Positions 1 through 64,000 of a stretch of 64,000 bases of DNA are shown one piece after another; the first letter of the stretch is position 1, and each line of letters begins with the position of its first letter. The translations under genes and the position numbers were made by a program. The DNA comes from Lachnospiraceae bacterium (GTDB lineage Bacteria > Bacillota > Clostridia > Lachnospirales > Lachnospiraceae), in the NCBI GenBank assembly GCA_017936785.1, contig JAGBEV010000053.1:62001-126000 (forward strand), written 5' to 3'. The notes beneath the pieces were generated by a model, which had not been told where the DNA came from, searched no databases, and saw only the letters and a list, made by a program, of their open reading frames with translations.

Positions 1-7
1 AGTTCAT
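1..7 (-). CDS. Start codon of the next operon gene (runs off left edge)
   Basis: Only an ATG and the following codon are inside the window. The ATG (complement of 5-7) overlaps the TGA stop of the Firmicu-CTERM gene (complement of 4-6) in an ATGA arrangement, which is typical of translational coupling. From knowledge of exosortase-G loci the gene could be the associated glycosyltransferase or xrtG itself, but nothing of its sequence is visible. Confidence 0.35.
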
Positions 8-1302
8 GATAAGCCCTTATCATCCTTTCTTTTCTTAGCCAAAAATCCAGCTGCAATGATCAATGCCGCCAAAGCTCCCAGCCAGGGGCCTGTAGGTGTA
101 CCCGAGATTTCCACACCTTCTGCGCCAATATTGGGATTGTTCAAACGGATTGTAGACATCTGATCTACCGGTACTCCCGTAATCTCCGACAGACGCTCAA
201 GGCTTAAGGAAAATTCAATTTCATCCCCTTTCCCTTCCATAGTATGTGCTTCATCATATATGGTAAATGCCACATCCCCGTCACAGGAAGGGTAATAGCC
301 TACAAAAACATCAAAATTCGTATGAGTTCCTTCTCCCCAGCTGGTTCCAGAATTGCTCCAGTCGATATCGCCGCTTGGGGTCACCGGCAAAATCTGCAAC
401 GGATATGTATTGCCGTTGATCTGCAGATTCCAAATCTGGATCTTCATCTGCGCCGTATACAAGTCGCTCATGGAAAAATGGGCATATAATCTGTCTCCTT
501 CGATGGCAAGCTGCCCCATATGAACCGAATGTGTATTGTTACCGTTATATGTAATTTCTGTTCTGGGATAACCTGACCATTCCCCATAATATCCGTCCAC
601 AGTAAGTTTCGAAGTCACAACCGGAGGTTTTTCTTCTCCGCCGCCTTCAGTACTGCCTGTATCTTCGCCGCCTTCATCCTTGCCTACCGTTCCGTCAGCC
701 AGGCTTCCGCCGGTACTGCCGTCTGTTTGATTGCTGTCCCTGTCCCCGGCTTCATCCCCTGTATTGTCTTTTGTATTATCATTGTCCTCTTTGCCTTCAC
801 CGCCGTTTTGTGCCTCTCCGTTTATGGCTACTTCCGCCCTGCCGCCGTTCCATCCGAAGGACATGGTGGAAATTCCCTCTCCGCCATAGGCACTGACCGG
901 TATTTTAATGGACCAGTTCATGAAACCATAACCATAATCCGGCAAAGGATTTATATTTTGTACAGTTCCTTCCGCCCCGCCGATAGGCTGTCCCCAGGCA
1001 TTATACACCTGAAACATCCCGCCTTCTCCGCCATTGCCTGTATTCAAAACAATATTGGACATGGAGCCGTTTACAGGAACCCCATTGACTGCCACACTGA
1101 TCTGTGTTCCCAGATAATTTGACCAGGGTCCCTGATAATTCATATAAACAAATGTACCATCTGTAGTTACCTCCAGGGCTCCCCCATCAGAGGCCTGTAT
1201 ATTCTGTGCTGCCACATCGGTAACGTAGATTCCAAACATAACAACAAATGCAGTCAAAACTGCAAGACTTTTTTTCATAACACGAAATATTTTCATCTGC
1301 AT
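4..1302 (-). CDS. Secreted Firmicu-CTERM surface protein
   Basis: A 432-residue exported protein. The N-terminus has a signal peptide (MKKSLAVLTAFVVMFGIY, cleaved near VAA-QN). Residues ~40-165 form a Gly-rich beta-type domain, and ~165-230 a Gly/Asp/Glu-rich low-complexity linker. A second globular domain (~235-395) opens with LTVDGYYGEWSGYP, a pattern typical of carbohydrate-binding-like folds. The C-terminus is a sorting signal: GPWLG, a hydrophobic helix, then KKRKDD. That tripartite tail matches the Firmicu-CTERM signal handled by exosortase G (XrtG) rather than LPXTG sortase. The start is supported by AGAGAGGA just upstream. It lies directly downstream of the PTPS-related gene, and its stop overlaps the next start at the window edge. 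Its ligand is unknown. Confidence 0.8.
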   Translation of the reverse strand: MQMKIFRVMKKSLAVLTAFVVMFGIYVTDVAAQNIQASDGGALEVTTDGTFVYMNYQGPWSNYLGTQISVAVNGVPVNGSMSNIVLNTGNGGEGGMFQVYNAWGQPIGGAEGTVQNINPLPDYGYGFMNWSIKIPVSAYGGEGISTMSFGWNGGRAEVAINGEAQNGGEGKEDNDNTKDNTGDEAGDRDSNQTDGSTGGSLADGTVGKDEGGEDTGSTEGGGEEKPPVVTSKLTVDGYYGEWSGYPRTEITYNGNNTHSVHMGQLAIEGDRLYAHFSMSDLYTAQMKIQIWNLQINGNTYPLQILPVTPSGDIDWSNSGTSWGEGTHTNFDVFVGYYPSCDGDVAFTIYDEAHTMEGKGDEIEFSLSLERLSEITGVPVDQMSTIRLNNPNIGAEGVEISGTPTGPWLGALAALIIAAGFLAKKRKDDKGLS

Positions 1303-1329
1303 TCGTCCTCTCTCTGCTTTCTGCTATCC

Positions 1330-1782
1330 TCACAATCTATGCTTTAATGCCATTAACCGGCGTTTTCTTTTTAGAATATTCTCAAAATTTTTCCCGCTTT
1401 CCTCCATGCTCATGGTTGGCAGCAGAATCCGGTCGGAAACCTGATATACACATAAGGGATTCTCCGAAATATCCAATTGGTACAGAGCAAGTCCCACTTC
1501 TTTCAGCCGCTCCCACAATGCTTCATAAAAAACATCGCCCATATTTTCAATATTGGGTTCCTTTCCTGCGAATTCAGGCATGGCATTCAGGTACTGCCCC
1601 CGGAAATTAGTAAAATATGCTTTTACAATGGCATCCATTTCAAAAAAAGGAATATCCTGTCCCCTTTCAATGCCGCCAATATACAAAACAACCGTAAAAG
1701 TATGGGAATGTGCCTTCTCTCTTTGATTCCGGAAGCTGTGCTCGGCATTGAAATAATATTTATAAACATAATATTGAAACAT
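1330..1782 (-). CDS. 6-pyruvoyl-tetrahydropterin synthase-related protein
   Basis: 150 residues of the PTPS/QueD fold. The three zinc-ligand histidines are present (His15 in AEHSF, His25 and His27 in HSHTF), and IENMGDVFYEALW corresponds to the conserved Glu-Asn helix. The catalytic Cys, four residues before the HxH in QueD, is replaced by Arg21, so ordinary pterin or queuosine chemistry is unlikely. A PTPS-related family (TIGR03112) is known to accompany exosortase G and its glycosyltransferase in Firmicutes. The position 27 bp upstream of a Firmicu-CTERM protein fits that family. It is the first visible gene of the leftward operon. Confidence 0.75.
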   Translation of the reverse strand: MFQYYVYKYYFNAEHSFRNQREKAHSHTFTVVLYIGGIERGQDIPFFEMDAIVKAYFTNFRGQYLNAMPEFAGKEPNIENMGDVFYEALWERLKEVGLALYQLDISENPLCVYQVSDRILLPTMSMEESGKNFENILKRKRRLMALKHRL

Positions 1783-1919
1783 TCTGACTATCTGTCCTTT
1801 ATATTGTTATCGACAAATTTCACTAAATTGTGCATGAATTTATTCTTGCTTTATTCTATTTCTTTTTTTATATTTTTTCAATATAAAATAGATGGGAAAT
1901 CTTTCCCCCTTTTTTAATA

Positions 1920-1963
1920 AACAGTATAAAACAGTTGACATCTGTTTTATACTGTTATACACT
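1920..1963 (+). promoter_or_regulatory. GntR operon promoter with 15-bp inverted-repeat operator
   Basis: Arms 1920-1934 and 1942-1956 are perfect 15-bp reverse complements (AACAGTATAAAACAG). The 7-bp spacer is TTGACAT, so the -35 box TTGACA (1935-1940) sits exactly between the arms. A TACACT -10 follows at 1958-1963 after 17 bp. A dimeric repressor bound here would cover the -35. The adjacent GntR/YtrA gene is the obvious candidate. Confidence 0.85.
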
Positions 1964-1987
1964 GTTTGTAGATAGGAGGATGAAACA

Positions 1988-2362
1988 ATGAAATTAATGA
2001 TCAACAACTCATCCATGCAGCCCATATATGAACAAATTGTGGAACAAATCAAAGGACTGATAGTCAGGGGTGAATTAAAAGAAGAAGAAATACTTCCTTC
2101 TGTCCGAACTCTTTCCAGGGACTTAAAGATCAGCGCGTTGACGGTAAAGAAAGCATATGACCATCTGGAAGAAGAAGGTTTTATCATTACTGTGCACGGT
2201 AAGGGAAGCTTTGTTGCTCCGGCAAACCAGGACCTGCTCCTGGAAGAGAACCGAAAACAGGTGGAAACCGATTTGGAAATGGCCATCCGAAAAGGCAGAA
2301 TCTGTGGAATGACAAATCAAGACATAAAGGAACTATTTGAATTGATTTTGGAGGAAACATGA
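1988..2362 (+). CDS. GntR-family repressor, YtrA type
   Basis: 124 residues. The N-terminal winged helix-turn-helix (~10-75, PIYEQIVEQIKGLIVRGEL...LPSVRTLSRDLKISALTVKKAYDHLEEEGFI) is classical GntR. The short C-terminal helical tail, without an effector-binding FCD/UTRA domain, is typical of the YtrA subfamily, which represses its own ABC transporter operon. TAGGAGG precedes the start. The stop overlaps the ATPase start by 4 bp, so regulator and transporter are one operon behind the inverted-repeat operator at 1920-1956. The inducer cannot be told; YtrA relatives often respond to cell-envelope antibiotics. Confidence 0.9.
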   Translation: MKLMINNSSMQPIYEQIVEQIKGLIVRGELKEEEILPSVRTLSRDLKISALTVKKAYDHLEEEGFIITVHGKGSFVAPANQDLLLEENRKQVETDLEMAIRKGRICGMTNQDIKELFELILEET

Positions 2363-3213
2363 TGATCTTAGAAATGAAAAATGTTTTAAAACAATATGAT
2401 AATTTCCGGCTTAACTGCTCTCTGACCGTAAATGCCGGATGCGTGACCGGCTTTATCGGGCAGAACGGAGCCGGAAAAAGTACCACCTTTAAATCCATTC
2501 TGGATCTGGTACACATTGACGGAGGGGAAATCACGGTTTTTGATAAGCCCCATACTGCCCTGACAAACCGTGACAAACAGGATATTGCTGTAGTCCTTGC
2601 CGACAGCGGTTTTTCCGGTTTTCTGACCATAAGCAGGATCATTCCTGTTATGGCGGCAATGTATGATAAATTTCAGAAGGAAAATTTTCTAAAACAATGT
2701 GAGCACTTTGGGCTTCCTTTAAACAAACAGATCAAAGATTTTTCAACGGGAATGCGTGCCAAATTAAAAGTTTTGATTGCCTTAAGCCATGAGGCAAGAC
2801 TGCTGATTCTGGATGAACCTACCGCAGGGCTTGATGTGGTGGCAAGAGATGAAATACTTGAAATGCTGCGTGAATACATGGAACAGGAGGATCGTGCCAT
2901 TCTGATCAGTTCCCATATCTCCACAGATCTGGAAGGACTTTGTGATGATATTTATTTTATCCATGAGGGAGAGATCATACTGCATGAAGATACCGATGTA
3001 CTTTTATCGGATTATGCTTCCCTCAAGGTGGACGAAGCCCAATATAAAAAGCTGGATAAAACCTATCTGATCAGTTCCTTAAAAGAAAGCTACGGTTACC
3101 GCTGCCTGACTGACCAGAAACAGTTCTATCTGGAAAACTATCCCGATGTCATAGTGGAAAAGGGATGTATTGACGATATTATCATGCTGAAAGTGAAAGG
3201 AGAAAAAATATGA
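2359..3213 (+). CDS. ABC transporter ATP-binding protein
   Basis: 284-residue nucleotide-binding subunit. Walker A is GQNGAGKST (34-42), the signature loop is degenerate (FSTGMRAKLKV), Walker B is LLILDEPTAGLD and the switch His is in ISSHIS. The C-terminal ~70 residues are a variable extension seen in the ABC-2 exporter class. Energises the membrane subunit encoded directly downstream (4-bp overlap). Regulated with the upstream GntR gene. Substrate unknown; drug or peptide export is the usual role of this operon type. Confidence 0.9.
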   Translation: MMILEMKNVLKQYDNFRLNCSLTVNAGCVTGFIGQNGAGKSTTFKSILDLVHIDGGEITVFDKPHTALTNRDKQDIAVVLADSGFSGFLTISRIIPVMAAMYDKFQKENFLKQCEHFGLPLNKQIKDFSTGMRAKLKVLIALSHEARLLILDEPTAGLDVVARDEILEMLREYMEQEDRAILISSHISTDLEGLCDDIYFIHEGEIILHEDTDVLLSDYASLKVDEAQYKKLDKTYLISSLKESYGYRCLTDQKQFYLENYPDVIVEKGCIDDIIMLKVKGEKI

Positions 3214-3872
3214 AAGGTCTGCTGATCAAAGATTTTAAACTGATATTTTCCAATGCCAGGATGCTGGTGGTAATAGTCTGTATCGCTTTTTTCATGCTCT
3301 TTGGCTCTGATACCATGGACGGCTCCTTTGTGGTTTCTTATTTAACAATCATATCCTTTATGTTTGTGCTTACATCCATCAGTTATGATGATTTCGACCA
3401 CGGTCTTTCCTTTTTACTGACGCTGCCTGTCAGCAGAAAGACCTATGTACGGGAAAAATATTGTTTTGGACTGCTCTGCGGTTTTGGCGGCTGGTTTCTT
3501 GCTTTGCTGCTCTGTCTGATATCCGGCTTTGTAAAAAATTCTTTTGTACCGCTTTCAGACTTTATGTTGACCAGCATTATGGTTTATATCATTCTCACTT
3601 TTATGCTGACCATAACGATTCCTATTCAGCTGAAATTCGGCGGAGACAACGGCAAAATCTTTATTATGATCCTGATCGGCGTTCTTTTTGCCATGGGACT
3701 GATCGTTTCCAGAATCGCCGGACATTTTCATGTGGATCTGACAAAATGGATGGATCACTTATTTGCCTTAAATTCTGCATTTCTTATTCTGATATCCGTC
3801 TTTTTAGCTCTGACCGCACTGGTGGTCTCTTACCTTGTCTCATTAAGAGTCATGGACAAAAAGCAGTTATAA
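3210..3872 (+). CDS. ABC-2 type permease
   Basis: 220 residues with about six hydrophobic helices. MKGLLIKDFKLIFSNARM at the N-terminus and YVREKY in the first cytoplasmic loop are typical of the small ABC2_membrane_5 permease family that pairs with YtrA-controlled ATPases. Overlaps the ATPase stop by 4 bp. Its TAA at 3870-3872 overlaps by 6 bp the stop of the convergent nudC gene, so no separate terminator fits between them. Confidence 0.85.
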   Translation: MKGLLIKDFKLIFSNARMLVVIVCIAFFMLFGSDTMDGSFVVSYLTIISFMFVLTSISYDDFDHGLSFLLTLPVSRKTYVREKYCFGLLCGFGGWFLALLLCLISGFVKNSFVPLSDFMLTSIMVYIILTFMLTITIPIQLKFGGDNGKIFIMILIGVLFAMGLIVSRIAGHFHVDLTKWMDHLFALNSAFLILISVFLALTALVVSYLVSLRVMDKKQL

Positions 3873-4766
3873 TGGTTCCTTACCATTTTTAAACAACTGC
3901 ATCATTTCATGGGTAAGGCTTAAGTGTTCCTTATAATCGGGGATATCCTCCCGCCTTACCCATTCAGCCAACGCCAACTCCTTTTCATCCATATGGATTT
4001 TGTGGCTGTCATCAAGTTCGCAGAAAAATCCCAGTAACAGGTTTTGATCAAAGCCCCAGGGCTGGGATTTGTAATAGCGGATATGCTTCACATGAAGCCC
4101 CACTTCTTCCATCACTTCCCGCTCCACCGTTTCTTCAATGGTCTCTCCTATTTCATTAAAACCTGCGATCAGCGCATACCGCTTATATTCCCTGTGGGCA
4201 TATTTCGTCATGAGAATCTTATCCCCGTCAATGACACCTACAATAACAGCAGGAGCCACCTTAGGAAAAATCATATTGCCGCAGTGAGGACATTTTAACA
4301 TCCGCTCTTCCCTATCCTCCAGGGTTTCCTGCCCGCATCGTCCACAGAACCGGTTATCCCGATACCAGACATACAAATGCCATGCAGTGGACGCCGCCAT
4401 GACCTGATATTTGGGCGCACGTCTGCGCACATCAAACATCTTGCAATATGTAAAACCGGGAAGTGACAATTCTACATCTTCACGCAAAAGAAAATATTTC
4501 TGCTCATCTATGGAAAACAAATAAATAAAGTGAAATTCTTTTTCCGCCAGGCTATTGTCCCCTGTCCCTTTTTTTACCGGCTTTCCCGTCCCATTCATTT
4601 CTTCCTGCCATGTACAGAATGCCTCATAACTGATATATTCCAGATCATTCTTTTCTTGGTTTACATAAATCAAATCATTATGAAAGCAGATAATAGAATC
4701 TCCTTTTCCTATCCGTTCTTCATGAAATTGATTATAAAATGTTCTGGGTTTGATTTCCTGTATCAT
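3867..4766 (-). CDS. nudC: NAD(+)/NADH diphosphatase NudC
   Basis: 299-residue Nudix hydrolase that cleaves NAD(H) to NMN(H) and AMP and can remove NAD caps from RNA. A four-Cys zinc ribbon (CGRC at ~141-145 and CPHC at ~160-163) precedes the Nudix box, GFNEIGETIEETVEREVMEE followed by VG (from ~203). The NudC-specific SQPW motif follows (~235), and this separates NudC from other Nudix enzymes. The N-terminal ~120 residues are the divergent NudC N domain. ATG at 4766 is preferred to the GTG at 4769. Single gene, convergent with the ABC permease. Confidence 0.92.
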   Translation of the reverse strand: MIQEIKPRTFYNQFHEERIGKGDSIICFHNDLIYVNQEKNDLEYISYEAFCTWQEEMNGTGKPVKKGTGDNSLAEKEFHFIYLFSIDEQKYFLLREDVELSLPGFTYCKMFDVRRRAPKYQVMAASTAWHLYVWYRDNRFCGRCGQETLEDREERMLKCPHCGNMIFPKVAPAVIVGVIDGDKILMTKYAHREYKRYALIAGFNEIGETIEETVEREVMEEVGLHVKHIRYYKSQPWGFDQNLLLGFFCELDDSHKIHMDEKELALAEWVRREDIPDYKEHLSLTHEMMQLFKNGKEPL

Positions 4767-4818
4767 CACTTGTTATCTCCGTTTTTGTTCTGATTTCTTT
4801 CCCTATCATAGCACAAAG

Positions 4819-4861
4819 CAATGGCTGCCGCATTAGAAAAATTACGGCAGCCATTGTTTTT
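4819..4861 (-). terminator. Rho-independent terminator of the ECF/ABC operon
   Basis: Perfect 12-bp stem: CAATGGCTGCCG at 4819-4830 pairs with 4845-4856, with a 14-nt A/T loop. It follows the leftward operon that ends at 4871. A T5 run lies on the plus side, while the minus side has only a weak T tract. The stem core GGCTGCCGCATT(T)AGAAAA also occurs in the longer inverted repeat at 24904-24996. Confidence 0.7.
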
Positions 4862-4870
4862 CTCTATGGA

Positions 4871-6103
4871 TCAGACCTTATATTTTCGGAAGCTCATATA
4901 TGTGATCGGTATGGTAAGCAGTGTGATCGGTATATGCACCAGAGGAATGACCAGATATGGCGAATAAACCTTACTTCCGATCTGATACAATGTATAAGAA
5001 GTGAGGTAGTCATAGCTCATGACCGCTCCATGGGGGAAAAGCGACAACAGAGTCTGCCAAAATGGTTCCATGACCGACTGCTGTGCAATAGCAGGTACCA
5101 TGATCATTAAAAAGGACAAAATGATGGCTCCAAATGCGGTCTTAAATCTGGATGACATGAGCATGGTCAGCCCGCTCATGATCATGCAGCCCACATATCC
5201 CATGAGCAGAACGAGAATCCAGGCTTCTCTATGGGTAAGGGAATACAGGCATTTCCAAAATTCCATCTGAATGGGAACATTTCCTCCCGAAGTTCCATAT
5301 ACCAGTAATAAAATCCCGTCTCCAGCCAGCATTATGCTCCAATAAATAACCGTGGCAAGGAAAAATCCTGCAGCAATTTTCATTTGATTGCCTTTACGTT
5401 TTCCCCATCGGGTGGATAGATAAATCGCATCCGCCCTAGTCTGACATTCTATTGCAAAATCCGAGGCAAGTATGATGCAGACCACTATGACTGCTGCAAA
5501 TAACAGGGTAACGTTCATTTCCTTCACCTTGACCCAGCCATCGGCATATTCATAGTCATAGGGTGTGGAAACAGCCAATGCATGCTCTCTGATATAAGCC
5601 CTCTTTTCCTCTGAAAACTGCTGGCAGACTTCTTCTCTTCCCAGCCATTCATCAAAGATCTGTGTGCGCCTGTTATAAAAATCTCCTGCATCTTCCGGGC
5701 TTAACCGGTTGATGGTAAAATAATCATAATCTGAAAAGCTGGTCCGGTAAGTATCATTGATCAGCTTTCTTATGTCATAATAGCCCTGTTGTCTGGAATA
5801 CCCTTCTTCAGTTAACCATCCGTCATCTCCCATAAAGGCTGAATCAGCATAAATTGCATTATTTTCCTGAATAACGGCGGCAACCACTTCTTCGGTAAGA
5901 GGACCGTTCCATTGGCTTTTTGCCTCCCTCATTCTGCTGACTGCACCAATTCCTTTGATTTTACTGCCATCTTCAAGTACATACCGGCTGCTTGAAATAT
6001 AACCTATACAAAGTCCCAGCATCAGAAGGACTAAAAACCCCAGGGCAACCATAGATGTTTTGTTCCGCAACATCTTCTTTATCTCAAATTTCAGGATTCT
6101 CAT
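4871..6103 (-). CDS. ABC-2 family permease (large loop)
   Basis: 410 residues. One N-terminal membrane helix (~16-36) is followed by an extracytoplasmic region (~40-190, beginning SSRYVLEDGSKIKG). Then come five to six clustered helices ending KVYSPYLVIPLVHIPITLL. This arrangement is usual for bacitracin- or lantibiotic-type ABC-2 permeases. It overlaps the ATPase gene by 4 bp and is the last gene of the ECF-sigma operon. Substrate unknown. Confidence 0.8.
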   Translation of the reverse strand: MRILKFEIKKMLRNKTSMVALGFLVLLMLGLCIGYISSSRYVLEDGSKIKGIGAVSRMREAKSQWNGPLTEEVVAAVIQENNAIYADSAFMGDDGWLTEEGYSRQQGYYDIRKLINDTYRTSFSDYDYFTINRLSPEDAGDFYNRRTQIFDEWLGREEVCQQFSEEKRAYIREHALAVSTPYDYEYADGWVKVKEMNVTLLFAAVIVVCIILASDFAIECQTRADAIYLSTRWGKRKGNQMKIAAGFFLATVIYWSIMLAGDGILLLVYGTSGGNVPIQMEFWKCLYSLTHREAWILVLLMGYVGCMIMSGLTMLMSSRFKTAFGAIILSFLMIMVPAIAQQSVMEPFWQTLLSLFPHGAVMSYDYLTSYTLYQIGSKVYSPYLVIPLVHIPITLLTIPITYMSFRKYKV

Positions 6104-6972
6104 TCTGCAGACACCTCCTCCCCAAAATAGTACATATAGACGTCTTCCAGAGAAGGGGAAACTGTTACGGCATTGAGCCCCGGCTTATTTTCAGAGATCA
6201 TCGTAAGCAAAATACCGCCTTCTTCTTTTTTACGGTTGCACACCGGATATTCTCTTTCCGCCGCTGCCGCCTCCTCATGAGTCATAAGGCATTTCCAGAC
6301 CTTTCCCTGCAGCTTTTCGGTCAATTCTTCTACCTGTCCGGTGGTCTGGATCTGACCATCCTTCATGATTAGTATTTCATTGGCTATATTTTCCACATCG
6401 GATACGATATGGGTGGATAATAAAACGATCCTGTCCTCTGCCATTTCACTGATCAGATTGCGAAAACGGATTCTTTCTTTGGGGTCCAGTCCCGCCGTAG
6501 GTTCATCCAGGACCAGCACCTTGGGATCATTTAACATTGCCTGGGCAATTCCCAGCCGCCTTTTCATTCCGCCGGAAAAGGTTTTTATCTTTTTCTTTTT
6601 TGCCTTTTCCAAAGAAACCAGCTTCAGCAGTTCTTTGGTCTTTGCCTTTGCATAGTTTTCTTTCAGTCCTTTTAAAGCGGCGATATAAAGCAGATATTCC
6701 TCCGCTGTAAATTGGGGATAATATCCAAAATCCTGGGGAAGATATCCTAATATCTTCCTGTACTTTTCTCCTTCCTTTATAATAGGGACACCTTTATAAC
6801 GTATTTCTCCTTCCGTAGGATTTAATAAAGTGCATATCATCCTCATAAATGTAGTCTTTCCTGCACCATTTGCTCCCAACAGTCCATAAACTCCCTGATC
6901 CAGCTGTAACTGAATATTTTTTACTGCATAAAAGTCTCCGAATCTTTTACTGACTCCATCAATCTCTAACAT
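6100..6972 (-). CDS. ABC transporter ATP-binding protein
   Basis: 290 residues. Walker A GANGAGKTT (~34-42), Q-loop YLPQDFGYYPQ, signature SGGMKRRLGIAQAML, Walker B VLVLDEPTAGLDP and H-loop STHIVSDVE are all intact. The C-terminal ~80 residues are the usual variable domain ending in LEDVYMYYF. Overlaps the permease by 4 bp and the upstream membrane protein by 14 bp. Presumed efflux or self-protection transporter controlled by the sigma factor at the head of the operon. Confidence 0.9.
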   Translation of the reverse strand: MLEIDGVSKRFGDFYAVKNIQLQLDQGVYGLLGANGAGKTTFMRMICTLLNPTEGEIRYKGVPIIKEGEKYRKILGYLPQDFGYYPQFTAEEYLLYIAALKGLKENYAKAKTKELLKLVSLEKAKKKKIKTFSGGMKRRLGIAQAMLNDPKVLVLDEPTAGLDPKERIRFRNLISEMAEDRIVLLSTHIVSDVENIANEILIMKDGQIQTTGQVEELTEKLQGKVWKCLMTHEEAAAAEREYPVCNRKKEEGGILLTMISENKPGLNAVTVSPSLEDVYMYYFGEEVSAE

Positions 6973-7741
6973 ATTCCACCTCCAGATATTGCTCGGTACT
7001 TTTCATGATCTTACTTATGACAAAACCGATGTAAACACAGGAAACCACAAGGAGGATTCCCCACAAAAAAAGCTGCACTTTCTCATAAATTTTTACATAG
7101 CCGGTCAGCCAGTATACTGCCGCCATCCACAATGCACCTACCGCTTCCGTCAGATATTCCGACTTATGTTTAGCAAATGCCGTCATGGAGAGACAGATCA
7201 TCAGCGTGGAATTATAGGGAACCAGAAACCAGACTGCCATCTCATAAAAGGAAACACTCAGCCATCTGTTTCCCATGACTGCCAAAAAGGTCGCCATACA
7301 CAGATCCATCATCCCAAGCAGCAGAAAACGTGCCATATATGCCTTTTTTAGCCCAAACCGGGTACAGATTTCTATATCTGTGGCATGAAATCGTATATTT
7401 TTCCAAATTTCAGGAATGCCTGACAGAACCAATATGGAAGTAAATATTGACAGGATCTGGTCCATCTGCTCCCGCCCATTGCCATGTACTGCATACAACA
7501 CAAAAGTCATTCCCAAAAACATCATTACCCTTAGCATCCATGTCCCGCAGGATATAAAACGCATCTGTCCGAAAACAAATTCCAGCATACCTGCTTCTTT
7601 ATCCTTTTGCTCTTCCATAACGATTTTCTTGGATAACAGAATGGTTTCTTCCAATTTTTGAGGTACAAATTCCTTCTGTTCCATGACGAATCTATTTTTT
7701 CCCTTTGTGTTCAATAAAACAGAAATATCATCTTTTTTCAT
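6959..7741 (-). CDS. Membrane protein between sigma factor and ABC genes
   Basis: 260 residues. A charged N-terminal ~70-residue cytosolic segment is followed by about six membrane helices. No family is recognised with certainty. Its place, overlapping the ECF sigma gene by 4 bp, is where anti-sigma factors are normally encoded, and a cytosolic N-terminus plus membrane helices would fit. However, I see no zinc-binding anti-sigma HxxxCxxC motif. It could instead be an extra transporter subunit. Confidence 0.6.
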   Translation of the reverse strand: MKKDDISVLLNTKGKNRFVMEQKEFVPQKLEETILLSKKIVMEEQKDKEAGMLEFVFGQMRFISCGTWMLRVMMFLGMTFVLYAVHGNGREQMDQILSIFTSILVLSGIPEIWKNIRFHATDIEICTRFGLKKAYMARFLLLGMMDLCMATFLAVMGNRWLSVSFYEMAVWFLVPYNSTLMICLSMTAFAKHKSEYLTEAVGALWMAAVYWLTGYVKIYEKVQLFLWGILLVVSCVYIGFVISKIMKSTEQYLEVEYVRD

Positions 7742-8283
7742 AAGAAATCCTCCTTTCTTAATATTTCTTTCAACCGTTCTTTTGCCGCCTTTAACCGATA
7801 TTTGATATTGGACTGGGTTTGTCCCAGAATTTCAGCAATTTCCCTGATTTTTAATTCCTGAAAGTAATACAGCAGAATGACTTCTCTCTGCTCTTTGGAA
7901 AGAAGCATGAGGGCATCTTCAATGCTGACCGCTTCTGCCATTTTTGTACTGAAATGTAAAGTCTTTTCATCCGGCAATTCCTCCCGGGATTCTTCCGGCA
8001 AAAATGTCTGAGGAACTTTTTCCTGTTTTTCAAAATAATTTTTACAAAGATTTCCTGCTATGACATATAAAAAGTTTTTTGCCTTGCCCCTGTGTTCATA
8101 CCGGTTAAGCGCCTGAAAGAAATTTAAAAATGTCTGCTGTGTCAGGTCTTCGGCATACATATGATCCCGTACTTTTCCGTAGCAGTAGTTTAAAATCGAC
8201 GGATAATATTTTCTGACGAACTTCTCTACGGATTCTTCCCTGCCGCTTTTGATCTGTCGAACCAGAAAAAAATCTTCATCCAC
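7738..8283 (-). CDS. ECF-type RNA polymerase sigma factor
   Basis: 181 residues. Sigma region 2 (FVRKYYPSILNYCYGKVRDHMYAEDLTQQTFLNFFQAL, ~22-60) and region 4 (LLSKEQREVILLYYFQELKIREIAEILG, ~118-150) are clear. Regions 1 and 3 are absent, as in ECF factors. Translation begins at GTG 8283, since AGGAGGTGAT lies 7 nt before it. It heads a four-gene operon (sigma, membrane protein, ATPase, permease) joined by 4- to 14-bp overlaps. Autoregulation is likely. Confidence 0.9.
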   Translation of the reverse strand: MDEDFFLVRQIKSGREESVEKFVRKYYPSILNYCYGKVRDHMYAEDLTQQTFLNFFQALNRYEHRGKAKNFLYVIAGNLCKNYFEKQEKVPQTFLPEESREELPDEKTLHFSTKMAEAVSIEDALMLLSKEQREVILLYYFQELKIREIAEILGQTQSNIKYRLKAAKERLKEILRKEDFL

Positions 8284-8305
8284 TGTATCACCTCCTTTGG
8301 TTGTA

Positions 8306-8338
8306 ATAGAAAGCTTTCTATAGAGTATAACAGGAGAG
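8306..8338 (-). promoter_or_regulatory. Leader palindrome and -10 of the ECF operon
   Basis: ATAGAAAGCTTTCTAT (8306-8321) is a perfect 16-bp palindrome in the short leader of the sigma gene. Just upstream on the minus strand is a TATACT hexamer (complement of 8333-8338). No convincing -35 is seen 17 bp away, consistent with an ECF-dependent or activator-dependent promoter. Palindrome seen; role inferred. Confidence 0.45.
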
Positions 8339-8570
8339 TGGAGGAAAAAGTCAGTGTAAGGGGAATTTTTTTAGTGGTGTAAGTGTACCGGCGCAGATGA
8401 AAGAAAGCATTTTCCCGTACGGGAATTCTGGCTGTTTTGGGGGAAATATATTATAATGGTTAAAGCAGATTAGGTGTTTGATATCTTTAGATTTGGGCAA
8501 GTTATTATTACAGAGCGCTGGCAAAATTTAGTTTTATATGAAAAGACAAAGGAAAAAGGAGGGATTGGGT

Positions 8571-9431
8571 ATGAAATTTCAGTTTAAGGAAGATGGAAAA
8601 AGAATTGTAGTGATTTGTTTGGCAGCTGTTGTTATGGCAGTTAATATTAAATCTTTCGTGCATACAGGCGGGCTGTATCCGGGAGGAGCAACCGGGCTGG
8701 CATTGCTCATACAACGGGCGGCAGAGCTGTTTTTTCATATTTCTGTTCCTTATACGGTGGTCAATCTGATTTTGAACGCAATTCCTGTTTATATCGGATT
8801 TAAGCATATTGGTAAAAAATTCACACTGTATTCCTGCCTTATGATCGTTTTAACCAGTATATTGACAGATATGATCCCAGGATATGTGATCACCTATGAT
8901 ACTTTATTGATCAGTATATTTGGCGGGATTATTAACGGATGTGTCATCAGCCTATGTCTGGCTATGAATGCCACAACGGGAGGAACGGATTTCATTGCAA
9001 TCTTTTTGTCGGAAAAGAAAGGAATCGATTCATGGAATGTGGTATTGGGATTTAATGTGATCATCCTTGCTGCAGCAGGCATTCTGTTTGGCTGGAACAA
9101 AGCTCTTTACTCCATTATCTTTCAGTATGCTTCCACTCAGGTACTTCACGGGCTTTACAAAAAATATCAGCAACAGACCTTATTTGTAGTTACAAACCGT
9201 GCAAAAGAAGTCTATAAAGCCATTGCCGAAATCAGCAACCATGGCGCAACGATCATAGAAGGGGAAGGCTCCTATGAACACCGGGAACGTAAGGTTGTCT
9301 ATTCCGTAGTTTCCAGAGCGGAAAGCAAACCGATCATCCGCGCCATTAAAGAAGCCGATCCCCATGCCTTTATAAATGTCATGAAGACCGAACAGGTTTC
9401 CGGCAGATTTTATCAGAAACCGAATGAATAA
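8571..9431 (+). CDS. YitT family membrane protein (DUF161 + DUF2179)
   Basis: 286 residues from the ATG at 8571, preferred to the upstream ATG at 8538 because AAGGAGG lies 8 nt before it. Five membrane helices with the glycine-rich YPGGATGLALL motif make up the YitT/DUF161 part. The C-terminal ~80 residues (LFVVTNRAKEVYKAIAEISNHGATIIEGEGSYEHRERKVVYSVVSR) are the soluble DUF2179 ligand-binding-like domain. Biochemical function of the family is not established. The 250 bp upstream hold a TATAAT at 8453-8458 but no good -35. Confidence 0.88.
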   Translation: MKFQFKEDGKRIVVICLAAVVMAVNIKSFVHTGGLYPGGATGLALLIQRAAELFFHISVPYTVVNLILNAIPVYIGFKHIGKKFTLYSCLMIVLTSILTDMIPGYVITYDTLLISIFGGIINGCVISLCLAMNATTGGTDFIAIFLSEKKGIDSWNVVLGFNVIILAAAGILFGWNKALYSIIFQYASTQVLHGLYKKYQQQTLFVVTNRAKEVYKAIAEISNHGATIIEGEGSYEHRERKVVYSVVSRAESKPIIRAIKEADPHAFINVMKTEQVSGRFYQKPNE

Positions 9432-9486
9432 TCCAAAAATGCACATACTGAATACAAATATCAAAAGGGAAAGGATGGTATTCATT

Positions 9487-9645
9487 ATGCCTGATAAAAA
9501 GAATGCAAAAAACGCATATGATGACGGGAACATTCCCGGCGTGGATCTGCCAAAGACTGAAAATAAAAACGAAAGTTCTTCCGGCATCGTAGAACCCTTA
9601 CCGGAATCAACCCGTCCAAGAAAGGATGGTCCTGGAGGAGATTAA
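9487..9645 (+). CDS. Small hydrophilic protein, unknown
   Basis: 52 residues from ATG 9487, where AAGGATGG sits 8 nt upstream (an ATG at 9475 is also in frame). Charged and Pro/Asn-rich, with no membrane segment or recognisable domain; it ends ESTRPRKDGPGGD. It follows YitT by 55 bp, and its stop codon lies inside the loop of the terminator stem, so the pair is probably one transcript. Could be a small disordered protein. Confidence 0.55.
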   Translation: MPDKKNAKNAYDDGNIPGVDLPKTENKNESSSGIVEPLPESTRPRKDGPGGD

Positions 9646-9663
9646 ACTCTCCTCCACTTTTTA
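9634..9663 (+). terminator. Terminator after YitT and small ORF
   Basis: GGAGGAGA (9634-9641) pairs perfectly with TCTCCTCC (9648-9655) around TTAAAC, followed by ACTTTTT. The TAA of the small gene lies in the loop. Confidence 0.85.
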
Positions 9664-9691
9664 TATCCAAATTTTTTGCACATAAACAAGA

Positions 9692-10576
9692 TTATAATAT
9701 TGTTTCCATTTTAGACATAAAATCTTCAATACTGTTTGCCTTAGCAGCTAATTTGTGCCATGCTTTTAATTTTTTTATGTCATTTGTTTCTGATAGTTGT
9801 TCTTTTAATTCTTCCGGCACATTGCCATATTCACTTAAAAGATCAATAATACAGTCTATATGAGCATCTTCTGCCGCTTCCAAGCGTTCATAGTATATAT
9901 AATCCTCAAAAGTCATATACTCCATCCTCACTTCCGGCAGAACTTTTACCTGCCCCACAAAACGATGGACTTCCTTCGTTGCATCATCTACGGCATTCTC
10001 CTCAACACTATTTTCCAGGTAATTCAGCATAGCTTTTATACTTTCATTGCCACCCTTCTGACCACCTGTATAAAAATAGATAAATTCTAATCCGTCATCA
10101 TACCACAGTTCCGGCACTTCCTCACAACGATTTCTGATGCGATACATCATATAATCATATCCAAAGGGATCGTAATTGGTAATCGTCAGCACATATAGAT
10201 TGGGAATCTTTGAAAAATCCGTTTCTCCACTTTTCATAGAACGCCCATCAATCTTTGCCTGATAAAACCGGTTATGCCGTGGAAGATGGATGCCCTTTTG
10301 CAAATGCGGTTCCAGATCATAAACATTTACCGGCACATCCGTTTCTTCCCCAAATTCCTCGATTTCCACATCCATTCTGATTCCCCTGAGTCCGGGAATC
10401 ATTGCAGGAATTGCCCGCTGTGACACGATTCGGATCTTCTCGATCTTTCTTTGCAGCAATACCGAAAGAACCGTTCTGCAAAAAAGTGCTCCTACATCCG
10501 GATTCGCCGTAACTGCATTCATGAGAAAATCATCCATCACGTTTAATTGTTCCAATGTTTTGTTCGTATAACTCAT
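9692..10576 (-). CDS. Rpn-type PD-(D/E)XK nuclease family protein
   Basis: 294 residues. The pattern of the Rpn/PDDEXK transposase-like family common in Lachnospiraceae is visible: NVMDDFLMNAVTANPDVGALFCRTVLSVLLQRKIEKIRIV, then GIRMDVEIEEF (core Asp), VPVNVYDLEPHL and HNRFYQAKIDGRSMKSG (nuclease strand and dimer region). The C-terminal half is helical and variable. Members cut DNA and promote recA-independent recombination; they are often called putative transposases but carry no terminal repeats. Single gene, preceded by a structured leader region (10592-10719). Confidence 0.8.
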   Translation of the reverse strand: MSYTNKTLEQLNVMDDFLMNAVTANPDVGALFCRTVLSVLLQRKIEKIRIVSQRAIPAMIPGLRGIRMDVEIEEFGEETDVPVNVYDLEPHLQKGIHLPRHNRFYQAKIDGRSMKSGETDFSKIPNLYVLTITNYDPFGYDYMMYRIRNRCEEVPELWYDDGLEFIYFYTGGQKGGNESIKAMLNYLENSVEENAVDDATKEVHRFVGQVKVLPEVRMEYMTFEDYIYYERLEAAEDAHIDCIIDLLSEYGNVPEELKEQLSETNDIKKLKAWHKLAAKANSIEDFMSKMETIL

Positions 10577-10591
10577 TCGTCCTCCTGTTCC

Positions 10592-10719
10592 GGCAGAGCC
10601 GTTAAGTTATCGAACATATGATACGGCTCTGCCAACATTTAATTGTGTGCTGTGAAAATGTTGGCGAGATGCCAAAGATTTCTGTCTGTCAGAGAATGAC
10701 AGACGAATAGAATTTTCAC
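10592..10719 (-). ncRNA. Structured RNA region with competing stems upstream of Rpn gene
   Basis: Four perfect stems can be drawn in 128 nt. Stem 1 is 10592-10601 with 10624-10633 (GGCAGAGCCG, 10 bp). Stem 2 is 10652-10659 with 10712-10719 (GTGAAAAT, 8 bp), enclosing TTGGC/GCCAA (10661-10675) and GTCTGTCA/TGACAGAC (10684-10704). A fourth stem, GCCAACATTT (10631-10640) with AAATGTTGGC (10656-10665), uses bases of stem 1, stem 2 and the 5-bp hairpin and so excludes them. It lies immediately upstream of the leftward Rpn-type gene and is absent from any ORF. A leader or regulatory RNA is inferred; no known riboswitch class is recognised. Confidence 0.5.
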
Positions 10720-10823
10720 TTAAATATTTAGCAAATGAATTGCTATGAAAAAAGTATATAGCTCATTTTTCTAAATGTCAATATATTTTAATCGTTTTTT
10801 CGATCTCTTTCTGATCTTCCTAC

Positions 10824-11615
10824 TTACTCATAACCTATAGGAACAATCTTTTTTATTTCCCGAACCATTTCATCTATCGCTTCACAAACATTCCCCTGAA
10901 ACATGGCAGCAAACAGTTTTTCCATATTTTCCTCAAAATGCTCCGGCAAAATACTGCATTGTTCCCTGCATAACTGCATCAGCCTTTTTTCACCGGGATG
11001 TGTCAATTCATTTACAGCAAATATAACATCAAAATAGCTTGCCAGAAATTCCGTCACTCTGTGATTGATGCTGTTATCATCCTTTCGGATGTATGCCTTT
11101 TTGATTTGGCCGTCATAAGAGGGCAGACAGCCGCTTAATAAATTCATGTTTTTACAAATAATGTTCTCCTTTAACCGTTTAGGATAAGGTATCTCATACT
11201 GCTTCTGATAAACTGAAAGCCTGCCTTTTTCATCATATAGGATCTTACAGGTCTTTAAATTATGCCACATACAGGTGGTATACCCATTTGACGCATTTCC
11301 TCCTGTTACGACATTTTCAATTCCTGCCATAAAATCATCCAGGCTTCGGTAAATAATATCAATATCAATCCCGTCCTTTAAAGTACAGTTATCTTCTTTC
11401 TCCCAGTAATGGTTTCCGATTTCCATACGGGAACAATACTTTTGCAATATCTTCTCCCTTACTTCATCAGGCACTTCATCTGTCCGGTAAACATAAACGT
11501 CATAATCAGATCTCTCATCACTTTTCTCCGTTGCCCTTGAGCCTCCCAAAGCAATGGCTTCCACCTGGTCCAATTTTGACAATTCTTCAAATAGTTCCCC
11601 AACATCCACTTTCAT
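10824..11615 (-). CDS. DUF4037-type nucleotidyltransferase-like protein
   Basis: 263 residues. The nucleotidyltransferase core is LGGSRATEKSDERSDYDVYVY (~23-43, GGS with the paired metal Asp of SDYD), with a third acidic strand at DGIDIDIIY (~88-96). The C-terminal region ~150-263 is helical, as in kanamycin-nucleotidyltransferase-like proteins. Probably transfers a nucleotide to a small molecule or protein; substrate unknown. Its start directly abuts the stop of the GNAT gene, so it is part of the operon 13280-10824. Confidence 0.8.
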   Translation of the reverse strand: MKVDVGELFEELSKLDQVEAIALGGSRATEKSDERSDYDVYVYRTDEVPDEVREKILQKYCSRMEIGNHYWEKEDNCTLKDGIDIDIIYRSLDDFMAGIENVVTGGNASNGYTTCMWHNLKTCKILYDEKGRLSVYQKQYEIPYPKRLKENIICKNMNLLSGCLPSYDGQIKKAYIRKDDNSINHRVTEFLASYFDVIFAVNELTHPGEKRLMQLCREQCSILPEHFEENMEKLFAAMFQGNVCEAIDEMVREIKKIVPIGYE

Positions 11616-12074
11616 CTATTTTGCTCCCTCATGCTTTCCCGGTATGATCCGATACATCTGGCACATGGATTCATCAACTGCAAAACCGTTCTTTTCATAA
11701 AAGCCTTCGGTTCTTTCCCCATGCATGGTATACAAATAACAGCATCTGATATTATGCGTTTTCAAATGATCCATAAATTCAGACAGCAGCCTGCTTCCGA
11801 TTCCCTGTCCCTGAAATTGCTTTGCTACACAAAATTCTATGACCTGAAAGTTCACACCGTCAAACCATTGTTCTCCTCTTCCCATGATCAATGCCACAGG
11901 CTTTTCTTCCTGATACTCAGCCATTCCTATAAATCTGGGCATATCCATCATATCTTTCAACCGTTCTTTTGCTAAGGACAGATCCCACTTATCATTCCAT
12001 GGCTCATCATTAAATACACCCATAAAAAGTTCTGCCAGTTCATCCAACATATCTACTGTAATTTCTCTCAACAT
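11616..12074 (-). CDS. GNAT family N-acetyltransferase
   Basis: About 152 residues from ATG 12074, which has AAGGTGG 11 nt upstream. An in-frame TTG at 12110 would add 12 residues. The acetyl-CoA motif A is FCVAKQFQGQGIGSRLLSEF (Q-x-x-G-x-G), and motif B ends GFYEKNGF. Acetyl-acceptor unknown; VFNDEPWNDKW in the N-terminus is common in small-molecule or antibiotic GNATs. Lies between the SRPBCC and nucleotidyltransferase genes. Confidence 0.85.
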   Translation of the reverse strand: MLREITVDMLDELAELFMGVFNDEPWNDKWDLSLAKERLKDMMDMPRFIGMAEYQEEKPVALIMGRGEQWFDGVNFQVIEFCVAKQFQGQGIGSRLLSEFMDHLKTHNIRCCYLYTMHGERTEGFYEKNGFAVDESMCQMYRIIPGKHEGAK

Positions 12075-12090
12075 ACTGCTTAGGTCCACC

Positions 12091-12498
12091 TTATTCTTCA
12101 CTGATTTCAAGCGCCTTTTTCAAATCCTCTATGAAAACGCCCTGCTGCTTTTTCAAATACATACCCACAAACGGCTTCATAATTGCTTTTTTAACCGTAA
12201 CATCTTCTGTAAAATCAACTACCGTTTTTTCTCCCTGCGATGAAAAAAGACCTGTCCAATGCCCTTTCATATTTTCATTTTCCATATCAAATTCATATCT
12301 TTTTAAAGGCTCAAAGCAGGTTATGGTAAATGTTGTGGCAAAACCATCTTTTGTATATTCCACAAACTTCACGCCATCCTCCAGAATTTCAATTCTGTCC
12401 AGATCGCTTCGCCATGAGCTGTCCTTTAAATCCGTAACAACCTTCCACACCTTTTCAATGGAATAGGATAATTCTTCCTTCCTGTTTGCTATTGCCAT
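12091..12498 (-). CDS. SRPBCC (START-like) family protein
   Basis: 135 residues with the helix-grip pattern: MAIANRKEELSYSIEKVWKVVTDLKDSSWRSDLDRIEIL at the N-terminus, a central run of beta strands (FATTFTITCFEPLKRYEFDMEN) and a long C-terminal helix (FVGMYLKKQQGVFIEDLKKAL). The family binds hydrophobic ligands or acts as polyketide-cyclase-like proteins; the ligand is not predictable. Sits 41 bp downstream of the ATPase gene in the same direction. Confidence 0.8.
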   Translation of the reverse strand: MAIANRKEELSYSIEKVWKVVTDLKDSSWRSDLDRIEILEDGVKFVEYTKDGFATTFTITCFEPLKRYEFDMENENMKGHWTGLFSSQGEKTVVDFTEDVTVKKAIMKPFVGMYLKKQQGVFIEDLKKALEISEE

Positions 12499-12539
12499 TT
12501 CTCATTTCTCCTCTCATTTTTATTGATCAATTTCATATT

Positions 12540-13280
12540 TTAAGAATCCAAAAGCCTTTTTAAGAAATACTCCCGGTTATTGATAAACATTTCCGTTACC
12601 TGATAACTCTCCGTATCCTGATACTCACAGGGATGAATGACCCCATCGTCAAAAGACAGGATTTTTGCATCGGAAATGCCGAGCAATATGGGCGAATGAC
12701 TGGCTATGATAAACTGGGAACCCATTTTTGAAAGCCTTTCCACTTCCAATAACAGTGTAAGCTGTCTTTGGGGGGATAATGCCGCTTCCGGCTCATCCAG
12801 AATATAGATTCCGTGATCTGTAAAGTTCCCCTTCACTAACGCCAGAAAACTTTCCCCGTGGGATTGCTCATGAAGAGATTTTCCCCCATATCCGGCATAA
12901 TATATTTCCGCAGGATCATTGTCACGATAATCCTCAGCCTTGCTTGCCACATTATAAAAACTCTCAGCCCGCAGAAAATAGTTCCCCTTCGGTCTTTCAA
13001 AGCCTTTTACCACCGAGACCGCCTCATAGAGCTTTGAGTGGCTTTCATAAGTGGAGAAGCTGTAATTTTTCGTTCCGCCTTCTGCATTAAAACCATAAGC
13101 AACCGCAATTCCTTCAATCAGCGTTGATTTTCCCGAACCGTTTTCGCCTACAAAGAAAGTAATATTATGATCAAAGGTCAGTTCCTTTAGTCCCTTTAAT
13201 GCGGGAATGTCTCTGAGATAACTGTCAGGCTCTATTTTATTCCAATCAATTTTTATCGCTCTGATAAATCTGTCTTCCAT
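12540..13280 (-). CDS. AAA-type predicted ATPase (COG3910 type)
   Basis: 246 residues from ATG 13280. A TTG at 13310 would add ten, but the decayed copy at 22071-22223 also begins at the equivalent Met. Walker A FVGENGSGKST (~42-52), an ABC/SMC-like signature (SHGESFLALV), Walker B GIYILDEPEAAL and IASHSPIL are intact. This is a stand-alone soluble ABC-fold ATPase, related to OLD/RecF-like proteins but lacking a coiled-coil arm or a Toprim domain. Cellular role unknown. First gene of the leftward group with SRPBCC, GNAT and DUF4037. Confidence 0.85.
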   Translation of the reverse strand: MEDRFIRAIKIDWNKIEPDSYLRDIPALKGLKELTFDHNITFFVGENGSGKSTLIEGIAVAYGFNAEGGTKNYSFSTYESHSKLYEAVSVVKGFERPKGNYFLRAESFYNVASKAEDYRDNDPAEIYYAGYGGKSLHEQSHGESFLALVKGNFTDHGIYILDEPEAALSPQRQLTLLLEVERLSKMGSQFIIASHSPILLGISDAKILSFDDGVIHPCEYQDTESYQVTEMFINNREYFLKRLLDS

Positions 13281-13378
13281 AACGCCTCGATCATATAAGT
13301 AATCTGTCAATAATTTTTAATTATACAGTCGTTAAAACTATTTTTAAACATTATATTACATTTCTGCAAAATAGTCAT

Positions 13379-13421
13379 TAAAAGACCTTGATGAAGTCCA
13401 AATAACATTCACCAAGGTCTT
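13379..13421 (-). terminator. Terminator after the hybrid transporter operon
   Basis: AAGACCTTG (13382-13390) pairs with CAAGGTCTT (13413-13421). On the minus strand a short T4 run follows. It lies between the end of the solute-binding protein gene (13456) and the next leftward gene. Confidence 0.65.
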
Positions 13422-13455
13422 ATCTATCCTATAACCCCTGTTTACAACTCTTTCA

Positions 13456-15831
13456 TTACTCACTGATATACAATTCTATATACCGCCCCACATTATCCAT
13501 TGTGCTGTCAATGGTTTCTCCATCCTCCATATATGCGGATATTCCTTCTTTGATCATCTGCCTGATCCGGATATCATCGTTTGCAGGTGAATTTAACTGC
13601 CTTAAAACATCCGTATATTCTTCCATCGTTCCTTCATGCCTGAAGTAGATATACCATGCTACACGTTGTCCGCCATAGCTTTCTGTGGCAGCCCCCGGCG
13701 TCGCTCCGCCACGGGTCATATCTTCCTGAAATCCTGCCAAACCATCCAGATTGACAGGGTTTCCCTGTTTATAATCCGGCTCTTCTGAAAAGGTTGTTTT
13801 TTGGATTTCGGTCCCAAACATTTCTCTTATAAAACTTCCTGCCGCTTCTTTTTCATTGCTGTTTGCATTTATTGCAAATGTAACACTTGGTATAAATACA
13901 TTTTTCTCCCCATTGCCGAATATTTTATATTCATAATTGATATTTTCATTATCAACACCAGTTTCTACGCCATTATATTTTATACTGTAAAACTGTGTAA
14001 TACCCTCCGCTGTTTCAAATTGGCACAAGGCTATTTTCTGACCTGAATATTCCTGATTATATAAGGGAAACATCTGCCAGACAGCCTGTGCTTTCCTCGG
14101 GTCCTCTGCAACATCGGATAACCATTGCTGTACCTCCTCCTGGGTAGTGTGCTCCTGCAAGGCATCCCATAATTCCTTAAAGTCTTTCAGGAATGTCTCC
14201 AATTCCTCTTCATGATAATTGCCTTCCGTATCTATCATATCTGTGGAATATACCGGATACAGGATATCAAAAAGGATTTCCCAATTCATTATATTTAGAT
14301 CATTTCCTTCATTGGGTTTATCGCTGTTTCTGATATATTCCGTAAGGGATTTTATATCTGTAATGGAATTGATGTCATCCTTTGATGCAATCAACACCGG
14401 AAACCGGAATTTTGAAGGTATTGCATAAATTCCCTCATCAGTCCTGTATGCGGCAATAATTTCCTCAAGGCAATTGGGGTTTTCTTCTGAAATTTCATCA
14501 TAAACATCAGAAAGCTCCAACAGCACTCCGCTTTCGGTATATTTCCATACATTCAATCCGTCCATAAGGATCACATCCGGTCCTTCTCCTGCCAGCAATT
14601 CTGTATTCAGCGCATTAACCGCATCCTCTACCGATATACCGCTCTCATCATCAATCCCATATCTGTATTCCACAGTAATATTGGGGTGAATACCTTCAAA
14701 TATTCCGATCATTCCTTCCATAAATTCCGCATATCTTAAAGAGTATACGGTTATTGTTGCCTCCGGTTCATCTGCATATGGATTTTCTACAGTCTCTTCC
14801 GATGCTGATATATTTGTTTCCAGTGTATATGGCGCATATGCCGCAATCTGAATACCGGCATCGCTTGAACAGATGGTAACAAACTTTACTTCACTGTTAT
14901 CCTGACTGCTGTCTGCATCAACAATGTAATCATAGATTGTAGTCGAATTTTTTTGGAAATTATTATTCGTATCATGAACCATCTGCACGGATAATGATCC
15001 TTCTGTCACATAGGAATAGATTCCCGTTGCAAGCATGAGATAAATCATCCCACTGCCATCCGCCCCCGGCTTTAACAGATTCTTACAGCTTAAATTATCC
15101 GCTCCAAGAGCTGTAGCCGTTTTGCTGATTTCATCTGACATCACCTGGCTTAAATAGGTATCCTCCCCGGAAAGCTTTCCTGTCTCCCGGTCATATACAT
15201 ATAAGACATTCTCCGTAAGAACCATCAGGCTGTCATCCATTTCACAGAAATCCAGAAGCTCCGAAACATTAACCGAATAAATTTCCTTTCCCGTTATATC
15301 AAACTTATGAATATCCTCATTAACATAAGCATAGATATATTCGCAATCAGGGGAATATTTTAATCCGGATATCCTTTTGTCCCCATAGTCTGCAAGTTCC
15401 TCAGTTTCTGTTTGATCCGGTAAAATCCTCACAACCTTACTTTCATTGATACTGCCATCTGACATTATGCCATATCCAACGATCAGATTATCTGACTCAT
15501 CAATATCCGCTGCAGAAATAAAGGCTCCTTCCGGCAGCAGGCTTTCCGCTTTCATTTCTTCTTCCGTCCAGTTAAGCCCTTCGTCTGTTGAACTGAATTT
15601 TATAATATCCTTACCTTCCTGACTGCCTCCTAAGACAACATATGTTCCTCCCAACTCTTTCAGTGCGAATACTCTCTCAGCCCCATTGATCTGTGAAATC
15701 ACATACTCATTATAGCCCTGCCCTATCTGACTGATTTCATCAGTTTCCTTTCCATTACCGCCGGTTCCACAGCCTGTAAGAAGTGTTACCAGCAGTGTCA
15801 GGCTGATCAATCTTCTAATGAATTTCTGCAT
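13456..15831 (-). CDS. Lipoprotein: Asp-box beta-propeller fused to ABC solute-binding domain
   Basis: 791 residues from ATG 15831 (AGGAGGAGAAAGT directly upstream). The N-terminus is a lipoprotein signal with lipobox LLTGC (Cys21). Residues ~40-340 look like a repeated beta-propeller; SSTDEGLNW (~80-88) is a clear Asp-box (S-x-D-x-G-x-x-W), the sialidase-type turn. From ~360 (ITVYSLRYAEFMEGMIGIFE) to the end is a family-1 extracellular solute-binding domain (LLAGEGPDVILMDGLNVWKY is diagnostic). The usual sugar-binding lipoprotein is ~430 residues, so the propeller is an added module. Last gene of the leftward operon with two sugar-type permeases, an HlyD-like adaptor and a MacB-like protein. 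Ligand unknown; glycan or glycopeptide sensing is a guess. Confidence 0.85.
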   Translation of the reverse strand: MQKFIRRLISLTLLVTLLTGCGTGGNGKETDEISQIGQGYNEYVISQINGAERVFALKELGGTYVVLGGSQEGKDIIKFSSTDEGLNWTEEEMKAESLLPEGAFISAADIDESDNLIVGYGIMSDGSINESKVVRILPDQTETEELADYGDKRISGLKYSPDCEYIYAYVNEDIHKFDITGKEIYSVNVSELLDFCEMDDSLMVLTENVLYVYDRETGKLSGEDTYLSQVMSDEISKTATALGADNLSCKNLLKPGADGSGMIYLMLATGIYSYVTEGSLSVQMVHDTNNNFQKNSTTIYDYIVDADSSQDNSEVKFVTICSSDAGIQIAAYAPYTLETNISASEETVENPYADEPEATITVYSLRYAEFMEGMIGIFEGIHPNITVEYRYGIDDESGISVEDAVNALNTELLAGEGPDVILMDGLNVWKYTESGVLLELSDVYDEISEENPNCLEEIIAAYRTDEGIYAIPSKFRFPVLIASKDDINSITDIKSLTEYIRNSDKPNEGNDLNIMNWEILFDILYPVYSTDMIDTEGNYHEEELETFLKDFKELWDALQEHTTQEEVQQWLSDVAEDPRKAQAVWQMFPLYNQEYSGQKIALCQFETAEGITQFYSIKYNGVETGVDNENINYEYKIFGNGEKNVFIPSVTFAINANSNEKEAAGSFIREMFGTEIQKTTFSEEPDYKQGNPVNLDGLAGFQEDMTRGGATPGAATESYGGQRVAWYIYFRHEGTMEEYTDVLRQLNSPANDDIRIRQMIKEGISAYMEDGETIDSTMDNVGRYIELYISE

Positions 15832-16754
15832 ACTTTCTCCTCCTTTTTTATTCCGCTCCTGTATTTTCCTATATATATTTTCAATCCACATGAATTGACT
15901 CCATATTTTCCGAGCATCTTAACAGCTCTGACTATCATATAGATCAGGGCAATGACCACGATCAGCAGATACCCGGTACATTTCAGTCCATTTTTGACGC
16001 ATAATTGTTCCGGCACCTCTTTATTCTCAAAAAACATATGTTCCAGCCTGTTTTTTACATTCTGAGCATAATCACCCCAGAAATCAAAATCAGACCACTT
16101 AGACGGCGTTTCGATCCAGTTGGCAAACGACCGATAATCCGTCATATAATAGGAATTTCCAGTTATATCGTACGCACTTTCTATTTTCTCTTTATATTGC
16201 CCACGGTAAAGCTCCCCCTCTGTATCCAGGATAATTCCATTTATTTCCCGGTCACTTTCAGACCCCTGTACTGTCTCCGGCTCATGGAGATTGACTACCA
16301 TAAGCGGTATATGGTCATCTACAATTCCCCGCACCACATATTCCTTTCCGGCATAAGTGACCGTTCCTCCCACACTGACGGAAGTTCCAAACATTTCATA
16401 CATCGTATCTTTATCCAGAAGGCAGCCGGCATCATCGCCCTGATACAAAATGTTAAAAGAATGGAAAAGTAAATCCGAATCGCCATCTACAGCAATCACT
16501 GTTACTTTCGCGCTCCGCTGCCCATCCCCGGTTATGGACTGCACCGGATATGTGCTGTAACAGCCGACAATAAATTCCTGATTTTCTTTCATTGTTTCCA
16601 TATCCTGATAAGTAATACCGTCTATACCATCTAGGACCTGACAGCTTTCTTTACCATGATAATAACGCCCCGCCTCTTTTCTTCTGCCCATACACAGCAC
16701 CATGACAAAAAACATGATACAAAAAACAATCCATTTTACGATCCGCTTTTTCAT
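15807..16754 (-). CDS. MacB-like periplasmic-core protein with only two membrane helices
   Basis: About 315 residues from ATG 16754 (GAGGA upstream; a TTG at 16763 is possible). One N-terminal helix (IVKWIVFCIMFFVMVLCM) is followed by an extracytoplasmic domain (~25-270) with the MacB/FtsX periplasmic-core pattern: GITYQDMETMKEN...VTVIAVDGD...VGGTVTYAGKEYVVRGIVDD. One C-terminal helix (GYLLIVVIALIYMIVRAV) and a basic tail complete it. Normal MacB-type permeases have four helices and an FtsX domain; the last two helices are missing here without any sign of a frameshift. Overlaps the binding-protein gene by 25 bp. Role inferred as an extracytoplasmic partner of the adaptor. Confidence 0.65.
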   Translation of the reverse strand: MKKRIVKWIVFCIMFFVMVLCMGRRKEAGRYYHGKESCQVLDGIDGITYQDMETMKENQEFIVGCYSTYPVQSITGDGQRSAKVTVIAVDGDSDLLFHSFNILYQGDDAGCLLDKDTMYEMFGTSVSVGGTVTYAGKEYVVRGIVDDHIPLMVVNLHEPETVQGSESDREINGIILDTEGELYRGQYKEKIESAYDITGNSYYMTDYRSFANWIETPSKWSDFDFWGDYAQNVKNRLEHMFFENKEVPEQLCVKNGLKCTGYLLIVVIALIYMIVRAVKMLGKYGVNSCGLKIYIGKYRSGIKKEEKVCRNSLED

Positions 16755-16759
16755 GATCC

Positions 16760-18229
16760 TCAATCCTCTAATCTTACAACATCACCAGCCTCAATAGATT
16801 TATCACTGCTTACTATAATAAGATCATCCCTGCTTAAAGCACTGCTGCTTACTACTGCATAGATATCATTAGAATCCATGCATGTTACACTTACTTTATC
16901 TGCTACCATCTCTTCTCCCAAAATTCCATTTTTATAACCCACTACAAGTACATAATTTCCTGCGCTGTCTCCTCTCAAAGCCTCGATGGGTATTGTAAGT
17001 CCGTCGCTATCCGATTGATGTGTAAAAACAATGGTTGCTGTCATACCAACACTGTAATCATCTTCCAAAAGCCGGCATCTTACATCATATAACTCAGGAT
17101 TTGCCTCATTCTGTACAACGGATAAAATCGTACCGTTTTCTTCTGTTGTACCTGTTAAAATTCTTGCACTTTCTCCCTCAACGATATACGCAGTCTTATC
17201 GCCGGATACCGTTGCGACCAGCTCATATCCCTGACTGGTATCCACCTGATAAAATGCTGCTGTATTTGGAGAGTATTCGCCTGCCATGACATTTACGGCT
17301 GTTATCTGCCCTATGGAATTTGCAGAAACAACTCCTTCATTTTGCAGCAGTTCATCCAATTCATCTATTTGACTCTGACACTTATCGATTTTTGCACCGA
17401 TATCCATTTCATCATAATCCTTGTTTAGCTGCGCGGTATAAAGTTCCAGCTGCAGTGCCATATCATAACGCTTGGTCTGAAGCATCTCCAGATTATATTT
17501 TACAAGGGGCGTCCCTGCTTCGATCCTACTTCCGCTCTTTACCATAACCTGGTCGATCAAAACTTCCGGATAGATATATACCGGAGCTCCTTTATAATCC
17601 ATCTCATTTTCTGAAACGGTTGCAAAGAGCTCAAATTCCCTGCTGTTATCCGTCTTATAAAATGCAGCTGTTTCCGCAGAATATTCACCTGCCATTACAT
17701 TTACAGCCGTTACCCATCCTGTGGTATCTGAATAAACGATTCCATTGTTTGCTAACAGGCTGTCAAGTTTATTTATTTCACGTTGGCATTTGGTAATGCT
17801 GGCATTCAGCTCCCGCGTATCAAAGATATTTTCCTGCCGGACATTGTAAAGCTCCATCTGCAGGCTTGCTTCATCATACAGGGTCTGCAGCGCATCCGGA
17901 TTATATTTGATAAGGGGCGCGTTTACCTCAACCTTGTCGCCGGTCTTTACCATAACCTCATCAACCAGCACTCCCGGATAAATATAAACCGGGACTTCCT
18001 TTGACACCTCTATGGTTCCCGTGGCAACTACAGTATGCTCAATTTTCTGGGTCGTCGCTTTGGTTGTCTCTATATGAGGTGTAAGCAATGAGCTTGCAAA
18101 TCTGGAAAGAATCGTGCACACGATTACCGCGGTCAAAAAAATCCCTACTGCCTTTATCATACCCGATTTATTATAATTTTTCAGTTTATGCCTGAGCATA
18201 CTGAATTTATCAGCTATTGTCTTTGCCAT
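16760..18229 (-). CDS. HlyD/RND-type membrane-fusion adaptor with internal duplication
   Basis: 489 residues. One N-terminal anchor helix (~24-48) is followed by a barrel/lipoyl module beginning PVYIYPGVLVDEVMVKTGD (80) with a short coiled-coil hairpin (~115-165) and TAVNVMAGEYS (~174). The whole module repeats from 216 (PVYIYPEVLIDQVMVKSG; second AVNVMAGEYS ~311), an exact 136-residue period. A beta-barrel and membrane-proximal domain follow (350-489). GGAGGAG precedes the ATG, which lies 20 bp inside the permease gene. Such adaptors normally serve MacB-like or RND exporters. Here the neighbours are sugar-uptake permeases, which is unusual. Confidence 0.85.
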   Translation of the reverse strand: MAKTIADKFSMLRHKLKNYNKSGMIKAVGIFLTAVIVCTILSRFASSLLTPHIETTKATTQKIEHTVVATGTIEVSKEVPVYIYPGVLVDEVMVKTGDKVEVNAPLIKYNPDALQTLYDEASLQMELYNVRQENIFDTRELNASITKCQREINKLDSLLANNGIVYSDTTGWVTAVNVMAGEYSAETAAFYKTDNSREFELFATVSENEMDYKGAPVYIYPEVLIDQVMVKSGSRIEAGTPLVKYNLEMLQTKRYDMALQLELYTAQLNKDYDEMDIGAKIDKCQSQIDELDELLQNEGVVSANSIGQITAVNVMAGEYSPNTAAFYQVDTSQGYELVATVSGDKTAYIVEGESARILTGTTEENGTILSVVQNEANPELYDVRCRLLEDDYSVGMTATIVFTHQSDSDGLTIPIEALRGDSAGNYVLVVGYKNGILGEEMVADKVSVTCMDSNDIYAVVSSSALSRDDLIIVSSDKSIEAGDVVRLED

Positions 18230-19067
18230 TTCCGGCTCCTCCCTCTATGGATAATCCGCTTATCAGTACATTTCTCCCCAAGATGAATACAAGCAACGCG
18301 GGAATAATGCTAAACAGTGAAAAGGCAAAGGCGCTGCCTATATTCCCACTATTAAATTCCGGAAGATATACCGACAATGTCCACAGGCTTTTTTCCTTAA
18401 TAAATGCAACCGGCTGTTCTATCATGTTCCAGTACTCTAGAAAGCCAAGTATCATGGCAGAGGCAATTCCCTCTCCTGCAATGGGAACTCCTATATTGAG
18501 AAACAATCGAAAACTGCCTGCTCCGTCAAGCTTTGCCGCTTCCATCACTTCCTCCGGCACCTGCTCAAAGGAGTTATACATGATGAATACGGGAAATGTT
18601 GAAAATACCATGGGCAGGATCAGACTGAGATGGGTATTGATCAGCGACATGGAATTTAAAACGATATACTGCGAAACCATCGTTACCTGAAACGGAAGAA
18701 GCATACAGAAAATATAAACAGTGTAGATTACTTTTCCAAACTTCCCCTTGTATCTGGCAAGTCCCCATGCCGCCGGAACAGCAAAAACGAGCTGCCCTAT
18801 GGCTATAGTTGCCACTACCTTCATGGAATTCCAGAATAAAATGTAATATTCAGGGGTATCCAGTAACAGTTCTATTAAATTTTGAAAGGTGGGATACAGT
18901 GGAATGAAACGCCATGTAGCATAACCTTCCCCTTCATCAAAAATCGGACCTATAAGCGACGTCAATTCCGCATTTCCCATGAGACTTCCTATGATTATAA
19001 CAAGAACCGGTAATACGCAGATCATGGCGCCGATGACAGCAATCAGTCTGGCTATCAGTTTCATCAT
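18210..19067 (-). CDS. Carbohydrate ABC permease, MalG type
   Basis: 285 residues from ATG 19067 (AAAGGAGG upstream; overlaps the previous stop as ATGA). The six-helix MalG-type topology and the cytoplasmic EAA loop EAAKLDGAGSFRLFLNIGVPI are intact, so it can contact an ATPase. The expected ATPase is not encoded in the locus, so it may borrow a shared MsmK/MalK-like ATPase from elsewhere (known for Gram-positive sugar transporters; inference here). Overlaps the adaptor gene by 20 bp. Confidence 0.9.
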   Translation of the reverse strand: MMKLIARLIAVIGAMICVLPVLVIIIGSLMGNAELTSLIGPIFDEGEGYATWRFIPLYPTFQNLIELLLDTPEYYILFWNSMKVVATIAIGQLVFAVPAAWGLARYKGKFGKVIYTVYIFCMLLPFQVTMVSQYIVLNSMSLINTHLSLILPMVFSTFPVFIMYNSFEQVPEEVMEAAKLDGAGSFRLFLNIGVPIAGEGIASAMILGFLEYWNMIEQPVAFIKEKSLWTLSVYLPEFNSGNIGSAFAFSLFSIIPALLVFILGRNVLISGLSIEGGAGNGKDNS

Positions 19068-19933
19068 GCGTCCTCCTTTCTGTGCGGCAATATGATAAGT
19101 CTGATCAGCCCCAGGACGGCAAAGAGAAATATTGCCGTAAGGCATGCTGCTGCCGACAGCTTATTGATATCCAGTTTGGAAAACCAGTTATTAAACAAAT
19201 GCTGCAGCATATAAACGCTGTTATCGGGATAATTTCCCACAAGCAGATAGATTTCACGAAACACCTTAAAGGAATTTACAAAAGAAAGCACTGTGATCGT
19301 ATAAGCACCGCCCCTGATATTGGGCAGGGTCATGTTGAAAAACAGCCTTACGCTTCCTGCTCCATCTACCCGCGCCGCCTCATAAATGTCCTTTGGAATC
19401 ATCTCCAGCACCGTCAGCCAGATTAGCATGTCATAGCCCATATTTTTCCATAAATATGTACCGATGAGAAGATACAAGGAATTCTGACCTGTCAGGAAAC
19501 TGACCGGCTCCATCTTTAGCATAACCCTGATACCATTGATGATCCCCGCATCATCAAAAAGCATTTTCCATACGGTAACTACCGAATTGGAGGGAATCGC
19601 CATAGGTACCAGAAATGCAAACCGGATCAGCTTACTGTTCATATTGTTGACAATATACGCCATACACAGGGAAATAACGATCAGCAGCGGAAGGCTTATC
19701 ATATCAAATAGCAGCGTATTTTTTACCGCCAGCCTGAAAGCATCATTTGTAAACACTGTGTTATAATTATCAAAACCCACAAAATCCGATGAGATTCCGC
19801 CAAAAAAGGATCTTTTTACCACATCCAGCAATGGGATTATGAGAAATACAAGTATTCCCACAGCACTGGGAAGCACAAAAAAAAGAAAATGATAGTTTCT
19901 ATTCACAAAGTTTTTATATTTCACCCATCCCAC
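19064..19933 (-). CDS. Sugar ABC permease, MalF type
   Basis: Up to 289 residues. The only starts available are GTG codons (19933, or 19924 with AGGTGG 5 nt before it). Six membrane helices and the EAA loop EAARVDGAGSVRLFFNMTLPNI mark a binding-protein-dependent sugar permease. First gene of the leftward operon. A TATAAT -10 (complement of 19962-19967) lies 30 bp upstream, with phased TCTAA repeats just beyond it. Works with the downstream MalG-type permease and the solute-binding lipoprotein. Confidence 0.9.
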   Translation of the reverse strand: MGWVKYKNFVNRNYHFLFFVLPSAVGILVFLIIPLLDVVKRSFFGGISSDFVGFDNYNTVFTNDAFRLAVKNTLLFDMISLPLLIVISLCMAYIVNNMNSKLIRFAFLVPMAIPSNSVVTVWKMLFDDAGIINGIRVMLKMEPVSFLTGQNSLYLLIGTYLWKNMGYDMLIWLTVLEMIPKDIYEAARVDGAGSVRLFFNMTLPNIRGGAYTITVLSFVNSFKVFREIYLLVGNYPDNSVYMLQHLFNNWFSKLDINKLSAAACLTAIFLFAVLGLIRLIILPHRKEDA

Positions 19934-19961
19934 CTGCCATACGGTTCTTTTTCATATAACA

Positions 19962-20027
19962 ATTATAACTTTCTTTGATTTTTCATATTTCTAATTCTTA
20001 TCTAACTTTTATCTAATTTTTGTCTAA
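19962..20027. promoter_or_regulatory. Four 11-bp-phased TCTAA direct repeats and divergent promoter region
   Basis: TCTAA begins at 19990, 20001, 20012 and 20023, an exact 11-bp period. This is the usual geometry of OmpR/PhoB-type response-regulator sites. For the leftward permease operon a good -10 TATAAT (complement of 19962-19967) has no recognisable -35; the repeat block starts just where the -35 would be, as at activator-dependent promoters. The regulator encoded by the adjacent rightward gene is the likely binder. Confidence 0.8.
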
Positions 20028-20087
20028 TTTGAATAATCTGATGTTTTTCAAAGGATAATGTGATATTATAAGCGCGGAGGAAGCCTC

Positions 20088-20771
20088 ATGAAATTACTAT
20101 TGATTGATGATGATGTTCAGCTTTGCCATATACTCAAAAATAAATTTGACAAAGAAAACATCGACTCTGTTATTTGTCATACAGGAAAAGATGGCATTTC
20201 AAAAGCCCTTTCGGTCAAATTTGATATTATCATTCTGGATTGTATGCTGCCCGATATGAGCGGAATTGATATCCTGAAAAAATTTCTTTTTGATAAGATC
20301 TCTGTTCCCGTGATCATGCTTACGGCACTGGGAACATTACAGGATAAGCTTAACGGTTTGGGAAACGGCGCTGACGATTATATTGTCAAGCCTTTTGAAT
20401 TTGATGAACTGATGGCACGCATCCATTCCGTACTAAGACGCACAGACCCTATTGCAAACACCGATTATCACTACGGTGATATATCTTATAACATAGAAAG
20501 CCATATACTACAGTGCGGGAAAGAAGCCGTTCAGCTTTCCAAAAGAGAGTCATTGGTATTTGAAGTGTTAGTAAAAGAAGCCGGCAAAGTGATTTCCAAA
20601 GATACGATCATTAACAATGTCTGGGGTGAAAACTCCTATATTGATGACGGAAATCTGGGCAACTATATTTATTTTATCAGGAACCGTTTAAAAACCATAC
20701 ACAGCAAAGTTACTGTTAAAACAGTTCATGGCATAGGCTATGAGCTCTCATTCGGTAATGCAAATGATTAA
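20088..20771 (+). CDS. OmpR/PhoB-family response regulator
   Basis: 227 residues. The receiver domain (1-115) has the acidic pocket IDDD (6-9), phospho-acceptor Asp51 in LDCMLPDMSG, the LTA switch residue and the conserved Lys in VKPF. The C-terminal winged helix (~128-225) ends TVKTVHGIGYEL. A GCGGAGGAAGCCTC ribosome site precedes the start. Overlaps the kinase gene by 8 bp. Divergent from the hybrid transporter operon, with phased repeats between them, so it probably switches that operon on. Confidence 0.93.
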   Translation: MKLLLIDDDVQLCHILKNKFDKENIDSVICHTGKDGISKALSVKFDIIILDCMLPDMSGIDILKKFLFDKISVPVIMLTALGTLQDKLNGLGNGADDYIVKPFEFDELMARIHSVLRRTDPIANTDYHYGDISYNIESHILQCGKEAVQLSKRESLVFEVLVKEAGKVISKDTIINNVWGENSYIDDGNLGNYIYFIRNRLKTIHSKVTVKTVHGIGYELSFGNAND

Positions 20772-22035
20772 AAGCTTACAAATTCGTCTAACCATATATC
20801 TGTCTGTTTTTTTAACGATCATCATGGTCGCAGTATGTGCTATTTATACCTATATCACTTCTGCAAATATCAGCAATCGAAACAGGCTGGAATATGAAAA
20901 TAATATTATCTATTTCTATTCTTATTTATACCAGAGCGATATTATAAATTTCTCCAATATATCCCAATTTACAGACAAGGGATTTTATGTTGAACTGTTA
21001 AGCGAAAATTATGCTCAAAAATACCCGACAGCTTCCATACCAGATGCCGAGACAATCATTGACAGGCTGGATATTACCTCAACCTCTGAATATTGGAAAA
21101 ATTATTATGATGCAGTCCAGCAAAAAGTCCCTGTACATTCCGAATCTACATTCCAGTATGAGAAGGTTGAATATTGGATAAGCTATGCTGTTATTCAAAA
21201 CCATGAAAAATCATATACGGTTATTCTGCTATATTCCACTTTAAATGAAAAGCTGGAAATCCGCCGCCTTTGTATGAAATTTTCACTGGTTTGTCTGTGT
21301 GCAACGATCGTTCTTTTTATCATATCTTTTTATTTTGTAAGAAAAGTCCTCATTCCTGTAAAAGAAGCTTACAACAAACAGGAAGAATTCATTGCTGTTG
21401 CCTCTCATGAACTAAGGTCTCCCCTTACAGTTATTAAGGCAAGCCTCTCTGCAATGCCAAATTCCGGCAGCGAAGAATTGGAACATTATAAATCCATTGC
21501 AAATGCAGAATGTTCGCGTATGACAGATTTGATCAACGATATGTTACTGCTGGCAAACATGAAAATAAACAAAAAGAAAAACGCATTTCAGGACTGCGAT
21601 CCATCTGATATCATCATTAATTGTTATAATCGTTTTGAGGAACTTGTTCTGGGCAAAGGACTTAAGTTCCATGTTTCATTTCCCGAACAGCCTTTGAAGC
21701 ATTATAAACTGGATAAAGACCGCATTACCCAGCTTCTGGTCATCCTTTTAGATAATGCCCTAAGTTATACGGAATCAGGAACGATCACCCTTTCCGCATA
21801 TGAGGAGCATGACAGGCTCCGCCTTTCCGTATCAGATACCGGCAAAGGCATTCCTGATTCTATGAAAAAAAGAATATTTGACAAATTTTTCTCCGCCGAT
21901 CAGTCACATTCCCAAAACGAGCATTACGGTCTGGGGCTTAGTATTGCCAAAGAAATTGCCGCCCTGCATCATGCGGTCATTGAGGTTACCGATAACGAAG
22001 GCGGCGGAAGCGTATTTACTATATTATTTCCATAG
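20764..22035 (+). CDS. Sensor histidine kinase
   Basis: 423 residues from ATG 20764 (the frame is open upstream inside the regulator gene, but coupling favours this start). Two membrane helices (~10-32 and ~178-200) enclose an extracytoplasmic sensor of ~145 residues with no recognised fold. The H-box ASHELRSPLTVIKASLS, N-box LLVILLDNALSYT, G1 SDTGKGIP and G2 GLGLSIAKEIA are intact. No clear HAMP domain. Partner of the upstream regulator. The signal is probably an extracellular compound handled by the divergent transporter. Confidence 0.92.
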   Translation: MIKSLQIRLTIYLSVFLTIIMVAVCAIYTYITSANISNRNRLEYENNIIYFYSYLYQSDIINFSNISQFTDKGFYVELLSENYAQKYPTASIPDAETIIDRLDITSTSEYWKNYYDAVQQKVPVHSESTFQYEKVEYWISYAVIQNHEKSYTVILLYSTLNEKLEIRRLCMKFSLVCLCATIVLFIISFYFVRKVLIPVKEAYNKQEEFIAVASHELRSPLTVIKASLSAMPNSGSEELEHYKSIANAECSRMTDLINDMLLLANMKINKKKNAFQDCDPSDIIINCYNRFEELVLGKGLKFHVSFPEQPLKHYKLDKDRITQLLVILLDNALSYTESGTITLSAYEEHDRLRLSVSDTGKGIPDSMKKRIFDKFFSADQSHSQNEHYGLGLSIAKEIAALHHAVIEVTDNEGGGSVFTILFP

Positions 22036-22068
22036 GCAGACTTCTTGCATATGGAAATAATATTTTTT
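22021..22068 (+). terminator. Terminator overlapping the kinase stop
   Basis: A perfect 14-bp stem, ATATTATTTCCATA (22021-22034) with 22050-22063, is followed by T6. The TAG stop (22033-22035) lies at the base of the loop. Confidence 0.85.
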
Positions 22069-22070
22069 AT

Positions 22071-22223
22071 TCACAATATACCTGTTCTTCTTCCGTTTCT
22101 TTCATAGGTGGAAAAGCTATGATTTTTCGTACCGCCTTCTGCATTAAAGCCATATGCCACCTCAATTCCTTCTATAAGCATTGATTTTCCCAACTTAATC
22201 TCCTTGATAAATCTGTTTTCCAT
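22071..22223 (-). pseudogene. Decayed copy of the AAA ATPase at 12540-13280
   Basis: A 50-codon open remnant. It begins MENRFIKEIKL (intact copy MEDRFIRAIKI), jumps in frame to GKSMLIEGIEVAYGFNAEGG, TKNHSFSTYE (intact GKSTLIEGIAVAYGFNAEGG, TKNYSFSTYE), then ends after ten unrelated residues. The Walker A glycines and about 27 residues before the Lys are deleted, and everything after residue ~70 is lost. It still carries an AGAGGATAAC ribosome site and directly follows the membrane-protein gene ending at 22225, so it may be translated into a useless peptide. Confidence 0.85.
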
Positions 22224-22224
22224 G

Positions 22225-22878
22225 TTATCCTCTTTTCATTTGTTCCGGCTCCCATTTCCCTTCATATAGGTTTCTCGTATCCAAAGGCAGGGGATCATTA
22301 TAGATTGCCAGCTCCCCAAGCCTCACAAGCAGTCTCCGAATGTTATCGCCGCCATAAAGGTATATCCGTTTCTTATGAAATTGAAACAGATAAACATAAC
22401 CATTGCCCATAGCGCTTTTACGTGTAACCTTCAAATCCGAAATTTGACAGCTTTTACATTTTCCCAGAAAATTGATATAGATAATCCTGTCACTTTCAAG
22501 AATCATCTGTCCGTTATGATACAGGAGTATATAATATCCTGCCATCATAACAAGGGGAATAGATAGCATACACATGACCAAAAACACAAAAAGCGATTCG
22601 TTTCCTTTCGGAATACTGATTATTAAACTTCCATATATCAGACATTCTCCTGTCAATGCAAATAAACATGCAAAAATAAATCCCCTATATTTAGAACATT
22701 TACATCTGCATCTGATGATGCCTTTTTCTGCCTCTTCCTGGCAGCGCATATCCAGTATCTTTATTTCCTGTCCGATCTGCCTAGGATATACCCTCTTAAA
22801 TACCAAAAGACAGATCCATATTATAACTGCAGCGATTCCACAGATAACTGCCATTGCAGCGATCACACTTAATCCCAT
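22225..22878 (-). CDS. Membrane protein, unknown (PH-like C-terminal half)
   Basis: 217 residues from ATG 22878 with GGGGAG upstream. An ATG-less extension to 22926 is excluded because the promoter -10 lies at 22930-22935. One N-terminal helix (~5-28), a Cys-rich loop (CRCKCSKYRG), two further helices (~68-90 and ~97-120), then a beta-rich C-terminus (ILESDRIIYINFLGKCKSCQISDLKVTRK...) that resembles bacterial PH-like membrane proteins. Function not recognised. The ATPase remnant lies 1 bp downstream. Confidence 0.65.
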   Translation of the reverse strand: MGLSVIAAMAVICGIAAVIIWICLLVFKRVYPRQIGQEIKILDMRCQEEAEKGIIRCRCKCSKYRGFIFACLFALTGECLIYGSLIISIPKGNESLFVFLVMCMLSIPLVMMAGYYILLYHNGQMILESDRIIYINFLGKCKSCQISDLKVTRKSAMGNGYVYLFQFHKKRIYLYGGDNIRRLLVRLGELAIYNDPLPLDTRNLYEGKWEPEQMKRG

Positions 22879-22929
22879 AAAGTACTCCCCAAAACTTTCA
22901 TTACACTTTCTGCTATCACTTTTCACCTA

Positions 22930-22958
22930 ATTATAAAATGTTTTTGACAACAAGTAAA
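22930..22958 (-). promoter_or_regulatory. SigmaA-type promoter of the 22878 gene
   Basis: On the minus strand TTTACT (complement of 22953-22958), 17 bp, then TATAAT (complement of 22930-22935). The predicted start near 22923 supports the ATG at 22878 as the true start. Confidence 0.7.
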
Positions 22959-22978
22959 CTTTATCTATATCTTTCCTT

Positions 22979-23839
22979 CTATTTATCGTGATTTTTCCCG
23001 GAAATATTCAGACATGCCAATCCAAAGAAAACTACTGCGACTGCCGTCATGATTCCAATACTTGCAGCCATGGAAACCTCTGTATTCCCAAATATATAGA
23101 TGATGCCCAGTTCTTCCTTCAATTCTGTCACAACAGAAACCGGAACCCCTTCAAAAGCTTCTTCCATAACCGGTCCCATCATAATATTCCGAAAAATCAG
23201 AGCGCCATGGGAAACAGGAAATAACTTTACGATCCATTGTACCCCTTCAGGATAAGAGCCGATAGGCAGATAAATTCCCGTTAAGAATCCGATCAAAGTG
23301 CCCAGCACAATATTTGCCGTTGTATAGGCATTGATACTTTGAAATAAAGAAACCAAAAACAGTGCAATGGACGTATTCATAAAGGTATTCAGCAAAATAA
23401 TGCCCAAAGTCCTCACTATGTTATGTAAACTCATCAATTCCCCGCCATTGACAGTAACATAAATTTCTGCTGCTGCCAGTGCGATCACTGACATAACAAC
23501 ACCCACTGCATATGCGCTGAGCATATAACCGCCTGCGATCTGCCACTTTTTGACCGGTGCCACAAAAAAATCCTTTTCAATCCGGTCTGCCCTGTCCTTT
23601 ACCATGGTTCCAAGCATACCCAAGGTTGTTGTCATACTGGTGATTGCCAAGACTCCTGCCATGACCCAGTTATCCATCATTTCTTCGGCACGCTCAAATT
23701 CCTTCAGCCCGTTCGTCCACACGTCTCCCAAAAATAACACATAAAGTCCTATGACAATAAACACTGCCAAAAGAGAAAAAATAACCGAGGATCTATCCCT
23801 TAAATATAATTTCAGATTTCTTTTTGCAAATGCGATCAT
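22979..23839 (-). CDS. ABC-2 type permease (LytTR-linked efflux)
   Basis: 286 residues with six membrane helices and the ABC2_membrane layout: MIAFAKRNLKLYLRDRSSVIFSLLAVFIV at the N-terminus, KDRADRIEKDFFVAPVKKWQI in the first loop and IYLPIGSYPEGVQWIVKLFPVSHGA late. This matches daunorubicin/multidrug permeases. Overlaps the ATPase gene by 4 bp. Expected to export a toxic compound or peptide; substrate unknown. Confidence 0.88.
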   Translation of the reverse strand: MIAFAKRNLKLYLRDRSSVIFSLLAVFIVIGLYVLFLGDVWTNGLKEFERAEEMMDNWVMAGVLAITSMTTTLGMLGTMVKDRADRIEKDFFVAPVKKWQIAGGYMLSAYAVGVVMSVIALAAAEIYVTVNGGELMSLHNIVRTLGIILLNTFMNTSIALFLVSLFQSINAYTTANIVLGTLIGFLTGIYLPIGSYPEGVQWIVKLFPVSHGALIFRNIMMGPVMEEAFEGVPVSVVTELKEELGIIYIFGNTEVSMAASIGIMTAVAVVFFGLACLNISGKNHDK

Positions 23840-24774
23840 TCCCGTATCTCCTTTCCTGTTATGCCCAAAAATACGTCATCCATAGAGCCTTTTACCACCG
23901 TAAATCCTTCCAGAAAGGGCTCTGTAAGTTTCAAGATTGGCAATGCCTCCATAGTGGTCTGTAAATCCACTTCCAACAGCTCTTCTTTTTCCGTAAAACC
24001 GATTTTTCCTTTTGTAAATATCTCCTTTAACTTCTTTTTATTCTCTTCACCGCGGCACATAAGCCGCAGCTTATCTCTGGCATATTTTTCCTTTAAATCC
24101 AACGGAGTTCCTGCTGCCGCTACCATGCCGTGATCCACAACGACACAATAATCGGCATCCTCTGCCTCTTCCATGTAATGGGTAGTCAGAAACACTGTCA
24201 TTCCCTGTTCTTTTTGCAACTTTTTGATGGTATCCCAGACATTCCTTCTGGTCTGCGGATCAAGCCCTGTGGTGGGTTCATCCAAAAACAGGATCTTTGG
24301 CGTATGGAGAAGGGCTCTTGCGATATCTGCCCGTCTTCTTTGTCCTCCTGACAGCTTTCCGTATGGGCGTTTTAAGAAACTGCCCATTTCCGTAACATCA
24401 CAGGCTTTTTTCACAGCCTCTTTCAATTCCTTACCCTTCAACCCATAAAAGCTGCCCCGGATCTTTAAGTTTTCCTCCACAGTAAGAAGCCCGTCTAAAA
24501 GACTTTCCTGAAACACCACGCCAATACTATCCCGGATTTCTCCATCCTGTTTTCCCAATTCATATCCGTTTACAAAAACCTCTCCTTTATCCGGTTTTAA
24601 AAATGTACAGATAGCATTGATGGTCGTGGACTTCCCGGCGCCGTTTGGTCCTAAAAAAGCAAACAACTTTCCCGGTTCCACATAGAAACTGATATCCTTT
24701 ACTGCCTGCACATTGCCATAGGATTTGGCTAAATGATTTACCTCAATGATTTTCGCTGATTTTTTCTCTTCCAT
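23836..24774 (-). CDS. ABC transporter ATP-binding protein (DrrA-like)
   Basis: 312 residues. Walker A GPNGAGKST, Q-loop VFQESLLDGLLTVEENL, signature LSGGQRRRADIARALL, Walker B ILFLDEPTTGLDPQTRRNVW and H-loop TTHYMEEAEDADY. The C-terminal domain (~230-312) ends TEPFLEGFTVVKGSMDDVFLGITG, the DrrA-type tail. Three LytTR-type repeats lie 70-115 bp upstream, so the promoter is probably driven by the LytTR regulator at 25490-25927. Confidence 0.92.
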   Translation of the reverse strand: MEEKKSAKIIEVNHLAKSYGNVQAVKDISFYVEPGKLFAFLGPNGAGKSTTINAICTFLKPDKGEVFVNGYELGKQDGEIRDSIGVVFQESLLDGLLTVEENLKIRGSFYGLKGKELKEAVKKACDVTEMGSFLKRPYGKLSGGQRRRADIARALLHTPKILFLDEPTTGLDPQTRRNVWDTIKKLQKEQGMTVFLTTHYMEEAEDADYCVVVDHGMVAAAGTPLDLKEKYARDKLRLMCRGEENKKKLKEIFTKGKIGFTEKEELLEVDLQTTMEALPILKLTEPFLEGFTVVKGSMDDVFLGITGKEIRE

Positions 24775-24841
24775 GAACTTCTCTCCCTTCCATGAAATAA
24801 ATATAAATCATGAAAAAAATCCGGTAAATATCCGTAATTGC

Positions 24842-24890
24842 AAGTTGCATTTTCTTTCCGGTAAGTTGTAATTCTTTTCCCGTAAGTTGC
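24842..24890 (-). promoter_or_regulatory. Three LytTR-type direct repeats, 21-bp period
   Basis: AAGTTG starts at 24842, 24863 and 24884, exactly 21 bp apart (two helical turns). On the minus strand these read as 9-mers GCAACTTAC, ACAACTTAC and GCAACTTGC. Paired 9-bp direct repeats with ~12-bp gaps are the known arrangement for AgrA/ComE-type LytTR proteins. They lie upstream of the leftward ABC efflux genes; a LytTR gene is 600 bp away. Confidence 0.75.
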
Positions 24891-24903
24891 AAAGGTTTAG
24901 GAA

Positions 24904-24996
24904 AAGAGGCTGCCGCATTTAGAAAATTTTATATATATCAAAGCGAAAGCGTGTTTCCGTGATATATATAAAATTTTCTAAATGCGGCAGCCTCTT
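24904..24996 (-). terminator. 37-bp perfect inverted repeat between regulator and ABC genes
   Basis: Arms 24904-24940 and 24960-24996 are perfect reverse complements over 37 bp, with a 19-nt loop (24941-24959). The base is GC-rich (GAGGCTGCCGC) and the upper stem is AT-rich. It lies after the DUF3021 gene and before the LytTR repeats, so it probably stops the regulator transcript. Its length is far beyond a normal terminator. The core shares GGCTGCCGCATTTAGAAAA with the hairpin at 4819-4856. Confidence 0.7.
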
Positions 24997-25044
24997 AAGC
25001 CTTTTTCCCTTTTCTATATGCAGTGGAAAATCATTTTAGAATAT

Positions 25045-25479
25045 TTACTGATTTGCCATCCGCTTTCTTTCTGCAAGAGCATCATTCAGTTGTTTTGCCC
25101 TTCTTAGATCGTCACAAAAAACGCTGGCACGAATGATCACATAAACAGCTAAGACAATAAAGAAAAAGAATATGCCCTGTAAAACCGTTTCGTAAAGCCC
25201 CAGATATCTGCCAAATACCATTAAGACACATTCCAGCAAAAGAAAATGTATCACAAGTCTCACATTCATTTCCTTCTGGCTCAGTTCTCTTTTGGAATAA
25301 AATATAAGAGATGGTAAATCTCCTGCCAGTGAAAATATAAGCATCTGACCAAAATAATCCACTCCAAAAACTGATTCCTTAGAGAAAACCAGACAAAAAA
25401 CAAAAGTTGCCATCATAGAACAGCCGTAAATGGCAGGATAACTGACCAGTATTTTTTTTATAAGATCCCGTAATTCCAT
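25045..25479 (-). CDS. DUF3021 family membrane protein
   Basis: 144 residues from ATG 25479 (AGGAGG 6 nt upstream), 10 bp after the LytTR stop. Four membrane helices and short loops. DUF3021 proteins are almost always encoded beside a small LytTR regulator and are thought to bind and restrain it at the membrane (family knowledge, not proven here). The downstream ABC exporter completes the usual cassette. Confidence 0.85.
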   Translation of the reverse strand: MELRDLIKKILVSYPAIYGCSMMATFVFCLVFSKESVFGVDYFGQMLIFSLAGDLPSLIFYSKRELSQKEMNVRLVIHFLLLECVLMVFGRYLGLYETVLQGIFFFFIVLAVYVIIRASVFCDDLRRAKQLNDALAERKRMANQ

Positions 25480-25489
25480 GACGTACCTC

Positions 25490-25927
25490 CTATAGTCCCA
25501 ATATCTTCTTAAGCTGGGGAACATAACCTCTGGACACTAACAGCTTTTCCCCATTATCCATATGTGCCTCAAATCTGCCGCTGAAAGAAGGCTTGATATG
25601 GGAAATTTTCATGGCATTGATCACTGTTGACTTGGAAGCCCTGAAAAACTGCGTTCCCGCCGTAAGCTCTTCAAATTCATATAATTTCAGCTTTGTTTCA
25701 TATACCTGGTTTTCACAATATAAAAAGGATTTCTGGTCTACTGTATCAAAATAATAGATATCCTTAAGACTGAGGCGGTAAATCTCATCCCCCTGCATTC
25801 CCGTCAACTGCTCTTTTGACACCTTTAATCTATGTAACAATGCCATAATCTCATCATTCATTTCATGACACTTGATTATAATCTCCTCTTCTTCCCCCTG
25901 AGGAATTTCTTCAATGGAAATCTTCAC
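25490..25927 (-). CDS. LytTR-family DNA-binding regulator
   Basis: 145 residues. There is no receiver domain. The N-terminal ~40 residues are acidic, and the LytTR domain covers ~45-143 (EIYRLSLKDIYYFDTVDQKSFLYCENQVYETKLKLYEFEE...FFRASKSTVINAMKISHIKP). This one-domain form with DUF3021 is a known stand-alone regulator type. Only 16 bp separate it from the upstream EamA gene, so partial co-transcription is possible. Likely target: the phased repeats at 24842-24890. Confidence 0.9.
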   Translation of the reverse strand: MKISIEEIPQGEEEEIIIKCHEMNDEIMALLHRLKVSKEQLTGMQGDEIYRLSLKDIYYFDTVDQKSFLYCENQVYETKLKLYEFEELTAGTQFFRASKSTVINAMKISHIKPSFSGRFEAHMDNGEKLLVSRGYVPQLKKILGL

Positions 25928-25943
25928 CTGTTATCTCCTTCAT

Positions 25944-26807
25944 TTACGCAATTATCATAAGAAGCGTCCCCGCCACGATACATACAAGTCCGCCCAGGGC
26001 TTTTCCCCATATCTTTTCTTTAAAGATCACTGCTGAAGCAATGACCACAAACAAAATACTCATTTTATCAATAGGCACTACCACACTGGCAAGACCATCA
26101 TGTAATGCCTTAAAATAACAAAGCCAGGAAGCTCCTGTGGCAAAACCGGACAATGTGATAAAAAGCAATTCTCTTTTTTCTATTCCCCTGACCTGATCCT
26201 TCTTACCTCCTGCAAGCACCATGATCCATGCCATCACAAGCACTACTACGGTCCGGATGGCTGTTCCCAGATTGGATTCCACATCTTCAATACCGATTTT
26301 GCCCAGAATAGAGGTCAGAGCTGCAAATACTGCAGATCCCAGGGCATATAAAAGCCATTTTGGATCATGAACCGCATTTTGTTCTCTCTTTTTCCAGTCA
26401 ACCATTAAATAAGTCCCGGCTGTGATCAGGATCAATGCAATTCCTTTGGCAGAAGAAAAAGGTTCTTTTAAGATCACAAAGGCAAAGATCAGAGTAAATA
26501 CGATACTGCTTTTATCCACAGCAACTACCTTATTGACTTCTCCAAGCTGCAGTGCCCTGAAATAGCAAAGCCAGGAAGCTCCTGTGGCAAAGCCGGACAA
26601 GATCAAAAATATCCAGCTCTTCCATTCCACATTCCCGATATCATGAAAGGAACCGGCAAAAAATACCATAATCCATGCAAACACCATGACCACACCTGTC
26701 CTGATGGCAGTTGCCACTGTAGAATCCGTCTTTTTAATTCCACATTTTGCCAAAATCGTTGTCAATGCTGCAAATATAGATGATGCCAATGCCAGTACAA
26801 TCCACAT
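25944..26807 (-). CDS. EamA-family (DMT) transporter
   Basis: 287 residues with ten hydrophobic helices in two repeated EamA halves. Each half contains a near-identical stretch (GFATGASWLCYFRALQ near 73 and GFATGASWLCYFKALH near 225), and AIRTGVVMVFAWIMV / AIRTVVVLVMAWIMV also repeats. Family members export amino acids, nucleosides or drugs; the substrate is not evident. GGGAGGCATCCT precedes the start. Confidence 0.88.
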   Translation of the reverse strand: MWIVLALASSIFAALTTILAKCGIKKTDSTVATAIRTGVVMVFAWIMVFFAGSFHDIGNVEWKSWIFLILSGFATGASWLCYFRALQLGEVNKVVAVDKSSIVFTLIFAFVILKEPFSSAKGIALILITAGTYLMVDWKKREQNAVHDPKWLLYALGSAVFAALTSILGKIGIEDVESNLGTAIRTVVVLVMAWIMVLAGGKKDQVRGIEKRELLFITLSGFATGASWLCYFKALHDGLASVVVPIDKMSILFVVIASAVIFKEKIWGKALGGLVCIVAGTLLMIIA

Positions 26808-26897
26808 AGGATGCCTCCCATCTAAAGATACTTTACCATAGTTTTTCGTTTTTTTACACTATCCTATTACATATCCTTATAACTTTCTTTTTTCTTC

Positions 26898-26938
26898 ATG
26901 AAAAAAAGAACCATGTGCAGTTTTTTGCACACAGTTCT
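26898..26938 (-). terminator. Terminator of the DUF554 gene
   Basis: On the minus strand AAGAAC-TG-TGTGCA pairs with TGCACA-TG-GTTCTT around AAAAAC, followed by a run of eight T. It lies 3 bp after the DUF554 stop. Confidence 0.88.
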
Positions 26939-26940
26939 TC

Positions 26941-27660
26941 CTAATTAGCCATAAAAGCCCAAATAACTGCTATTATAATAGCCGGCAGCATATTCCCCAC
27001 TTTAATCTTTTTATCAAAGATCAGGTTCACGCCCACGCAAAAAATCAACATGGAACCGGTCAGGGACAAATTGTTTAAAGCCGCTTCTGTCATAAGGGGC
27101 TCTATCAGCTTTGCCAAAAGCGTAATGGCACCTTGAAATAAAAAGACGGGGATTGCTGCAAAAATACACCCTTTTCCCATGGAAGCCGTCATAACGATCA
27201 CGATCAAAAGATCTAAAACCGCTTTTAATGCCAGAGTGGAATAATCCCCATAAATGCCATCCTGTATAGAACCTACGATTGCCATGGCACCTATACAGAT
27301 GGTAAGGGAAGTTGTAACAAAGCCATTTACAAAAGAAGCATCTTTGGCATTTCCGGTTTTTGCTTTCAGCCATTCTCCAAACTGCTCCATGCGCAGCTCT
27401 ATATTTAATAATTCTCCGATCAATGACCCAATGGCGAAGCTGCCGATAATCATCATGGTCCCTCCGCTGCTGAGCCGGTCATTGCTGACCACCATCATCT
27501 TTTCCATGGCTCCACCGATACCTACAAACAAAACACATACGCCTACGGATTTCATCAGTGTATCCTGAAAACGCTGGCTTAAAAATCTTCCAAACAGCAT
27601 TCCGATAATGCCGCCTGCTATGATTCCTGCCACATTGATCAAAGTTCCAAGTCCTATCAT
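26941..27660 (-). CDS. DUF554 family membrane protein
   Basis: 239 residues from ATG 27660 (AGAGAGGTAG upstream). About seven membrane helices, with the Gly-rich start MIGLGTLINVAGIIAGGIIGMLFG typical of DUF554 (YdfK/YqgA-like). Function of the family is not established. Single gene with its own terminator. Confidence 0.85.
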   Translation of the reverse strand: MIGLGTLINVAGIIAGGIIGMLFGRFLSQRFQDTLMKSVGVCVLFVGIGGAMEKMMVVSNDRLSSGGTMMIIGSFAIGSLIGELLNIELRMEQFGEWLKAKTGNAKDASFVNGFVTTSLTICIGAMAIVGSIQDGIYGDYSTLALKAVLDLLIVIVMTASMGKGCIFAAIPVFLFQGAITLLAKLIEPLMTEAALNNLSLTGSMLIFCVGVNLIFDKKIKVGNMLPAIIIAVIWAFMAN

Positions 27661-27789
27661 TTTTTCTACCTCTCTTATGTCACACCTTGCGGCAGCATAT
27701 TTCATGCTTCAATCTCCGCACAAAACACTCTACCAGCATATGGTATCACAAATCAAGAGTTTTTTTACTTCTTTATCAGCGCTTCCTTA

Positions 27790-28962
27790 TTAACGATATG
27801 ACCTTTCAAAAATCCCGGCGCATTCCTCATGGGACATCGGTACACGGTCACAGGCAAATAAACCGCCCATAGTGTCTCTGGCATTCTTAGCCAGGGTCAT
27901 AAATTCATTGTTCTGAATGCCGTAATCTGACATCTTCAGGTCTGCCACACCGCACTCTTTTTGCAATTTTGCAAGTGCTGTAATAAAGTCTATAGGCTCC
28001 TTTGCGTCCTTCATGCCCAAAGCCTGTGCCATACGTACAAACCGCTCATCACAGGCATGTTTCTCTATAAAATGTTTATAATATTCTATGGAGATCATGA
28101 TCAGTCCCGCTCCATGAGGCAGTTCATGGTGATAAGCGCTCATAGCATGCTCCATGGAATGCTCGCTGGTACATGCGCTGATGGTCATGACCACGCCGGA
28201 TAGGGTATTGGCAAAAGCCACATGCTCTCTTGCTTCCATATCGGAACCATCCTTTACGGCACGCGCCAGATATGCGCCAATGTTCTCAATAGCTGTCAAA
28301 GCATACATATCGCTCATCAGGTTAGCAGGCGCTGCAATATAACATTCCACACTGTGAAATAAGGCATCAAAGCCCTGATATGCCGTAAATTCTGCCGGCA
28401 CGGATTTCATCAGTTCAGGGTCCACCACTGCGATTCTGGGGAATAAGGAATCATACCCGCCAAAACCGATCTTTTCATTGGTTTCGTCATTGGAAATAAC
28501 GCCGTACTGGTCCACTTCGCTGCCGGTTCCTGCTGTTGTGGTGATCGCCACAATAGGAAGCGGTTCATGGACAAGGGCTTTCTCCTTTCCCGTTCCGCCG
28601 CTTACATAATCCCATAGATCACCTTCATTGGTCGCCATTGCCGCAATGGCTTTGGATGCGTCCATAACGCTGCCGCCGCCTAATGCCACAATAAAATCAC
28701 AGCCGTTTTTCTTTGCACATGCTGCTCCTTCCATAACTGTAGATTTCAAAGGATTTGCCATGATCCCGTTAAATACAACACTTTCCACTCCTGCTAATCT
28801 TAGTTGTTCTTCCGTCCTTGCCAAAGAACCGTTTTCCCTGGTGGATTTTCCGTTGGAAATAACGATCAATGCCTTTTTTCCCGGCATTTTTTGAATGTTT
28901 AAATTGTTCAGCTGCCCTTCACCAAATAAGATTCTGGTAGGTATATACATTTGAAAGCTCAT
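27790..28962 (-). CDS. Iron-containing alcohol dehydrogenase
   Basis: 390 residues from ATG 28962 (AAAGGAG upstream; the ORF is open 24 bp further). Group III dehydrogenase: NAD(P)-binding GGGSVMDASKAIA (~95-107), TTTAGTGSEV, and metal ligands in GFDALFHSVECYI and SEHSMEHAMSAYHHELPHGAG. It reduces or oxidises an alcohol/aldehyde with NAD(P)H; the closest sense is a butanol-dehydrogenase/YqhD-like enzyme. Divergent from a MerR regulator, with a MerR-type 19-bp-spacer promoter between them. Confidence 0.93.
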   Translation of the reverse strand: MSFQMYIPTRILFGEGQLNNLNIQKMPGKKALIVISNGKSTRENGSLARTEEQLRLAGVESVVFNGIMANPLKSTVMEGAACAKKNGCDFIVALGGGSVMDASKAIAAMATNEGDLWDYVSGGTGKEKALVHEPLPIVAITTTAGTGSEVDQYGVISNDETNEKIGFGGYDSLFPRIAVVDPELMKSVPAEFTAYQGFDALFHSVECYIAAPANLMSDMYALTAIENIGAYLARAVKDGSDMEAREHVAFANTLSGVVMTISACTSEHSMEHAMSAYHHELPHGAGLIMISIEYYKHFIEKHACDERFVRMAQALGMKDAKEPIDFITALAKLQKECGVADLKMSDYGIQNNEFMTLAKNARDTMGGLFACDRVPMSHEECAGIFERSYR

Positions 28963-29029
28963 CTTTCCACTCCTTTTCATTGACATATTTTCAAATTAAC
29001 ATTATACTTGCTTCTAGAAGTTATTTTAG

Positions 29030-29060
29030 ATTATAGAACTTAAAGTCAACTTTAAGTCAA
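29030..29060 (-). promoter_or_regulatory. MerR-type promoter of the alcohol dehydrogenase
   Basis: Minus strand TTGACT (complement of 29055-29060), 19-bp spacer, TATAAT (complement of 29030-29035). The spacer holds the dyad CTTAAAGT-CA-ACTTTAAG. A 19-bp spacer with a central dyad is characteristic of MerR-activated promoters; the divergent gene encodes a MerR protein. Confidence 0.85.
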
Positions 29061-29093
29061 TGGTTTTATATAAAAAAATTAGGAGAAAATATA

Positions 29094-29540
29094 ATGCTTT
29101 ATACCGTAGGCGAAATGGCAAAGAAAATGAATGTAGCGCCTTCTACTCTGCGCTACTATGACAAAGAAGGACTGCTTCCCTTTGTGGAACGCTCCGACGG
29201 CGGCATCCGCATGTTTAAGGATTCGGATTTTGAATGGCTGCATATTATCGAATGCCTGAAGAAAACCGGAATGTCCATCAAGGATATCAAGACATTTATC
29301 GATTGGTGCATTGAAGGGGATTCCACCATTGAACAGCGGCTTCAACTGATCGACCGCCAGCGCGATGCAGTACTGGCGCAGATGGCACAAATGCAGGAAA
29401 CCTTAGATACCTTAAATTATAAGCACTGGTACTATGAAGTTGCAAAAGAAGCCGGAACCTGTGCTGTGCACAAAAACATGGAGGAGAAGGATATTCCGAA
29501 AGAGTTTCATCAGGTTATCCACAAATCCCGCAGCTTATAA
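29094..29540 (+). CDS. MerR-family transcriptional regulator
   Basis: 148 residues. The N-terminal winged helix (YTVGEMAKKMNVAPSTLRYYDKEGLLPF, 3-30) and second helix pair (FKDSDFEWLHIIECLKKTGMSIKDIKTFI) are classical. A long coiled-coil dimer helix (~80-110) leads to a short C-terminus with a single Cys, as in the aldehyde- or stress-responsive AdhR/NmlR-like group. Likely activates the divergent alcohol dehydrogenase. Confidence 0.92.
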   Translation: MLYTVGEMAKKMNVAPSTLRYYDKEGLLPFVERSDGGIRMFKDSDFEWLHIIECLKKTGMSIKDIKTFIDWCIEGDSTIEQRLQLIDRQRDAVLAQMAQMQETLDTLNYKHWYYEVAKEAGTCAVHKNMEEKDIPKEFHQVIHKSRSL

Positions 29541-29546
29541 AAAATG

Positions 29547-29613
29547 GGCTGTTGAAAGTTAAGTCTGCACCAATTCGTTAATCGCACAGACCTGCCTTTC
29601 AACAGCTCTTTTT
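29547..29613. terminator. Bidirectional terminator
   Basis: GGCTGTTGAAAG (29547-29558) pairs with CTTTCAACAGCT (29596-29607). An inner GTCTG/CAGAC stem gives a branched hairpin. T5 follows on the plus side (MerR), and a T6 run on the minus side serves the convergent lipoprotein gene. Confidence 0.85.
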
Positions 29614-29614
29614 G

Positions 29615-29965
29615 TTAATCTGCCTTTTCTACGGAAATCACCTGTCCCATAAAGGCATCTACCGTCGACAATTGACCGGTATAAGTTACTGTGACCTTAT
29701 CATCCACTTTAAAACCACTGATATCAGGAGTACCGCCTTCAATAGGAAATGAATACCAGTTGCCGTCTTCTGCTTTCATTGTGAACATAAAATCTTTAAT
29801 CTCATCTATGGTTCCCGTAACACTGGAAGTCTCCTCTTCCGAATCCCCTGTTTCTGCCTCCAACTCCTCACCATTTTCCGGTGCATCAGCCTTTTCTTCC
29901 AACCCGCAGGCAGATGCCATTGCCATAAAACAAGTTAAGAGTGCAAGTAAAATTATTTTTTTCAT
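29615..29965 (-). CDS. Small lipoprotein, unknown
   Basis: 116 residues from ATG 29965 (AAAGGTGG upstream; a longer open frame to 30061 lacks a ribosome site). Lipoprotein signal with lipobox ASAC (Cys ~20), then an acidic linker (~22-48). The small beta domain (SVTGTIDEIKDFMFTMKAEDGNWYSFPIEGG...VDDKVTVTYTGQL) resembles OB-like domains of other clostridial lipoproteins. Function unknown. Confidence 0.75.
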   Translation of the reverse strand: MKKIILLALLTCFMAMASACGLEEKADAPENGEELEAETGDSEEETSSVTGTIDEIKDFMFTMKAEDGNWYSFPIEGGTPDISGFKVDDKVTVTYTGQLSTVDAFMGQVISVEKAD

Positions 29966-30050
29966 ATGAAATACCACCTTTCTTCTGATACTTGTAATTC
30001 GCATGGTCCTATTATTTTCTGACCCAAAGGCAGCATTTATTCTATATCTT

Positions 30051-30434
30051 TTAACAATCATTCAAAAACAATTCCGTCATACTGTCCAGCCCGTACATGG
30101 ATACTGCATTTTTTACTCCTGCGGATATTTCCTCCCTGCAAAAATCATGCTCCAGCAAGAAATCATCATCCTTATCATTTAAATAGGAATAAAATAAAAG
30201 TGCAGCTTCCAGGCCCTGATAATCCTGTCCATCCAACATTTCATACAATCGGTTTTCTGCATCATCAACCTTTCCTTCATCAACCATATCAAGCAGACGT
30301 TCCAATGTCTCTTTTGTTTCCTGATCTTCCATCAGATCGGGCAGTCGGTGAGGAACATCGATCTGAAACAGCAGCTTTAACAGCGTTCTGACCATCTCTT
30401 TGATCAGACGCATAATATAATCCTGTTCAAACAT
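30051..30434 (-). CDS. DUF6483 family protein
   Basis: 127 residues from ATG 30434 (AGAGGAGAAAA upstream). All-helical: FEQDYIMRLIKEMVRTLLKLLF at the N-terminus, then a helix-turn-helix repeat region (LERLLDMVDEGKVDDAENRLYEML) resembling TPR pairs. The family is small and restricted to Clostridia; function unknown. Confidence 0.7.
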   Translation of the reverse strand: MFEQDYIMRLIKEMVRTLLKLLFQIDVPHRLPDLMEDQETKETLERLLDMVDEGKVDDAENRLYEMLDGQDYQGLEAALLFYSYLNDKDDDFLLEHDFCREEISAGVKNAVSMYGLDSMTELFLNDC

Positions 30435-30534
30435 TTTTTCTCCTCTCTGCATTTATCACATATGCCTATATATCCTCTTTCGATATAGAGACCTTATTTG
30501 ATATCAAATGTTCATAAAATAATGCAGAAAGGAT

Positions 30535-30879
30535 TCAATTATTCATTCGTATTTTTAAGGTTACGATCGTTTCCTTAACAGGAAGCTCTCGGACATGATC
30601 GAGCCATATAAAAACAACAATAAGTGCTATAAGCAGAAAATAAATCTGGAATACATTTCTTCCCTTTGAGCGCACTGCCTCATGCTCTGACCCTGAAACG
30701 GATCTGACCTCGCTTTCCGTTTCTGTCTCACTTACTGAAAAGGCTGTAATTTCTCCAAATAAACCATGGGAATTGACAGCATGACAGGGTACAACGGTCA
30801 TGGATACAGAAACAGTAAAGAGCAAAATCAATATTTTTAAGAAACGCGGTTTCTTTCCCCAGCCCTTTCCATGATTCAT
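30535..30879 (-). CDS. Small exported/membrane protein, unknown
   Basis: 114 residues. A basic N-terminus and hydrophobic signal helix (ILILLFTVSVSMTVV, ending CHA), then a Ser/Glu-rich extracytoplasmic stretch (SETETESEVRSVSGSEHEAV). A single membrane helix (IYFLLIALIVVFIWL) and a short C-terminal tail follow. No family recognised. Confidence 0.6.
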   Translation of the reverse strand: MNHGKGWGKKPRFLKILILLFTVSVSMTVVPCHAVNSHGLFGEITAFSVSETETESEVRSVSGSEHEAVRSKGRNVFQIYFLLIALIVVFIWLDHVRELPVKETIVTLKIRMNN

Positions 30880-30914
30880 TACAATTCCCTCTTACTTTCT
30901 TATATGCCTTTCAC

Positions 30915-31454
30915 TTAGTTATTCCGGCTGCAATTTGCCGCATCAATGGCAATGACTAACAGCAATCCCATCAATTCATCAGCAGGATTTGCAAAATCAA
31001 TAACATAAGTATCTCCCCAATTTATATTTAGGGTATACTGACCATCACCGGAATTCTCACTATCAACAGCATCGGTATCTCCCCAATGAAAAAATTCTTT
31101 ATAAATATGCATGATTGCACTGCATCCTTGATAGACATCATACCTCCAGCCCAGAAAATCACCTTCAACCCGCCATCCGTTAAAATCAATTTCATATTGA
31201 GGGTAGAAAAAAGTAAATTTCTTTTGTATATATCCCCGTATCATACCATTTACTTCTATATCAAAAGCAGGCAAAAAAGTCATGATTCTCTGCCTGATAA
31301 CACCTATTTCATTATGGTTGCAGTCATAGACATGCAGTTGATGCCCAAGTGCAATCAGCTCTGCCTTCACAAAATATTTTACACGTCCGCTTTCATCATA
31401 AATGTCATAAGAATCCGTCCATGAAAAAACTCTCTGCTTGATCAATAATCTCAT
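30915..31454 (-). CDS. LURP-one-related (LOR) family protein
   Basis: 179 residues. The beta-rich LOR/tubby-like fold is visible: MRLLIKQRVFSWTDSYDIYDESGRVKYFVKAELIALGHQLHVYD, then IGVIRQRIMTFLPAFDIEVNG and the final DTYVIDFANPADELMGLLLVIAIDAA helix. The role of bacterial members is unsettled. Its start overlaps the stop of the Rpn-type gene by 4 bp, so the two are co-translated. Confidence 0.85.
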   Translation of the reverse strand: MRLLIKQRVFSWTDSYDIYDESGRVKYFVKAELIALGHQLHVYDCNHNEIGVIRQRIMTFLPAFDIEVNGMIRGYIQKKFTFFYPQYEIDFNGWRVEGDFLGWRYDVYQGCSAIMHIYKEFFHWGDTDAVDSENSGDGQYTLNINWGDTYVIDFANPADELMGLLLVIAIDAANCSRNN

Positions 31455-32425
31455 AATATATCACCCCAGTATTGGTTTACATAATTTCGGGCATCTGTTG
31501 GAAGAAGCGATAATTTCATGATAATTCTGTTTTCAGTTTCTTCCCTTGACGCACCAAACTCTTTACAGGTTTCCACCAAAGCTTTGATGCTTTCTTTTAT
31601 TCCTTCTTTTATTCCTTCTTTTATTCCTTCTTTTATTCCTCTTTCCATTCCAATTTCTTCCTGCTCCATCATCAGTTCTTCAAACGCTTTGCACATAGGC
31701 ATATTCTCCTCTTCCATTTTTACGATCAATGTTTTCAGGTTCAAATTAACCGCAATTGCCAGTTCCGCATCATGACTCAGATTTTGAAAACTTTCCCTTT
31801 GAAATAGTTCTCTTAATCGTCCTCTGTCATTTCTGCATTGCAGTGCCAAAAAGAATTCTTTCAAATCCGTATGATAATCCTCAGGTTTTACAAGATCAGC
31901 CTCAACCACATGAATCTTATAATCCTGCAAAAATTCTTTAAAGTATTCTTCCGATTCTCCGGATGTTTCCAATATTTCCATTAACTTATCCGGAGCAGTC
32001 CATCTTCCTTCCCCTAAATACAATACTATGGTAATAACGGGAACAAACCGATCGGTCTCTTTCATCCTGCTTTTCTTCTCAACATAAGTATCATATGAAC
32101 GATCTTCCCGATGCTTTTGGTCATTTTCCCTGATCTGGCTTTCATATTCTCCGGCATCATAAAGCATGATCCGTTCCGGCATTCCATAATCTATTTCCGT
32201 TTCCAATTCTATGCCATAACGGATTCTGGGGTCTTTTTGCTCCATCAGAATATCCCGTCTTTTATTTCCTGCCGGACTGCTTAGTGCCGGATAACACCCA
32301 CCCAATCTGGTCAGCATTTCCTCCTTAACGATTCCTTTTCCATTGTAAATGTTCACATTTACCAGTTCTGCAAATCTCTTTCTCTTTGCAATATATGGGG
32401 TTGTATATGTATCTTTTTTACCCAT
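31451..32425 (-). CDS. Rpn-type PD-(D/E)XK nuclease family protein with GIKE repeats
   Basis: 324 residues from ATG 32425 (AAAGGAG 4 nt upstream). The open frame extends 147 bp further without a ribosome site. The N-terminus (YIAKRKRFAELVNVNIYNGKGIVKEEML) and nuclease core (RYGIELETEIDYGMPERIMLYDAGEYESQI, then FVPVITIVLYLGEGRW) fit the Lachnospiraceae Rpn-like family. Near the C-terminus a tetrapeptide repeat, (GIKE)x4 then SIK, is encoded by tandem 12-bp units at about 31592-31641. Second member of this family in the window. May act in recombination, although some relatives are thought to be defence nucleases. Confidence 0.72.
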   Translation of the reverse strand: MGKKDTYTTPYIAKRKRFAELVNVNIYNGKGIVKEEMLTRLGGCYPALSSPAGNKRRDILMEQKDPRIRYGIELETEIDYGMPERIMLYDAGEYESQIRENDQKHREDRSYDTYVEKKSRMKETDRFVPVITIVLYLGEGRWTAPDKLMEILETSGESEEYFKEFLQDYKIHVVEADLVKPEDYHTDLKEFFLALQCRNDRGRLRELFQRESFQNLSHDAELAIAVNLNLKTLIVKMEEENMPMCKAFEELMMEQEEIGMERGIKEGIKEGIKEGIKESIKALVETCKEFGASREETENRIIMKLSLLPTDARNYVNQYWGDIL

Positions 32426-32691
32426 ATAACTCCTTTCCGGCTGCTCCAAAAGGGATTTCCCATTTGTCCAGCCAATATTCAATTCATCTTTGTGAAATAT
32501 GGCTGAAACGCCGGAACCGGATATACCGGTATATCGTTCCTGAACGGAACTGAGATTTTCACATACAAGCAAGAATGAAATCTCCTTACTTTTGCGTGTA
32601 TTATAAATAACAATTCTTTTCTTGTCAATAGAATTTCTAAATATATCTTAACGTTTTTCCGTTAACTGCATTTTTTTATAAATCCTTACAG

Positions 32692-32917
32692 ATGATTGCA
32701 AATATGATAGGAGATTTTCTGAGAAGTTACCTTGACAAGCAGATTGCCATCGGCATTATTCACGGCGATCGTGAAAATGATGCCCTTTATCTGAAAAAAC
32801 TCATTGAGGAAAAAATGTGATTACATCAATTTTACGATTCAGCCCATCGGTCCCAGCATCGGCGCTCATTCCGGTCCCGGAACCGTAGGACTTATTTTCA
32901 TGGGAGATCATCCTTAA
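32692..32917 (+). pseudogene. DegV family remnant (C-terminal end, frameshifted)
   Basis: Frame 1 (32692-32820) reads IAIGIIHGDRENDALYLKKL and then IEEKM-stop. One base out of frame the next stretch reads DYINFTIQPIGPSIGAHSG, then PGTVGLIFMGDHP-stop (ends 32917). IGPxIGAHxGPGTxGL is the DegV C-terminal signature, and HGD...LKKLIEEK is the preceding helix. A single-base loss joins the halves. The first ~200 residues of a fatty-acid-binding DegV protein are missing. Confidence 0.85.
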
Positions 32918-32933
32918 ATTGAAATTTCCAGAA

Positions 32934-33941
32934 TCACCGCTCTGCTTTCCTTTGTCTGGCAGTCAGAACTCCAAATAGAATTCCTTGAATTCCTGCAAAA
33001 AGCACTCCGGCAACAGGCCAGATGATCCATGATCTGCCCCAAGCGTCGTAATAAAAGCTGATGCCTAAAAATATGGCTACAGTTATGCACCAATAAGCAG
33101 TGGCAAAAAACGAAATTTTCTTATTCATTTCTTTTTTCTCTACAGCATACTCTCCCTCCTGAAGAAGTTTTTCAAAGCTACCCTGAACCATTCCTGATTT
33201 CACAAATAAATACGCACTGCAGGCTACCAGACAAAGCAGCAATACCAGACAATATACATATATAAGGTCTTCTGCATTCATGGCTACTGCCAGAAATATA
33301 GGAATTACACTGATGATCGATAAAATAACACCTGCAACTATACTTTTTTGAAAAGATGTCTCAAATCCTTTTTTTCTTTCCTTTACCAATTCTTCTATTC
33401 CATATTGCAGGAAAATCTTTTCCTTTTCCAGGTATTCATATTTAGACAGCTTCATACCTGCCGGTACAATAATAGATACGCCTATGGCAACGAATATCAG
33501 GAGAACAACCATTCCCACCCCCGCAGCCATATCCTCCGATATTGCAATTCTTCCATACTCCTCCATTCCTCCCAACAGCAGCAGGCAGATGGGTGATAAA
33601 ACAAAAAGTGCAATTGCCGCTGCCATTTTGTAAGAAAGTTTTTGGGTCAGATCCATAAATTCATTGGCTTCTTCCATGGAAACATTGCGTGAGGTTTCCT
33701 CCATATCACACGTTTTTATTTCAATGTCTGCATAATTTTCCTCTTTGTCTTCTTTTAAAAGGTAATCTGTACTTACTGCAAAAATATCGCTGATCTTTAT
33801 GATCTTATCCAGATCAGGAATAGATTGTCCGCTCTCCCATTTACTTACAGATTGTCTGGATATATCCATCTTTTCTGCCAGTTCTTCCTGAGACCATCCT
33901 TTCTGTCTCCTTAAAAGTGAAATTTTTTCTGCTAAAGTCAT
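32934..33941 (-). CDS. XRE-family regulator with C-terminal membrane domain
   Basis: 335 residues from ATG 33941 (AAAGGAAAGTAAAT upstream; 13 further open codons precede). N-terminal HTH_3 (LAEKISLLRRQKGWSQEELAEKMDISRQSVSKWESGQSIPDLDKIIKISDIF, ~3-55). Residues ~110-335 contain five to six membrane helices with a charged loop. Membrane-bound XRE proteins of this layout are common in Clostridia; their targets are unknown. It reads leftward toward the DegV remnant. Confidence 0.85.
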   Translation of the reverse strand: MTLAEKISLLRRQKGWSQEELAEKMDISRQSVSKWESGQSIPDLDKIIKISDIFAVSTDYLLKEDKEENYADIEIKTCDMEETSRNVSMEEANEFMDLTQKLSYKMAAAIALFVLSPICLLLLGGMEEYGRIAISEDMAAGVGMVVLLIFVAIGVSIIVPAGMKLSKYEYLEKEKIFLQYGIEELVKERKKGFETSFQKSIVAGVILSIISVIPIFLAVAMNAEDLIYVYCLVLLLCLVACSAYLFVKSGMVQGSFEKLLQEGEYAVEKKEMNKKISFFATAYWCITVAIFLGISFYYDAWGRSWIIWPVAGVLFAGIQGILFGVLTARQRKAER

Positions 33942-34035
33942 ATTTACTTTCCTTTCTTTGTTGTGATCCCCATTTGTCAAATGGGATGTAATTTTGTTTC
34001 ATTTTTCTGCTGCAAAGGATATCCTTAGGAAAACC

Positions 34036-34254
34036 TTAGCAAAAATCGCAGTTGACAACCAGCAAGTGCCCTAGGAAATTCGTCAACTGGCAGTTGCATT
34101 TTTCGAACTGACTGTAATAAATGACTTCTTTTTCCGGTTTTTCTGCATAAGCGATTTCACTTTTTACGGATTTTCCTATATAATCATCAATATCTGCCAC
34201 ATAAATTATCTGGGACAAATCGATTTTATCATAATATGCCCGGCTTTTTTCGTA
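34036..34254 (-). pseudogene. Probable C-terminal remnant of a nucleoside 2-deoxyribosyltransferase-like protein
   Basis: The readable stretch YEKSRAYYDKIDLSQIIYV, ADIDDYIGKSVKSEIAYAEK, PEKEVIYYSQFEK resembles the end of DUF4406/deoxyribosyltransferase-like proteins (VxxxxGYIGxSTxxEIEYAxxxGKxV). It is preceded by an in-frame stop and has no start or ribosome site; the last ~18 codons look unrelated. The rest of the 33942-34368 gap shows nothing else I can name. Confidence 0.4.
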
Positions 34255-34368
34255 TCATCTGTTATTTTTGTCGTGATTCATTATAAGTGTATCGGCTCAT
34301 GTTAAAATCATAGTCATATTCCAAATATTCTACAGCCGCTTTTCAACTTATCACACAGGATTTTAATA

Positions 34369-34407
34369 TAAAAAATGCCTTATATCAGCCGCTAACACTG
34401 ATATAAG
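34369..34407 (-). terminator. Terminator after prfA
   Basis: CTTATATCAG (34379-34388) pairs perfectly with CTGATATAAG (34398-34407). On the minus strand it is followed by GCATTTTTT. It ends the leftward yqhQ-prmC-prfA group. Confidence 0.88.
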
Positions 34408-34468
34408 ACACCTCATTTCCATATCTCAGCTTTATCATTCTTCAACTGCCAATTTTACGAAAGCCGCC

Positions 34469-35542
34469 CTAATTTTCATTCATCTTAGCCAATTTCGCCG
34501 CCTGATCCGCTGCAATCAGAGCATCCAGGATTTCCTGAATATCCCCGTTCATGATCTTATCCAGCTTATATAAAGTAAGATTGATACGATGGTCCGTCAC
34601 ACGTCCCTGGGGGAAATTATAGGTTCTGATCTTCTCAGATCGGTCTCCCGTACCGATCTGGCTGCGGCGGGCTTCTGCCTCCGCATCATGAGCCTTCTGG
34701 CACTCAATATCATATAACTTGGCACGCAAAAGGGCAAATGCTTTGGTCTTGTTCTGCAGCTGGGATTTTTCCGTCTGGGAATAAACAACAATACCTGTAG
34801 GATAGTGGGTCAGACGAACTGCCGAATCTGTTGTGTTGACACACTGTCCGCCGTTTCCGGATGCACGCATAACATCAATACGGATATCCTTCTCATCGAT
34901 CTGAACATCCACTTCTTCCGCTTCCGGCATTACTGCAACGGTAATGGTAGAGGTGTGGATACGTCCGCCGGATTCTGTCTCCGGCACACGCTGTACACGA
35001 TGTACCCCGCTTTCATATTTCAATACGGAATAAGCTCCCTGTCCCGTTACCATAAAGGTCACATTTTTCATACCGCCGATACCGATTTCCTCACACTCGG
35101 CAAGTTCTACCTTCCAGCGCCTGCTCTCTGCATAATGAACATACATACGGTAAATTTCTGCAGCAAATAAAGCTGCTTCATCCCCGCCTGCACCTGCACG
35201 GATCTCCACAATAACGTTCTTATCATCATTAGGGTCCTTTGGAAGCAACAGAATCTTTAATTTCTGCTCCAGCTCTTCAATGGATTTTCTGGCATCATTC
35301 AGCTCTTCCTTCAACATTTCACGCATATCTTCATCGGATTCTTCTTCCAGCAAAGCCAAAGAATCTTCCACATCCTGATTGCGTTTCCTGTACTCTTTAT
35401 AAGCCTCTACAATAGGTGTCAGATCGCTCTGTTCCTTCATCAGCTCACGAAATCTTTTCTGGTCATTTGCCACGCCCGGCTCATTTAAAAGCCCCATCAA
35501 TTCTTCATAACGTCCTATGAGATCTTCCAACTTGTCAAACAT
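34469..35542 (-). CDS. prfA: Peptide chain release factor 1
   Basis: 357 residues, normal for RF1. Recognises UAA and UAG stop codons. The stop-codon-reading tripeptide is the RF1-type PxT (RVPETES), not the RF2 SPF. The GGQ peptidyl-hydrolysis loop is intact ([21 protein letters not shown]). Encoded 1 bp downstream of prmC, whose product methylates the GGQ glutamine. Confidence 0.97.
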
Positions 35543-35543
35543 C

Positions 35544-36497
35544 TTAATCCTCCAAAAAGGTTCCGAATACTACCCGATCCAGACCTGCATAATCTTTTTT
35601 TATTTGTACATCAGCAAAACCGGCATCCATCAAAAGCCTTGATACCGCTTCTCCCTGATCATATCCGATTTCAAAAAACAACATTCCGCCTCTTACCAGA
35701 TATTTTCCGGCAGAATCCATTATTTTTTGGTAAAAATACAATCCGTCTTCCCTGCCGTCCAATGCTATCAGCGGTTCATGCTCCGCCACTTCAGGCTCTA
35801 AGGTTGGAATCACTTTTGTGGCTATATAAGGCGGATTGCTGACCATGATATCAAATTTTACACCTGTCTGAAAGCATTTTGTCTGTACTGCTTCCCCGGC
35901 ATTCTTTTCCTTCATCTGCCCCGGCAGTTCATAAAACGACGCAAGTAAATCTCCTTGTACAAAATGCACTTCTCCATTTACCGGAAGGACATTTCCCATA
36001 GAAACCTGCATTCCCTTTTTTCCTAAAATGTTCTCTGCATTCTTTACAGCAACCTGCAGGGCTTTTTCCGAAAGATCTATACCCACACCGGCACAATCAT
36101 TAGAATACTGCAGCAGACTGATCAGAATACATCCGGAACCGGTACATAGATCCAGAATACTCATGCCGTCATGTACATGAGGCATGACCTCCTCCACCAG
36201 TATTTCCGTGTCCTGCCTGGGAATCAGCACATCCTTGTTTACATAAAATTCCAATCCCATAAACCCCTGAGTTCCCGTAATATGCTGTAAAGGAATATGC
36301 TCCATCCGCCTCTGAATACAGTTTACATAACTTTTCTCTTGTTCTTCCGACACTTCCAGATCGGGATGCACCAGCAGAGTATTTCTGTCAGTTTTGCATA
36401 CATATTCCAAGAGCAGCCTTGCATCCAGCTTTGCCTCAGCAATTCCTGCTTCCAGCAGCCATCCGGCTCCCATCAGGTATAGTTCCTTATATTTCAT
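35544..36497 (-). CDS. prmC: Release factor glutamine methyltransferase PrmC
   Basis: 317 residues. The N-terminal helical RF-binding domain (~1-80) precedes a Rossmann SAM domain with [14 protein letters not shown] (~115) and the catalytic NPPY in [13 protein letters not shown]. It methylates the GGQ Gln of RF1/RF2. An insert of ~20 residues ([20 protein letters not shown]) lies before the NPPY strand. Overlaps yqhQ by 4 bp. Confidence 0.95.
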
Positions 36498-37510
36498 GAC
36501 TCCTCTTCCAGTTCTCTGGAAACTTTCTCAGATTCTTTCTTAACGGCTGCCGCATCATCTACATCATACCCAAAAGTATCCTTAAAATACTGTTTCCAGT
36601 CAAAGACCGCTTCCACAGATGCAATAGCAACTTCTATCATATCATCATCCGGTTCTTTTGTGGTCAGCTTCTGAAGGAGCATTCCCGGCGCAGACAAAAT
36701 GCGCACCAGAATATTGTCGCTCTTTCCTGCAAGGCGAATGATCTCATAGGCTATGCCCGCAATAACGGGAATCAGTAAAATTCTCAGTCCCACACGCAAA
36801 ATAGGGCTTTCCACACGAATAAAGAAAAACAGTACTGCGCTGACAAACACCACAAAGAGCAGAAAACTGGTTCCGCACCGTCTGTGCTGTCTGGAGGACT
36901 TACGTACATTTTCCACGTTCAGTTCCCTGCCGCGCTCAATACAATTGATACATTTATGCTCCGCACCATGATACATGTAAACTCTGCGGATATCCTTCAT
37001 CAGAGAAATAGCCACTACATAGATCAGGAAAATCAAAATACGGATCACCGCCTCAAGCAATGCCAGTAAAGAATCATTTCTCACATACACCTTCAGCAGA
37101 TCCGCCAGAAAATAAGGAAGCACCATAAACAAAGCAATGGCAATTACCATAGACAAAGCAACTGTCAGAAAACTGAACACTGCCTCACTGTTCCCGTCGG
37201 AAACCTTATTCACAGCCTTGTCTGCTTTTGTTTCTTCCTTTTCTTCATCTTCATAAAAGGAGGCGGAGTAATTTAAGCACCTGGTTCCCAATACCATGGA
37301 ATCATAGAAATTGAAAACACCTCTGATAAAAGGCAGATTGAAGAATTTGTTCTCACCTGCGCTTGCCTTATACTCATCAACCTTAACTTCTATCTTCCCG
37401 TCCGGCTTTCTGACCGCAACTGCATACTGATCTTTATTTTTCATCATAACGCCTTCTAAAACCGCCTGTCCGCCGATCCCACAATAGCGTTTATTGGTTT
37501 TTTCTGCCAT
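36494..37510 (-). CDS. yqhQ: DUF1385 membrane protein (YqhQ-like)
   Basis: 338 residues from ATG 37510 (AAAGGAGGTC upstream; the ATG-like start at 37531 lies before the ribosome site). N-terminal GIGGQAVLEGVMMKNKDQYAVAVRKPDGKI, a central HGAEHKCINCIERG motif and about five membrane helices are diagnostic for DUF1385. The C-terminal AFDWKQYFKDTFGYD motif is also family-typical. Function unknown; conserved next to prmC-prfA in Clostridia. Confidence 0.9.
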   Translation of the reverse strand: MAEKTNKRYCGIGGQAVLEGVMMKNKDQYAVAVRKPDGKIEVKVDEYKASAGENKFFNLPFIRGVFNFYDSMVLGTRCLNYSASFYEDEEKEETKADKAVNKVSDGNSEAVFSFLTVALSMVIAIALFMVLPYFLADLLKVYVRNDSLLALLEAVIRILIFLIYVVAISLMKDIRRVYMYHGAEHKCINCIERGRELNVENVRKSSRQHRRCGTSFLLFVVFVSAVLFFFIRVESPILRVGLRILLIPVIAGIAYEIIRLAGKSDNILVRILSAPGMLLQKLTTKEPDDDMIEVAIASVEAVFDWKQYFKDTFGYDVDDAAAVKKESEKVSRELEEES

Positions 37511-37544
37511 AAAAGACCTCCTTTGACCCATTGCCCATAGGAAT

Positions 37545-37576
37545 GAAAAAGGTTGAGACGTGAAATCTCAACCTTT
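37545..37576 (-). terminator. Terminator after rpmE
   Basis: AAAGGTTGAGA (37548-37558) pairs with TCTCAACCTTT (37566-37576), loop CGTGAAA, with T5 on the minus strand. Confidence 0.85.
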
Positions 37577-37588
37577 CTAATCAAATCA

Positions 37589-37789
37589 TTATTGAACGCC
37601 GTATTTCTTATTGAATTTATCAATACGTCCACGAGCCTGAGCTGCTTTCTGCTGACCTGTGTAGAATGAGTGGCATTTGGAACAGATTTCAACGTGAATA
37701 TCTTCTTTTGTTGAACCGGTTACGAATGTGTTACCACAGTTACAGGTTACAGTAGCCTGATAGTAATTAGGATGGATTCCTTCTTTCAT
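37589..37789 (-). CDS. rpmE: 50S ribosomal protein L31
   Basis: 66 residues from ATG 37789 (AGAGGTG six nt before). Starts [20 protein letters not shown]. Four Cys (CNC and CSKC) bind zinc, so this is the zinc-containing C+ form. Sits between rho and yqhQ with its own terminator. Confidence 0.97.
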
Positions 37790-37880
37790 GATTTTCACCT
37801 CTCTATATTAAATATCAATCATTTTTTCACAAACAGCTTAATTAGCATACCATAGATTTCTATGTCATGCAAGTTCTTTT

Positions 37881-39173
37881 TTAGAAAAACTTGATTTTTT
37901 GAACCATATCCACAAATTCCCTGTTTGTTCTGGTGCGGACAAACATATCCAGGATTTTTTCCACTGCTTCTTCCGGCTTTAGTCCGTTTAAGGCTTTTCT
38001 CATAATATTGATAGCCTGAAGTTCTTCCTCATCCAGCAAAAGGTCTTCCCTTCTGGTGCCGGACTTGGGAATATCGATGGCAGGAAATACCCGTTTCTCG
38101 GAAAGCTTTCTGTCCAGAACCATTTCCATATTGCCGGTTCCCTTAAATTCCTCATATACCACGTCATCCATCTTGCTTCCTGTTTCAACCAAAGCTGTGG
38201 CGAGTATGGTCAGGCTGCCGCCCTCTCTCATATTTCTTGCTGCACCGAAAAACCTTTTAGGCATATGGAGCGCAGCCGGATCAAGACCGCCGGATAAAGT
38301 ACGTCCGCTTGGGGGAACAGTCAGGTTATATGCCCTTGTAAGACGGGTAATGCTGTCCAAAAGGATCATAACATCCTTTTTGTGCTCTACCAGACGCTTT
38401 GCACGCTCGATCACCATTTCCGATACTCTCTTATGATGCTCAGGCAGTTCATCAAAGGTGGAATAAATAACTTCTACATTAGGTCCCTCAATAGCCTCCC
38501 TGATATCCGTAACCTCTTCCGGTCTTTCATCAATCAGCAAAATGATCAGGTGCATGTCCGGATTATTTTTCTTAATGGATTTTGCCACTTCCTTTAATAA
38601 GGTAGTTTTACCTGCCTTGGGGGGAGATACGATCATACCACGTTGTCCCTTGCCTACAGGGCTCATAAGATCCATAATCCTCATTGCCACGCTTGCACCC
38701 GGAGTCTCTAACTTCAATCTCTCATCCGGAAAAATGGGAGTCATATCTTCAAAATTAAATCTCTTTGCTGCCTCTGAGGGATGGTAACCATTGATCTTCT
38801 TTACATATAACAATGCGGAAAACTTTTCATTCTGGGTTTTAACCCTTGTATTTCCCTCTACGATATCGCCGGTCTTTAAATTAAATTTGCGGATCTGGCT
38901 GGGCGCAACATATACATCATTTTCTCCCGGCAGATAATTGGCACAACGGATAAATCCGAATCCGTCCGGCATAACCTCCAATATTCCTTTTGCGGTTTCT
39001 CCGCTGTCCAGAGTGTCGCTGAGCTTTTCAGGACTGATCTTGCTCCTCTCGTCCTCTTCCAGCATAGCCTCTACCACTTCAGACTTTTTCATGGTGGAAA
39101 CACCCTTGATGCCCCTTGCTTTTGCGATTTCCTTCAAATCAGCCAAAGCCAGTGATTCATATTTTTCTCTCAT
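37881..39173 (-). CDS. rho: Transcription termination factor Rho
   Basis: 430 residues. N-terminal Rho_N helix bundle (YESLALADLKEIAKARGIKGVSTMKKSEVVEAML), then the cold-shock-like RNA-binding domain (KGILEVMPDGFGFIRCANYLPGENDVYVAPSQIRKFNLKTGD). The hexameric ATPase follows, with Walker A SPPKAGKTTLLKE, Walker B VMILLDSITR and the Q/R-loop PSGRTLSGGLDPAALHMPKRFFGAARN. No large insertion domain. The 250 bp upstream hold no gene. Confidence 0.97.
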   Translation of the reverse strand: MREKYESLALADLKEIAKARGIKGVSTMKKSEVVEAMLEEDERSKISPEKLSDTLDSGETAKGILEVMPDGFGFIRCANYLPGENDVYVAPSQIRKFNLKTGDIVEGNTRVKTQNEKFSALLYVKKINGYHPSEAAKRFNFEDMTPIFPDERLKLETPGASVAMRIMDLMSPVGKGQRGMIVSPPKAGKTTLLKEVAKSIKKNNPDMHLIILLIDERPEEVTDIREAIEGPNVEVIYSTFDELPEHHKRVSEMVIERAKRLVEHKKDVMILLDSITRLTRAYNLTVPPSGRTLSGGLDPAALHMPKRFFGAARNMREGGSLTILATALVETGSKMDDVVYEEFKGTGNMEMVLDRKLSEKRVFPAIDIPKSGTRREDLLLDEEELQAINIMRKALNGLKPEEAVEKILDMFVRTRTNREFVDMVQKIKFF

Positions 39174-39428
39174 CATTTCTCTCCTTAAACGGTTTTAACC
39201 GCTATTTATTACTACTTTTACAACTTCTATCACTACAATACTTTATCAAAAATGTCCTTTGGGATTTCACTTTCAGAAAATTCAGTGCACGATTTGTTTG
39301 AATTGCTTGCTTTAGTATACAACAAGATTTTTTTTTCGTAAAGAATTTTTTTCAAAGCGCAACCCTTTTCTGTTTTAAAAAGTGTTATTGGTACCAGAAC
39401 AAAAACCATTTATGCGGAGGAAAAAATT

Positions 39429-40697
39429 ATGAAATTGAAAAAATTACATGCTGTTTTCTTAACAGCAGTGCTGTCGCTCAGTATGCTGACCGGCTGTACG
39501 GGACTTAAAACCTTTGTTGCTACCACAGATGCCACCTTATATCAGTTTAAAAGTGATGATATGACCCCTTGCTATCTGAACAATGCCATGATGCATGTGG
39601 AAAATGACATTTTAGAATCGGATACACTGACAGGCTATGTGGACAATTACACACTGGAACTTTATGATGATGATACTTTTGTCCTCTTATGCAATATGAA
39701 TGAGACAGAATTAGAGGATATGACTGCTACTGATGCCAGAGACTGCCTTTCCGATTACTTTGAGGACACTGCTGTTTCCCTGGACTTGAGCAAAATCGAA
39801 GGTAAATATTGCATGGCGGATGACATAAGCCCGTCTACAGGAAAAACTGCAACCTTCTACAAAATTGTATTTTCCGGTGTAAAGATCGATGTAAATAAAA
39901 CTTCTTTCGAAGGTCAGGCTGCACTTCTGGCTTATGAAGATGTTTGTATTGCTGCCGTTATCGGAAGTACGGATGAAGGACCTACCCAGTCAGAAATATC
40001 AAATATGATGAAATCTGTTGCCATCATTGAAAGTGAAGACCTTTCTACCGGAGACGGTTTCAAACCTTCTTATAAAGTTCCTGATGAGCTGCAGATCGAT
40101 TTTGAAACCGGTGGTGAAGATGATTGGGATGAGGATGAGGACGAAGATGATGACCGGGACAATGATGACGACGAGGATAAAGATGATACTTCTTCCAAAC
40201 ATAATGCAGATACTTCTTTAGATGTTTATGCTACAACCTTTACGATCAATGGAACGAAACTTTCATGCCCGGTTACTTATGATGATCTGTTAGATGCAGG
40301 AATGACTCCCGACACAGACCTCAGTACTATGGTTGAAAGCTATGACATGGAAGTGGCTACTTTTGCATTAGATGATGATAACTCTATTTCCGTATATTTT
40401 ATAAATGATACGGAAAAGTCCATGCCAATCTCCGACTGCCCCATTTACGGAATCAATCTTGATACAGATTACCTTTCTTCTTCCACAACTGTGACCATAG
40501 GAAACGGGGTTATCTTAGGTGAAACAACAAAAGATGAATTATTAGATTCAGCTTCTGTGGAACCTGATTATGAATATGAAGACGGGTCTTATTATTCCGT
40601 TTCCTACGAAGATTTTAACGGAGATGACTCCGAAAACAGCTTTACCTTCTGGGATGGTATTCTGACCGAGATCACCATGTACTTCAATCATGAATAG
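39429..40697 (+). CDS. Asp-rich lipoprotein, unknown
   Basis: 422 residues. Lipoprotein signal with lipobox MLTGC (Cys ~23). Two alpha/beta domains (~25-215 and ~265-422) are separated by an extremely acidic linker (~222-255, mostly Asp/Glu). The C-terminal half carries ILGETTKDELLDS. The family name is unclear; similar lipoproteins are frequent in Lachnospiraceae. TGCGGAGGAAAA precedes the start. The acidic linker may bind calcium or act as a spacer through the wall. Confidence 0.75.
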   Translation: MKLKKLHAVFLTAVLSLSMLTGCTGLKTFVATTDATLYQFKSDDMTPCYLNNAMMHVENDILESDTLTGYVDNYTLELYDDDTFVLLCNMNETELEDMTATDARDCLSDYFEDTAVSLDLSKIEGKYCMADDISPSTGKTATFYKIVFSGVKIDVNKTSFEGQAALLAYEDVCIAAVIGSTDEGPTQSEISNMMKSVAIIESEDLSTGDGFKPSYKVPDELQIDFETGGEDDWDEDEDEDDDRDNDDDEDKDDTSSKHNADTSLDVYATTFTINGTKLSCPVTYDDLLDAGMTPDTDLSTMVESYDMEVATFALDDDNSISVYFINDTEKSMPISDCPIYGINLDTDYLSSSTTVTIGNGVILGETTKDELLDSASVEPDYEYEDGSYYSVSYEDFNGDDSENSFTFWDGILTEITMYFNHE

Positions 40698-40740
40698 CCT
40701 TGAGAAAAATAACTTTATGAAATCTGAATGATTCTTGCAA

Positions 40741-40784
40741 AAAACCTGCACTTACTATATGATAAATAATAGTGTGCAGGTTTT
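40741..40784 (+). terminator. Terminator between lipoprotein gene and malic enzyme
   Basis: AAAACCTGCAC (40741-40751) pairs with GTGCAGGTTTT (40774-40784), with a T4 tail; symmetrical enough to work in either direction. Confidence 0.8.
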
Positions 40785-40818
40785 CTGCATAATGATCAAT
40801 CGGAAAAGAGGAATACCT

Positions 40819-41970
40819 ATGACAGTCAATGAAAAAGCATTACAGCTTCACGAAAAATGGAACGGCAAATTGGAGACCGTATCCAAAACTCCCGTAAAAT
40901 CCAGAGAGGATTTATCTTTAGCCTATACGCCCGGCGTTGCTGAACCCTGCAAGGTCATCGCAAACGATCCGGAAGCTGCTTATAAATACACCATGAAAGC
41001 CAACACTGTAGCTGTTGTTTCCGACGGAAGCGCAGTTTTAGGGCTGGGCAACATCGGTCCCTTGGCTGCTATGCCCGTCATGGAGGGAAAAGCCGTATTA
41101 TTTAAGGAATTCGGCGGTGTTAATGCAGTTCCCATCTGTCTGGATACGCAGGACACAGAAGAAATCATTAAAGCAGTTACCTATCTCGCTCCCGCCTTCG
41201 GCGGCATCAATCTGGAAGACATCAGTGCTCCCCGCTGTTTTGAGATCGAGGAGAGGTTAAAAGCATCTTTAAATATTCCCGTATTCCATGATGACCAGCA
41301 TGGAACAGCTATTGTAGTTCTGGCAGGCATCATCAACGGATTAAAGGTCGTAGGCAAACAAAAGGAAGACTGTAAAGTAGTTGTAAACGGCGCCGGAAGC
41401 GCCGGCGTTGCCATTACCAAACTTTTGCTTACATATGGCTTCAAAAATGTGATCATGTGCGATAAAGTAGGCATTGTCAGCAAGGATACGGAAGGCTTGA
41501 ACTGGATGCAGCAGAAAATGACAGAGGTCACCAATCCTGACAATGAAACCGGCTCTCTTGCTGATGCTTTAAAGGGTGCGGATATTTTTGTAGGCGTTTC
41601 TGCTCCCAATATCGTAAGCCCTGAAATGGTGGCTTCCATGAACAAAGATTCCATCCTTTTTGCCATGGCAAATCCGGTTCCTGAGATCATGCCCGATGCA
41701 GCCAAGGCTGCCGGTGCAAGAGTTGTGGGTACAGGCCGCAGCGATTTCCCCAACCAGGTCAATAATGTAGTTGCTTTCCCCGGTATCTTTAAAGGTGCCC
41801 TGGAAGGACGCGCAACGCAGATCACGGAAGAAATGAAACTGGCTGCTGCTCTTGCTATTGCAGGTCTGGTTCCTGATGAAGAATTAAACGAAGACAACAT
41901 TATGCCGGAAGCATTTAATCCTAAGGTTGCAGAAGTTGTGGCAGAAGCCGTAAAATCACATATTAAATAG
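40819..41970 (+). CDS. NAD-dependent malic enzyme
   Basis: 383 residues from ATG 40819 (AGAGGA upstream; the frame is open into the terminator). Oxidative decarboxylation of malate to pyruvate. The short bacterial form has LSLAYTPGVAEPCK, metal-binding FEIEERL and FHDDQHGTAIV, and a Rossmann GAGSAGVAITKLLL. There is no phosphotransacetylase fusion at the C-terminus. Followed after 5 bp by the radical SAM gene, so they share a transcript. Confidence 0.95.
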   Translation: MTVNEKALQLHEKWNGKLETVSKTPVKSREDLSLAYTPGVAEPCKVIANDPEAAYKYTMKANTVAVVSDGSAVLGLGNIGPLAAMPVMEGKAVLFKEFGGVNAVPICLDTQDTEEIIKAVTYLAPAFGGINLEDISAPRCFEIEERLKASLNIPVFHDDQHGTAIVVLAGIINGLKVVGKQKEDCKVVVNGAGSAGVAITKLLLTYGFKNVIMCDKVGIVSKDTEGLNWMQQKMTEVTNPDNETGSLADALKGADIFVGVSAPNIVSPEMVASMNKDSILFAMANPVPEIMPDAAKAAGARVVGTGRSDFPNQVNNVVAFPGIFKGALEGRATQITEEMKLAAALAIAGLVPDEELNEDNIMPEAFNPKVAEVVAEAVKSHIK

Positions 41971-41975
41971 ATTTT

Positions 41976-42962
41976 ATGAGACAGGATTGGAACGGAAAGC
42001 CTTATTATTCCCTGGATTACTACTGCAAGGAAACATTTGGCGAAAAAGTATATAAAATTGCATTAAACGGCGGGTTTACCTGCCCCAACAGAGACGGTAC
42101 CATCGGATATGGTGGGTGCATCTTCTGCAGCCACGGCGGAAGCGGCGAATTTGCCACTGATATCCATAAAGCATCAACGGATTCAACACCCCATACCCCT
42201 GTGTTACCTGCCAATATAAATGAAGAGATCCGCAAGGGGCTGTCCCTTTTTCACGGAAAAAAAGTAGGCGATAAATTTATCGCCTATTTTCAAGCCTATA
42301 CAGGAACCTATGGTGACCCCAAATGGCTGTATTCCCTTTATTCCACCGCTCTGTCCCATGAAAAGATCATTGGCATTTCCATTGCCACCAGACCGGATTG
42401 TCTGGGTAGTGAAGTTTTAGAAATTTTGAAAAAGCTACAACAGAAGTTTCCCCAGAAATTCATTTGGATAGAGCTTGGGCTTCAAACCATTCACGAGGAC
42501 ACTGCTGCTTATATCAGGCGTGGTTATGCACTGCCTGTCTTTGAAACTGCCATGGAGCAATTGAAAAGACTGGATATCCCTGTAATCGTTCATTTAATCC
42601 TGGGACTTCCCGGAGAAGATCGGGACCATATTTTAAAAACCATAGATTATGTAAGCCATGCAGTTCCTTTTGGAGTGAAGCTCCAATTATTACATATTTT
42701 AAAGGATACAGATTTAGCTTTAGAATATGAAAAAGGGCTTGTTCCTGTTTATACAAAAGATGAATATCTGGATATACTCCTCTCCTGTATGACTCATTTG
42801 AACCCTCACATCGTGATCCACCGCATTACCGGTGATGGACCAAAAGATCTGCTGATCGCACCCGGGTGGAGTTTGAACAAACGGGATGTATTAAACAGCT
42901 TTCACAAACTTTGCAGGGAAACAGGCGCATTTCAGGGAAAAGACTTCAAAAACGACTTATAA
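41976..42962 (+). CDS. TIGR01212-type radical SAM protein (YtqA-like)
   Basis: 328 residues. The 4Fe-4S cluster cysteines lie in CPNRDGTIGYGGCIFC (Cys36, Cys48, Cys51), the unusual Cx11Cx2C spacing of this family. GLQTIHEDTAAYIRRGY and HLILGLPGEDRDHIL are family motifs of the SAM barrel. No methylthiotransferase TRAM domain. Substrate of YtqA-like proteins is not firmly settled; an RNA or small-molecule role is likely. Lies 5 bp after the malic enzyme. Confidence 0.9.
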   Translation: MRQDWNGKPYYSLDYYCKETFGEKVYKIALNGGFTCPNRDGTIGYGGCIFCSHGGSGEFATDIHKASTDSTPHTPVLPANINEEIRKGLSLFHGKKVGDKFIAYFQAYTGTYGDPKWLYSLYSTALSHEKIIGISIATRPDCLGSEVLEILKKLQQKFPQKFIWIELGLQTIHEDTAAYIRRGYALPVFETAMEQLKRLDIPVIVHLILGLPGEDRDHILKTIDYVSHAVPFGVKLQLLHILKDTDLALEYEKGLVPVYTKDEYLDILLSCMTHLNPHIVIHRITGDGPKDLLIAPGWSLNKRDVLNSFHKLCRETGAFQGKDFKNDL

Positions 42963-43000
42963 ACCAACCAGATTCCAAGAAATGAAAACGAGGTTTTACT

Positions 43001-43516
43001 ATGACCCAAGAACCTATGACTTTATATAAATTGATTGTATTGTATATGCTTGACAGAGTTACCTTTCCTTTAACAAGGGCGCAGATAGACGCTTTTATTT
43101 TGGAAAAGGAATACACCAATTATCTGACCTTACAGCAGGCTATCGGAGAACTGCATGATATTCATCTGATCTCCTCCAAGACCGTTCATAACCGGACACA
43201 ACTTATGTTAACCGAAGAAGGACGTTCTACCCTGGATTTCTTCCGCAATAACATTCCGGAACCTATTAAGAAGGAAATCAATGTTTATCTAAAAGAAAAT
43301 TCCATTGCTCTGCGCAATGAAGTTTCCGTGACGGGACAGTATTACCGGACTACCGGCGGAAGCTATCAAACCCTCTTGTCAGCTATGGAACGGGGCGAAG
43401 CTCTGATGGAACTGAAGCTGACTGTTCCTGATGAAAAGACGGCTGCTTCTATCTGCGACCATTGGCAGAAGAAAAATGAAGATATTTATGCGTTGCTTAT
43501 GAAAGAATTGTTTTAG
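43001..43516 (+). CDS. DUF4364 family protein
   Basis: 171 residues. The N-terminal ~85 residues form a winged-helix-like domain (LIVLYMLDRVTFPLTRAQIDAFILEKEYTNYLTLQQAIGELHDIHLIS...LTEEGRSTLDFF). The C-terminal ~75 residues are an alpha/beta part with ELKLTVPDEKTAASICDHWQKK. Conserved clostridial family, thought to be DNA-binding from its fold; no proven role. Probably in the malic enzyme/radical SAM operon (38-bp gap). Confidence 0.88.
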   Translation: MTQEPMTLYKLIVLYMLDRVTFPLTRAQIDAFILEKEYTNYLTLQQAIGELHDIHLISSKTVHNRTQLMLTEEGRSTLDFFRNNIPEPIKKEINVYLKENSIALRNEVSVTGQYYRTTGGSYQTLLSAMERGEALMELKLTVPDEKTAASICDHWQKKNEDIYALLMKELF

Positions 43517-43544
43517 CAGGGTTGTGAGATAAAAAATAAAAGGA

Positions 43545-43623
43545 CGGCCGGGAATTGCCATAAAATAAAATGTATCACGGGGACACGCTTTCGCTCGGAT
43601 AAGTGTCGTAGCGGTACATATTA
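43545..43623. repeat. Diverged hairpin element between convergent genes
   Basis: Contains TGTATCACGGGGACACGCTT then TCGCT (43572-43594). This closely matches the reverse complement of the loop of the 37-bp inverted repeat at 24904-24996 (TATCACGGAAACACGCTTTC then GC). Weak flanking arms (AAAATGTA with TACATATT) suggest an eroded member of the same element, in the place of a convergent terminator. Confidence 0.4.
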
Positions 43624-44934
43624 TTATATTGTCAAAATTTCGGTCAGGCATTTTCCGTCGGGGTCTGGTAAAGTAACACCTATTATTTTTGCAAGGGTGG
43701 GACCTTCGTCGTAAAGGTGCATGGAGGGGATTTCCACGCCTTCTTTGATGCCGTAGCCAAATGCCATGAAGAAGGTTTCATAACCGGGCTTATCAGGAAG
43801 GTAGCCGTGGGTGCCGCGCATTTTCCCTTTTTTCATCTGGGATACAGGCTCTGTAAGAGTATGGCAGGCATCCAGATAAAAAACAGGTGCTTTTGCTTCT
43901 ATTAAATAGACACAAGTGTCATCCGCTCCAAGCTCACCCGCTTCTTTTCCTGTAAATATGCGGTCTATTCCATATATGGAATCATTTTTGCATTTTTCCA
44001 ACAGATTTGTCAGTTTTTCAAAATCTTCCCTGGTTGGTTTATTTTTAGGATTTTCATAAATATAAGTACAGCCGTCACAGTTTTTGGAAATATAAGTATA
44101 GTCTGTAATGACGTCTCCCTGGGATTTTAAAAAGCCTTCCTGCTTTAACAAATAATTAAGGTACACAACCCTTTCTGTCTGAAGCTGGTAGTGATCTCCA
44201 AGTATAACAACCGTTGTTTTATCCATATCTCCTGTTGTCTCCAGGGCATCCATCAGTTCCCCCAAACGCTTGTCGTGTCTGTTTAGAGCATCTGTTATTT
44301 TATCATGGTACACACCATAGATATGTCTGTTCGTATCTACATCCGTAAAATGGATCATCATCATATCCGGGTTATACCGGTTGATGGTATAAAGAGCGCT
44401 TGCATGAACAAAGTTGTCCAATGCCGGCTGGCGCACGCCGTCTCTCAGATGTCCGAATTTATGGTTCAGTATCAGTTCATATGACGCACTTCCGTTTAAG
44501 GCTGAAACCATGATCTGGTTTTGCCATGGTCTGTTGGCAAAAACCTCCGGCAGATTATAGGTTACCCGGCTTTTTGCAGTTACCGGCCATAGTAAGGAGG
44601 CAACCTTCCATCCCTTTTTCAAAGCCTCATCATACAAGGTTGTCCCTTTTACAAATTTTCTCTGCCACATCCAGTCAGGATCGGGACGTTTTGGCTGCAA
44701 GCATGTATTGTTGACCACCCCATGATGAACCGGTTTTTTTCCCGTCACAATGGACACATGGGCAGGATAGGTAATGGATGGGTATACACTTTGCACATGG
44801 GCGCATTTTGCCGCCCTTTCCCACAGCCTTTTAAAATTAGGCAAAGTACATAAATATGGAATATCCCTTGCTCCCACCGCATCCAGAGAGATCATGATCA
44901 GGCGCTGGTGGGGATTTCTGCGGTTATTTTTCAT
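43624..44934 (-). CDS. Alkaline phosphatase-superfamily phosphodiesterase
   Basis: About 436 residues from ATG 44934 (AAGGTAG 5 nt before; an ATG at 44958 lacks a site). Core motifs of the nucleotide pyrophosphatase/phosphodiesterase group: MISLDAVGARDIPYL (metal Asp), nucleophile Thr in YPSITYPAHVSIVTGKKPVHHG, FTDVDTNRHIYG and VILGDHYQLQTER (metal Asp-His), and a late HGYLPD. No signal peptide, so probably cytosolic. Substrate unknown. Confidence 0.88.
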   Translation of the reverse strand: MKNNRRNPHQRLIMISLDAVGARDIPYLCTLPNFKRLWERAAKCAHVQSVYPSITYPAHVSIVTGKKPVHHGVVNNTCLQPKRPDPDWMWQRKFVKGTTLYDEALKKGWKVASLLWPVTAKSRVTYNLPEVFANRPWQNQIMVSALNGSASYELILNHKFGHLRDGVRQPALDNFVHASALYTINRYNPDMMMIHFTDVDTNRHIYGVYHDKITDALNRHDKRLGELMDALETTGDMDKTTVVILGDHYQLQTERVVYLNYLLKQEGFLKSQGDVITDYTYISKNCDGCTYIYENPKNKPTREDFEKLTNLLEKCKNDSIYGIDRIFTGKEAGELGADDTCVYLIEAKAPVFYLDACHTLTEPVSQMKKGKMRGTHGYLPDKPGYETFFMAFGYGIKEGVEIPSMHLYDEGPTLAKIIGVTLPDPDGKCLTEILTI

Positions 44935-44999
44935 AGTAACTACCTTATTCCCTTTCATCTGTCATTCTTTTCGAAAACTTCCGCTTTCTGAAACCGGCT

Positions 45000-46376
45000 C
45001 TATTTATGGTCTGTACCATCCTCTTCTTTCCGGTTTCGGACTTTACTCTCCGGCTTTTCTTTCAGCCATTTCATATGTTCTTTGATCTTTTTTTCATAAC
45101 CGTTATCCGTCGGACGGTAAAATTCTTTTCCGTTTAATTCATAAGGTAAGTATTGTTGTTCCACGTAATGTTTGTCAAAATCATGGGCGTATAGATAACC
45201 GATGCCGTGCCCAAGCTTTGCTGCTCCTTTATAATGTGCATCCTGTAAATGGGTGGGTATAGGCAGATTGCCCTTTTGCTCTACTTCTGCAAATGCCTCA
45301 TCAATGGCTATATTTGCCGCATTGCTCTTTGGTGCGCTTGCCACATAGGAAACTGCTTCCGATAGTATGATCCTTGCCTCCGGCATTCCGATCCGCTCTA
45401 CCGCCTGTGCTGCACTGACTGCCACTGTCAGGGCATTGGGATCTGCCAGTCCTACATCCTCAGCGGCACAGATCATGATCCTTCGGGCAATAAAGGTCAG
45501 GCTTTCTCCCGCATAAAGCATTCTGGCAAGATAATAAACTGCCGCATCAGGATCTGACCCTCTCATGCTCTTGATAAATGCGGAGATCGTATCATAATGG
45601 TTGTCTCCTGTCTTGTCATAACGGACCACTCTTTTTTGAATACATTCGCCTGCCACATCCAGGGTAATGTGAATTTTGCCGTCTTCGCTGCGCTCTGTGG
45701 TCAGAATTCCCAGTTCTATGGCATTTAAAGCATGTCTGGCATCTCCGCCGGATATTTCCGCCAGAAACTCTGCCGCATCTTCATCAATGACCGCATCATA
45801 AGCTCCCATGCCCTTTTTTTCATCATAGACAGCCCGGTGGATCAAAGTCAGAATATCTCCTTTATCCAGGGGCTTTAATTCAAAAACGATGGAACGGGAG
45901 ATCAGGGCACTATTGACCTCAAAGTAAGGATTTTCCGTGGTGGCTCCGATCAACACTACTGTTCCGTCTTCCACAAAGGGCAAAAGATAGTCCTGCTGTC
46001 CTTTGTTAAATCGATGGATCTCATCTACAAAAAGGATGGTTTTCTTTCCATACATCCCATAGGTATCCTTTGCCTTTGCAACTACCTCTTCCATATCCTT
46101 CTTCCCTGCAACGGTAGCATTGATCTGGGTAAACTCAGCACTGGTGGTATTGGCTATGACCTTTGCCAGAGTAGTTTTGCCGGTTCCCGGCGGTCCGTAA
46201 AAAATAATGCTGCCCAGCTTATCGGCTTTAATGGCGCGGTACAACAATTTATCCTTTCCGATAATATGCTGCTGTCCAACCACTTCATCCAGGGTTGTGG
46301 GACGCAGCCGTGCCGCCAGAGGGGATTCCTTTTCCATTTTGTTTTCTCTCATATAGTCAAACAGATTCATGTCCAT
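45000..46376 (-). CDS. rarA: Replication-associated recombination protein A
   Basis: 458 residues; clamp-loader-like AAA+ ATPase (RarA/MgsA/WRNIP1) that acts at stalled forks. PLAARLRPTTLDEVVGQQHI, Walker A FYGPPGTGKTTLAKVI, Walker B ILFVDEIHRFNKGQQD, sensor GATTENPYFEVNSALISR, then the RarA tetramer domain (DPDAAVYYLARMLYAGE) and LPIPTHLQDAHYKGA. An extra C-terminal Lys/Glu-rich tail of ~40 residues is present. Confidence 0.96.
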   Translation of the reverse strand: MDMNLFDYMRENKMEKESPLAARLRPTTLDEVVGQQHIIGKDKLLYRAIKADKLGSIIFYGPPGTGKTTLAKVIANTTSAEFTQINATVAGKKDMEEVVAKAKDTYGMYGKKTILFVDEIHRFNKGQQDYLLPFVEDGTVVLIGATTENPYFEVNSALISRSIVFELKPLDKGDILTLIHRAVYDEKKGMGAYDAVIDEDAAEFLAEISGGDARHALNAIELGILTTERSEDGKIHITLDVAGECIQKRVVRYDKTGDNHYDTISAFIKSMRGSDPDAAVYYLARMLYAGESLTFIARRIMICAAEDVGLADPNALTVAVSAAQAVERIGMPEARIILSEAVSYVASAPKSNAANIAIDEAFAEVEQKGNLPIPTHLQDAHYKGAAKLGHGIGYLYAHDFDKHYVEQQYLPYELNGKEFYRPTDNGYEKKIKEHMKWLKEKPESKVRNRKEEDGTDHK

Positions 46377-46524
46377 AACTTCAATCTTCTTTCATTCCTA
46401 AGGCTTTTCTCATGACAGGATAATGAATCAGCCCGTTTCTTCATACAAAACCATCATTAAAATAATAGCATTTTATTTTTCATTCGTCACTATCTTTCAT
46501 TTCTACAAAATACAAGTTGAAAAG

Positions 46525-46564
46525 ACAAATAGAACTAGGCACTATTTCCTATTTGTGATATACT
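46525..46564 (+). promoter_or_regulatory. Extended -10 promoter with flanking inverted repeat (chemoreceptor)
   Basis: ACAAATAG (46525-46532) and CTATTTGT (46549-46556) form an 8-bp inverted repeat. The second arm ends at the T of the TG that starts an extended -10, TGATATACT (TATACT at 46559-46564). No good -35. A repressor or activator site is plausible. Confidence 0.55.
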
Positions 46565-46626
46565 GCTGTTATACTTTTTTATGAAAATAAAAGTGTATCA
46601 TTACCATTCTAAGGGAGTATCTTACT

Positions 46627-48600
46627 ATGCAGAAATTCTATGACAAATTCCACAACATAAAAAAGAAAATCATCTTTTATGTTATGGCGGTATCCATTTT
46701 CCTGGCAGTCTGTCTGACGACCATTATGTCTATCAGCAGCGTTCGTTCCACCAATAATGTTTTGTTGGATAATATGCAGATCACAGCCCGTATCGCTTCT
46801 CAGAGCATCAGCTCCAATCTGCACCTTCTTACAGAAAGAATGTACAATCTTTCCAACGAAGAAATATTTGTTTCTTCCTCTGATGACGCTGAGAAACAGG
46901 CACGCTTAGATGAAGTAAAACTACAGATCGAGTTCGTCTGGCTGTCTGCTTATGATCTGTCCGGACAGAAATTATACGGAGATGATATTGCTCCCGATTC
47001 CATTGCTGATACCAAATATTATACATATTTAACCCAGACAGGAAATATTGTTATCGGTGAACCCTATTATGATAATGAAATACTGCAGCTTTGTGTAGGC
47101 GCTCCCATAAAAGTTGACGGCGAAGCTGTAGGCTATCTGATCGGAAGCTATAAATATGATCTTTTAAACGATGTCTTAAGTATGCTGATCTTAGGAGATA
47201 CCGGAAGTGCCTGCATCTTAAATGAAGAAGGCATGATCATCGGTGACCGGGATATTCAGAATGTCATTGATCAGGAAAATATTTACGATCTATATCCTTC
47301 TTCCAAAAACCGGAAAATTTATGACAAGATTCTTTCCTATCAGACCGGATCTGCTCTTATGAAACTGGGACATGTTACCAATTACGCAGGTTATGCTCCC
47401 ATTCCGGGAACCAATTGGGCTTTACTTGTCAGTGCCCCCCAAAGGGAATTTATGGGTTCTGCAATTTTATCCATTATTTTATCTATTGTGGTTTCCATCA
47501 TTTTATTGACCACTGCGGCAGTATTCATTATTCCTGTTGCCGAGAAGATTTCTGTTTCCCTGGCTCAGGCGACAAAACGTTTACAGGCACTTGCAGAAGG
47601 TAATCTGACAGAGGAAGTGGTATTATCCGATACTCTGGATGAAACCGCCATACTGACAGATGCCTTATCCAAGACCATAACCAGCTTAAACAGCTATATA
47701 CAAAATATCCAGACCTGCCTGGGCTCCCTGGCAGACGGCGATTATACCATAGATATTCCCGATGATTTCTATGGAGACTTCTCCTCCATCAGGGAATCCC
47801 TCTGCAATATAACCGCCTCCCTGAACCGTACCATGATGCAGATGAATCAATCCTCCATGGAGGTAAATAAAAACTCCAGTGAAGTATCCGATTACGCAAA
47901 ACAGCTTCACGACGGCTCCACGAGCCAGTCGGCACTTCTGGAACAATTGGAAAAAAGTATGGAAGCCATTACCGCTTCTATTGAAAAGAATAAAGAAAAT
48001 GTACTTCAAATTGAACGCTGCTCAGAAAATGCAAGCGAAAAGACTTCTCTGGGCGACAGCAATATGCAGAGTATGCTGGATACCATGAATGAGATCCATT
48101 CTGCAGTAGATGAAATCTTCCAGATCAGCCAGTTGATCGAGGATATTTCCAGTCAGACCAACCTGCTTTCCTTAAATGCTTCCATTGAAGCTGCAAGAGC
48201 CGGAGAAGCAGGCAGAGGATTTGCAGTGGTAGCAGCAGAGATCGGACATCTGTCCCAGCAGACAACTGATGCCCTGCAGCAGACAGTGGAAATCATCCAG
48301 CGTTCTGCGGATATTATTCAAAAGGGTCTGGAAACAGCCGGACAGACTGCAAAAGCCTTCCAGGAAATTCAGGAGGTTACGGAACAATACAGGGAAATCT
48401 CCACAAAACTTTCCGGCACCGTTTCAGAACAGACAACTGCCGTATCCTATGTAAACGAACAGCTGATATCACTGAAAAACATTGCGGATGAAAACCGAAA
48501 TCTTGCAGAAGAAACTGACAAAATGGCATCCGGTTCACTGGCACAATCTGAAAACCTGAGAGAATATGTGGCTCAGGTAAAAGTAAAGGAATCTGTATAG
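46627..48600 (+). CDS. Methyl-accepting chemotaxis protein
   Basis: 657 residues. Membrane helices at ~15-37 and ~281-305 enclose a ~245-residue extracellular double-Cache-like sensor ([21 protein letters not shown]...[19 protein letters not shown]). A HAMP region (~308-400, apparently two in tandem), then the signalling coiled coil. The tip [32 protein letters not shown] is intact. Encoded 14 bp ahead of an FMN-binding lipoprotein. No flagellar or che genes are in the window. Confidence 0.93.
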
Positions 48601-48614
48601 GGGAGGATCATCTG

Positions 48615-49055
48615 ATGAAAAAATATTTTTGCATTGCTCTTTTAGCCTTAGCCCTTCTTTTAAGCGGCTGCGGCTCTAAACCTAAAATGAAAGACGGATT
48701 TTATACGGCGGAAATGTCCGATTATTCTTTCGGGTGGAAGGAATATCTCTGTATCATGGTAAAGGATAATACTATTGTTTATGCGGAATTTAATGCCAAA
48801 GATCCCAGTGGTTATATTAAGGCATGGGATAACGCATATATGCAGAATATGGCACCCATTTCCGGTACCTATCCCAATGAATATACGAGATATTATGTTT
48901 CCAGGCTGATTGAAACACAGGATTGTGAATCCGTAGATACCCTGACCGGTGCTACTTCCTCCGGCAATAACTTTGCAAAATTGTCTGTGGCGGTAGTAGA
49001 TCAGGCCATAGCGGGAGATTCCTCTACGATCATTGTTGAATCGGAAGCCGAGTAG
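48615..49055 (+). CDS. FMN-binding domain lipoprotein
   Basis: 146 residues. Lipobox LLSGC (Cys19). The body is a single FMN-binding domain: MKDGFYTAEM...WKEYLCIMVKDNTIVYAEFNAK, and SVDTLTGATSSGNNF, whose Thr is the usual covalent FMN site when an ApbE transferase is present. Probably anchored outside the membrane, and in one transcript with the chemoreceptor; a redox or electron-acceptor link is inferred. Convergent with the deacetylase 3 bp away. Confidence 0.88.
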   Translation: MKKYFCIALLALALLLSGCGSKPKMKDGFYTAEMSDYSFGWKEYLCIMVKDNTIVYAEFNAKDPSGYIKAWDNAYMQNMAPISGTYPNEYTRYYVSRLIETQDCESVDTLTGATSSGNNFAKLSVAVVDQAIAGDSSTIIVESEAE

Positions 49056-49058
49056 GTT

Positions 49059-49832
49059 TTAATCCAGCAGAATTTCATCTACAGTCACAAATTCATATCC
49101 TTCTTTTTGTAACTGGTCTATTATGGTAAATGCCGCCAAAACACTGGTCTTATACTGGTCATGCATTAAAATGATGCCGTTTTCCCTGGCATTTGCCAAT
49201 ACTCTCTGTACTACTTTGGAGGCATCCGGAGTGCACCAGTCCAATGGATCAATACTCCACAGGACACAGATCATTCCCGTCTCACTCTCGATCTGGTCGC
49301 CGCACTGTCCAAATGGCGGCCGGATAAACTGAGGGTATTGACCGGATACCTCTTCAATCAATTCATTGGCAGATAATACTTCTGCTTCGATCAAATTGTT
49401 ATCGGCATTTTCCAGACTCACATGATGAAATGTATGATTCCCGATCAAATGTCCGTCTTCTGCAATCTGTTCTACAATGTCAGGATAATTTTCCACAGCA
49501 CTTCCCATGAGAAAAAAGGTCACCTTTACCCCTCTCTTTCTCAAACCATCCAAAAGCATAGGCGTATAAATAGGATGAGGTCCGTCATCAAAGGTCAGGG
49601 CTATCTTTTTCCCTTCCTCTCCCGATTCAGTTGACATAACTTTTTCGTTTCTATTTTCCTGATCTGTACTTTTACTTCCTTCTGCTCCTGACTGCCAGTA
49701 TACTGTCTCCTGCAGATCTCCCATAAGATTCTCTTTTTCTCTGTCACATAAAAAGAGGTATCCTGTCAACAGCAAATATGCGGCAAACAACCCTCCGGTC
49801 ATTATTTTTAACCACTTATATCTGTTTTTCAT
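49059..49832 (-). CDS. Polysaccharide deacetylase (NodB domain)
   Basis: 257 residues from ATG 49832 (AAGAGGTAT upstream). One N-terminal membrane anchor (~8-27), a ~50-residue linker, then the NodB domain: LTFDDGPHP (catalytic base and metal Asp), GNHTFHHVSL (metal His pair), RPPFGQCG and LWSIDPLDW, closing with GIILMHD. Likely a peptidoglycan or exopolysaccharide N-deacetylase on the outer face of the membrane. Confidence 0.92.
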   Translation of the reverse strand: MKNRYKWLKIMTGGLFAAYLLLTGYLFLCDREKENLMGDLQETVYWQSGAEGSKSTDQENRNEKVMSTESGEEGKKIALTFDDGPHPIYTPMLLDGLRKRGVKVTFFLMGSAVENYPDIVEQIAEDGHLIGNHTFHHVSLENADNNLIEAEVLSANELIEEVSGQYPQFIRPPFGQCGDQIESETGMICVLWSIDPLDWCTPDASKVVQRVLANARENGIILMHDQYKTSVLAAFTIIDQLQKEGYEFVTVDEILLD

Positions 49833-49877
49833 AGATACCTCTTGAGCTTCGTTTATTATCAATTATATGTCCGGAAA

Positions 49878-51710
49878 TCAGAAAAATGTTACCTTAAATA
49901 TCCTTGCACTGAAAGGCGCCAGATCTATGACTGCTCTTGCTTCCTTTCCGTTAAAGCCCTCAGGAAATACATGACAATTATCATCTGTAGGCTTTGTATG
50001 TCCTCCATAACACTCCCAATCGCTGTTCACAAGCTCTGTCAGCTTTGCTCCTTTCCAGATGCCGAAGGTAAAATCCTTCCAGAACTGATCTGACAGGTTT
50101 AAGGCAGTTATGATTACCTCTCCGCCTCCCTTTCTGGCATATACATAGGTAGAAAACTGTTCCGCATGTACCTCCAGCCACTCAAAGCAATCAGGATTAT
50201 ATTCTCCGTCATAAAGAGCAGGCTCTGTTTCGTATAGTTTACATAACTTTATATAATAGTGGTGGAATGCATCATGGAAAGGATAAGTGATCAAATCCCA
50301 ATCCTGCTCCCGTTCTTCATCCCACTCCCTGAATTGTCCGATTTCATTTCCCATAAAATTCAGTTTCTTGCCGGGATGGGTATAAAAATAAGCATAAAAC
50401 GCCTTGATCTGACTGCATTTATCCTCATATTGCCCCCACATTTTCTGAATAATGGTAGCCTTTCCGTGAACAACCTCATCATGGGACAGTGCCAGAAGAA
50501 ACAGTTCCTGATAAAAATACTGCATGGAAAAGCTCAGCTTATGATAGTGTGCAGGTCTGTGAACCGGCTCCAGTTTGAAGTACTCCAGCGTATCGTTCAT
50601 AAAGCCCATATCCCATTTATAATCAAACCCTAAGCCCTGATAGGTAACCGGAGCTGTTACCTTGAGAAAATCCGTAGAATCCTCTGCAATAAGAATTGCT
50701 TCGGGAATCCTCATATGCAGCCCGTAATTCATTCTCTTTACAAAATTCACCGCACAGGTATTTACTCCCCTGTCGGGATTGCCCTGCCAGTAGATCATTC
50801 TGCTGATGGCATCCATGCGGAGACCGTCAAAATGAAATTCCTTCAGCCAGTAATAAGCGCAGGACTGCAGAAAACTTGCCACCTCTCCCCGTGCATGATT
50901 GAAATTGTAGGTTCCCCACTCACTGAGAGCAACATCACTGCTGGGAAACTCATACAAAGGCGTTCCGTCAAATTTCCCCAATCCATAGCTGTCTATGGCA
51001 AAATGAACAGGTACAAAATCCAGAATGACGCCAATGTCATTTTGATGGCAAAGATCGATAAGTTTTTTTAACTGATCCGGTGTCCCGTATCTGGAAGTGG
51101 GTGCATAGAAACCTGTATTCTGATATCCCCAGGAACAGTCCGCCGGGTGCTCGCTGAGAGGCAGAAACTCCAGATACTGAAAACCGTTTTCCTTTAAATA
51201 GGCAATCAATTCTTCTGCCATTTCATCATATTTTAAATAGGATACTGATACATCTTCTCCTTCTTTTCTTGGTTTTTGTCTGAAGCTGCCGGGATAGAAT
51301 TCATAAATATTCATAGGTCTGTTATAATTTTTATCCCGCTTCTGCTCCATCCATTGCTGATCCTGAAACTGATAGCTGTTCAGATCACAGATCACAGATG
51401 CCCAGTTGGGACGCAGTTCCATTGCAAAACCATAGGGGTCCGAGTGTTCCACTCTGTTTCCGTCCCTTGTGTATACAATGTATTTATACAACATTCCGGG
51501 TTTTGCACCTTCAATATAGGCATGATAAACTCCCGGCATTTCACAGGGATACATATTATATTCCTGCCAGTTGGAAAAATCTCCTTCTAACTTTACGTCT
51601 TTGGCATTAGGCGCATAAACCCGAAATGTAACTCCCTTTCCTTCCGGATGGGCTCCGAAATATGTATAAGCATCAAAAGCTTCGCCTTTATAAAACTCCG
51701 TGCTGTTCAT
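49878..51710 (-). CDS. glgB: 1,4-alpha-glucan branching enzyme
   Basis: 610 residues from ATG 51710 (CGGAGGTTACA upstream; the open frame to 51755 has no site). N-terminal CBM48 (FGAHPEGKGVTFRVYAPNAKDVKLEGDFSNW), GH13 barrel with DGLRMDAISRMIYW (nucleophile Asp), ILIAEDSTD (acid/base Glu) and SHDEVVHGK (third acid), and a C-terminal all-beta domain. Makes alpha-1,6 branches in glycogen. No other glycogen genes adjoin it. Divergent from a TetR regulator. Confidence 0.94.
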   Translation of the reverse strand: MNSTEFYKGEAFDAYTYFGAHPEGKGVTFRVYAPNAKDVKLEGDFSNWQEYNMYPCEMPGVYHAYIEGAKPGMLYKYIVYTRDGNRVEHSDPYGFAMELRPNWASVICDLNSYQFQDQQWMEQKRDKNYNRPMNIYEFYPGSFRQKPRKEGEDVSVSYLKYDEMAEELIAYLKENGFQYLEFLPLSEHPADCSWGYQNTGFYAPTSRYGTPDQLKKLIDLCHQNDIGVILDFVPVHFAIDSYGLGKFDGTPLYEFPSSDVALSEWGTYNFNHARGEVASFLQSCAYYWLKEFHFDGLRMDAISRMIYWQGNPDRGVNTCAVNFVKRMNYGLHMRIPEAILIAEDSTDFLKVTAPVTYQGLGFDYKWDMGFMNDTLEYFKLEPVHRPAHYHKLSFSMQYFYQELFLLALSHDEVVHGKATIIQKMWGQYEDKCSQIKAFYAYFYTHPGKKLNFMGNEIGQFREWDEEREQDWDLITYPFHDAFHHYYIKLCKLYETEPALYDGEYNPDCFEWLEVHAEQFSTYVYARKGGGEVIITALNLSDQFWKDFTFGIWKGAKLTELVNSDWECYGGHTKPTDDNCHVFPEGFNGKEARAVIDLAPFSARIFKVTFF

Positions 51711-51748
51711 TGTAACCTCCGTATATTTGGAATTATATTCTCCGATTC

Positions 51749-51762
51749 TAGACACATGTCTA
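51749..51762. promoter_or_regulatory. TAGACA/TGTCTA inverted repeat 1 (possible TetR operator)
   Basis: TAGACA-CA-TGTCTA, 6-bp arms with a 2-bp spacer, in the divergent glgB/tetR gap. The same arms recur at 51827-51851. Confidence 0.5.
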
Positions 51763-51826
51763 TTTATATGTTACAATGTCCCTGCAATTGTTTCAATCAA
51801 CGATTCTGGGTCTATTTAATGATTAG

Positions 51827-51851
51827 TAGACATTTTGTCATTATTTGTCTA
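51827..51851. promoter_or_regulatory. TAGACA/TGTCTA inverted repeat 2 (possible TetR operator)
   Basis: TAGACA (51827-51832) and TGTCTA (51846-51851) with a 13-bp gap, 23 bp upstream of the TetR start codon. Same hexamers as at 51749-51762. Confidence 0.45.
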
Positions 51852-51873
51852 TTTCACGAAACAGGAGGCTTTT

Positions 51874-52437
51874 ATGGAAAATGACAGACGTGTCAGGCGC
51901 ACCAGGGCTGCTATTCAGTCAGCATTTTTGAAATTGATCTTTGAAAAGGATATCAATAAGATTACGGTTAAAGAATTGTGTGAGCGTGCAGACATCAATA
52001 AGAGTACATTTTATCTGCATTACCGGGATATTTATGACCTGGCGGAACAGTTTAAGCAGGGGCTTGCTGCAAAGATCTGTGATATTGTACTGGAATATGA
52101 AATCAGGGATCTGATTTCAAAGGCGCCGGAAATCTGGAAAAGGGTGTTGAATCTTTATCTGGATGATGATACCACTCCGCTTTCCCTTCATGACACAGCT
52201 TTAAACTTTATGGCAGAAGCGATCAGTACCCAGGTGCTGGATGCTGTTTTGGAGAAACTGTCGGCTTCTGTTTCCGATCATGATGAGGAAAAACTCTATC
52301 GATACCGTATCTTTACCACTTTTATCATTACAGGCTTTTTGGGTCTCCTGCGCTCTTTTGATACGGAAGAGCTGAACAGGCGTCAGGCTTTTGAAAAGAT
52401 TTCACAGGGGTTGGAAAACGGTCTGAAGCTAGAATGA
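51874..52437 (+). CDS. TetR-family regulator
   Basis: 187 residues from ATG 51874 (AGGAGG 7 nt upstream). N-terminal HTH: RRTRAAIQSAFLKLIFEKDINKITVKELCERADINKSTFYLHYRDIYDL. The C-terminal ~130 residues are helical and of the TetR_C_33/8-like type common in Clostridia, with FIITGFLGLLRSF. Ligand unknown. Probably autoregulates through the repeats in the upstream gap and may affect glgB. Confidence 0.9.
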   Translation: MENDRRVRRTRAAIQSAFLKLIFEKDINKITVKELCERADINKSTFYLHYRDIYDLAEQFKQGLAAKICDIVLEYEIRDLISKAPEIWKRVLNLYLDDDTTPLSLHDTALNFMAEAISTQVLDAVLEKLSASVSDHDEEKLYRYRIFTTFIITGFLGLLRSFDTEELNRRQAFEKISQGLENGLKLE

Positions 52438-52454
52438 TCAGCATTCTGCCGGGC

Positions 52455-53900
52455 TTAAGGTGTCCGGTCAGTGTTTTCGGTCAGGTTCATGTAGTTTACA
52501 TAATTTTCTGCAAAAAGTTCTTCTTCTGCTAAATTAATGGCTTGCAGGCTCATGGGAAGACTGCGATTTTCTCCGGTCATGATCTTATAGCCGTAAACTG
52601 CTGCACCCAGAAGCGCCCCATTCCCGCAGGAGATGGTTTTATTTTCCAATTCCTTAGGCAATAGTCCGATTTTTATGGCAGCATGTACATCCAGATAATA
52701 TCCGAAGCCGCCTGCCAGATAGACCCGTTCTATTTGATCAGCACACAGATTTGCCTTTTTTAACAGCACTTCAATGCCTCCCCGCACTGCTGCCTTTGCC
52801 AGCTGAAGGTTTCTGATCTGCTTTTGGGAAATGTGCATGGTTTTGTTCTGCTGGGAAACAGCAACACCTTTCTCAAAGTGGGCTTCATCCAGAGTCCCCA
52901 TCTCATCTACAATTCCCTCATTCATCAGCTTTGCCAAAAGGGCGATCATATCACTGCCAAAGAATCCCGTTCCGGCATCTCCGTCAAATGCCGGTCCTGC
53001 TGCCGTAGCACAGCAGATACCTCTGTCGTTTTCATATAGCACCAGTTCTGCATTGGTTCCCAGGTCAATGAACAAATTCCTTATGCTCCCGCCCTTTACA
53101 AATTCCACAGCATGAAGCCCCGCCACAATGTCCCCGCCTACAAATGCAGAAATTCCCGGCATCACATAAGTCCTGATTCCTGCGATTTCTGTTGTGATCT
53201 CATCTAAGGTTTCCGGTTTGAAAGGTGCACGGCTTAAACCGGTCACATCATATTCCATCAATAAATGAACCATTGTGGTATTGGCGGCAATTACCATGAA
53301 ATCCACTTTCTCATGGGAAGTTGTCAACTGCTGTACGGCTTCTGACAATTGTCCTTTGATCATCCGGGACAACTGCTGAGCATTTCCAGACAATACCGCC
53401 TCCATTCTGGACAATACATCCGCACCATAAGCTCTCTGGGCATTTACCCCCTTATATACATCTATAACAGCACCATCACATTTTCTTCTTTTCTCCACCA
53501 CCACAGTGGTCGTACCAATATCAGCTACAAGAAAGCATTCAGCACAGTCTGAACCTAAGTCTTTCCAGCCCACCTCAAACAATCCGGTTACCGCATCCGG
53601 CTTTTTCTCCTTTGGCAACAGCACTTCGCAGTCTCCCGTAAGTTTTACAGCACATGCCAGCCTGATTCCCTGTCTCAGTTCATCCGGCGTCAGGCTTCTT
53701 CTCTCAGCGGGCTGCGGAAGGGGTGCCCCCTTTAAAAACTGTACTCTGCATTTTCCGCAAATGCCCTTTCCGTTACAGGGCGTTTCTATAGAAATCCCCG
53801 CCTGTTGACACAGCAAAAGCAGGCTTTCTTCCATTGAGAAAGAAAGCCTGCTTTCTGAATCTTCATTTTCCCTTCTGATGACCAATTGCCGTTGAGACAT
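52455..53900 (-). CDS. ASKHA-domain corrinoid activation protein (RACo-like)
   Basis: 481 residues. The N-terminal 2Fe-2S ferredoxin domain has the four ligands Cys42, Cys48, Cys51 and Cys83 (PCNGKGICGKC...LACAVKL). From ~125 (FLVADIGTTTVVVEKR) the ASKHA ATPase follows: VMPGISAFVGGDIVAG, FIDLGTNAELVLY, AAGPAFDGDAGTG and VYLAGGFG. Such proteins reduce inactive Co(II)-corrinoid methyltransferases using ATP. No methyltransferase is next to it, so its partner must be elsewhere. Confidence 0.9.
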   Translation of the reverse strand: MSQRQLVIRRENEDSESRLSFSMEESLLLLCQQAGISIETPCNGKGICGKCRVQFLKGAPLPQPAERRSLTPDELRQGIRLACAVKLTGDCEVLLPKEKKPDAVTGLFEVGWKDLGSDCAECFLVADIGTTTVVVEKRRKCDGAVIDVYKGVNAQRAYGADVLSRMEAVLSGNAQQLSRMIKGQLSEAVQQLTTSHEKVDFMVIAANTTMVHLLMEYDVTGLSRAPFKPETLDEITTEIAGIRTYVMPGISAFVGGDIVAGLHAVEFVKGGSIRNLFIDLGTNAELVLYENDRGICCATAAGPAFDGDAGTGFFGSDMIALLAKLMNEGIVDEMGTLDEAHFEKGVAVSQQNKTMHISQKQIRNLQLAKAAVRGGIEVLLKKANLCADQIERVYLAGGFGYYLDVHAAIKIGLLPKELENKTISCGNGALLGAAVYGYKIMTGENRSLPMSLQAINLAEEELFAENYVNYMNLTENTDRTP

Positions 53901-53916
53901 CTTCTATAATCCTGCC

Positions 53917-54090
53917 TTATACAAATTGATTATTCTGTTCATCATAAACATAACCGATTCCGGAAAGTTTATCAAGCAAAGTCTGTTTCTCCACATCCTC
54001 GCCTTCACAAAGTTCATCCAGAGATTTGTAATAATCTCTCAGTTTTAAGTTTACATAACTCAATAACATTACAGGATCATTGGGTATCAT
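53917..54090 (-). CDS. DUF4250 family protein
   Basis: 57 residues, MIPNDPVMLLSYVNLKLRDY...SLDELCEGEDVEKQ...LSGIGYVYDEQNNQFV, a full-length match to the compact DUF4250 pattern (MIPNDPxxLLSxxNxKLRDxYxSLDxLC...DEKxNQFV). GAGAGG precedes the start. A small helical cytosolic protein of unknown role. Located between the RACo-like and HtrA genes. Confidence 0.88.
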   Translation of the reverse strand: MIPNDPVMLLSYVNLKLRDYYKSLDELCEGEDVEKQTLLDKLSGIGYVYDEQNNQFV

Positions 54091-54110
54091 CTTTTTTTCC
54101 TCTCATCTTA

Positions 54111-55559
54111 TTAATTTTCAAATAATTCTCTAAAAATTTCATTGGGGCTCATGTAGCCCTTTTCCTGCCCGGATTGATTCTGTTCCTGCCGGGTCTGCTG
54201 CTGGCTTTCAGGGCTTTCATTTTCACCCAGGGTTACACTTACAGCCTTTTCCTGATAACCGCCCTTTTCATCAGCCCTTTGAATTGTCACTTCTACAGTT
54301 TCTCCGGCCTGGTAATATTGCAGGATATTTTTTAATTCATTGTAATCGGAAATGCTGACTCCGTCAAACTTTGTGATGATATCGCCCTTCTGAAGTCCCG
54401 CTTTTTCTGCTGCGCTTCCTTCACTGGCACCTAAAACATACACACCCTGAGGTATATTATACATCTCTGAAATGTCTGTGGAAACATTCTGACAGGAAAT
54501 TCCTAAAAATCCCTGCTCATCTGTATCTACTACATCTCTGGTCTGTCTGGACATCAGTTCTTCTAATATGGGCTGTGCGCTGGAGATCGGAATGGCATAC
54601 CCCATGCCTTCTACCTTTGTGGATGCAAATTTGGAGGAATTGATACCGATTACTTCTCCTTTCATATTTAAAAGAGCTCCGCCGCTGTTACCGGGGTTGA
54701 TGGCAGCATCTGTCTGAATCAATTTTGCCGTAATATTTTCTATGGTAACTTCCCTGTCTTTGGCGCTGACAATACCTGTAGTAACGCTCTGACCGTATCC
54801 CAAAGCATTTCCTATGGCAATTACCTGATCCCCTACTTCAATATCATCGGAATTGCCCAGTTTGGCAATAGCAATGCCGGATTTAATCTCATCGCTTAGA
54901 TCATCCAGTCTTACTGCAATGATCGCCAGATCGTTATCTGCATCCGTACCCTTGATCTTGGCTTCTACTACTTTTTCTTCATCATCTCCAAAGCATACGG
55001 ATAATTCACTGGAGCCGCTGACAACGTGATTATTGGTAGCAATCAGCAATTCCGTTTCATTCTGTCCGATGATAATGCCGGAACCGACACTGGTAGCCTC
55101 ATATTCTCTGGTGCCAAACATGCTGACAACCTCTTCCACACCTTTATTGGTAATAGAAACAATGGATGGCATGCTCGCCTGCACGATATCGGAAATCTCC
55201 AGAGTGCCTGTTGTCTGTGCCACATTGGTTGCAGGAATATTGGCAGTTTCACTTTCTTTGATCACCGTCTCCTTATCCTGAGACTCCTTTTCCTCAACAG
55301 TGTCAGATGCCTTAGCTAAAGTCTGCTCTATACCGCTTGCCTTTACCACTCCTACAAATACCAGAGAAGCTGCAAGACCAAATGCTACACCTGAAGCCAG
55401 CACCGAACAGCTTTTCCTAAAAAAAGGATGGGGCTTTTTGGATTTTTTCTTTTTCTCCTTTCCACCAGTTTCTACCGCAGGGTTTGTATCTGGTGCAGCG
55501 CCGTAGTAATCTGCGGAACTGTTATAATTGTTTTGAAAATTTTGATTTTCTCCGTACAT
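54111..55559 (-). CDS. HtrA/DegP-like membrane-anchored serine protease
   Basis: 482 residues from ATG 55559 (GAGAGG upstream). A cytosolic Asn/Gln- and Lys-rich N-terminus, one membrane helix (~60-80), then the trypsin-like domain with the triad His in ATNNHVV, Asp in DADNDLAIIAV and Ser in NPGNSGGALLN. A PDZ domain (~350-445) covers GISCQNV...GAAEKAGLQKGDIITKFDG-like residues, and a Gln-rich C-terminal tail ends the protein. Degrades misfolded extracytoplasmic proteins. Confidence 0.94.
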   Translation of the reverse strand: MYGENQNFQNNYNSSADYYGAAPDTNPAVETGGKEKKKKSKKPHPFFRKSCSVLASGVAFGLAASLVFVGVVKASGIEQTLAKASDTVEEKESQDKETVIKESETANIPATNVAQTTGTLEISDIVQASMPSIVSITNKGVEEVVSMFGTREYEATSVGSGIIIGQNETELLIATNNHVVSGSSELSVCFGDDEEKVVEAKIKGTDADNDLAIIAVRLDDLSDEIKSGIAIAKLGNSDDIEVGDQVIAIGNALGYGQSVTTGIVSAKDREVTIENITAKLIQTDAAINPGNSGGALLNMKGEVIGINSSKFASTKVEGMGYAIPISSAQPILEELMSRQTRDVVDTDEQGFLGISCQNVSTDISEMYNIPQGVYVLGASEGSAAEKAGLQKGDIITKFDGVSISDYNELKNILQYYQAGETVEVTIQRADEKGGYQEKAVSVTLGENESPESQQQTRQEQNQSGQEKGYMSPNEIFRELFEN

Positions 55560-55619
55560 AATGAAAACCTCTCTTCCTTTCATTTTATGACTATAGAATA
55601 GAGGTTATTTGTTATGGAA

Positions 55620-56279
55620 TTATGTTGCTTTTGTGAAGAAAGTGTGTTTTATTATTTTGCCTGTCCAGTTTATGAGCATTTCGGATAATTGATCAAAATT
55701 CCCATTAAAATCTCCGCCTGCTGCCGATTCTAATATTTTTTGATCCAAGCCTTCCAATCTGGTCAGCAGTTCCGCCTTCGTTTTAATATATATTTGCTTT
55801 TCACAAAAATATTTTGCCTGTAATACAAATACTGCAGACTTATACATTGCCCTCAAAGCCTCACTGCTCTTTTCATGAACAGCATTATGGACACACATAT
55901 GATAGATATTGCATGCTCCTAAATGAACTGCCTGTAAGATATCTTCCTCTTTTATTATTTCTTTCATCCACTCCAGACTTCCCAATAAAGGTGTGGTGTC
56001 ATGATAAAATTGAAATAAATCAGATTTTTCCCAGTTTTCCAGTTCCTTCTTTCCCGAAACAAAACCGCATATTTTATCTCTGTGGGATAAAGAAGAAATG
56101 GCATTGTCATAGGTCTTCAGATCAATATAGTCCAGTTCATCCAGAATGAGCACAACATCAATGTCGCTTTTCTCTGTTGCTTCGCCCCTGCCATAGCTTC
56201 CCTGAATGCCTGCAAACACAATGCGGGAGCCGAAAACTTCCTCCATGCGCTGCACATATGTTTTAAGCCATTCTTCCAT
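55620..56279 (-). CDS. Nucleotidyltransferase-domain protein
   Basis: 219 residues. The N-terminal NTP_transf_2 motif is GIQGSYGRGEATEKSDIDVVLIL (~24-46, GSxGRGE and the metal pair SDIDV). The C-terminal ~100 residues are helical (HEPN-like in layout). The pair nucleotidyltransferase plus helical domain is known from MNT/HEPN and aminoglycoside nucleotidyltransferase families; neither can be assigned. Substrate unknown. Confidence 0.75.
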   Translation of the reverse strand: MEEWLKTYVQRMEEVFGSRIVFAGIQGSYGRGEATEKSDIDVVLILDELDYIDLKTYDNAISSLSHRDKICGFVSGKKELENWEKSDLFQFYHDTTPLLGSLEWMKEIIKEEDILQAVHLGACNIYHMCVHNAVHEKSSEALRAMYKSAVFVLQAKYFCEKQIYIKTKAELLTRLEGLDQKILESAAGGDFNGNFDQLSEMLINWTGKIIKHTFFTKAT

Positions 56280-56364
56280 AATTCTGCTTTTCCTTTCTCT
56301 TCCCTGTTTTCAAATCCATGCCATCCGATTTAACATAAAAATTTCTGTTGCTCACATAAAATTT

Positions 56365-57105
56365 TTATAACGGATTTTTTATCAAAGAAATATATTGCAT
56401 TTTGTCTTCCTGCTCTCTGCAATAATTTAAATACCGTTTTATGACATCATAATCTTCCCACATATGCATGGGATAGACTTCCTTTACCGGAATCCGGAAC
56501 AGAAAATAGTCCATACCATAGCAATAGGCAGCTCCCAGCCGGGGATCCAGAGGAATAAATGCTGCATCCAACGCTGCACTCGTATCTTCAGATTGACTTT
56601 CACCTGCCAGAATATTTTTTAAATATGTTATTTCTTCTTTATATACCCGTTCCTGGTCTTTATTAAAGTTTCCCAGCTCGCCGTCCCAATGCCACCAGTT
56701 TAAATCGCCTGCATGGTAAATTCTCTGCTCTCCCGCTTTAACATAAAATGCCACGCCTGCGTCAGTGGATTTTAAAGTATGAATTGTAACATCAGGTAAA
56801 GTTAATGAAGTATGGGGCTGCATTCTGTATATTTTCTCTTTGACTGCCGGGTCAACTCCGTGCCTTTGCAAATATTTGTCGCTTAATTTTATGTCATTTC
56901 CAAATACATAGGTCACGCCGCCGGGATGATTTTGTAAGTCAAAGATTTTAAAATCAAAATGATCCGGGTGCTTATGGCTGGCGAAAACCACCAGCGGCTT
57001 TTCAGCCGGAAAAGCCGGCAGCTTTCCTTTATAATAATCAAACAGGAAGGTTGCCGGCTCTGTTTCTACCAGATAACCGCTATGATAAATATAGGTTATT
57101 TTCAT
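56365..57105 (-). CDS. MBL-fold metallo-hydrolase
   Basis: 246 residues. Metal motif ASHKHPDHFD (HxHxDH), the second His at YHAGDLNWWHW and a final CYGMDYF...MHMWEDYD region. The small UlaG-like form, with LVETEPATFLFDYYKG near the start. Probably cytosolic; the substrate (lactone, phosphodiester or RNA) cannot be told. Confidence 0.85.
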   Translation of the reverse strand: MKITYIYHSGYLVETEPATFLFDYYKGKLPAFPAEKPLVVFASHKHPDHFDFKIFDLQNHPGGVTYVFGNDIKLSDKYLQRHGVDPAVKEKIYRMQPHTSLTLPDVTIHTLKSTDAGVAFYVKAGEQRIYHAGDLNWWHWDGELGNFNKDQERVYKEEITYLKNILAGESQSEDTSAALDAAFIPLDPRLGAAYCYGMDYFLFRIPVKEVYPMHMWEDYDVIKRYLNYCREQEDKMQYISLIKNPL

Positions 57106-57128
57106 AAATTTGTGATCCCTTTCACTTG

Positions 57129-59711
57129 TTATGCTTTTTTTGCCACAAGATTATCATTTTCCACATCAATAAGGATTTCATCTCCGGTTTCCACCGCATC
57201 TGCCAAAATCAGTTTTGCAGCAGCAGTCTCCACGTATTTCTGGATATACCGTTTTAAAGGTCTTGCTCCGTAAACCGGATCATAACCGTTTTCCACGATA
57301 AAGGTCTTTGCAGCATCGGTACAGCTTAAATGCAGTTCTTTATCCGAAAGACGCTTGTTCAGATCCTCAATGATCAAGTCAATGATACCACCGATATTGT
57401 CTTTTGTCAGCGGTTTAAAGAGAATTGTTTCATCCAGTCTGTTCAAAAACTCCGGTCTGAAATGGGCACGAAGCTCGTTCATGACCAGATTTTCCGCCTC
57501 AGGAGAAATCTCACCTTTTTCATCAATGCCGTCTAACAAATATTGCGCTCCGATATTGGAGGTCATGATCAGAATGGTATTTTTAAAGTCCACAGTTCTG
57601 CCCAGGGAATCGGTAATCCGTCCATCATCCAGCACCTGTAACAGCACATTAAATACATCGGGATGCGCCTTTTCCACCTCATCAAAAAGCACTACAGAAT
57701 AGGGTTTTCTTCTGACCGCTTCCGTCAACTGACCGCCTTCTTCATATCCCACATATCCGGGAGGCGCTCCGATCAATCTGGATACGGAGTATTTCTCCAT
57801 ATATTCACTCATGTCGATACGGACCATATTGGATTCATCATCAAACAGCGCCTGCGCCAGAGTTTTTGCCAGTTCCGTCTTGCCCACACCGGTGGGTCCT
57901 AAAAACAGGAAGGAACCGATGGGTTTGCTCGGGTCCTTGATGCCCGCTTTGGAACGCATGATGGCTTCTGACACCTTTGTCACACCTTCATCCTGTCCGA
58001 TCACCCGTTTATGAAGTTCATCATCCAGATGCAGGGTTTTATTTCTTTCACTTTCTGTCAGCTTTGCAACGGGGATTCCCGTCCATCTGGAAATGATCTT
58101 TGCGATTTCATCCTCATCCACGCTTTCATGAACCAGACTTCTGTCGCTTTCCTTGACTTTCTGCTCTTCTAATTCCAGTTCCTTCTTCATGGAAGGCAGT
58201 CTGCCATAGCTTAATTCTGCCGCCTTTTCCAGATTTCCTTCTCTGGTGGCGATCTGAATCTCATTGTTGATGCTTTCTATATCCTCACGAAGTTTTTGCA
58301 GCTTTTCTACACTGTTCTTCTCATTTTCCCAGGTAGCCTTCTGGCTGGCAAAGGTTTCCTTCAGCTCAGCAAGTTCTTTTTGCAGATCTTCCAGACGCTC
58401 TTTGGAGATGCGGTCGTCTTCTTTTTTCAGCGCCGCTTCTTCTATTTCCATCTGCATGATACGGCGGTTTAATTCATCCAGCTCTGTTGGCATGGAATCC
58501 AATTCGGTCTTGATCAGCGCACATGCCTCATCCACCAGGTCGATTGCCTTATCCGGCAGGAAACGGTCCGTAATATAACGGTTGGAAAGAACTGCTGCGC
58601 TTACCAGCGCATTATCCATGATCTTTACTCCGTGGAATACTTCATAACGCTCCTTTAAACCACGGAGAATGGAAATGGTATCCTCTACCGTAGGCTCATC
58701 TACTGTAACGGGCTGGAAACGGCGTTCCAAAGCCTGATCCTTTTCAATATACTGCCTGTATTCATCCAGGGTGGTTGCACCGATACAGTGCAGCTCACCT
58801 CTTGCCAGCATGGGCTTTAACATATTGCCCGCATCCAATGCGCCGTCTGTCTTACCGGCTCCCACAATGGTATGAAGCTCATCGATAAACAGGATGATCT
58901 GACCATCGCTGTTTTTTACATCATCTAACACCGCTTTCAGACGTTCCTCAAACTCGCCCCGGTATTTTGCTCCTGCTACCAGAGCGCCCATATCCAATGA
59001 GAAAATCTTTTTATCCTTTAAGCTCTGAGGCACGTCTCCTCTGACAATACGCTGTGCCAGGCCTTCTACAACTGCGGTCTTACCTACGCCCGGTTCACCG
59101 ATCAGGACCGGATTGTTTTTGGTCTTTCTGGATAGAATGCGGATCACGTTACGGATTTCGCTGTCCCTGCCGATTACCGGGTCTAACTTCTGGTTTTTGG
59201 CTTTCTCCACCAGATCCTGTCCGTATTTTTCCAAAGTATCATAGGTTGCCTCGGGATTATCGCTGGTTACCCGCTGATTTCCTCTGACTGTGGACAAAGC
59301 CTGAAGGAAACGCTCTCTGGTAATGCCATATTCCTTCATCATTTCTTTCATTGCCGCATTGGGATATTTTAATAAGGATAAAAACAAATGCTCAACGGAA
59401 ACGTATTCATCTCCCATTGCCTTTGCCTCATCCTCTGCGGAAACAAGGACCTTATTCAATGCCTGACCCACATATACCTGTCCGCCCTGGACTTTGACAC
59501 GCTTATTTAACAATTCCTTTGCGTAGTTTACAAAGTGATCCGTCTGAATCTCCATCTTTTCAATGAGTTTTAAGATCAGACTGTCTTCTATGGAAAGAAG
59601 GGATACTAACAGATGCTCCTGTTCAATCTCCTGATTTCCATATTCATAAGCCAGTTTTTCACAGCCGTTAATGGCTTCCATTGACTTTTGTGTAAATTTT
59701 GAAATGTTCAT
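57129..59711 (-). CDS. clpB: ATP-dependent disaggregase ClpB
   Basis: 860 residues. The double-Clp N domain (1-145) is followed by AAA1 with Walker [12 protein letters not shown], the M-domain coiled coil (~400-525, long Glu/Lys helices) and AAA2 with [12 protein letters not shown] and sensor-2 [12 protein letters not shown]. The M domain separates it from ClpA/ClpC. Rescues aggregated proteins with DnaK. The gene is preceded by a CIRCE-controlled promoter and a very long structured leader (59749-60046). Confidence 0.97.
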
Positions 59712-59748
59712 GACTAAAGCACCCCTTTCTGTGCGATCAAATGGTTAG

Positions 59749-60046
59749 GAAATAATCAAGGTGTTGTGGAAATGATAAACGGGACGAAAGCCCGGAAATC
59801 TTTTGTTTTTTGGACAGAAGTTTTGAAACTTGTTTTTCTAACAGAATGGACAAGATATTGAGTGCGGACGGGTCGGGTTCAACGGACATCCTGTCCGGAG
59901 AACCCTAATCCTGCCATCCTTGGCAGGATTTCCCTGTTTTTCTGACCATTCTGTAAGAAAAACTACGTTTCAAAACTATTGCCCAAAAAACAAAAAATTT
60001 CCGGGCTTTCTGTCTTTGATTATTTCCACTTTTCTTTGATTATTTC
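59749..60046 (-). repeat. 103-nt imperfect inverted arms in the clpB leader
   Basis: Arms 59749-59851 and 59944-60046 are each 103 nt and about four-fifths identical when one is reversed (shared blocks AAAGCCCGGAAAT, TTTTGTTTTTTGG, AGTTTTGAAAC, GTTTTTCT, ACAGAATGG). In the clpB message they would form one giant hairpin. The 92-nt top has two smaller perfect hairpins, 59907-59930 (10 bp, loop AGGA on the transcript) and 59875-59905 (two-part stem, loop AGGAT). No gene or transposase lies inside. Confidence 0.8.
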
Positions 60047-60059
60047 ATGTTCTGTTATT

Positions 60060-60088
60060 GTTATAGCACGAAAAATTAGCACTCGCAA
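60060..60088 (-). promoter_or_regulatory. clpB promoter
   Basis: Minus strand TTGCGA (complement of 60083-60088), 17 bp, TATAAC (complement of 60060-60065). The start would fall near 60053, giving a leader of about 340 nt. The -35 lies inside the CIRCE element. Confidence 0.85.
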
Positions 60089-60102
60089 GATGAGAGTGCT
60101 AA
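60076..60102. promoter_or_regulatory. CIRCE operator (HrcA site)
   Basis: TTAGCACTC (60076-60084), N9, GAGTGCTAA (60094-60102): a perfect CIRCE consensus. HrcA repressor bound here would cover the clpB -35. In many Firmicutes clpB is under CtsR instead, so HrcA control is worth noting. No CtsR heptad repeats are seen. Confidence 0.97.
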
Positions 60103-60170
60103 TAATTTTATAAAATATTTGTAAACTATTATTTATATGGATTTCATTCTAAAATTTAGTTCTTTTTTTA

Positions 60171-60199
60171 TTGTTATTTTCCACATCTTGCGCTACAAT
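60171..60199 (+). promoter_or_regulatory. Promoter of the type I toxin
   Basis: TTGTTA (60171-60176), 17 bp, TACAAT (60194-60199). The start would be near 60206, just ahead of GGGTGGGCTGACC, which can pair with the 3' end of the message. Confidence 0.75.
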
Positions 60200-60266
60200 T
60201 TTTCCGTGGAACAATCGTGTTATAGGGTGGGCTGACCTCCATTTTTGACAGAATGGGGGTGATGCT

Positions 60267-60356
60267 ATGAAAAATCATTTTGATTTTAAGGACTTAATGA
60301 CCTTTGGTCTTTTCCTTTTGGCATTGCTTACATTCGTTTTTGCGTATTGTAAGTAG
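60267..60356 (+). CDS. Holin-like small membrane toxin (type I TA)
   Basis: 29 residues, MKNHFDFKDLMTFGLFLLAL followed by LTFVFAYCK, with GGGGGTG 6 nt before the ATG. A short polar N-terminus, a single hydrophobic helix and a tiny basic tail are typical of the putative holin-like toxin family, whose expression depolarises the membrane. The message 5' GGTGGGCTGACC (60220s) is complementary except for one base to GGTCAACCCACC (60423-60434), a long-range pairing usual for translation-inert type I toxin mRNAs. Confidence 0.82.
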   Translation: MKNHFDFKDLMTFGLFLLALLTFVFAYCK

Positions 60357-60366
60357 CTATACATAG

Positions 60367-60455
60367 AAAAACCACCCTAATACTTTGAGCGGTTATAGGG
60401 TGGAATTTCTACTTTATCAATCGGTCAACCCACCTTGAGCGGTTGTTCCTTTTAT
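60367..60455 (-). ncRNA. Antisense antitoxin RNA
   Basis: Starts about 60455 from the promoter at 60462-60490 and ends at a textbook terminator. Its stem CCACCCTA (complement of 60396-60403) with TAGGGTGG (complement of 60372-60379) is followed on the minus strand by T5 (60367-60371). About 89 nt, fully complementary to the 3' part of the toxin transcript. It contains two copies of AACCGCTCAA. RatA-like arrangement. Confidence 0.78.
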
Positions 60456-60461
60456 GTTTTC

Positions 60462-60490
60462 AATATAGCATATTTATTTATGCTTTGCAA
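60462..60490 (-). promoter_or_regulatory. Promoter of the antitoxin RNA
   Basis: Minus strand TTGCAA (complement of 60485-60490), 17 bp, TATATT (complement of 60462-60467). Closer to consensus than the toxin promoter, as expected for an unstable RNA that must be in excess. Confidence 0.78.
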
Positions 60491-60599
60491 GCAATATAAG
60501 TCTGCGGAGCCTTACTGATTTTCCCGTTGCACAAGCATAGCAGAGTAGACATAGATATAAAGTTTTCCAATTCTGCCTTAAGGAGTTGTAGGAAAATTT

Positions 60600-61082
60600 C
60601 TACTTTATATGAAGATTAACTAAAAAGTCTACTATCCGCTCTTCATTATCCGTTTCATCTGATTTTGTAACAATCATATACAAAATCATTGTAATAATTA
60701 TTCCTAATGGAATTATAATTATCCCCATATACGGTGCCTGAATCATAAACCATAGCATTCCAATCCACATAACGATCAAAAAGGAATACCACAATAATTT
60801 TACATGTCCTGCAGGAACAAATCTTCTCTCAAGAATACTACTACCCCCACATTCCCTTATATATGCTTCAAATCCTTTAAAACCCCCGAAGCCACTATGT
60901 CTTCCTGTATAATATATAAATATTTGATCATCTTGAATCTTGCTTAAAAAACTATTCGCTGCATAAGTGTTCGTTAAATTATATTCATATGTTTTTTCCT
61001 TTAAAAGCCTCAAGTAATCTTCTTTCCTTAAATGACTTCGCAATTTTATTATATTTTCGTTACTTTCAGTATTTATACTCAT
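60600..61082 (-). CDS. Membrane protein, unknown
   Basis: 160 residues. The N-terminal ~85 residues are soluble (YLRLLKEKTYEYNLTNTYAANSFLSKIQDDQIFIYYTGRHSGFGGF). Two membrane helices follow (~93-113 and ~117-138), then a charged tail. No family recognised. Last gene of the leftward group at the right edge, 22 bp after the 552-residue protein. Confidence 0.6.
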   Translation of the reverse strand: MSINTESNENIIKLRSHLRKEDYLRLLKEKTYEYNLTNTYAANSFLSKIQDDQIFIYYTGRHSGFGGFKGFEAYIRECGGSSILERRFVPAGHVKLLWYSFLIVMWIGMLWFMIQAPYMGIIIIPLGIIITMILYMIVTKSDETDNEERIVDFLVNLHIK

Positions 61083-61104
61083 TCCTTTCTTTTTTCATGA
61101 AAAC

Positions 61105-62763
61105 TCACTCCTTAGCCTTCTGTTTCCATTCTACATCCAATGTATTTTGGACATATTTCTCATAAAGCTCATGAAATTCGTCTTCTGTAATGCTTTCCTC
61201 CGTCCCTTCTTCCAGTCCTCCGATATATTGCGTATATTTAGTTTCCTCAAGCCCTGTGTATTCCCCTGCAAACCATACCTGGAAAAAAATCACAGCCTCC
61301 ATTTCATTCTCATCATTCAGGCGGTAAACGCTATATTGATTTCGTCCTGCATGACTTTCATCCACCATGACAATTTCTTTATTTTCATTTATGATTTCTC
61401 TTGTGGCCCCGCTATAAAAGGGCGGCGAAACCCAATAGATTTCCTCCTGATCTATCGTTAATATTTGCATGAATATCCCCGGCGGATAGATGATCAATTC
61501 CTGAATACCATCGTCATTCAGATCAACATAGGTATAATTCAACGATCCATTTTCATAATAAGAAGACAATATTTCTCCTCCATTGGCATCTGTTATTTTA
61601 CCGTTTAAAAACTGACAGTATAATGTCATTTCATCATCCTGCATAATATCTACTATTTCTCCCCGAAAATTAATACCGATTCCCGTATCAGGATCTATTG
61701 TGATCCAGTCCATGGTAGCCGTATGTGATTCATCTTCATTTTTGATTGCTTCATACAAATGGACTACTGCATTACCCCCATCATCATAACGTTCAATATC
61801 TGCATGGGGATAACCGGCAAACGGGGTAAGTATCATCTCCTCATCCAGATTTAATCTGTCTTCCTCCGGTATTTCTGAATCATAAGATATCAGCTCAACT
61901 TCTAAAATTCCCTGATCGTGATCTATATGCAGATAGAATTCCGGAAATACTTCATCTTCCCCATAAATATAATATACATCCCCACTGCCATGGGCAGCAT
62001 AAAATGACTGATATAACAGCCTCTCATCTTCTCCATAATAATAGTCCGCACTGCTGCGGTACGTGCCAAAAACACTGGTATTATGCCGATACTCTTTTCT
62101 CTGTAATGTTCCATCGTCCCTGTATGTCCAATCAATTTCAAGCAAAGAAGAGGGGTTCTCATCCTCGTCTGATTTTACAATCCCCTTTGATTCAAAGTGT
62201 TGTATACCATAGGGATAATCTAAAGACCGCTCTATAGATTCCTCATATTCAGATACAGCTGTTTTCCCCGTACTTCTTTTGCAGGACAGCCTTGAAGCAC
62301 TTGCCAGATCAGCCCATGCTTCCATAACAGAATATTGTGGTTCTCCAAAATTTCCGGCATAAAAACGGAAGCCTTCCTCCTGCTTATTTTCCTCTTCCGG
62401 ATAATATCGGATTCCGCACCCTTCCCCGGAAGCATCGTCATAATATAATGCTAACTGTAAGCTTCCATCTTCTGTATCATATTCCCAGAATGGTTTATCT
62501 TCTTCAAAACCACAATCTGCAATAAAATCCGATGCACATTTGTAATATACGATCTCATAGGAATCCCTGTTATCTGTTACCTGGAATGATATCTCTTCTT
62601 CTGCATTGTCCATGCTATCTGTTGCACTATCCATACCATCTACTGCATTTTGGGTTTGAGTATCCCTCTGACCGGGGTTTCTGCTGCCAGCCACAGCAAA
62701 CATCAAAATACAGATAAAAATACATATAATTAAAAATATGATCCCTTTTTTTACCCTCTTCAT
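61105..62763 (-). CDS. Membrane-anchored extracytoplasmic protein with Asp-rich repeat motif
   Basis: 552 residues. One N-terminal anchor (KKGIIFLIICIFICILMFAV), a short Met/Asp/Ser repeat linker (MDSATDSMDN), then a large extracytoplasmic part of beta and acidic segments. YVDLNDDGIQELIIYPP (~425) resembles a Ca-binding FG-GAP/EF-hand-like loop (DxNxDGxxE). No catalytic motif seen. Similar surface proteins are common beside one another in Lachnospiraceae; function unknown. Confidence 0.6.
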   Translation of the reverse strand: MKRVKKGIIFLIICIFICILMFAVAGSRNPGQRDTQTQNAVDGMDSATDSMDNAEEEISFQVTDNRDSYEIVYYKCASDFIADCGFEEDKPFWEYDTEDGSLQLALYYDDASGEGCGIRYYPEEENKQEEGFRFYAGNFGEPQYSVMEAWADLASASRLSCKRSTGKTAVSEYEESIERSLDYPYGIQHFESKGIVKSDEDENPSSLLEIDWTYRDDGTLQRKEYRHNTSVFGTYRSSADYYYGEDERLLYQSFYAAHGSGDVYYIYGEDEVFPEFYLHIDHDQGILEVELISYDSEIPEEDRLNLDEEMILTPFAGYPHADIERYDDGGNAVVHLYEAIKNEDESHTATMDWITIDPDTGIGINFRGEIVDIMQDDEMTLYCQFLNGKITDANGGEILSSYYENGSLNYTYVDLNDDGIQELIIYPPGIFMQILTIDQEEIYWVSPPFYSGATREIINENKEIVMVDESHAGRNQYSVYRLNDENEMEAVIFFQVWFAGEYTGLEETKYTQYIGGLEEGTEESITEDEFHELYEKYVQNTLDVEWKQKAKE

Positions 62764-62781
62764 TATAAAATTTCCCCCTTC

Positions 62782-64000
62782 TTATTGCCTGAAGGTTCCT
62801 CCCACGCCAGCATCCTTCCACGAGGTGACTCCCCGCTCTTCCTTTCTCCAATAATCCTTTACATAGCTGTCCCAGATCACATTCTCATATTGTATAACCG
62901 TTTCATCTCCTTTGGGCGGAATCATATAATTTACCGTTATGATTCCGTTATCCCACTTTATGATAGATGACACTTCATAACCTTCTGCTTCAATTTCCGC
63001 CACCATATCAAAACCGCAGGATTGTTTCAGCAAAAGCCAGGAAATTTCTTCTCCCTGACATTTTTCAAATTCATTGGATGTCCAGCCATACCTATAAAAA
63101 CAGGGTTTATAGATATGCCCTGACCAAAGGTCCTTTTCCGGATCATAATAATGATCCTCCTCATCCATCCAGATTGCCAGAATCCTTCCATAGTAAGAAT
63201 CACATGTAAGTTCCCCCATTCCTGACACCGGACTTTCTACGGGTTTCCCGTTTTCCACAGTCCATATTTCACTTTTCACAATTTCAGGGGATTCCACGTT
63301 GTTAAGATATATATATCCCAGTCCTCTTCCAAGGCTCATTTTTCCGTCTATCAGACAATAATCCCCTTCTGCCAGCTGCACACATGAATCCGTTCCTACA
63401 AACCAAAGAGAACCGCTGTACAGGCTTTCGTTTTCATCCTCTTCACATTGCCCTAGAAAGGCAAATGCTTCATATGTCCCATCACGGTCCAGATCATCAT
63501 ATTCAAACCTGATAATTTCATCCTCTTTTGCGCCTGACATTACAAGCAGTCTGCTCTGCAATGCCGTCTTTTGACCGAGAATCAGGTCTTCCAAAGCTTT
63601 CGTTAAAGCTTCGTCCATGTCCGCATCCCGGATCTGGCTGCTTTTGTCATATGTCACGCTTTTTCTATTTTCACCATATTGATCCCATGCAGAATCTGCT
63701 TCATCATACTGCTCTTTTGAGACTTCTTCCCCATCTAAAAAATATGTCCAGGTTTCTTCTTCCGTTTCGCTGTTAAAATCCCAGAGCTGACTAAAGCTTT
63801 GCAGTTTGGTTTCCTTTGTACCATCTATCTGATATATGGTAGTATAGATGTTTCCGCCGCTATCATAATCGGAGAAAATGATTCCTTCCCTTTCTATATA
63901 ACCTGCACCTCCGTATTCCCCATACTCACCGATATGTACCGTTTCTCCATTCTCATAGGTATAAATTTTTGCACATGATGCATGTGCCTGATAATCAAAG
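62782..64000 (-). CDS. Extracytoplasmic protein, partial (5' end beyond the window)
   Basis: The frame is open from the right edge (reads FDYQAHASCAKIYTYENG...) to the stop at 62782, so about 405 residues are visible. A GTG at 63657 is only an internal codon. FEYDDLDRDGTYEAFAFLG (~165) is a calcium-loop-like motif like that in the next gene, and TYFLDGEEVSKEQYDEAD is the kind of segment seen in Lachnospiraceae surface proteins that monitor text-like beta repeats. Signal or anchor lies outside the window. Eighteen bp separate it from the downstream gene. Confidence 0.65.
   Translation of the reverse strand, partial: FDYQAHASCAKIYTYENGETVHIGEYGEYGGAGYIEREGIIFSDYDSGGNIYTTIYQIDGTKETKLQSFSQLWDFNSETEEETWTYFLDGEEVSKEQYDEADSAWDQYGENRKSVTYDKSSQIRDADMDEALTKALEDLILGQKTALQSRLLVMSGAKEDEIIRFEYDDLDRDGTYEAFAFLGQCEEDENESLYSGSLWFVGTDSCVQLAEGDYCLIDGKMSLGRGLGYIYLNNVESPEIVKSEIWTVENGKPVESPVSGMGELTCDSYYGRILAIWMDEEDHYYDPEKDLWSGHIYKPCFYRYGWTSNEFEKCQGEEISWLLLKQSCGFDMVAEIEAEGYEVSSIIKWDNGIITVNYMIPPKGDETVIQYENVIWDSYVKDYWRKEERGVTSWKDAGVGGTFRQ

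Follow-up and report, generated by a model that had tools for sequence, protein, structure and literature searches.

The window, the whole 64,000-nucleotide stretch of DNA that was analysed, contains a gene cluster between positions 13456 and 22035, and all seven open reading frames (ORFs) reported there by a first-pass annotation were recovered in the ORF list at the same coordinates. Five lie on the minus strand. Two of these encode CUT1 permeases, one of the MalF/UgpA type (19064 to 19933) and one of the MalG/UgpE type (18210 to 19145), each with a BPD_transp_1 match above cut-off (1.8e-12 and 2.1e-10, respectively). The other three encode an HlyD/MacA-like adaptor (16760 to 18229; TIGR01730 RND_mfp at 3.3e-15 and HlyD_D23 at 5e-6, both below their cut-offs), a MacB-like periplasmic-core protein (15807 to 16763; MacB_PCD at E 0.0023 and 18.7 bits, below the Pfam cut-off of 27), and a solute-binding lipoprotein (SBP; 13456 to 15891; SBP_bac_8 at 6e-12 and SBP_bac_1 at 1.6e-7 in Pfam/NCBIfam searches, both above cut-off). 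The plus strand carries an OmpR/PhoB-family response regulator (20088 to 20771; Response_reg at 7.1e-23, Trans_reg_C at 1e-15) and a sensor histidine kinase (20740 to 22035; HisKA and HATPase_c domains, two transmembrane [TM] helices), and a divergent control region (19934 to 20087) separates the two groups. Judged from the sequence, MalG probably starts at 19067, in an ATGA overlap with the MalF stop codon, and the SBP likely starts at 15831, with the lipobox LLTGC.

The permease pair and the MalE-type (SBP_bac_1/8) lipoprotein have the hallmarks of a CUT1 importer. EAA coupling loops are intact in MalF (EAARVDGAG; sequence and clade alignment A7) and in MalG (EAAKLDGAG; sequence and alignment). 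In profile searches, the nearest solved relatives of MalF were a sugar permease (7cad), MalF, and AlgM1, and that of the MalG clade was AlgM2 of the alginate importer AlgM1M2SS (6.1e-30), although AlgM1 is a slightly poorer fit to the MalF profile than other permeases. AlgM1M2SS imports a polysaccharide and, to our knowledge, includes no adaptor or MacB-like protein. The SBP has a C-terminal domain (approximately residues 378 to 811) with a MalE-type SBP fold in the structural model, preceded by a beta-rich, propeller-like domain (approximately 64 to 356) recognized from strands in the model and from profile matches to WD40, PQQ, and designed propellers. Among solved structures, CbpC of Clostridium (Acetivibrio) thermocellum comes closest to the SBP family.

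The remaining two proteins are of export-pump type. The adaptor has one N-terminal TM helix and a barrel-sandwich/hairpin module duplicated in tandem (50.8% over 124 amino acids, E 6.6e-46); its family profile matches RND-type and MacA adaptors, so that the HlyD/MacA likeness holds at the family level, while the window protein alone falls below curated cut-offs. The MacB-like protein consists of a TM helix, the periplasmic core domain, a WSDFDFW motif, and a second TM helix, without an ATPase domain. Its AlphaFold2 model (mean pLDDT 80) matches the solved structures of MacB, YknZ, and Spr0695, and 22 of 29 family members, the window protein among them, match MacB_PCD at an E value of 0.01 or better; the initially weak MacB assignment is thereby borne out. 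In MacB, the ATPase-coupling loop lies between the middle TM helices. The window protein shows two hydrophobic peaks rather than four and lacks the middle helices present in many relatives; a crude scan of 93 family members found between one and six peaks, with four in 30. At one locus (L149), the MacB-like gene is split into three fragments.

The first-pass annotation had pointed out that the locus encodes no nucleotide-binding subunit for either half. The absence holds: the ORF list contains no ABC ATPase within 13456 to 22035, and so no MacB-type ATPase is fused to or beside a permease in the operon. The nearest ABC-like ORF on one side (12540 to 13310) is of the AAA_21/AAA_15 type and reaches 25.6 bits with ABC_tran, just above the cut-off of 25, and that on the other side (23836 to 24774) is ABC-2 type by sequence and adjoins its own permease. 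On its own this is unremarkable, because a MalK-type ATPase adjoins the operon in six relatives and genome-wide OB_MalK/TOBE_2 searches found two in the window genome, both away from the operon, with neither domain on the window contig. This is consistent, by sequence, with the shared-ATPase (MsmX-type) arrangement. The annotation had further proposed that MacB-like genes adjoining an ATPase of their own would argue against a joint system. Wherever scanned, the ATPases directly adjoining the MacB-like gene in relatives were of the MalK type. Across the 91 MalG-linked loci with a MacB-like gene, eight ABC ORFs lay within 3 kb of it, and one of these was of MacB-type size (L066, 233 amino acids, 1.2 kb away, beside a second adaptor); with respect to ATPases, the joint system thus largely withstood this check.

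The same gene set (SBP, MalF, MalG, adaptor, and usually the MacB-like protein) recurs across Clostridia, often accompanied by an OmpR/PhoB-type regulator and a kinase. With "near" defined as on the same strand and within 4.5 kb, an adaptor was found near MalG in all 89 distinct untruncated loci that had been retrieved through MalG only, and in 121 of 121 once adaptor-found loci were added. The fetching was itself blind to the adaptor, but the MalG profile (A4) derives from loci with a linked adaptor, so these sets lean toward adaptor-linked MalGs. The MalG cut-off of 225 bits was picked after the class-level rows had been seen; the MalG tree is independent of it. In that tree, built from 40 of 80 genome-contig loci (the even-numbered ones, MalG rows longer than 240 amino acids), the adaptor-linked MalGs form one side of a branch with 100/99 support. 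The other side comprises 17 ordinary MalGs, all without a neighbouring adaptor; the two MacB-like labels there (L058 and L218) belong to a neighbouring adaptor operon. The co-occurrence of sugar-importer and export-pump parts in one operon, as first noticed in the window, is therefore a real and recurrent linkage.

Whether both pump-type genes always travel with these permeases, as the annotation had asked, was answered differently for the two: the adaptor did so in every untruncated locus read, while the MacB-like gene was near MalG in 54 of 89 MalG-fetched loci (82 of 121 overall) and undetected in 35 and 39, respectively, which rules it out as an obligatory partner. Its loss maps mainly to one subclade of the MalG tree. 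The genome-contig relatives are the best 80 of 554 MalG matches; an adaptor query against the same contigs gave no confirmed relatives, whereas the MalG alignment did. Of 46 class-level MalG match rows, 37 were read with their neighbours, plus two own rows and G022:C28; G420, G445, G257, G284, G333, and G398 were left out of this reading. The gene set is present in named isolates and in single-contig genomes.

No recurrent flanking partner was found among 800 flanking ORFs of 129 loci, in clusters that were unannotated and could include rare enzymes. The largest cluster comprised mixed ABC ATPases (35 loci) and the next covered 8 loci; since non-ATPase clusters occur in at most 8 of the 129 loci, there is no catabolic partner gene to hint at a ligand. 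PADLOC returned no match at 0.001. In the control region, direct repeats of the TCTAA type, four in number with a spacing of 11 bp, are, by sequence, candidate response-regulator sites. Period-11 repeats are enriched over 48 loci, of which 12 reach 5 of 6 matched columns; the window genome's own paralogue (L048) falls below that level.

The closest studied relative is the CbpC "transporter C" locus of C. thermocellum (G790; CbpC at 100%), which belongs to the same clade as the window system and is in print as a putative cellodextrin transporter. Downstream of cbpC on the same strand follow an AAA/MoxR-like ORF, MalF, MalG (306 bits), an adaptor in two overlapping frames, and a MacB_PCD protein. 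Unlike the window operon, this locus has an extra ORF between cbpC and malF, no response regulator or kinase was found in its stretch, and the 460-residue CbpC ORF is too short for the propeller-like domain of the window SBP. Literature on carbohydrate import by this system is contradictory. In a 2022 study, CbpC bound none of the sugars tested; a loop blocks its pocket, and an intron-insertion mutant of transporter C grew normally on glucose, cellobiose, and Avicel. Taken together, these results do not favour nutrient import. In contrast, a 2024 review lists CbpC as binding glucose and cellodextrins at sub-micromolar levels and states that transporter C helps cellodextrin uptake (PMC11212667).

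Other known systems share parts of the arrangement. CUT1 importers with a shared ATPase (MsmX-dependent importers of Bacillus subtilis; C. thermocellum transporter B) likewise combine an SBP and two permeases with an ATPase encoded elsewhere; their regulators differ from those in the window, and we know of none with an adaptor or MacB-like protein. In Gram-positive MacAB-like pumps (YknXYZ, Spr0693-0695), MacB is an energized permease with its own ATPase, as described in PMC5985334 (section 13); the window operon lacks an ATPase of this kind and combines two CUT1 permeases with an SBP instead. Of the annotation's suggestion of an undescribed system, what stands is the combination itself, for which no description appeared among the matches listed (titles and abstract openings of open-licence papers, a scope that leaves its unpublished status unproven); transporter C is a studied member.

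The conserved set suggests an overlooked kind of envelope machine and not a chance gene neighbourhood. On balance, we think it somewhat more likely than not that the operon encodes one machine, a CUT1-type importer that bears a MacA/MacB-like sleeve outside the cytoplasm and draws its power in trans. MalF, MalG, and the large SBP lipoprotein would have gained, as a stable addition, an extracytoplasmic module derived from export pumps, namely the adaptor and, ancestrally, the ATPase-less MacB-like protein. Both would probably rest against the outside of MalF-MalG, forming a sleeve or docking platform within the Gram-positive "periplasm," where a ligand that is bulky or attached to the wall, most probably a glycan, may pass from the SBP to the sleeve and then to the permease. 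A MalK-type ATPase would provide the energy; some relatives have its gene next to the operon, and the window organism would supply it in trans. The divergent kinase and regulator would turn the operon on. A bolder version, which we put forward tentatively, is a tripartite importer: in the Gram-positive wall zone, a MacA-like adaptor ring together with a MacB-like core would make up a conduit or a chamber for capture and would bring a large ligand toward the cell, opposite in direction to the known tripartite pumps, and the outer parts, which diverge fast, would be adapted to different ligands.

The role of adaptors in bacteria without an outer membrane is not settled; section 13 of the review PMC5985334 treats them under export or protection. 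A clade-wide union of adaptor and importer, if true, would broaden their known roles, might account for the un-SBP-like behaviour of CbpC, and points to a hitherto unrecognized ligand or signal that many gut Lachnospiraceae would handle. The linked gene set is carried by many gut Clostridia and some relatives.

It appears rather unlikely that the locus is a transport-linked sensing device, with import secondary and the kinase informed of a ligand or of the state of the envelope by the SBP, the adaptor, and the MacB-like protein. Such a device would suit the absence of sugar binding, the blocked pocket, and the normal growth of the CbpC system, as well as the lack of a recurrent partner gene. 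Of the 121 untruncated loci, 69 have a regulator and a kinase no more than 9 kb away, as do 50 of the 89 fetched by MalG, and the kinase's extracytoplasmic domain, between its two TM peaks, is alignable over 57 kinases including the window's (mean top-residue fraction, 0.39 versus 0.58 for the kinase part). Yet in the other 52 loci the fetched sequence showed no regulator or kinase over that distance, two-component systems commonly adjoin transport operons, and a pure sensor would not obviously need the EAA motifs, which are retained, or the MalK-type ATPase present in six relatives. The annotation had raised both readings; the importer is favoured, though sequence alone cannot separate the two.

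We regard as improbable a MacAB/YknXYZ-like machine for clearing outward or outside the cytoplasm, in which MalF-MalG and a MalK-type ATPase stand in for the MacB motor and a ligand is moved off the membrane. An SBP lipoprotein and CUT1 permeases with a MalK-type ATPase are hallmarks of import, and the window MacB-like protein lacks the middle helices that flank the coupling loop of MacB. In its favour are the MacA/MacB-type parts and the protection against peptides, probably from outside the membrane, that PMC5985334 (section 13) attributes to Gram-positive MacAB-type systems.

More improbable still is that two machines share a transcript because joint regulation is convenient: an importer of the ordinary kind, and an adaptor with a MacB-like protein that work for another exporter. 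In favour of this, the permeases can remain where the MacB-like gene is missing, the same family has adaptors beside ATPases of 231 to 272 amino acids (L066, L075, L076), and a second, weaker adaptor match lies upstream in L090, L110, and L133, accompanied in the first two by a MacB-like match. Against this stand the contrast between the two sides of the MalG tree, the MalK type of the scanned ATPases directly adjoining the MacB-like gene, and an ORF of a single metagenome-assembled genome that fuses the MacB-like protein to MalF. Chance adjacency or an assembly artefact in one contaminated draft (estimated contamination of the window genome, 8.77%) is vanishingly improbable, the former being ruled out by the MalG tree with the adaptor in every MalG-fetched locus, and the same gene set occurring in many genomes, named isolates and one-contig genomes included.

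The first-pass annotation placed a solute-binding lipoprotein (SBP, 13456-15891), a MacB-like protein (15807-16763), an adaptor (16760-18229) and MalG- and MalF-type permeases (18210-19145 and 19064-19933), all on the minus strand, in a single operon, and this arrangement recurs. An adaptor search at E 0.001 gave matches in 66 of 200 genomes of the family, window genome included, many of them generic adaptors. Among the matches listed, 38 adaptor neighborhoods were read, a paralogue from the window genome included; 34 carried this MalG type beside the adaptor, and 30 of these 34 carried the MacB-like gene as well. The four places lacking this MalG type were a contig end (L051), a short adaptor piece only (L070), and two loci (L075 and L076) where the adaptor adjoins an ATPase of 231 or 272 amino acids.

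Second locus sets were fetched by MalG, blind to the adaptor, with a profile itself built from adaptor-linked loci. Among the best 80 of 554 genome_contigs MalG loci (by record title mostly Lachnospiraceae, plus Neglectibacter, Sedimentibacter, Bacilliculturomica, Negativibacillus, and others), 78 had the adaptor, and the remaining 2 stop 205 and 440 bases past MalG. A class-level sample gave a MalG match at 1e-50 in 42 of 291 genomes; above 225 bits the adaptor was present in 26 of 28 cases (in the other 2 the contig ends 258 and 145 bases away), and at or below 225 bits in 1 of 17 (L203), 4 of these 17 coming from the window genome and some lying at stretch ends. With repeats removed, these MalG-fetched sets (best 80 of 554 plus class sample) held 106 distinct loci, of which 89 were untruncated, with more than 1.5 kb between MalG and either end of the stretch. 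The adaptor (same strand, within 4.5 kb of MalG) and MalF were present in 89/89, the SBP was detected by its own profile in 80/89, the MacB-like gene in 54/89, and a response regulator plus kinase within 9 kb in 50/89. Among these untruncated loci, the adaptor always travels with these permeases and the MacB-like gene does not. Addition of adaptor-selected loci gave 138 distinct loci, 121 untruncated, with adaptor in 121, MalF in 120, SBP in 109, MacB-like gene in 82, and regulator plus kinase in 69.

In a phylum-level sample, a match at 1e-62 was found in 5 of 299 genomes: the window genome, another from its family, and three that belong to other classes. Neighborhoods were read for two of these three (G624 and G634; loci L271 and L272), and both contain SBP, MalF, MalG, adaptor, MacB-like gene, and ATPase. 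From these match counts, the system occurs commonly in the sampled class and more rarely across the wider phylum, and Clostridia is not its limit. Two operon-bearing loci are titled Muribaculaceae (L100) and Desulfovibrio (L140); that these taxa are the true hosts seems less likely than a binning error or a transfer. The window genome, with an estimated contamination of 8.77%, encodes the system twice, the second copy (L048, at C43) being divergent.

In a maximum-likelihood tree of 120 MalG rows, a branch supported at 100/99 parts 103 rows (35, window included, picked through the adaptor and 68 by MalG) from 17. The larger side comprises 99 rows with the adaptor and 4 that are truncated; the smaller comprises ordinary MalGs, three from the window genome, with the adaptor in 0/17. 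Since several deep branches on the adaptor side have the MacB-like gene, and 19 of the 27 adaptor rows that lack it cluster in one Lachnospiraceae subclade, we infer that it was ancestrally present and later lost. Mean column identity, in alignments that differ in membership, was 53% for MalF, 47% for MalG, 22% for the adaptor, 23 to 27% for the SBP, and 16 to 17% for the MacB-like protein; the outer parts therefore seem to diverge fast. In the window adaptor (16760-18229, minus strand), the barrel-sandwich/hairpin module is duplicated in tandem (50.8% identity over 124 amino acids); the same test on 134 other adaptors turned up one weak internal repeat. Upstream of their main operon, L090 (2-3282), L110 (1-2595), and L133 (76-2055) have another, weaker adaptor match, which in the first two is followed by a weak MacB-like match. 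Three SBP genes, each of about 800 amino acids, stand beside one permease pair in L106, L122, and L147.

In our reading, the system is a CUT1-type (MalF/MalG class) importer that always includes an adaptor, ancestrally had a MacB-like partner as well, and draws its power in trans. Its core is importer-like; it has parts in common with MacAB export pumps but departs from them on the ATPase. What is new is that this family is recognized and its composition described, rather than any single part.

The first-pass annotation reported no ATPase for either half. None is indeed present in the window operon, but a MalK-type ATPase stands beside the operon in six relatives, and two are encoded elsewhere in the window genome. 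Specifically, an ABC_tran protein carrying OB_MalK, TOBE_2, or both follows MalG in L120, where TOBE_2 was the only one of the two domains seen, and follows or overlaps the MacB-like gene in L144, L149, L227, L271, and L272. In L154, an ABC open reading frame (ORF) lies 316 bases past MalG, and L220 has one beside the adaptor with neither domain. The two window-genome proteins carry both OB_MalK and TOBE_2, and one is cut by a contig end. The EAA motif, the ATPase docking site in such importers, is intact in both MalF and MalG of the window. An ATPase domain is absent from the MacB-like protein, whose window copy shows only two hydrophobic peaks; an ABC ORF of MacB-type size was found near MacB-like genes in L066 only (233 amino acids, 1.2 kb off, next to a second adaptor). 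Together, the motifs, the MalK-type ATPases beside relatives' operons, and the ATPase-less MacB-like protein make a single MalK-type motor acting on MalF-MalG the simplest reading. Shared ATPases are established for such importers (PMC5730181; PMC9601137).

Physical contact between the MacB-like protein and MalF is supported, short of proof, by gene structure: a single 724-amino-acid frame in an Oscillospiraceae MAG (L154:6861-9035, plus strand) joins MalF (residues 439-722, 426 bits) to a preceding MacB-like portion (10-342, 134 bits), and in L094, L120, and L129 the MacB-like gene lies directly 5' of malF and overlaps it. Another MacB-like ORF (L069:9090-10763, plus strand) runs on into a HAD-type hydrolase domain.

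One member has been studied: CbpC, the SBP of transporter C in Clostridium (Acetivibrio) thermocellum. A CbpC stretch matched genome G790 at 100%, and one strand around it (L269) encodes CbpC, an AAA/MoxR-like ORF between cbpC and malF (8429-9280, minus strand), MalF, MalG, the adaptor, split over two overlapping frames (5134-6487, minus strand), and a MacB_PCD protein. PMC9601137 reports no binding of CbpC to any tested sugar, a pocket blocked by an additional loop, and normal growth of a transporter C mutant on glucose, cellobiose, and Avicel; an acrA gene is named in the Fig. 1 legend, its cluster not specified there. By contrast, PMC11212667 tabulates sub-micromolar CbpC binding from an earlier study and states that transporter C aids cellodextrin uptake. 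Operon expression changes on sugars, according to PMC8303734 and PMC7471329. Given these conflicting reports, a plain nutrient role is doubtful.

A sensing device, in which the transporter parts would inform the kinase, is a serious rival to the importer reading. The regulator (20088-20771) and kinase (20740-22035) are divergent from the operon on the plus strand. Fifty-seven kinases above 350 bits, window included, are alignable over their whole length, with a mean top-residue fraction of 0.39 in the extracytoplasmic stretch versus 0.58 in the kinase part. The regulator-operon intergenic regions of 48 loci show an excess of direct repeats with a period of 11, repeats such as OmpR/PhoB-type regulators bind: 12 of 48 had 5 of 6 columns matched in three copies, compared with a mean of 0.45 and a maximum of 2 loci in 20 block shuffles, and periods 8 to 10 and 12 to 14 gave 0 to 2 loci at the same repeat score. 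The window has four TCTAA-type copies spaced 11 bp. Past the kinase, 22979-24774 (minus strand) encodes an ATPase of ABC-2 type paired with a permease, named from sequence.
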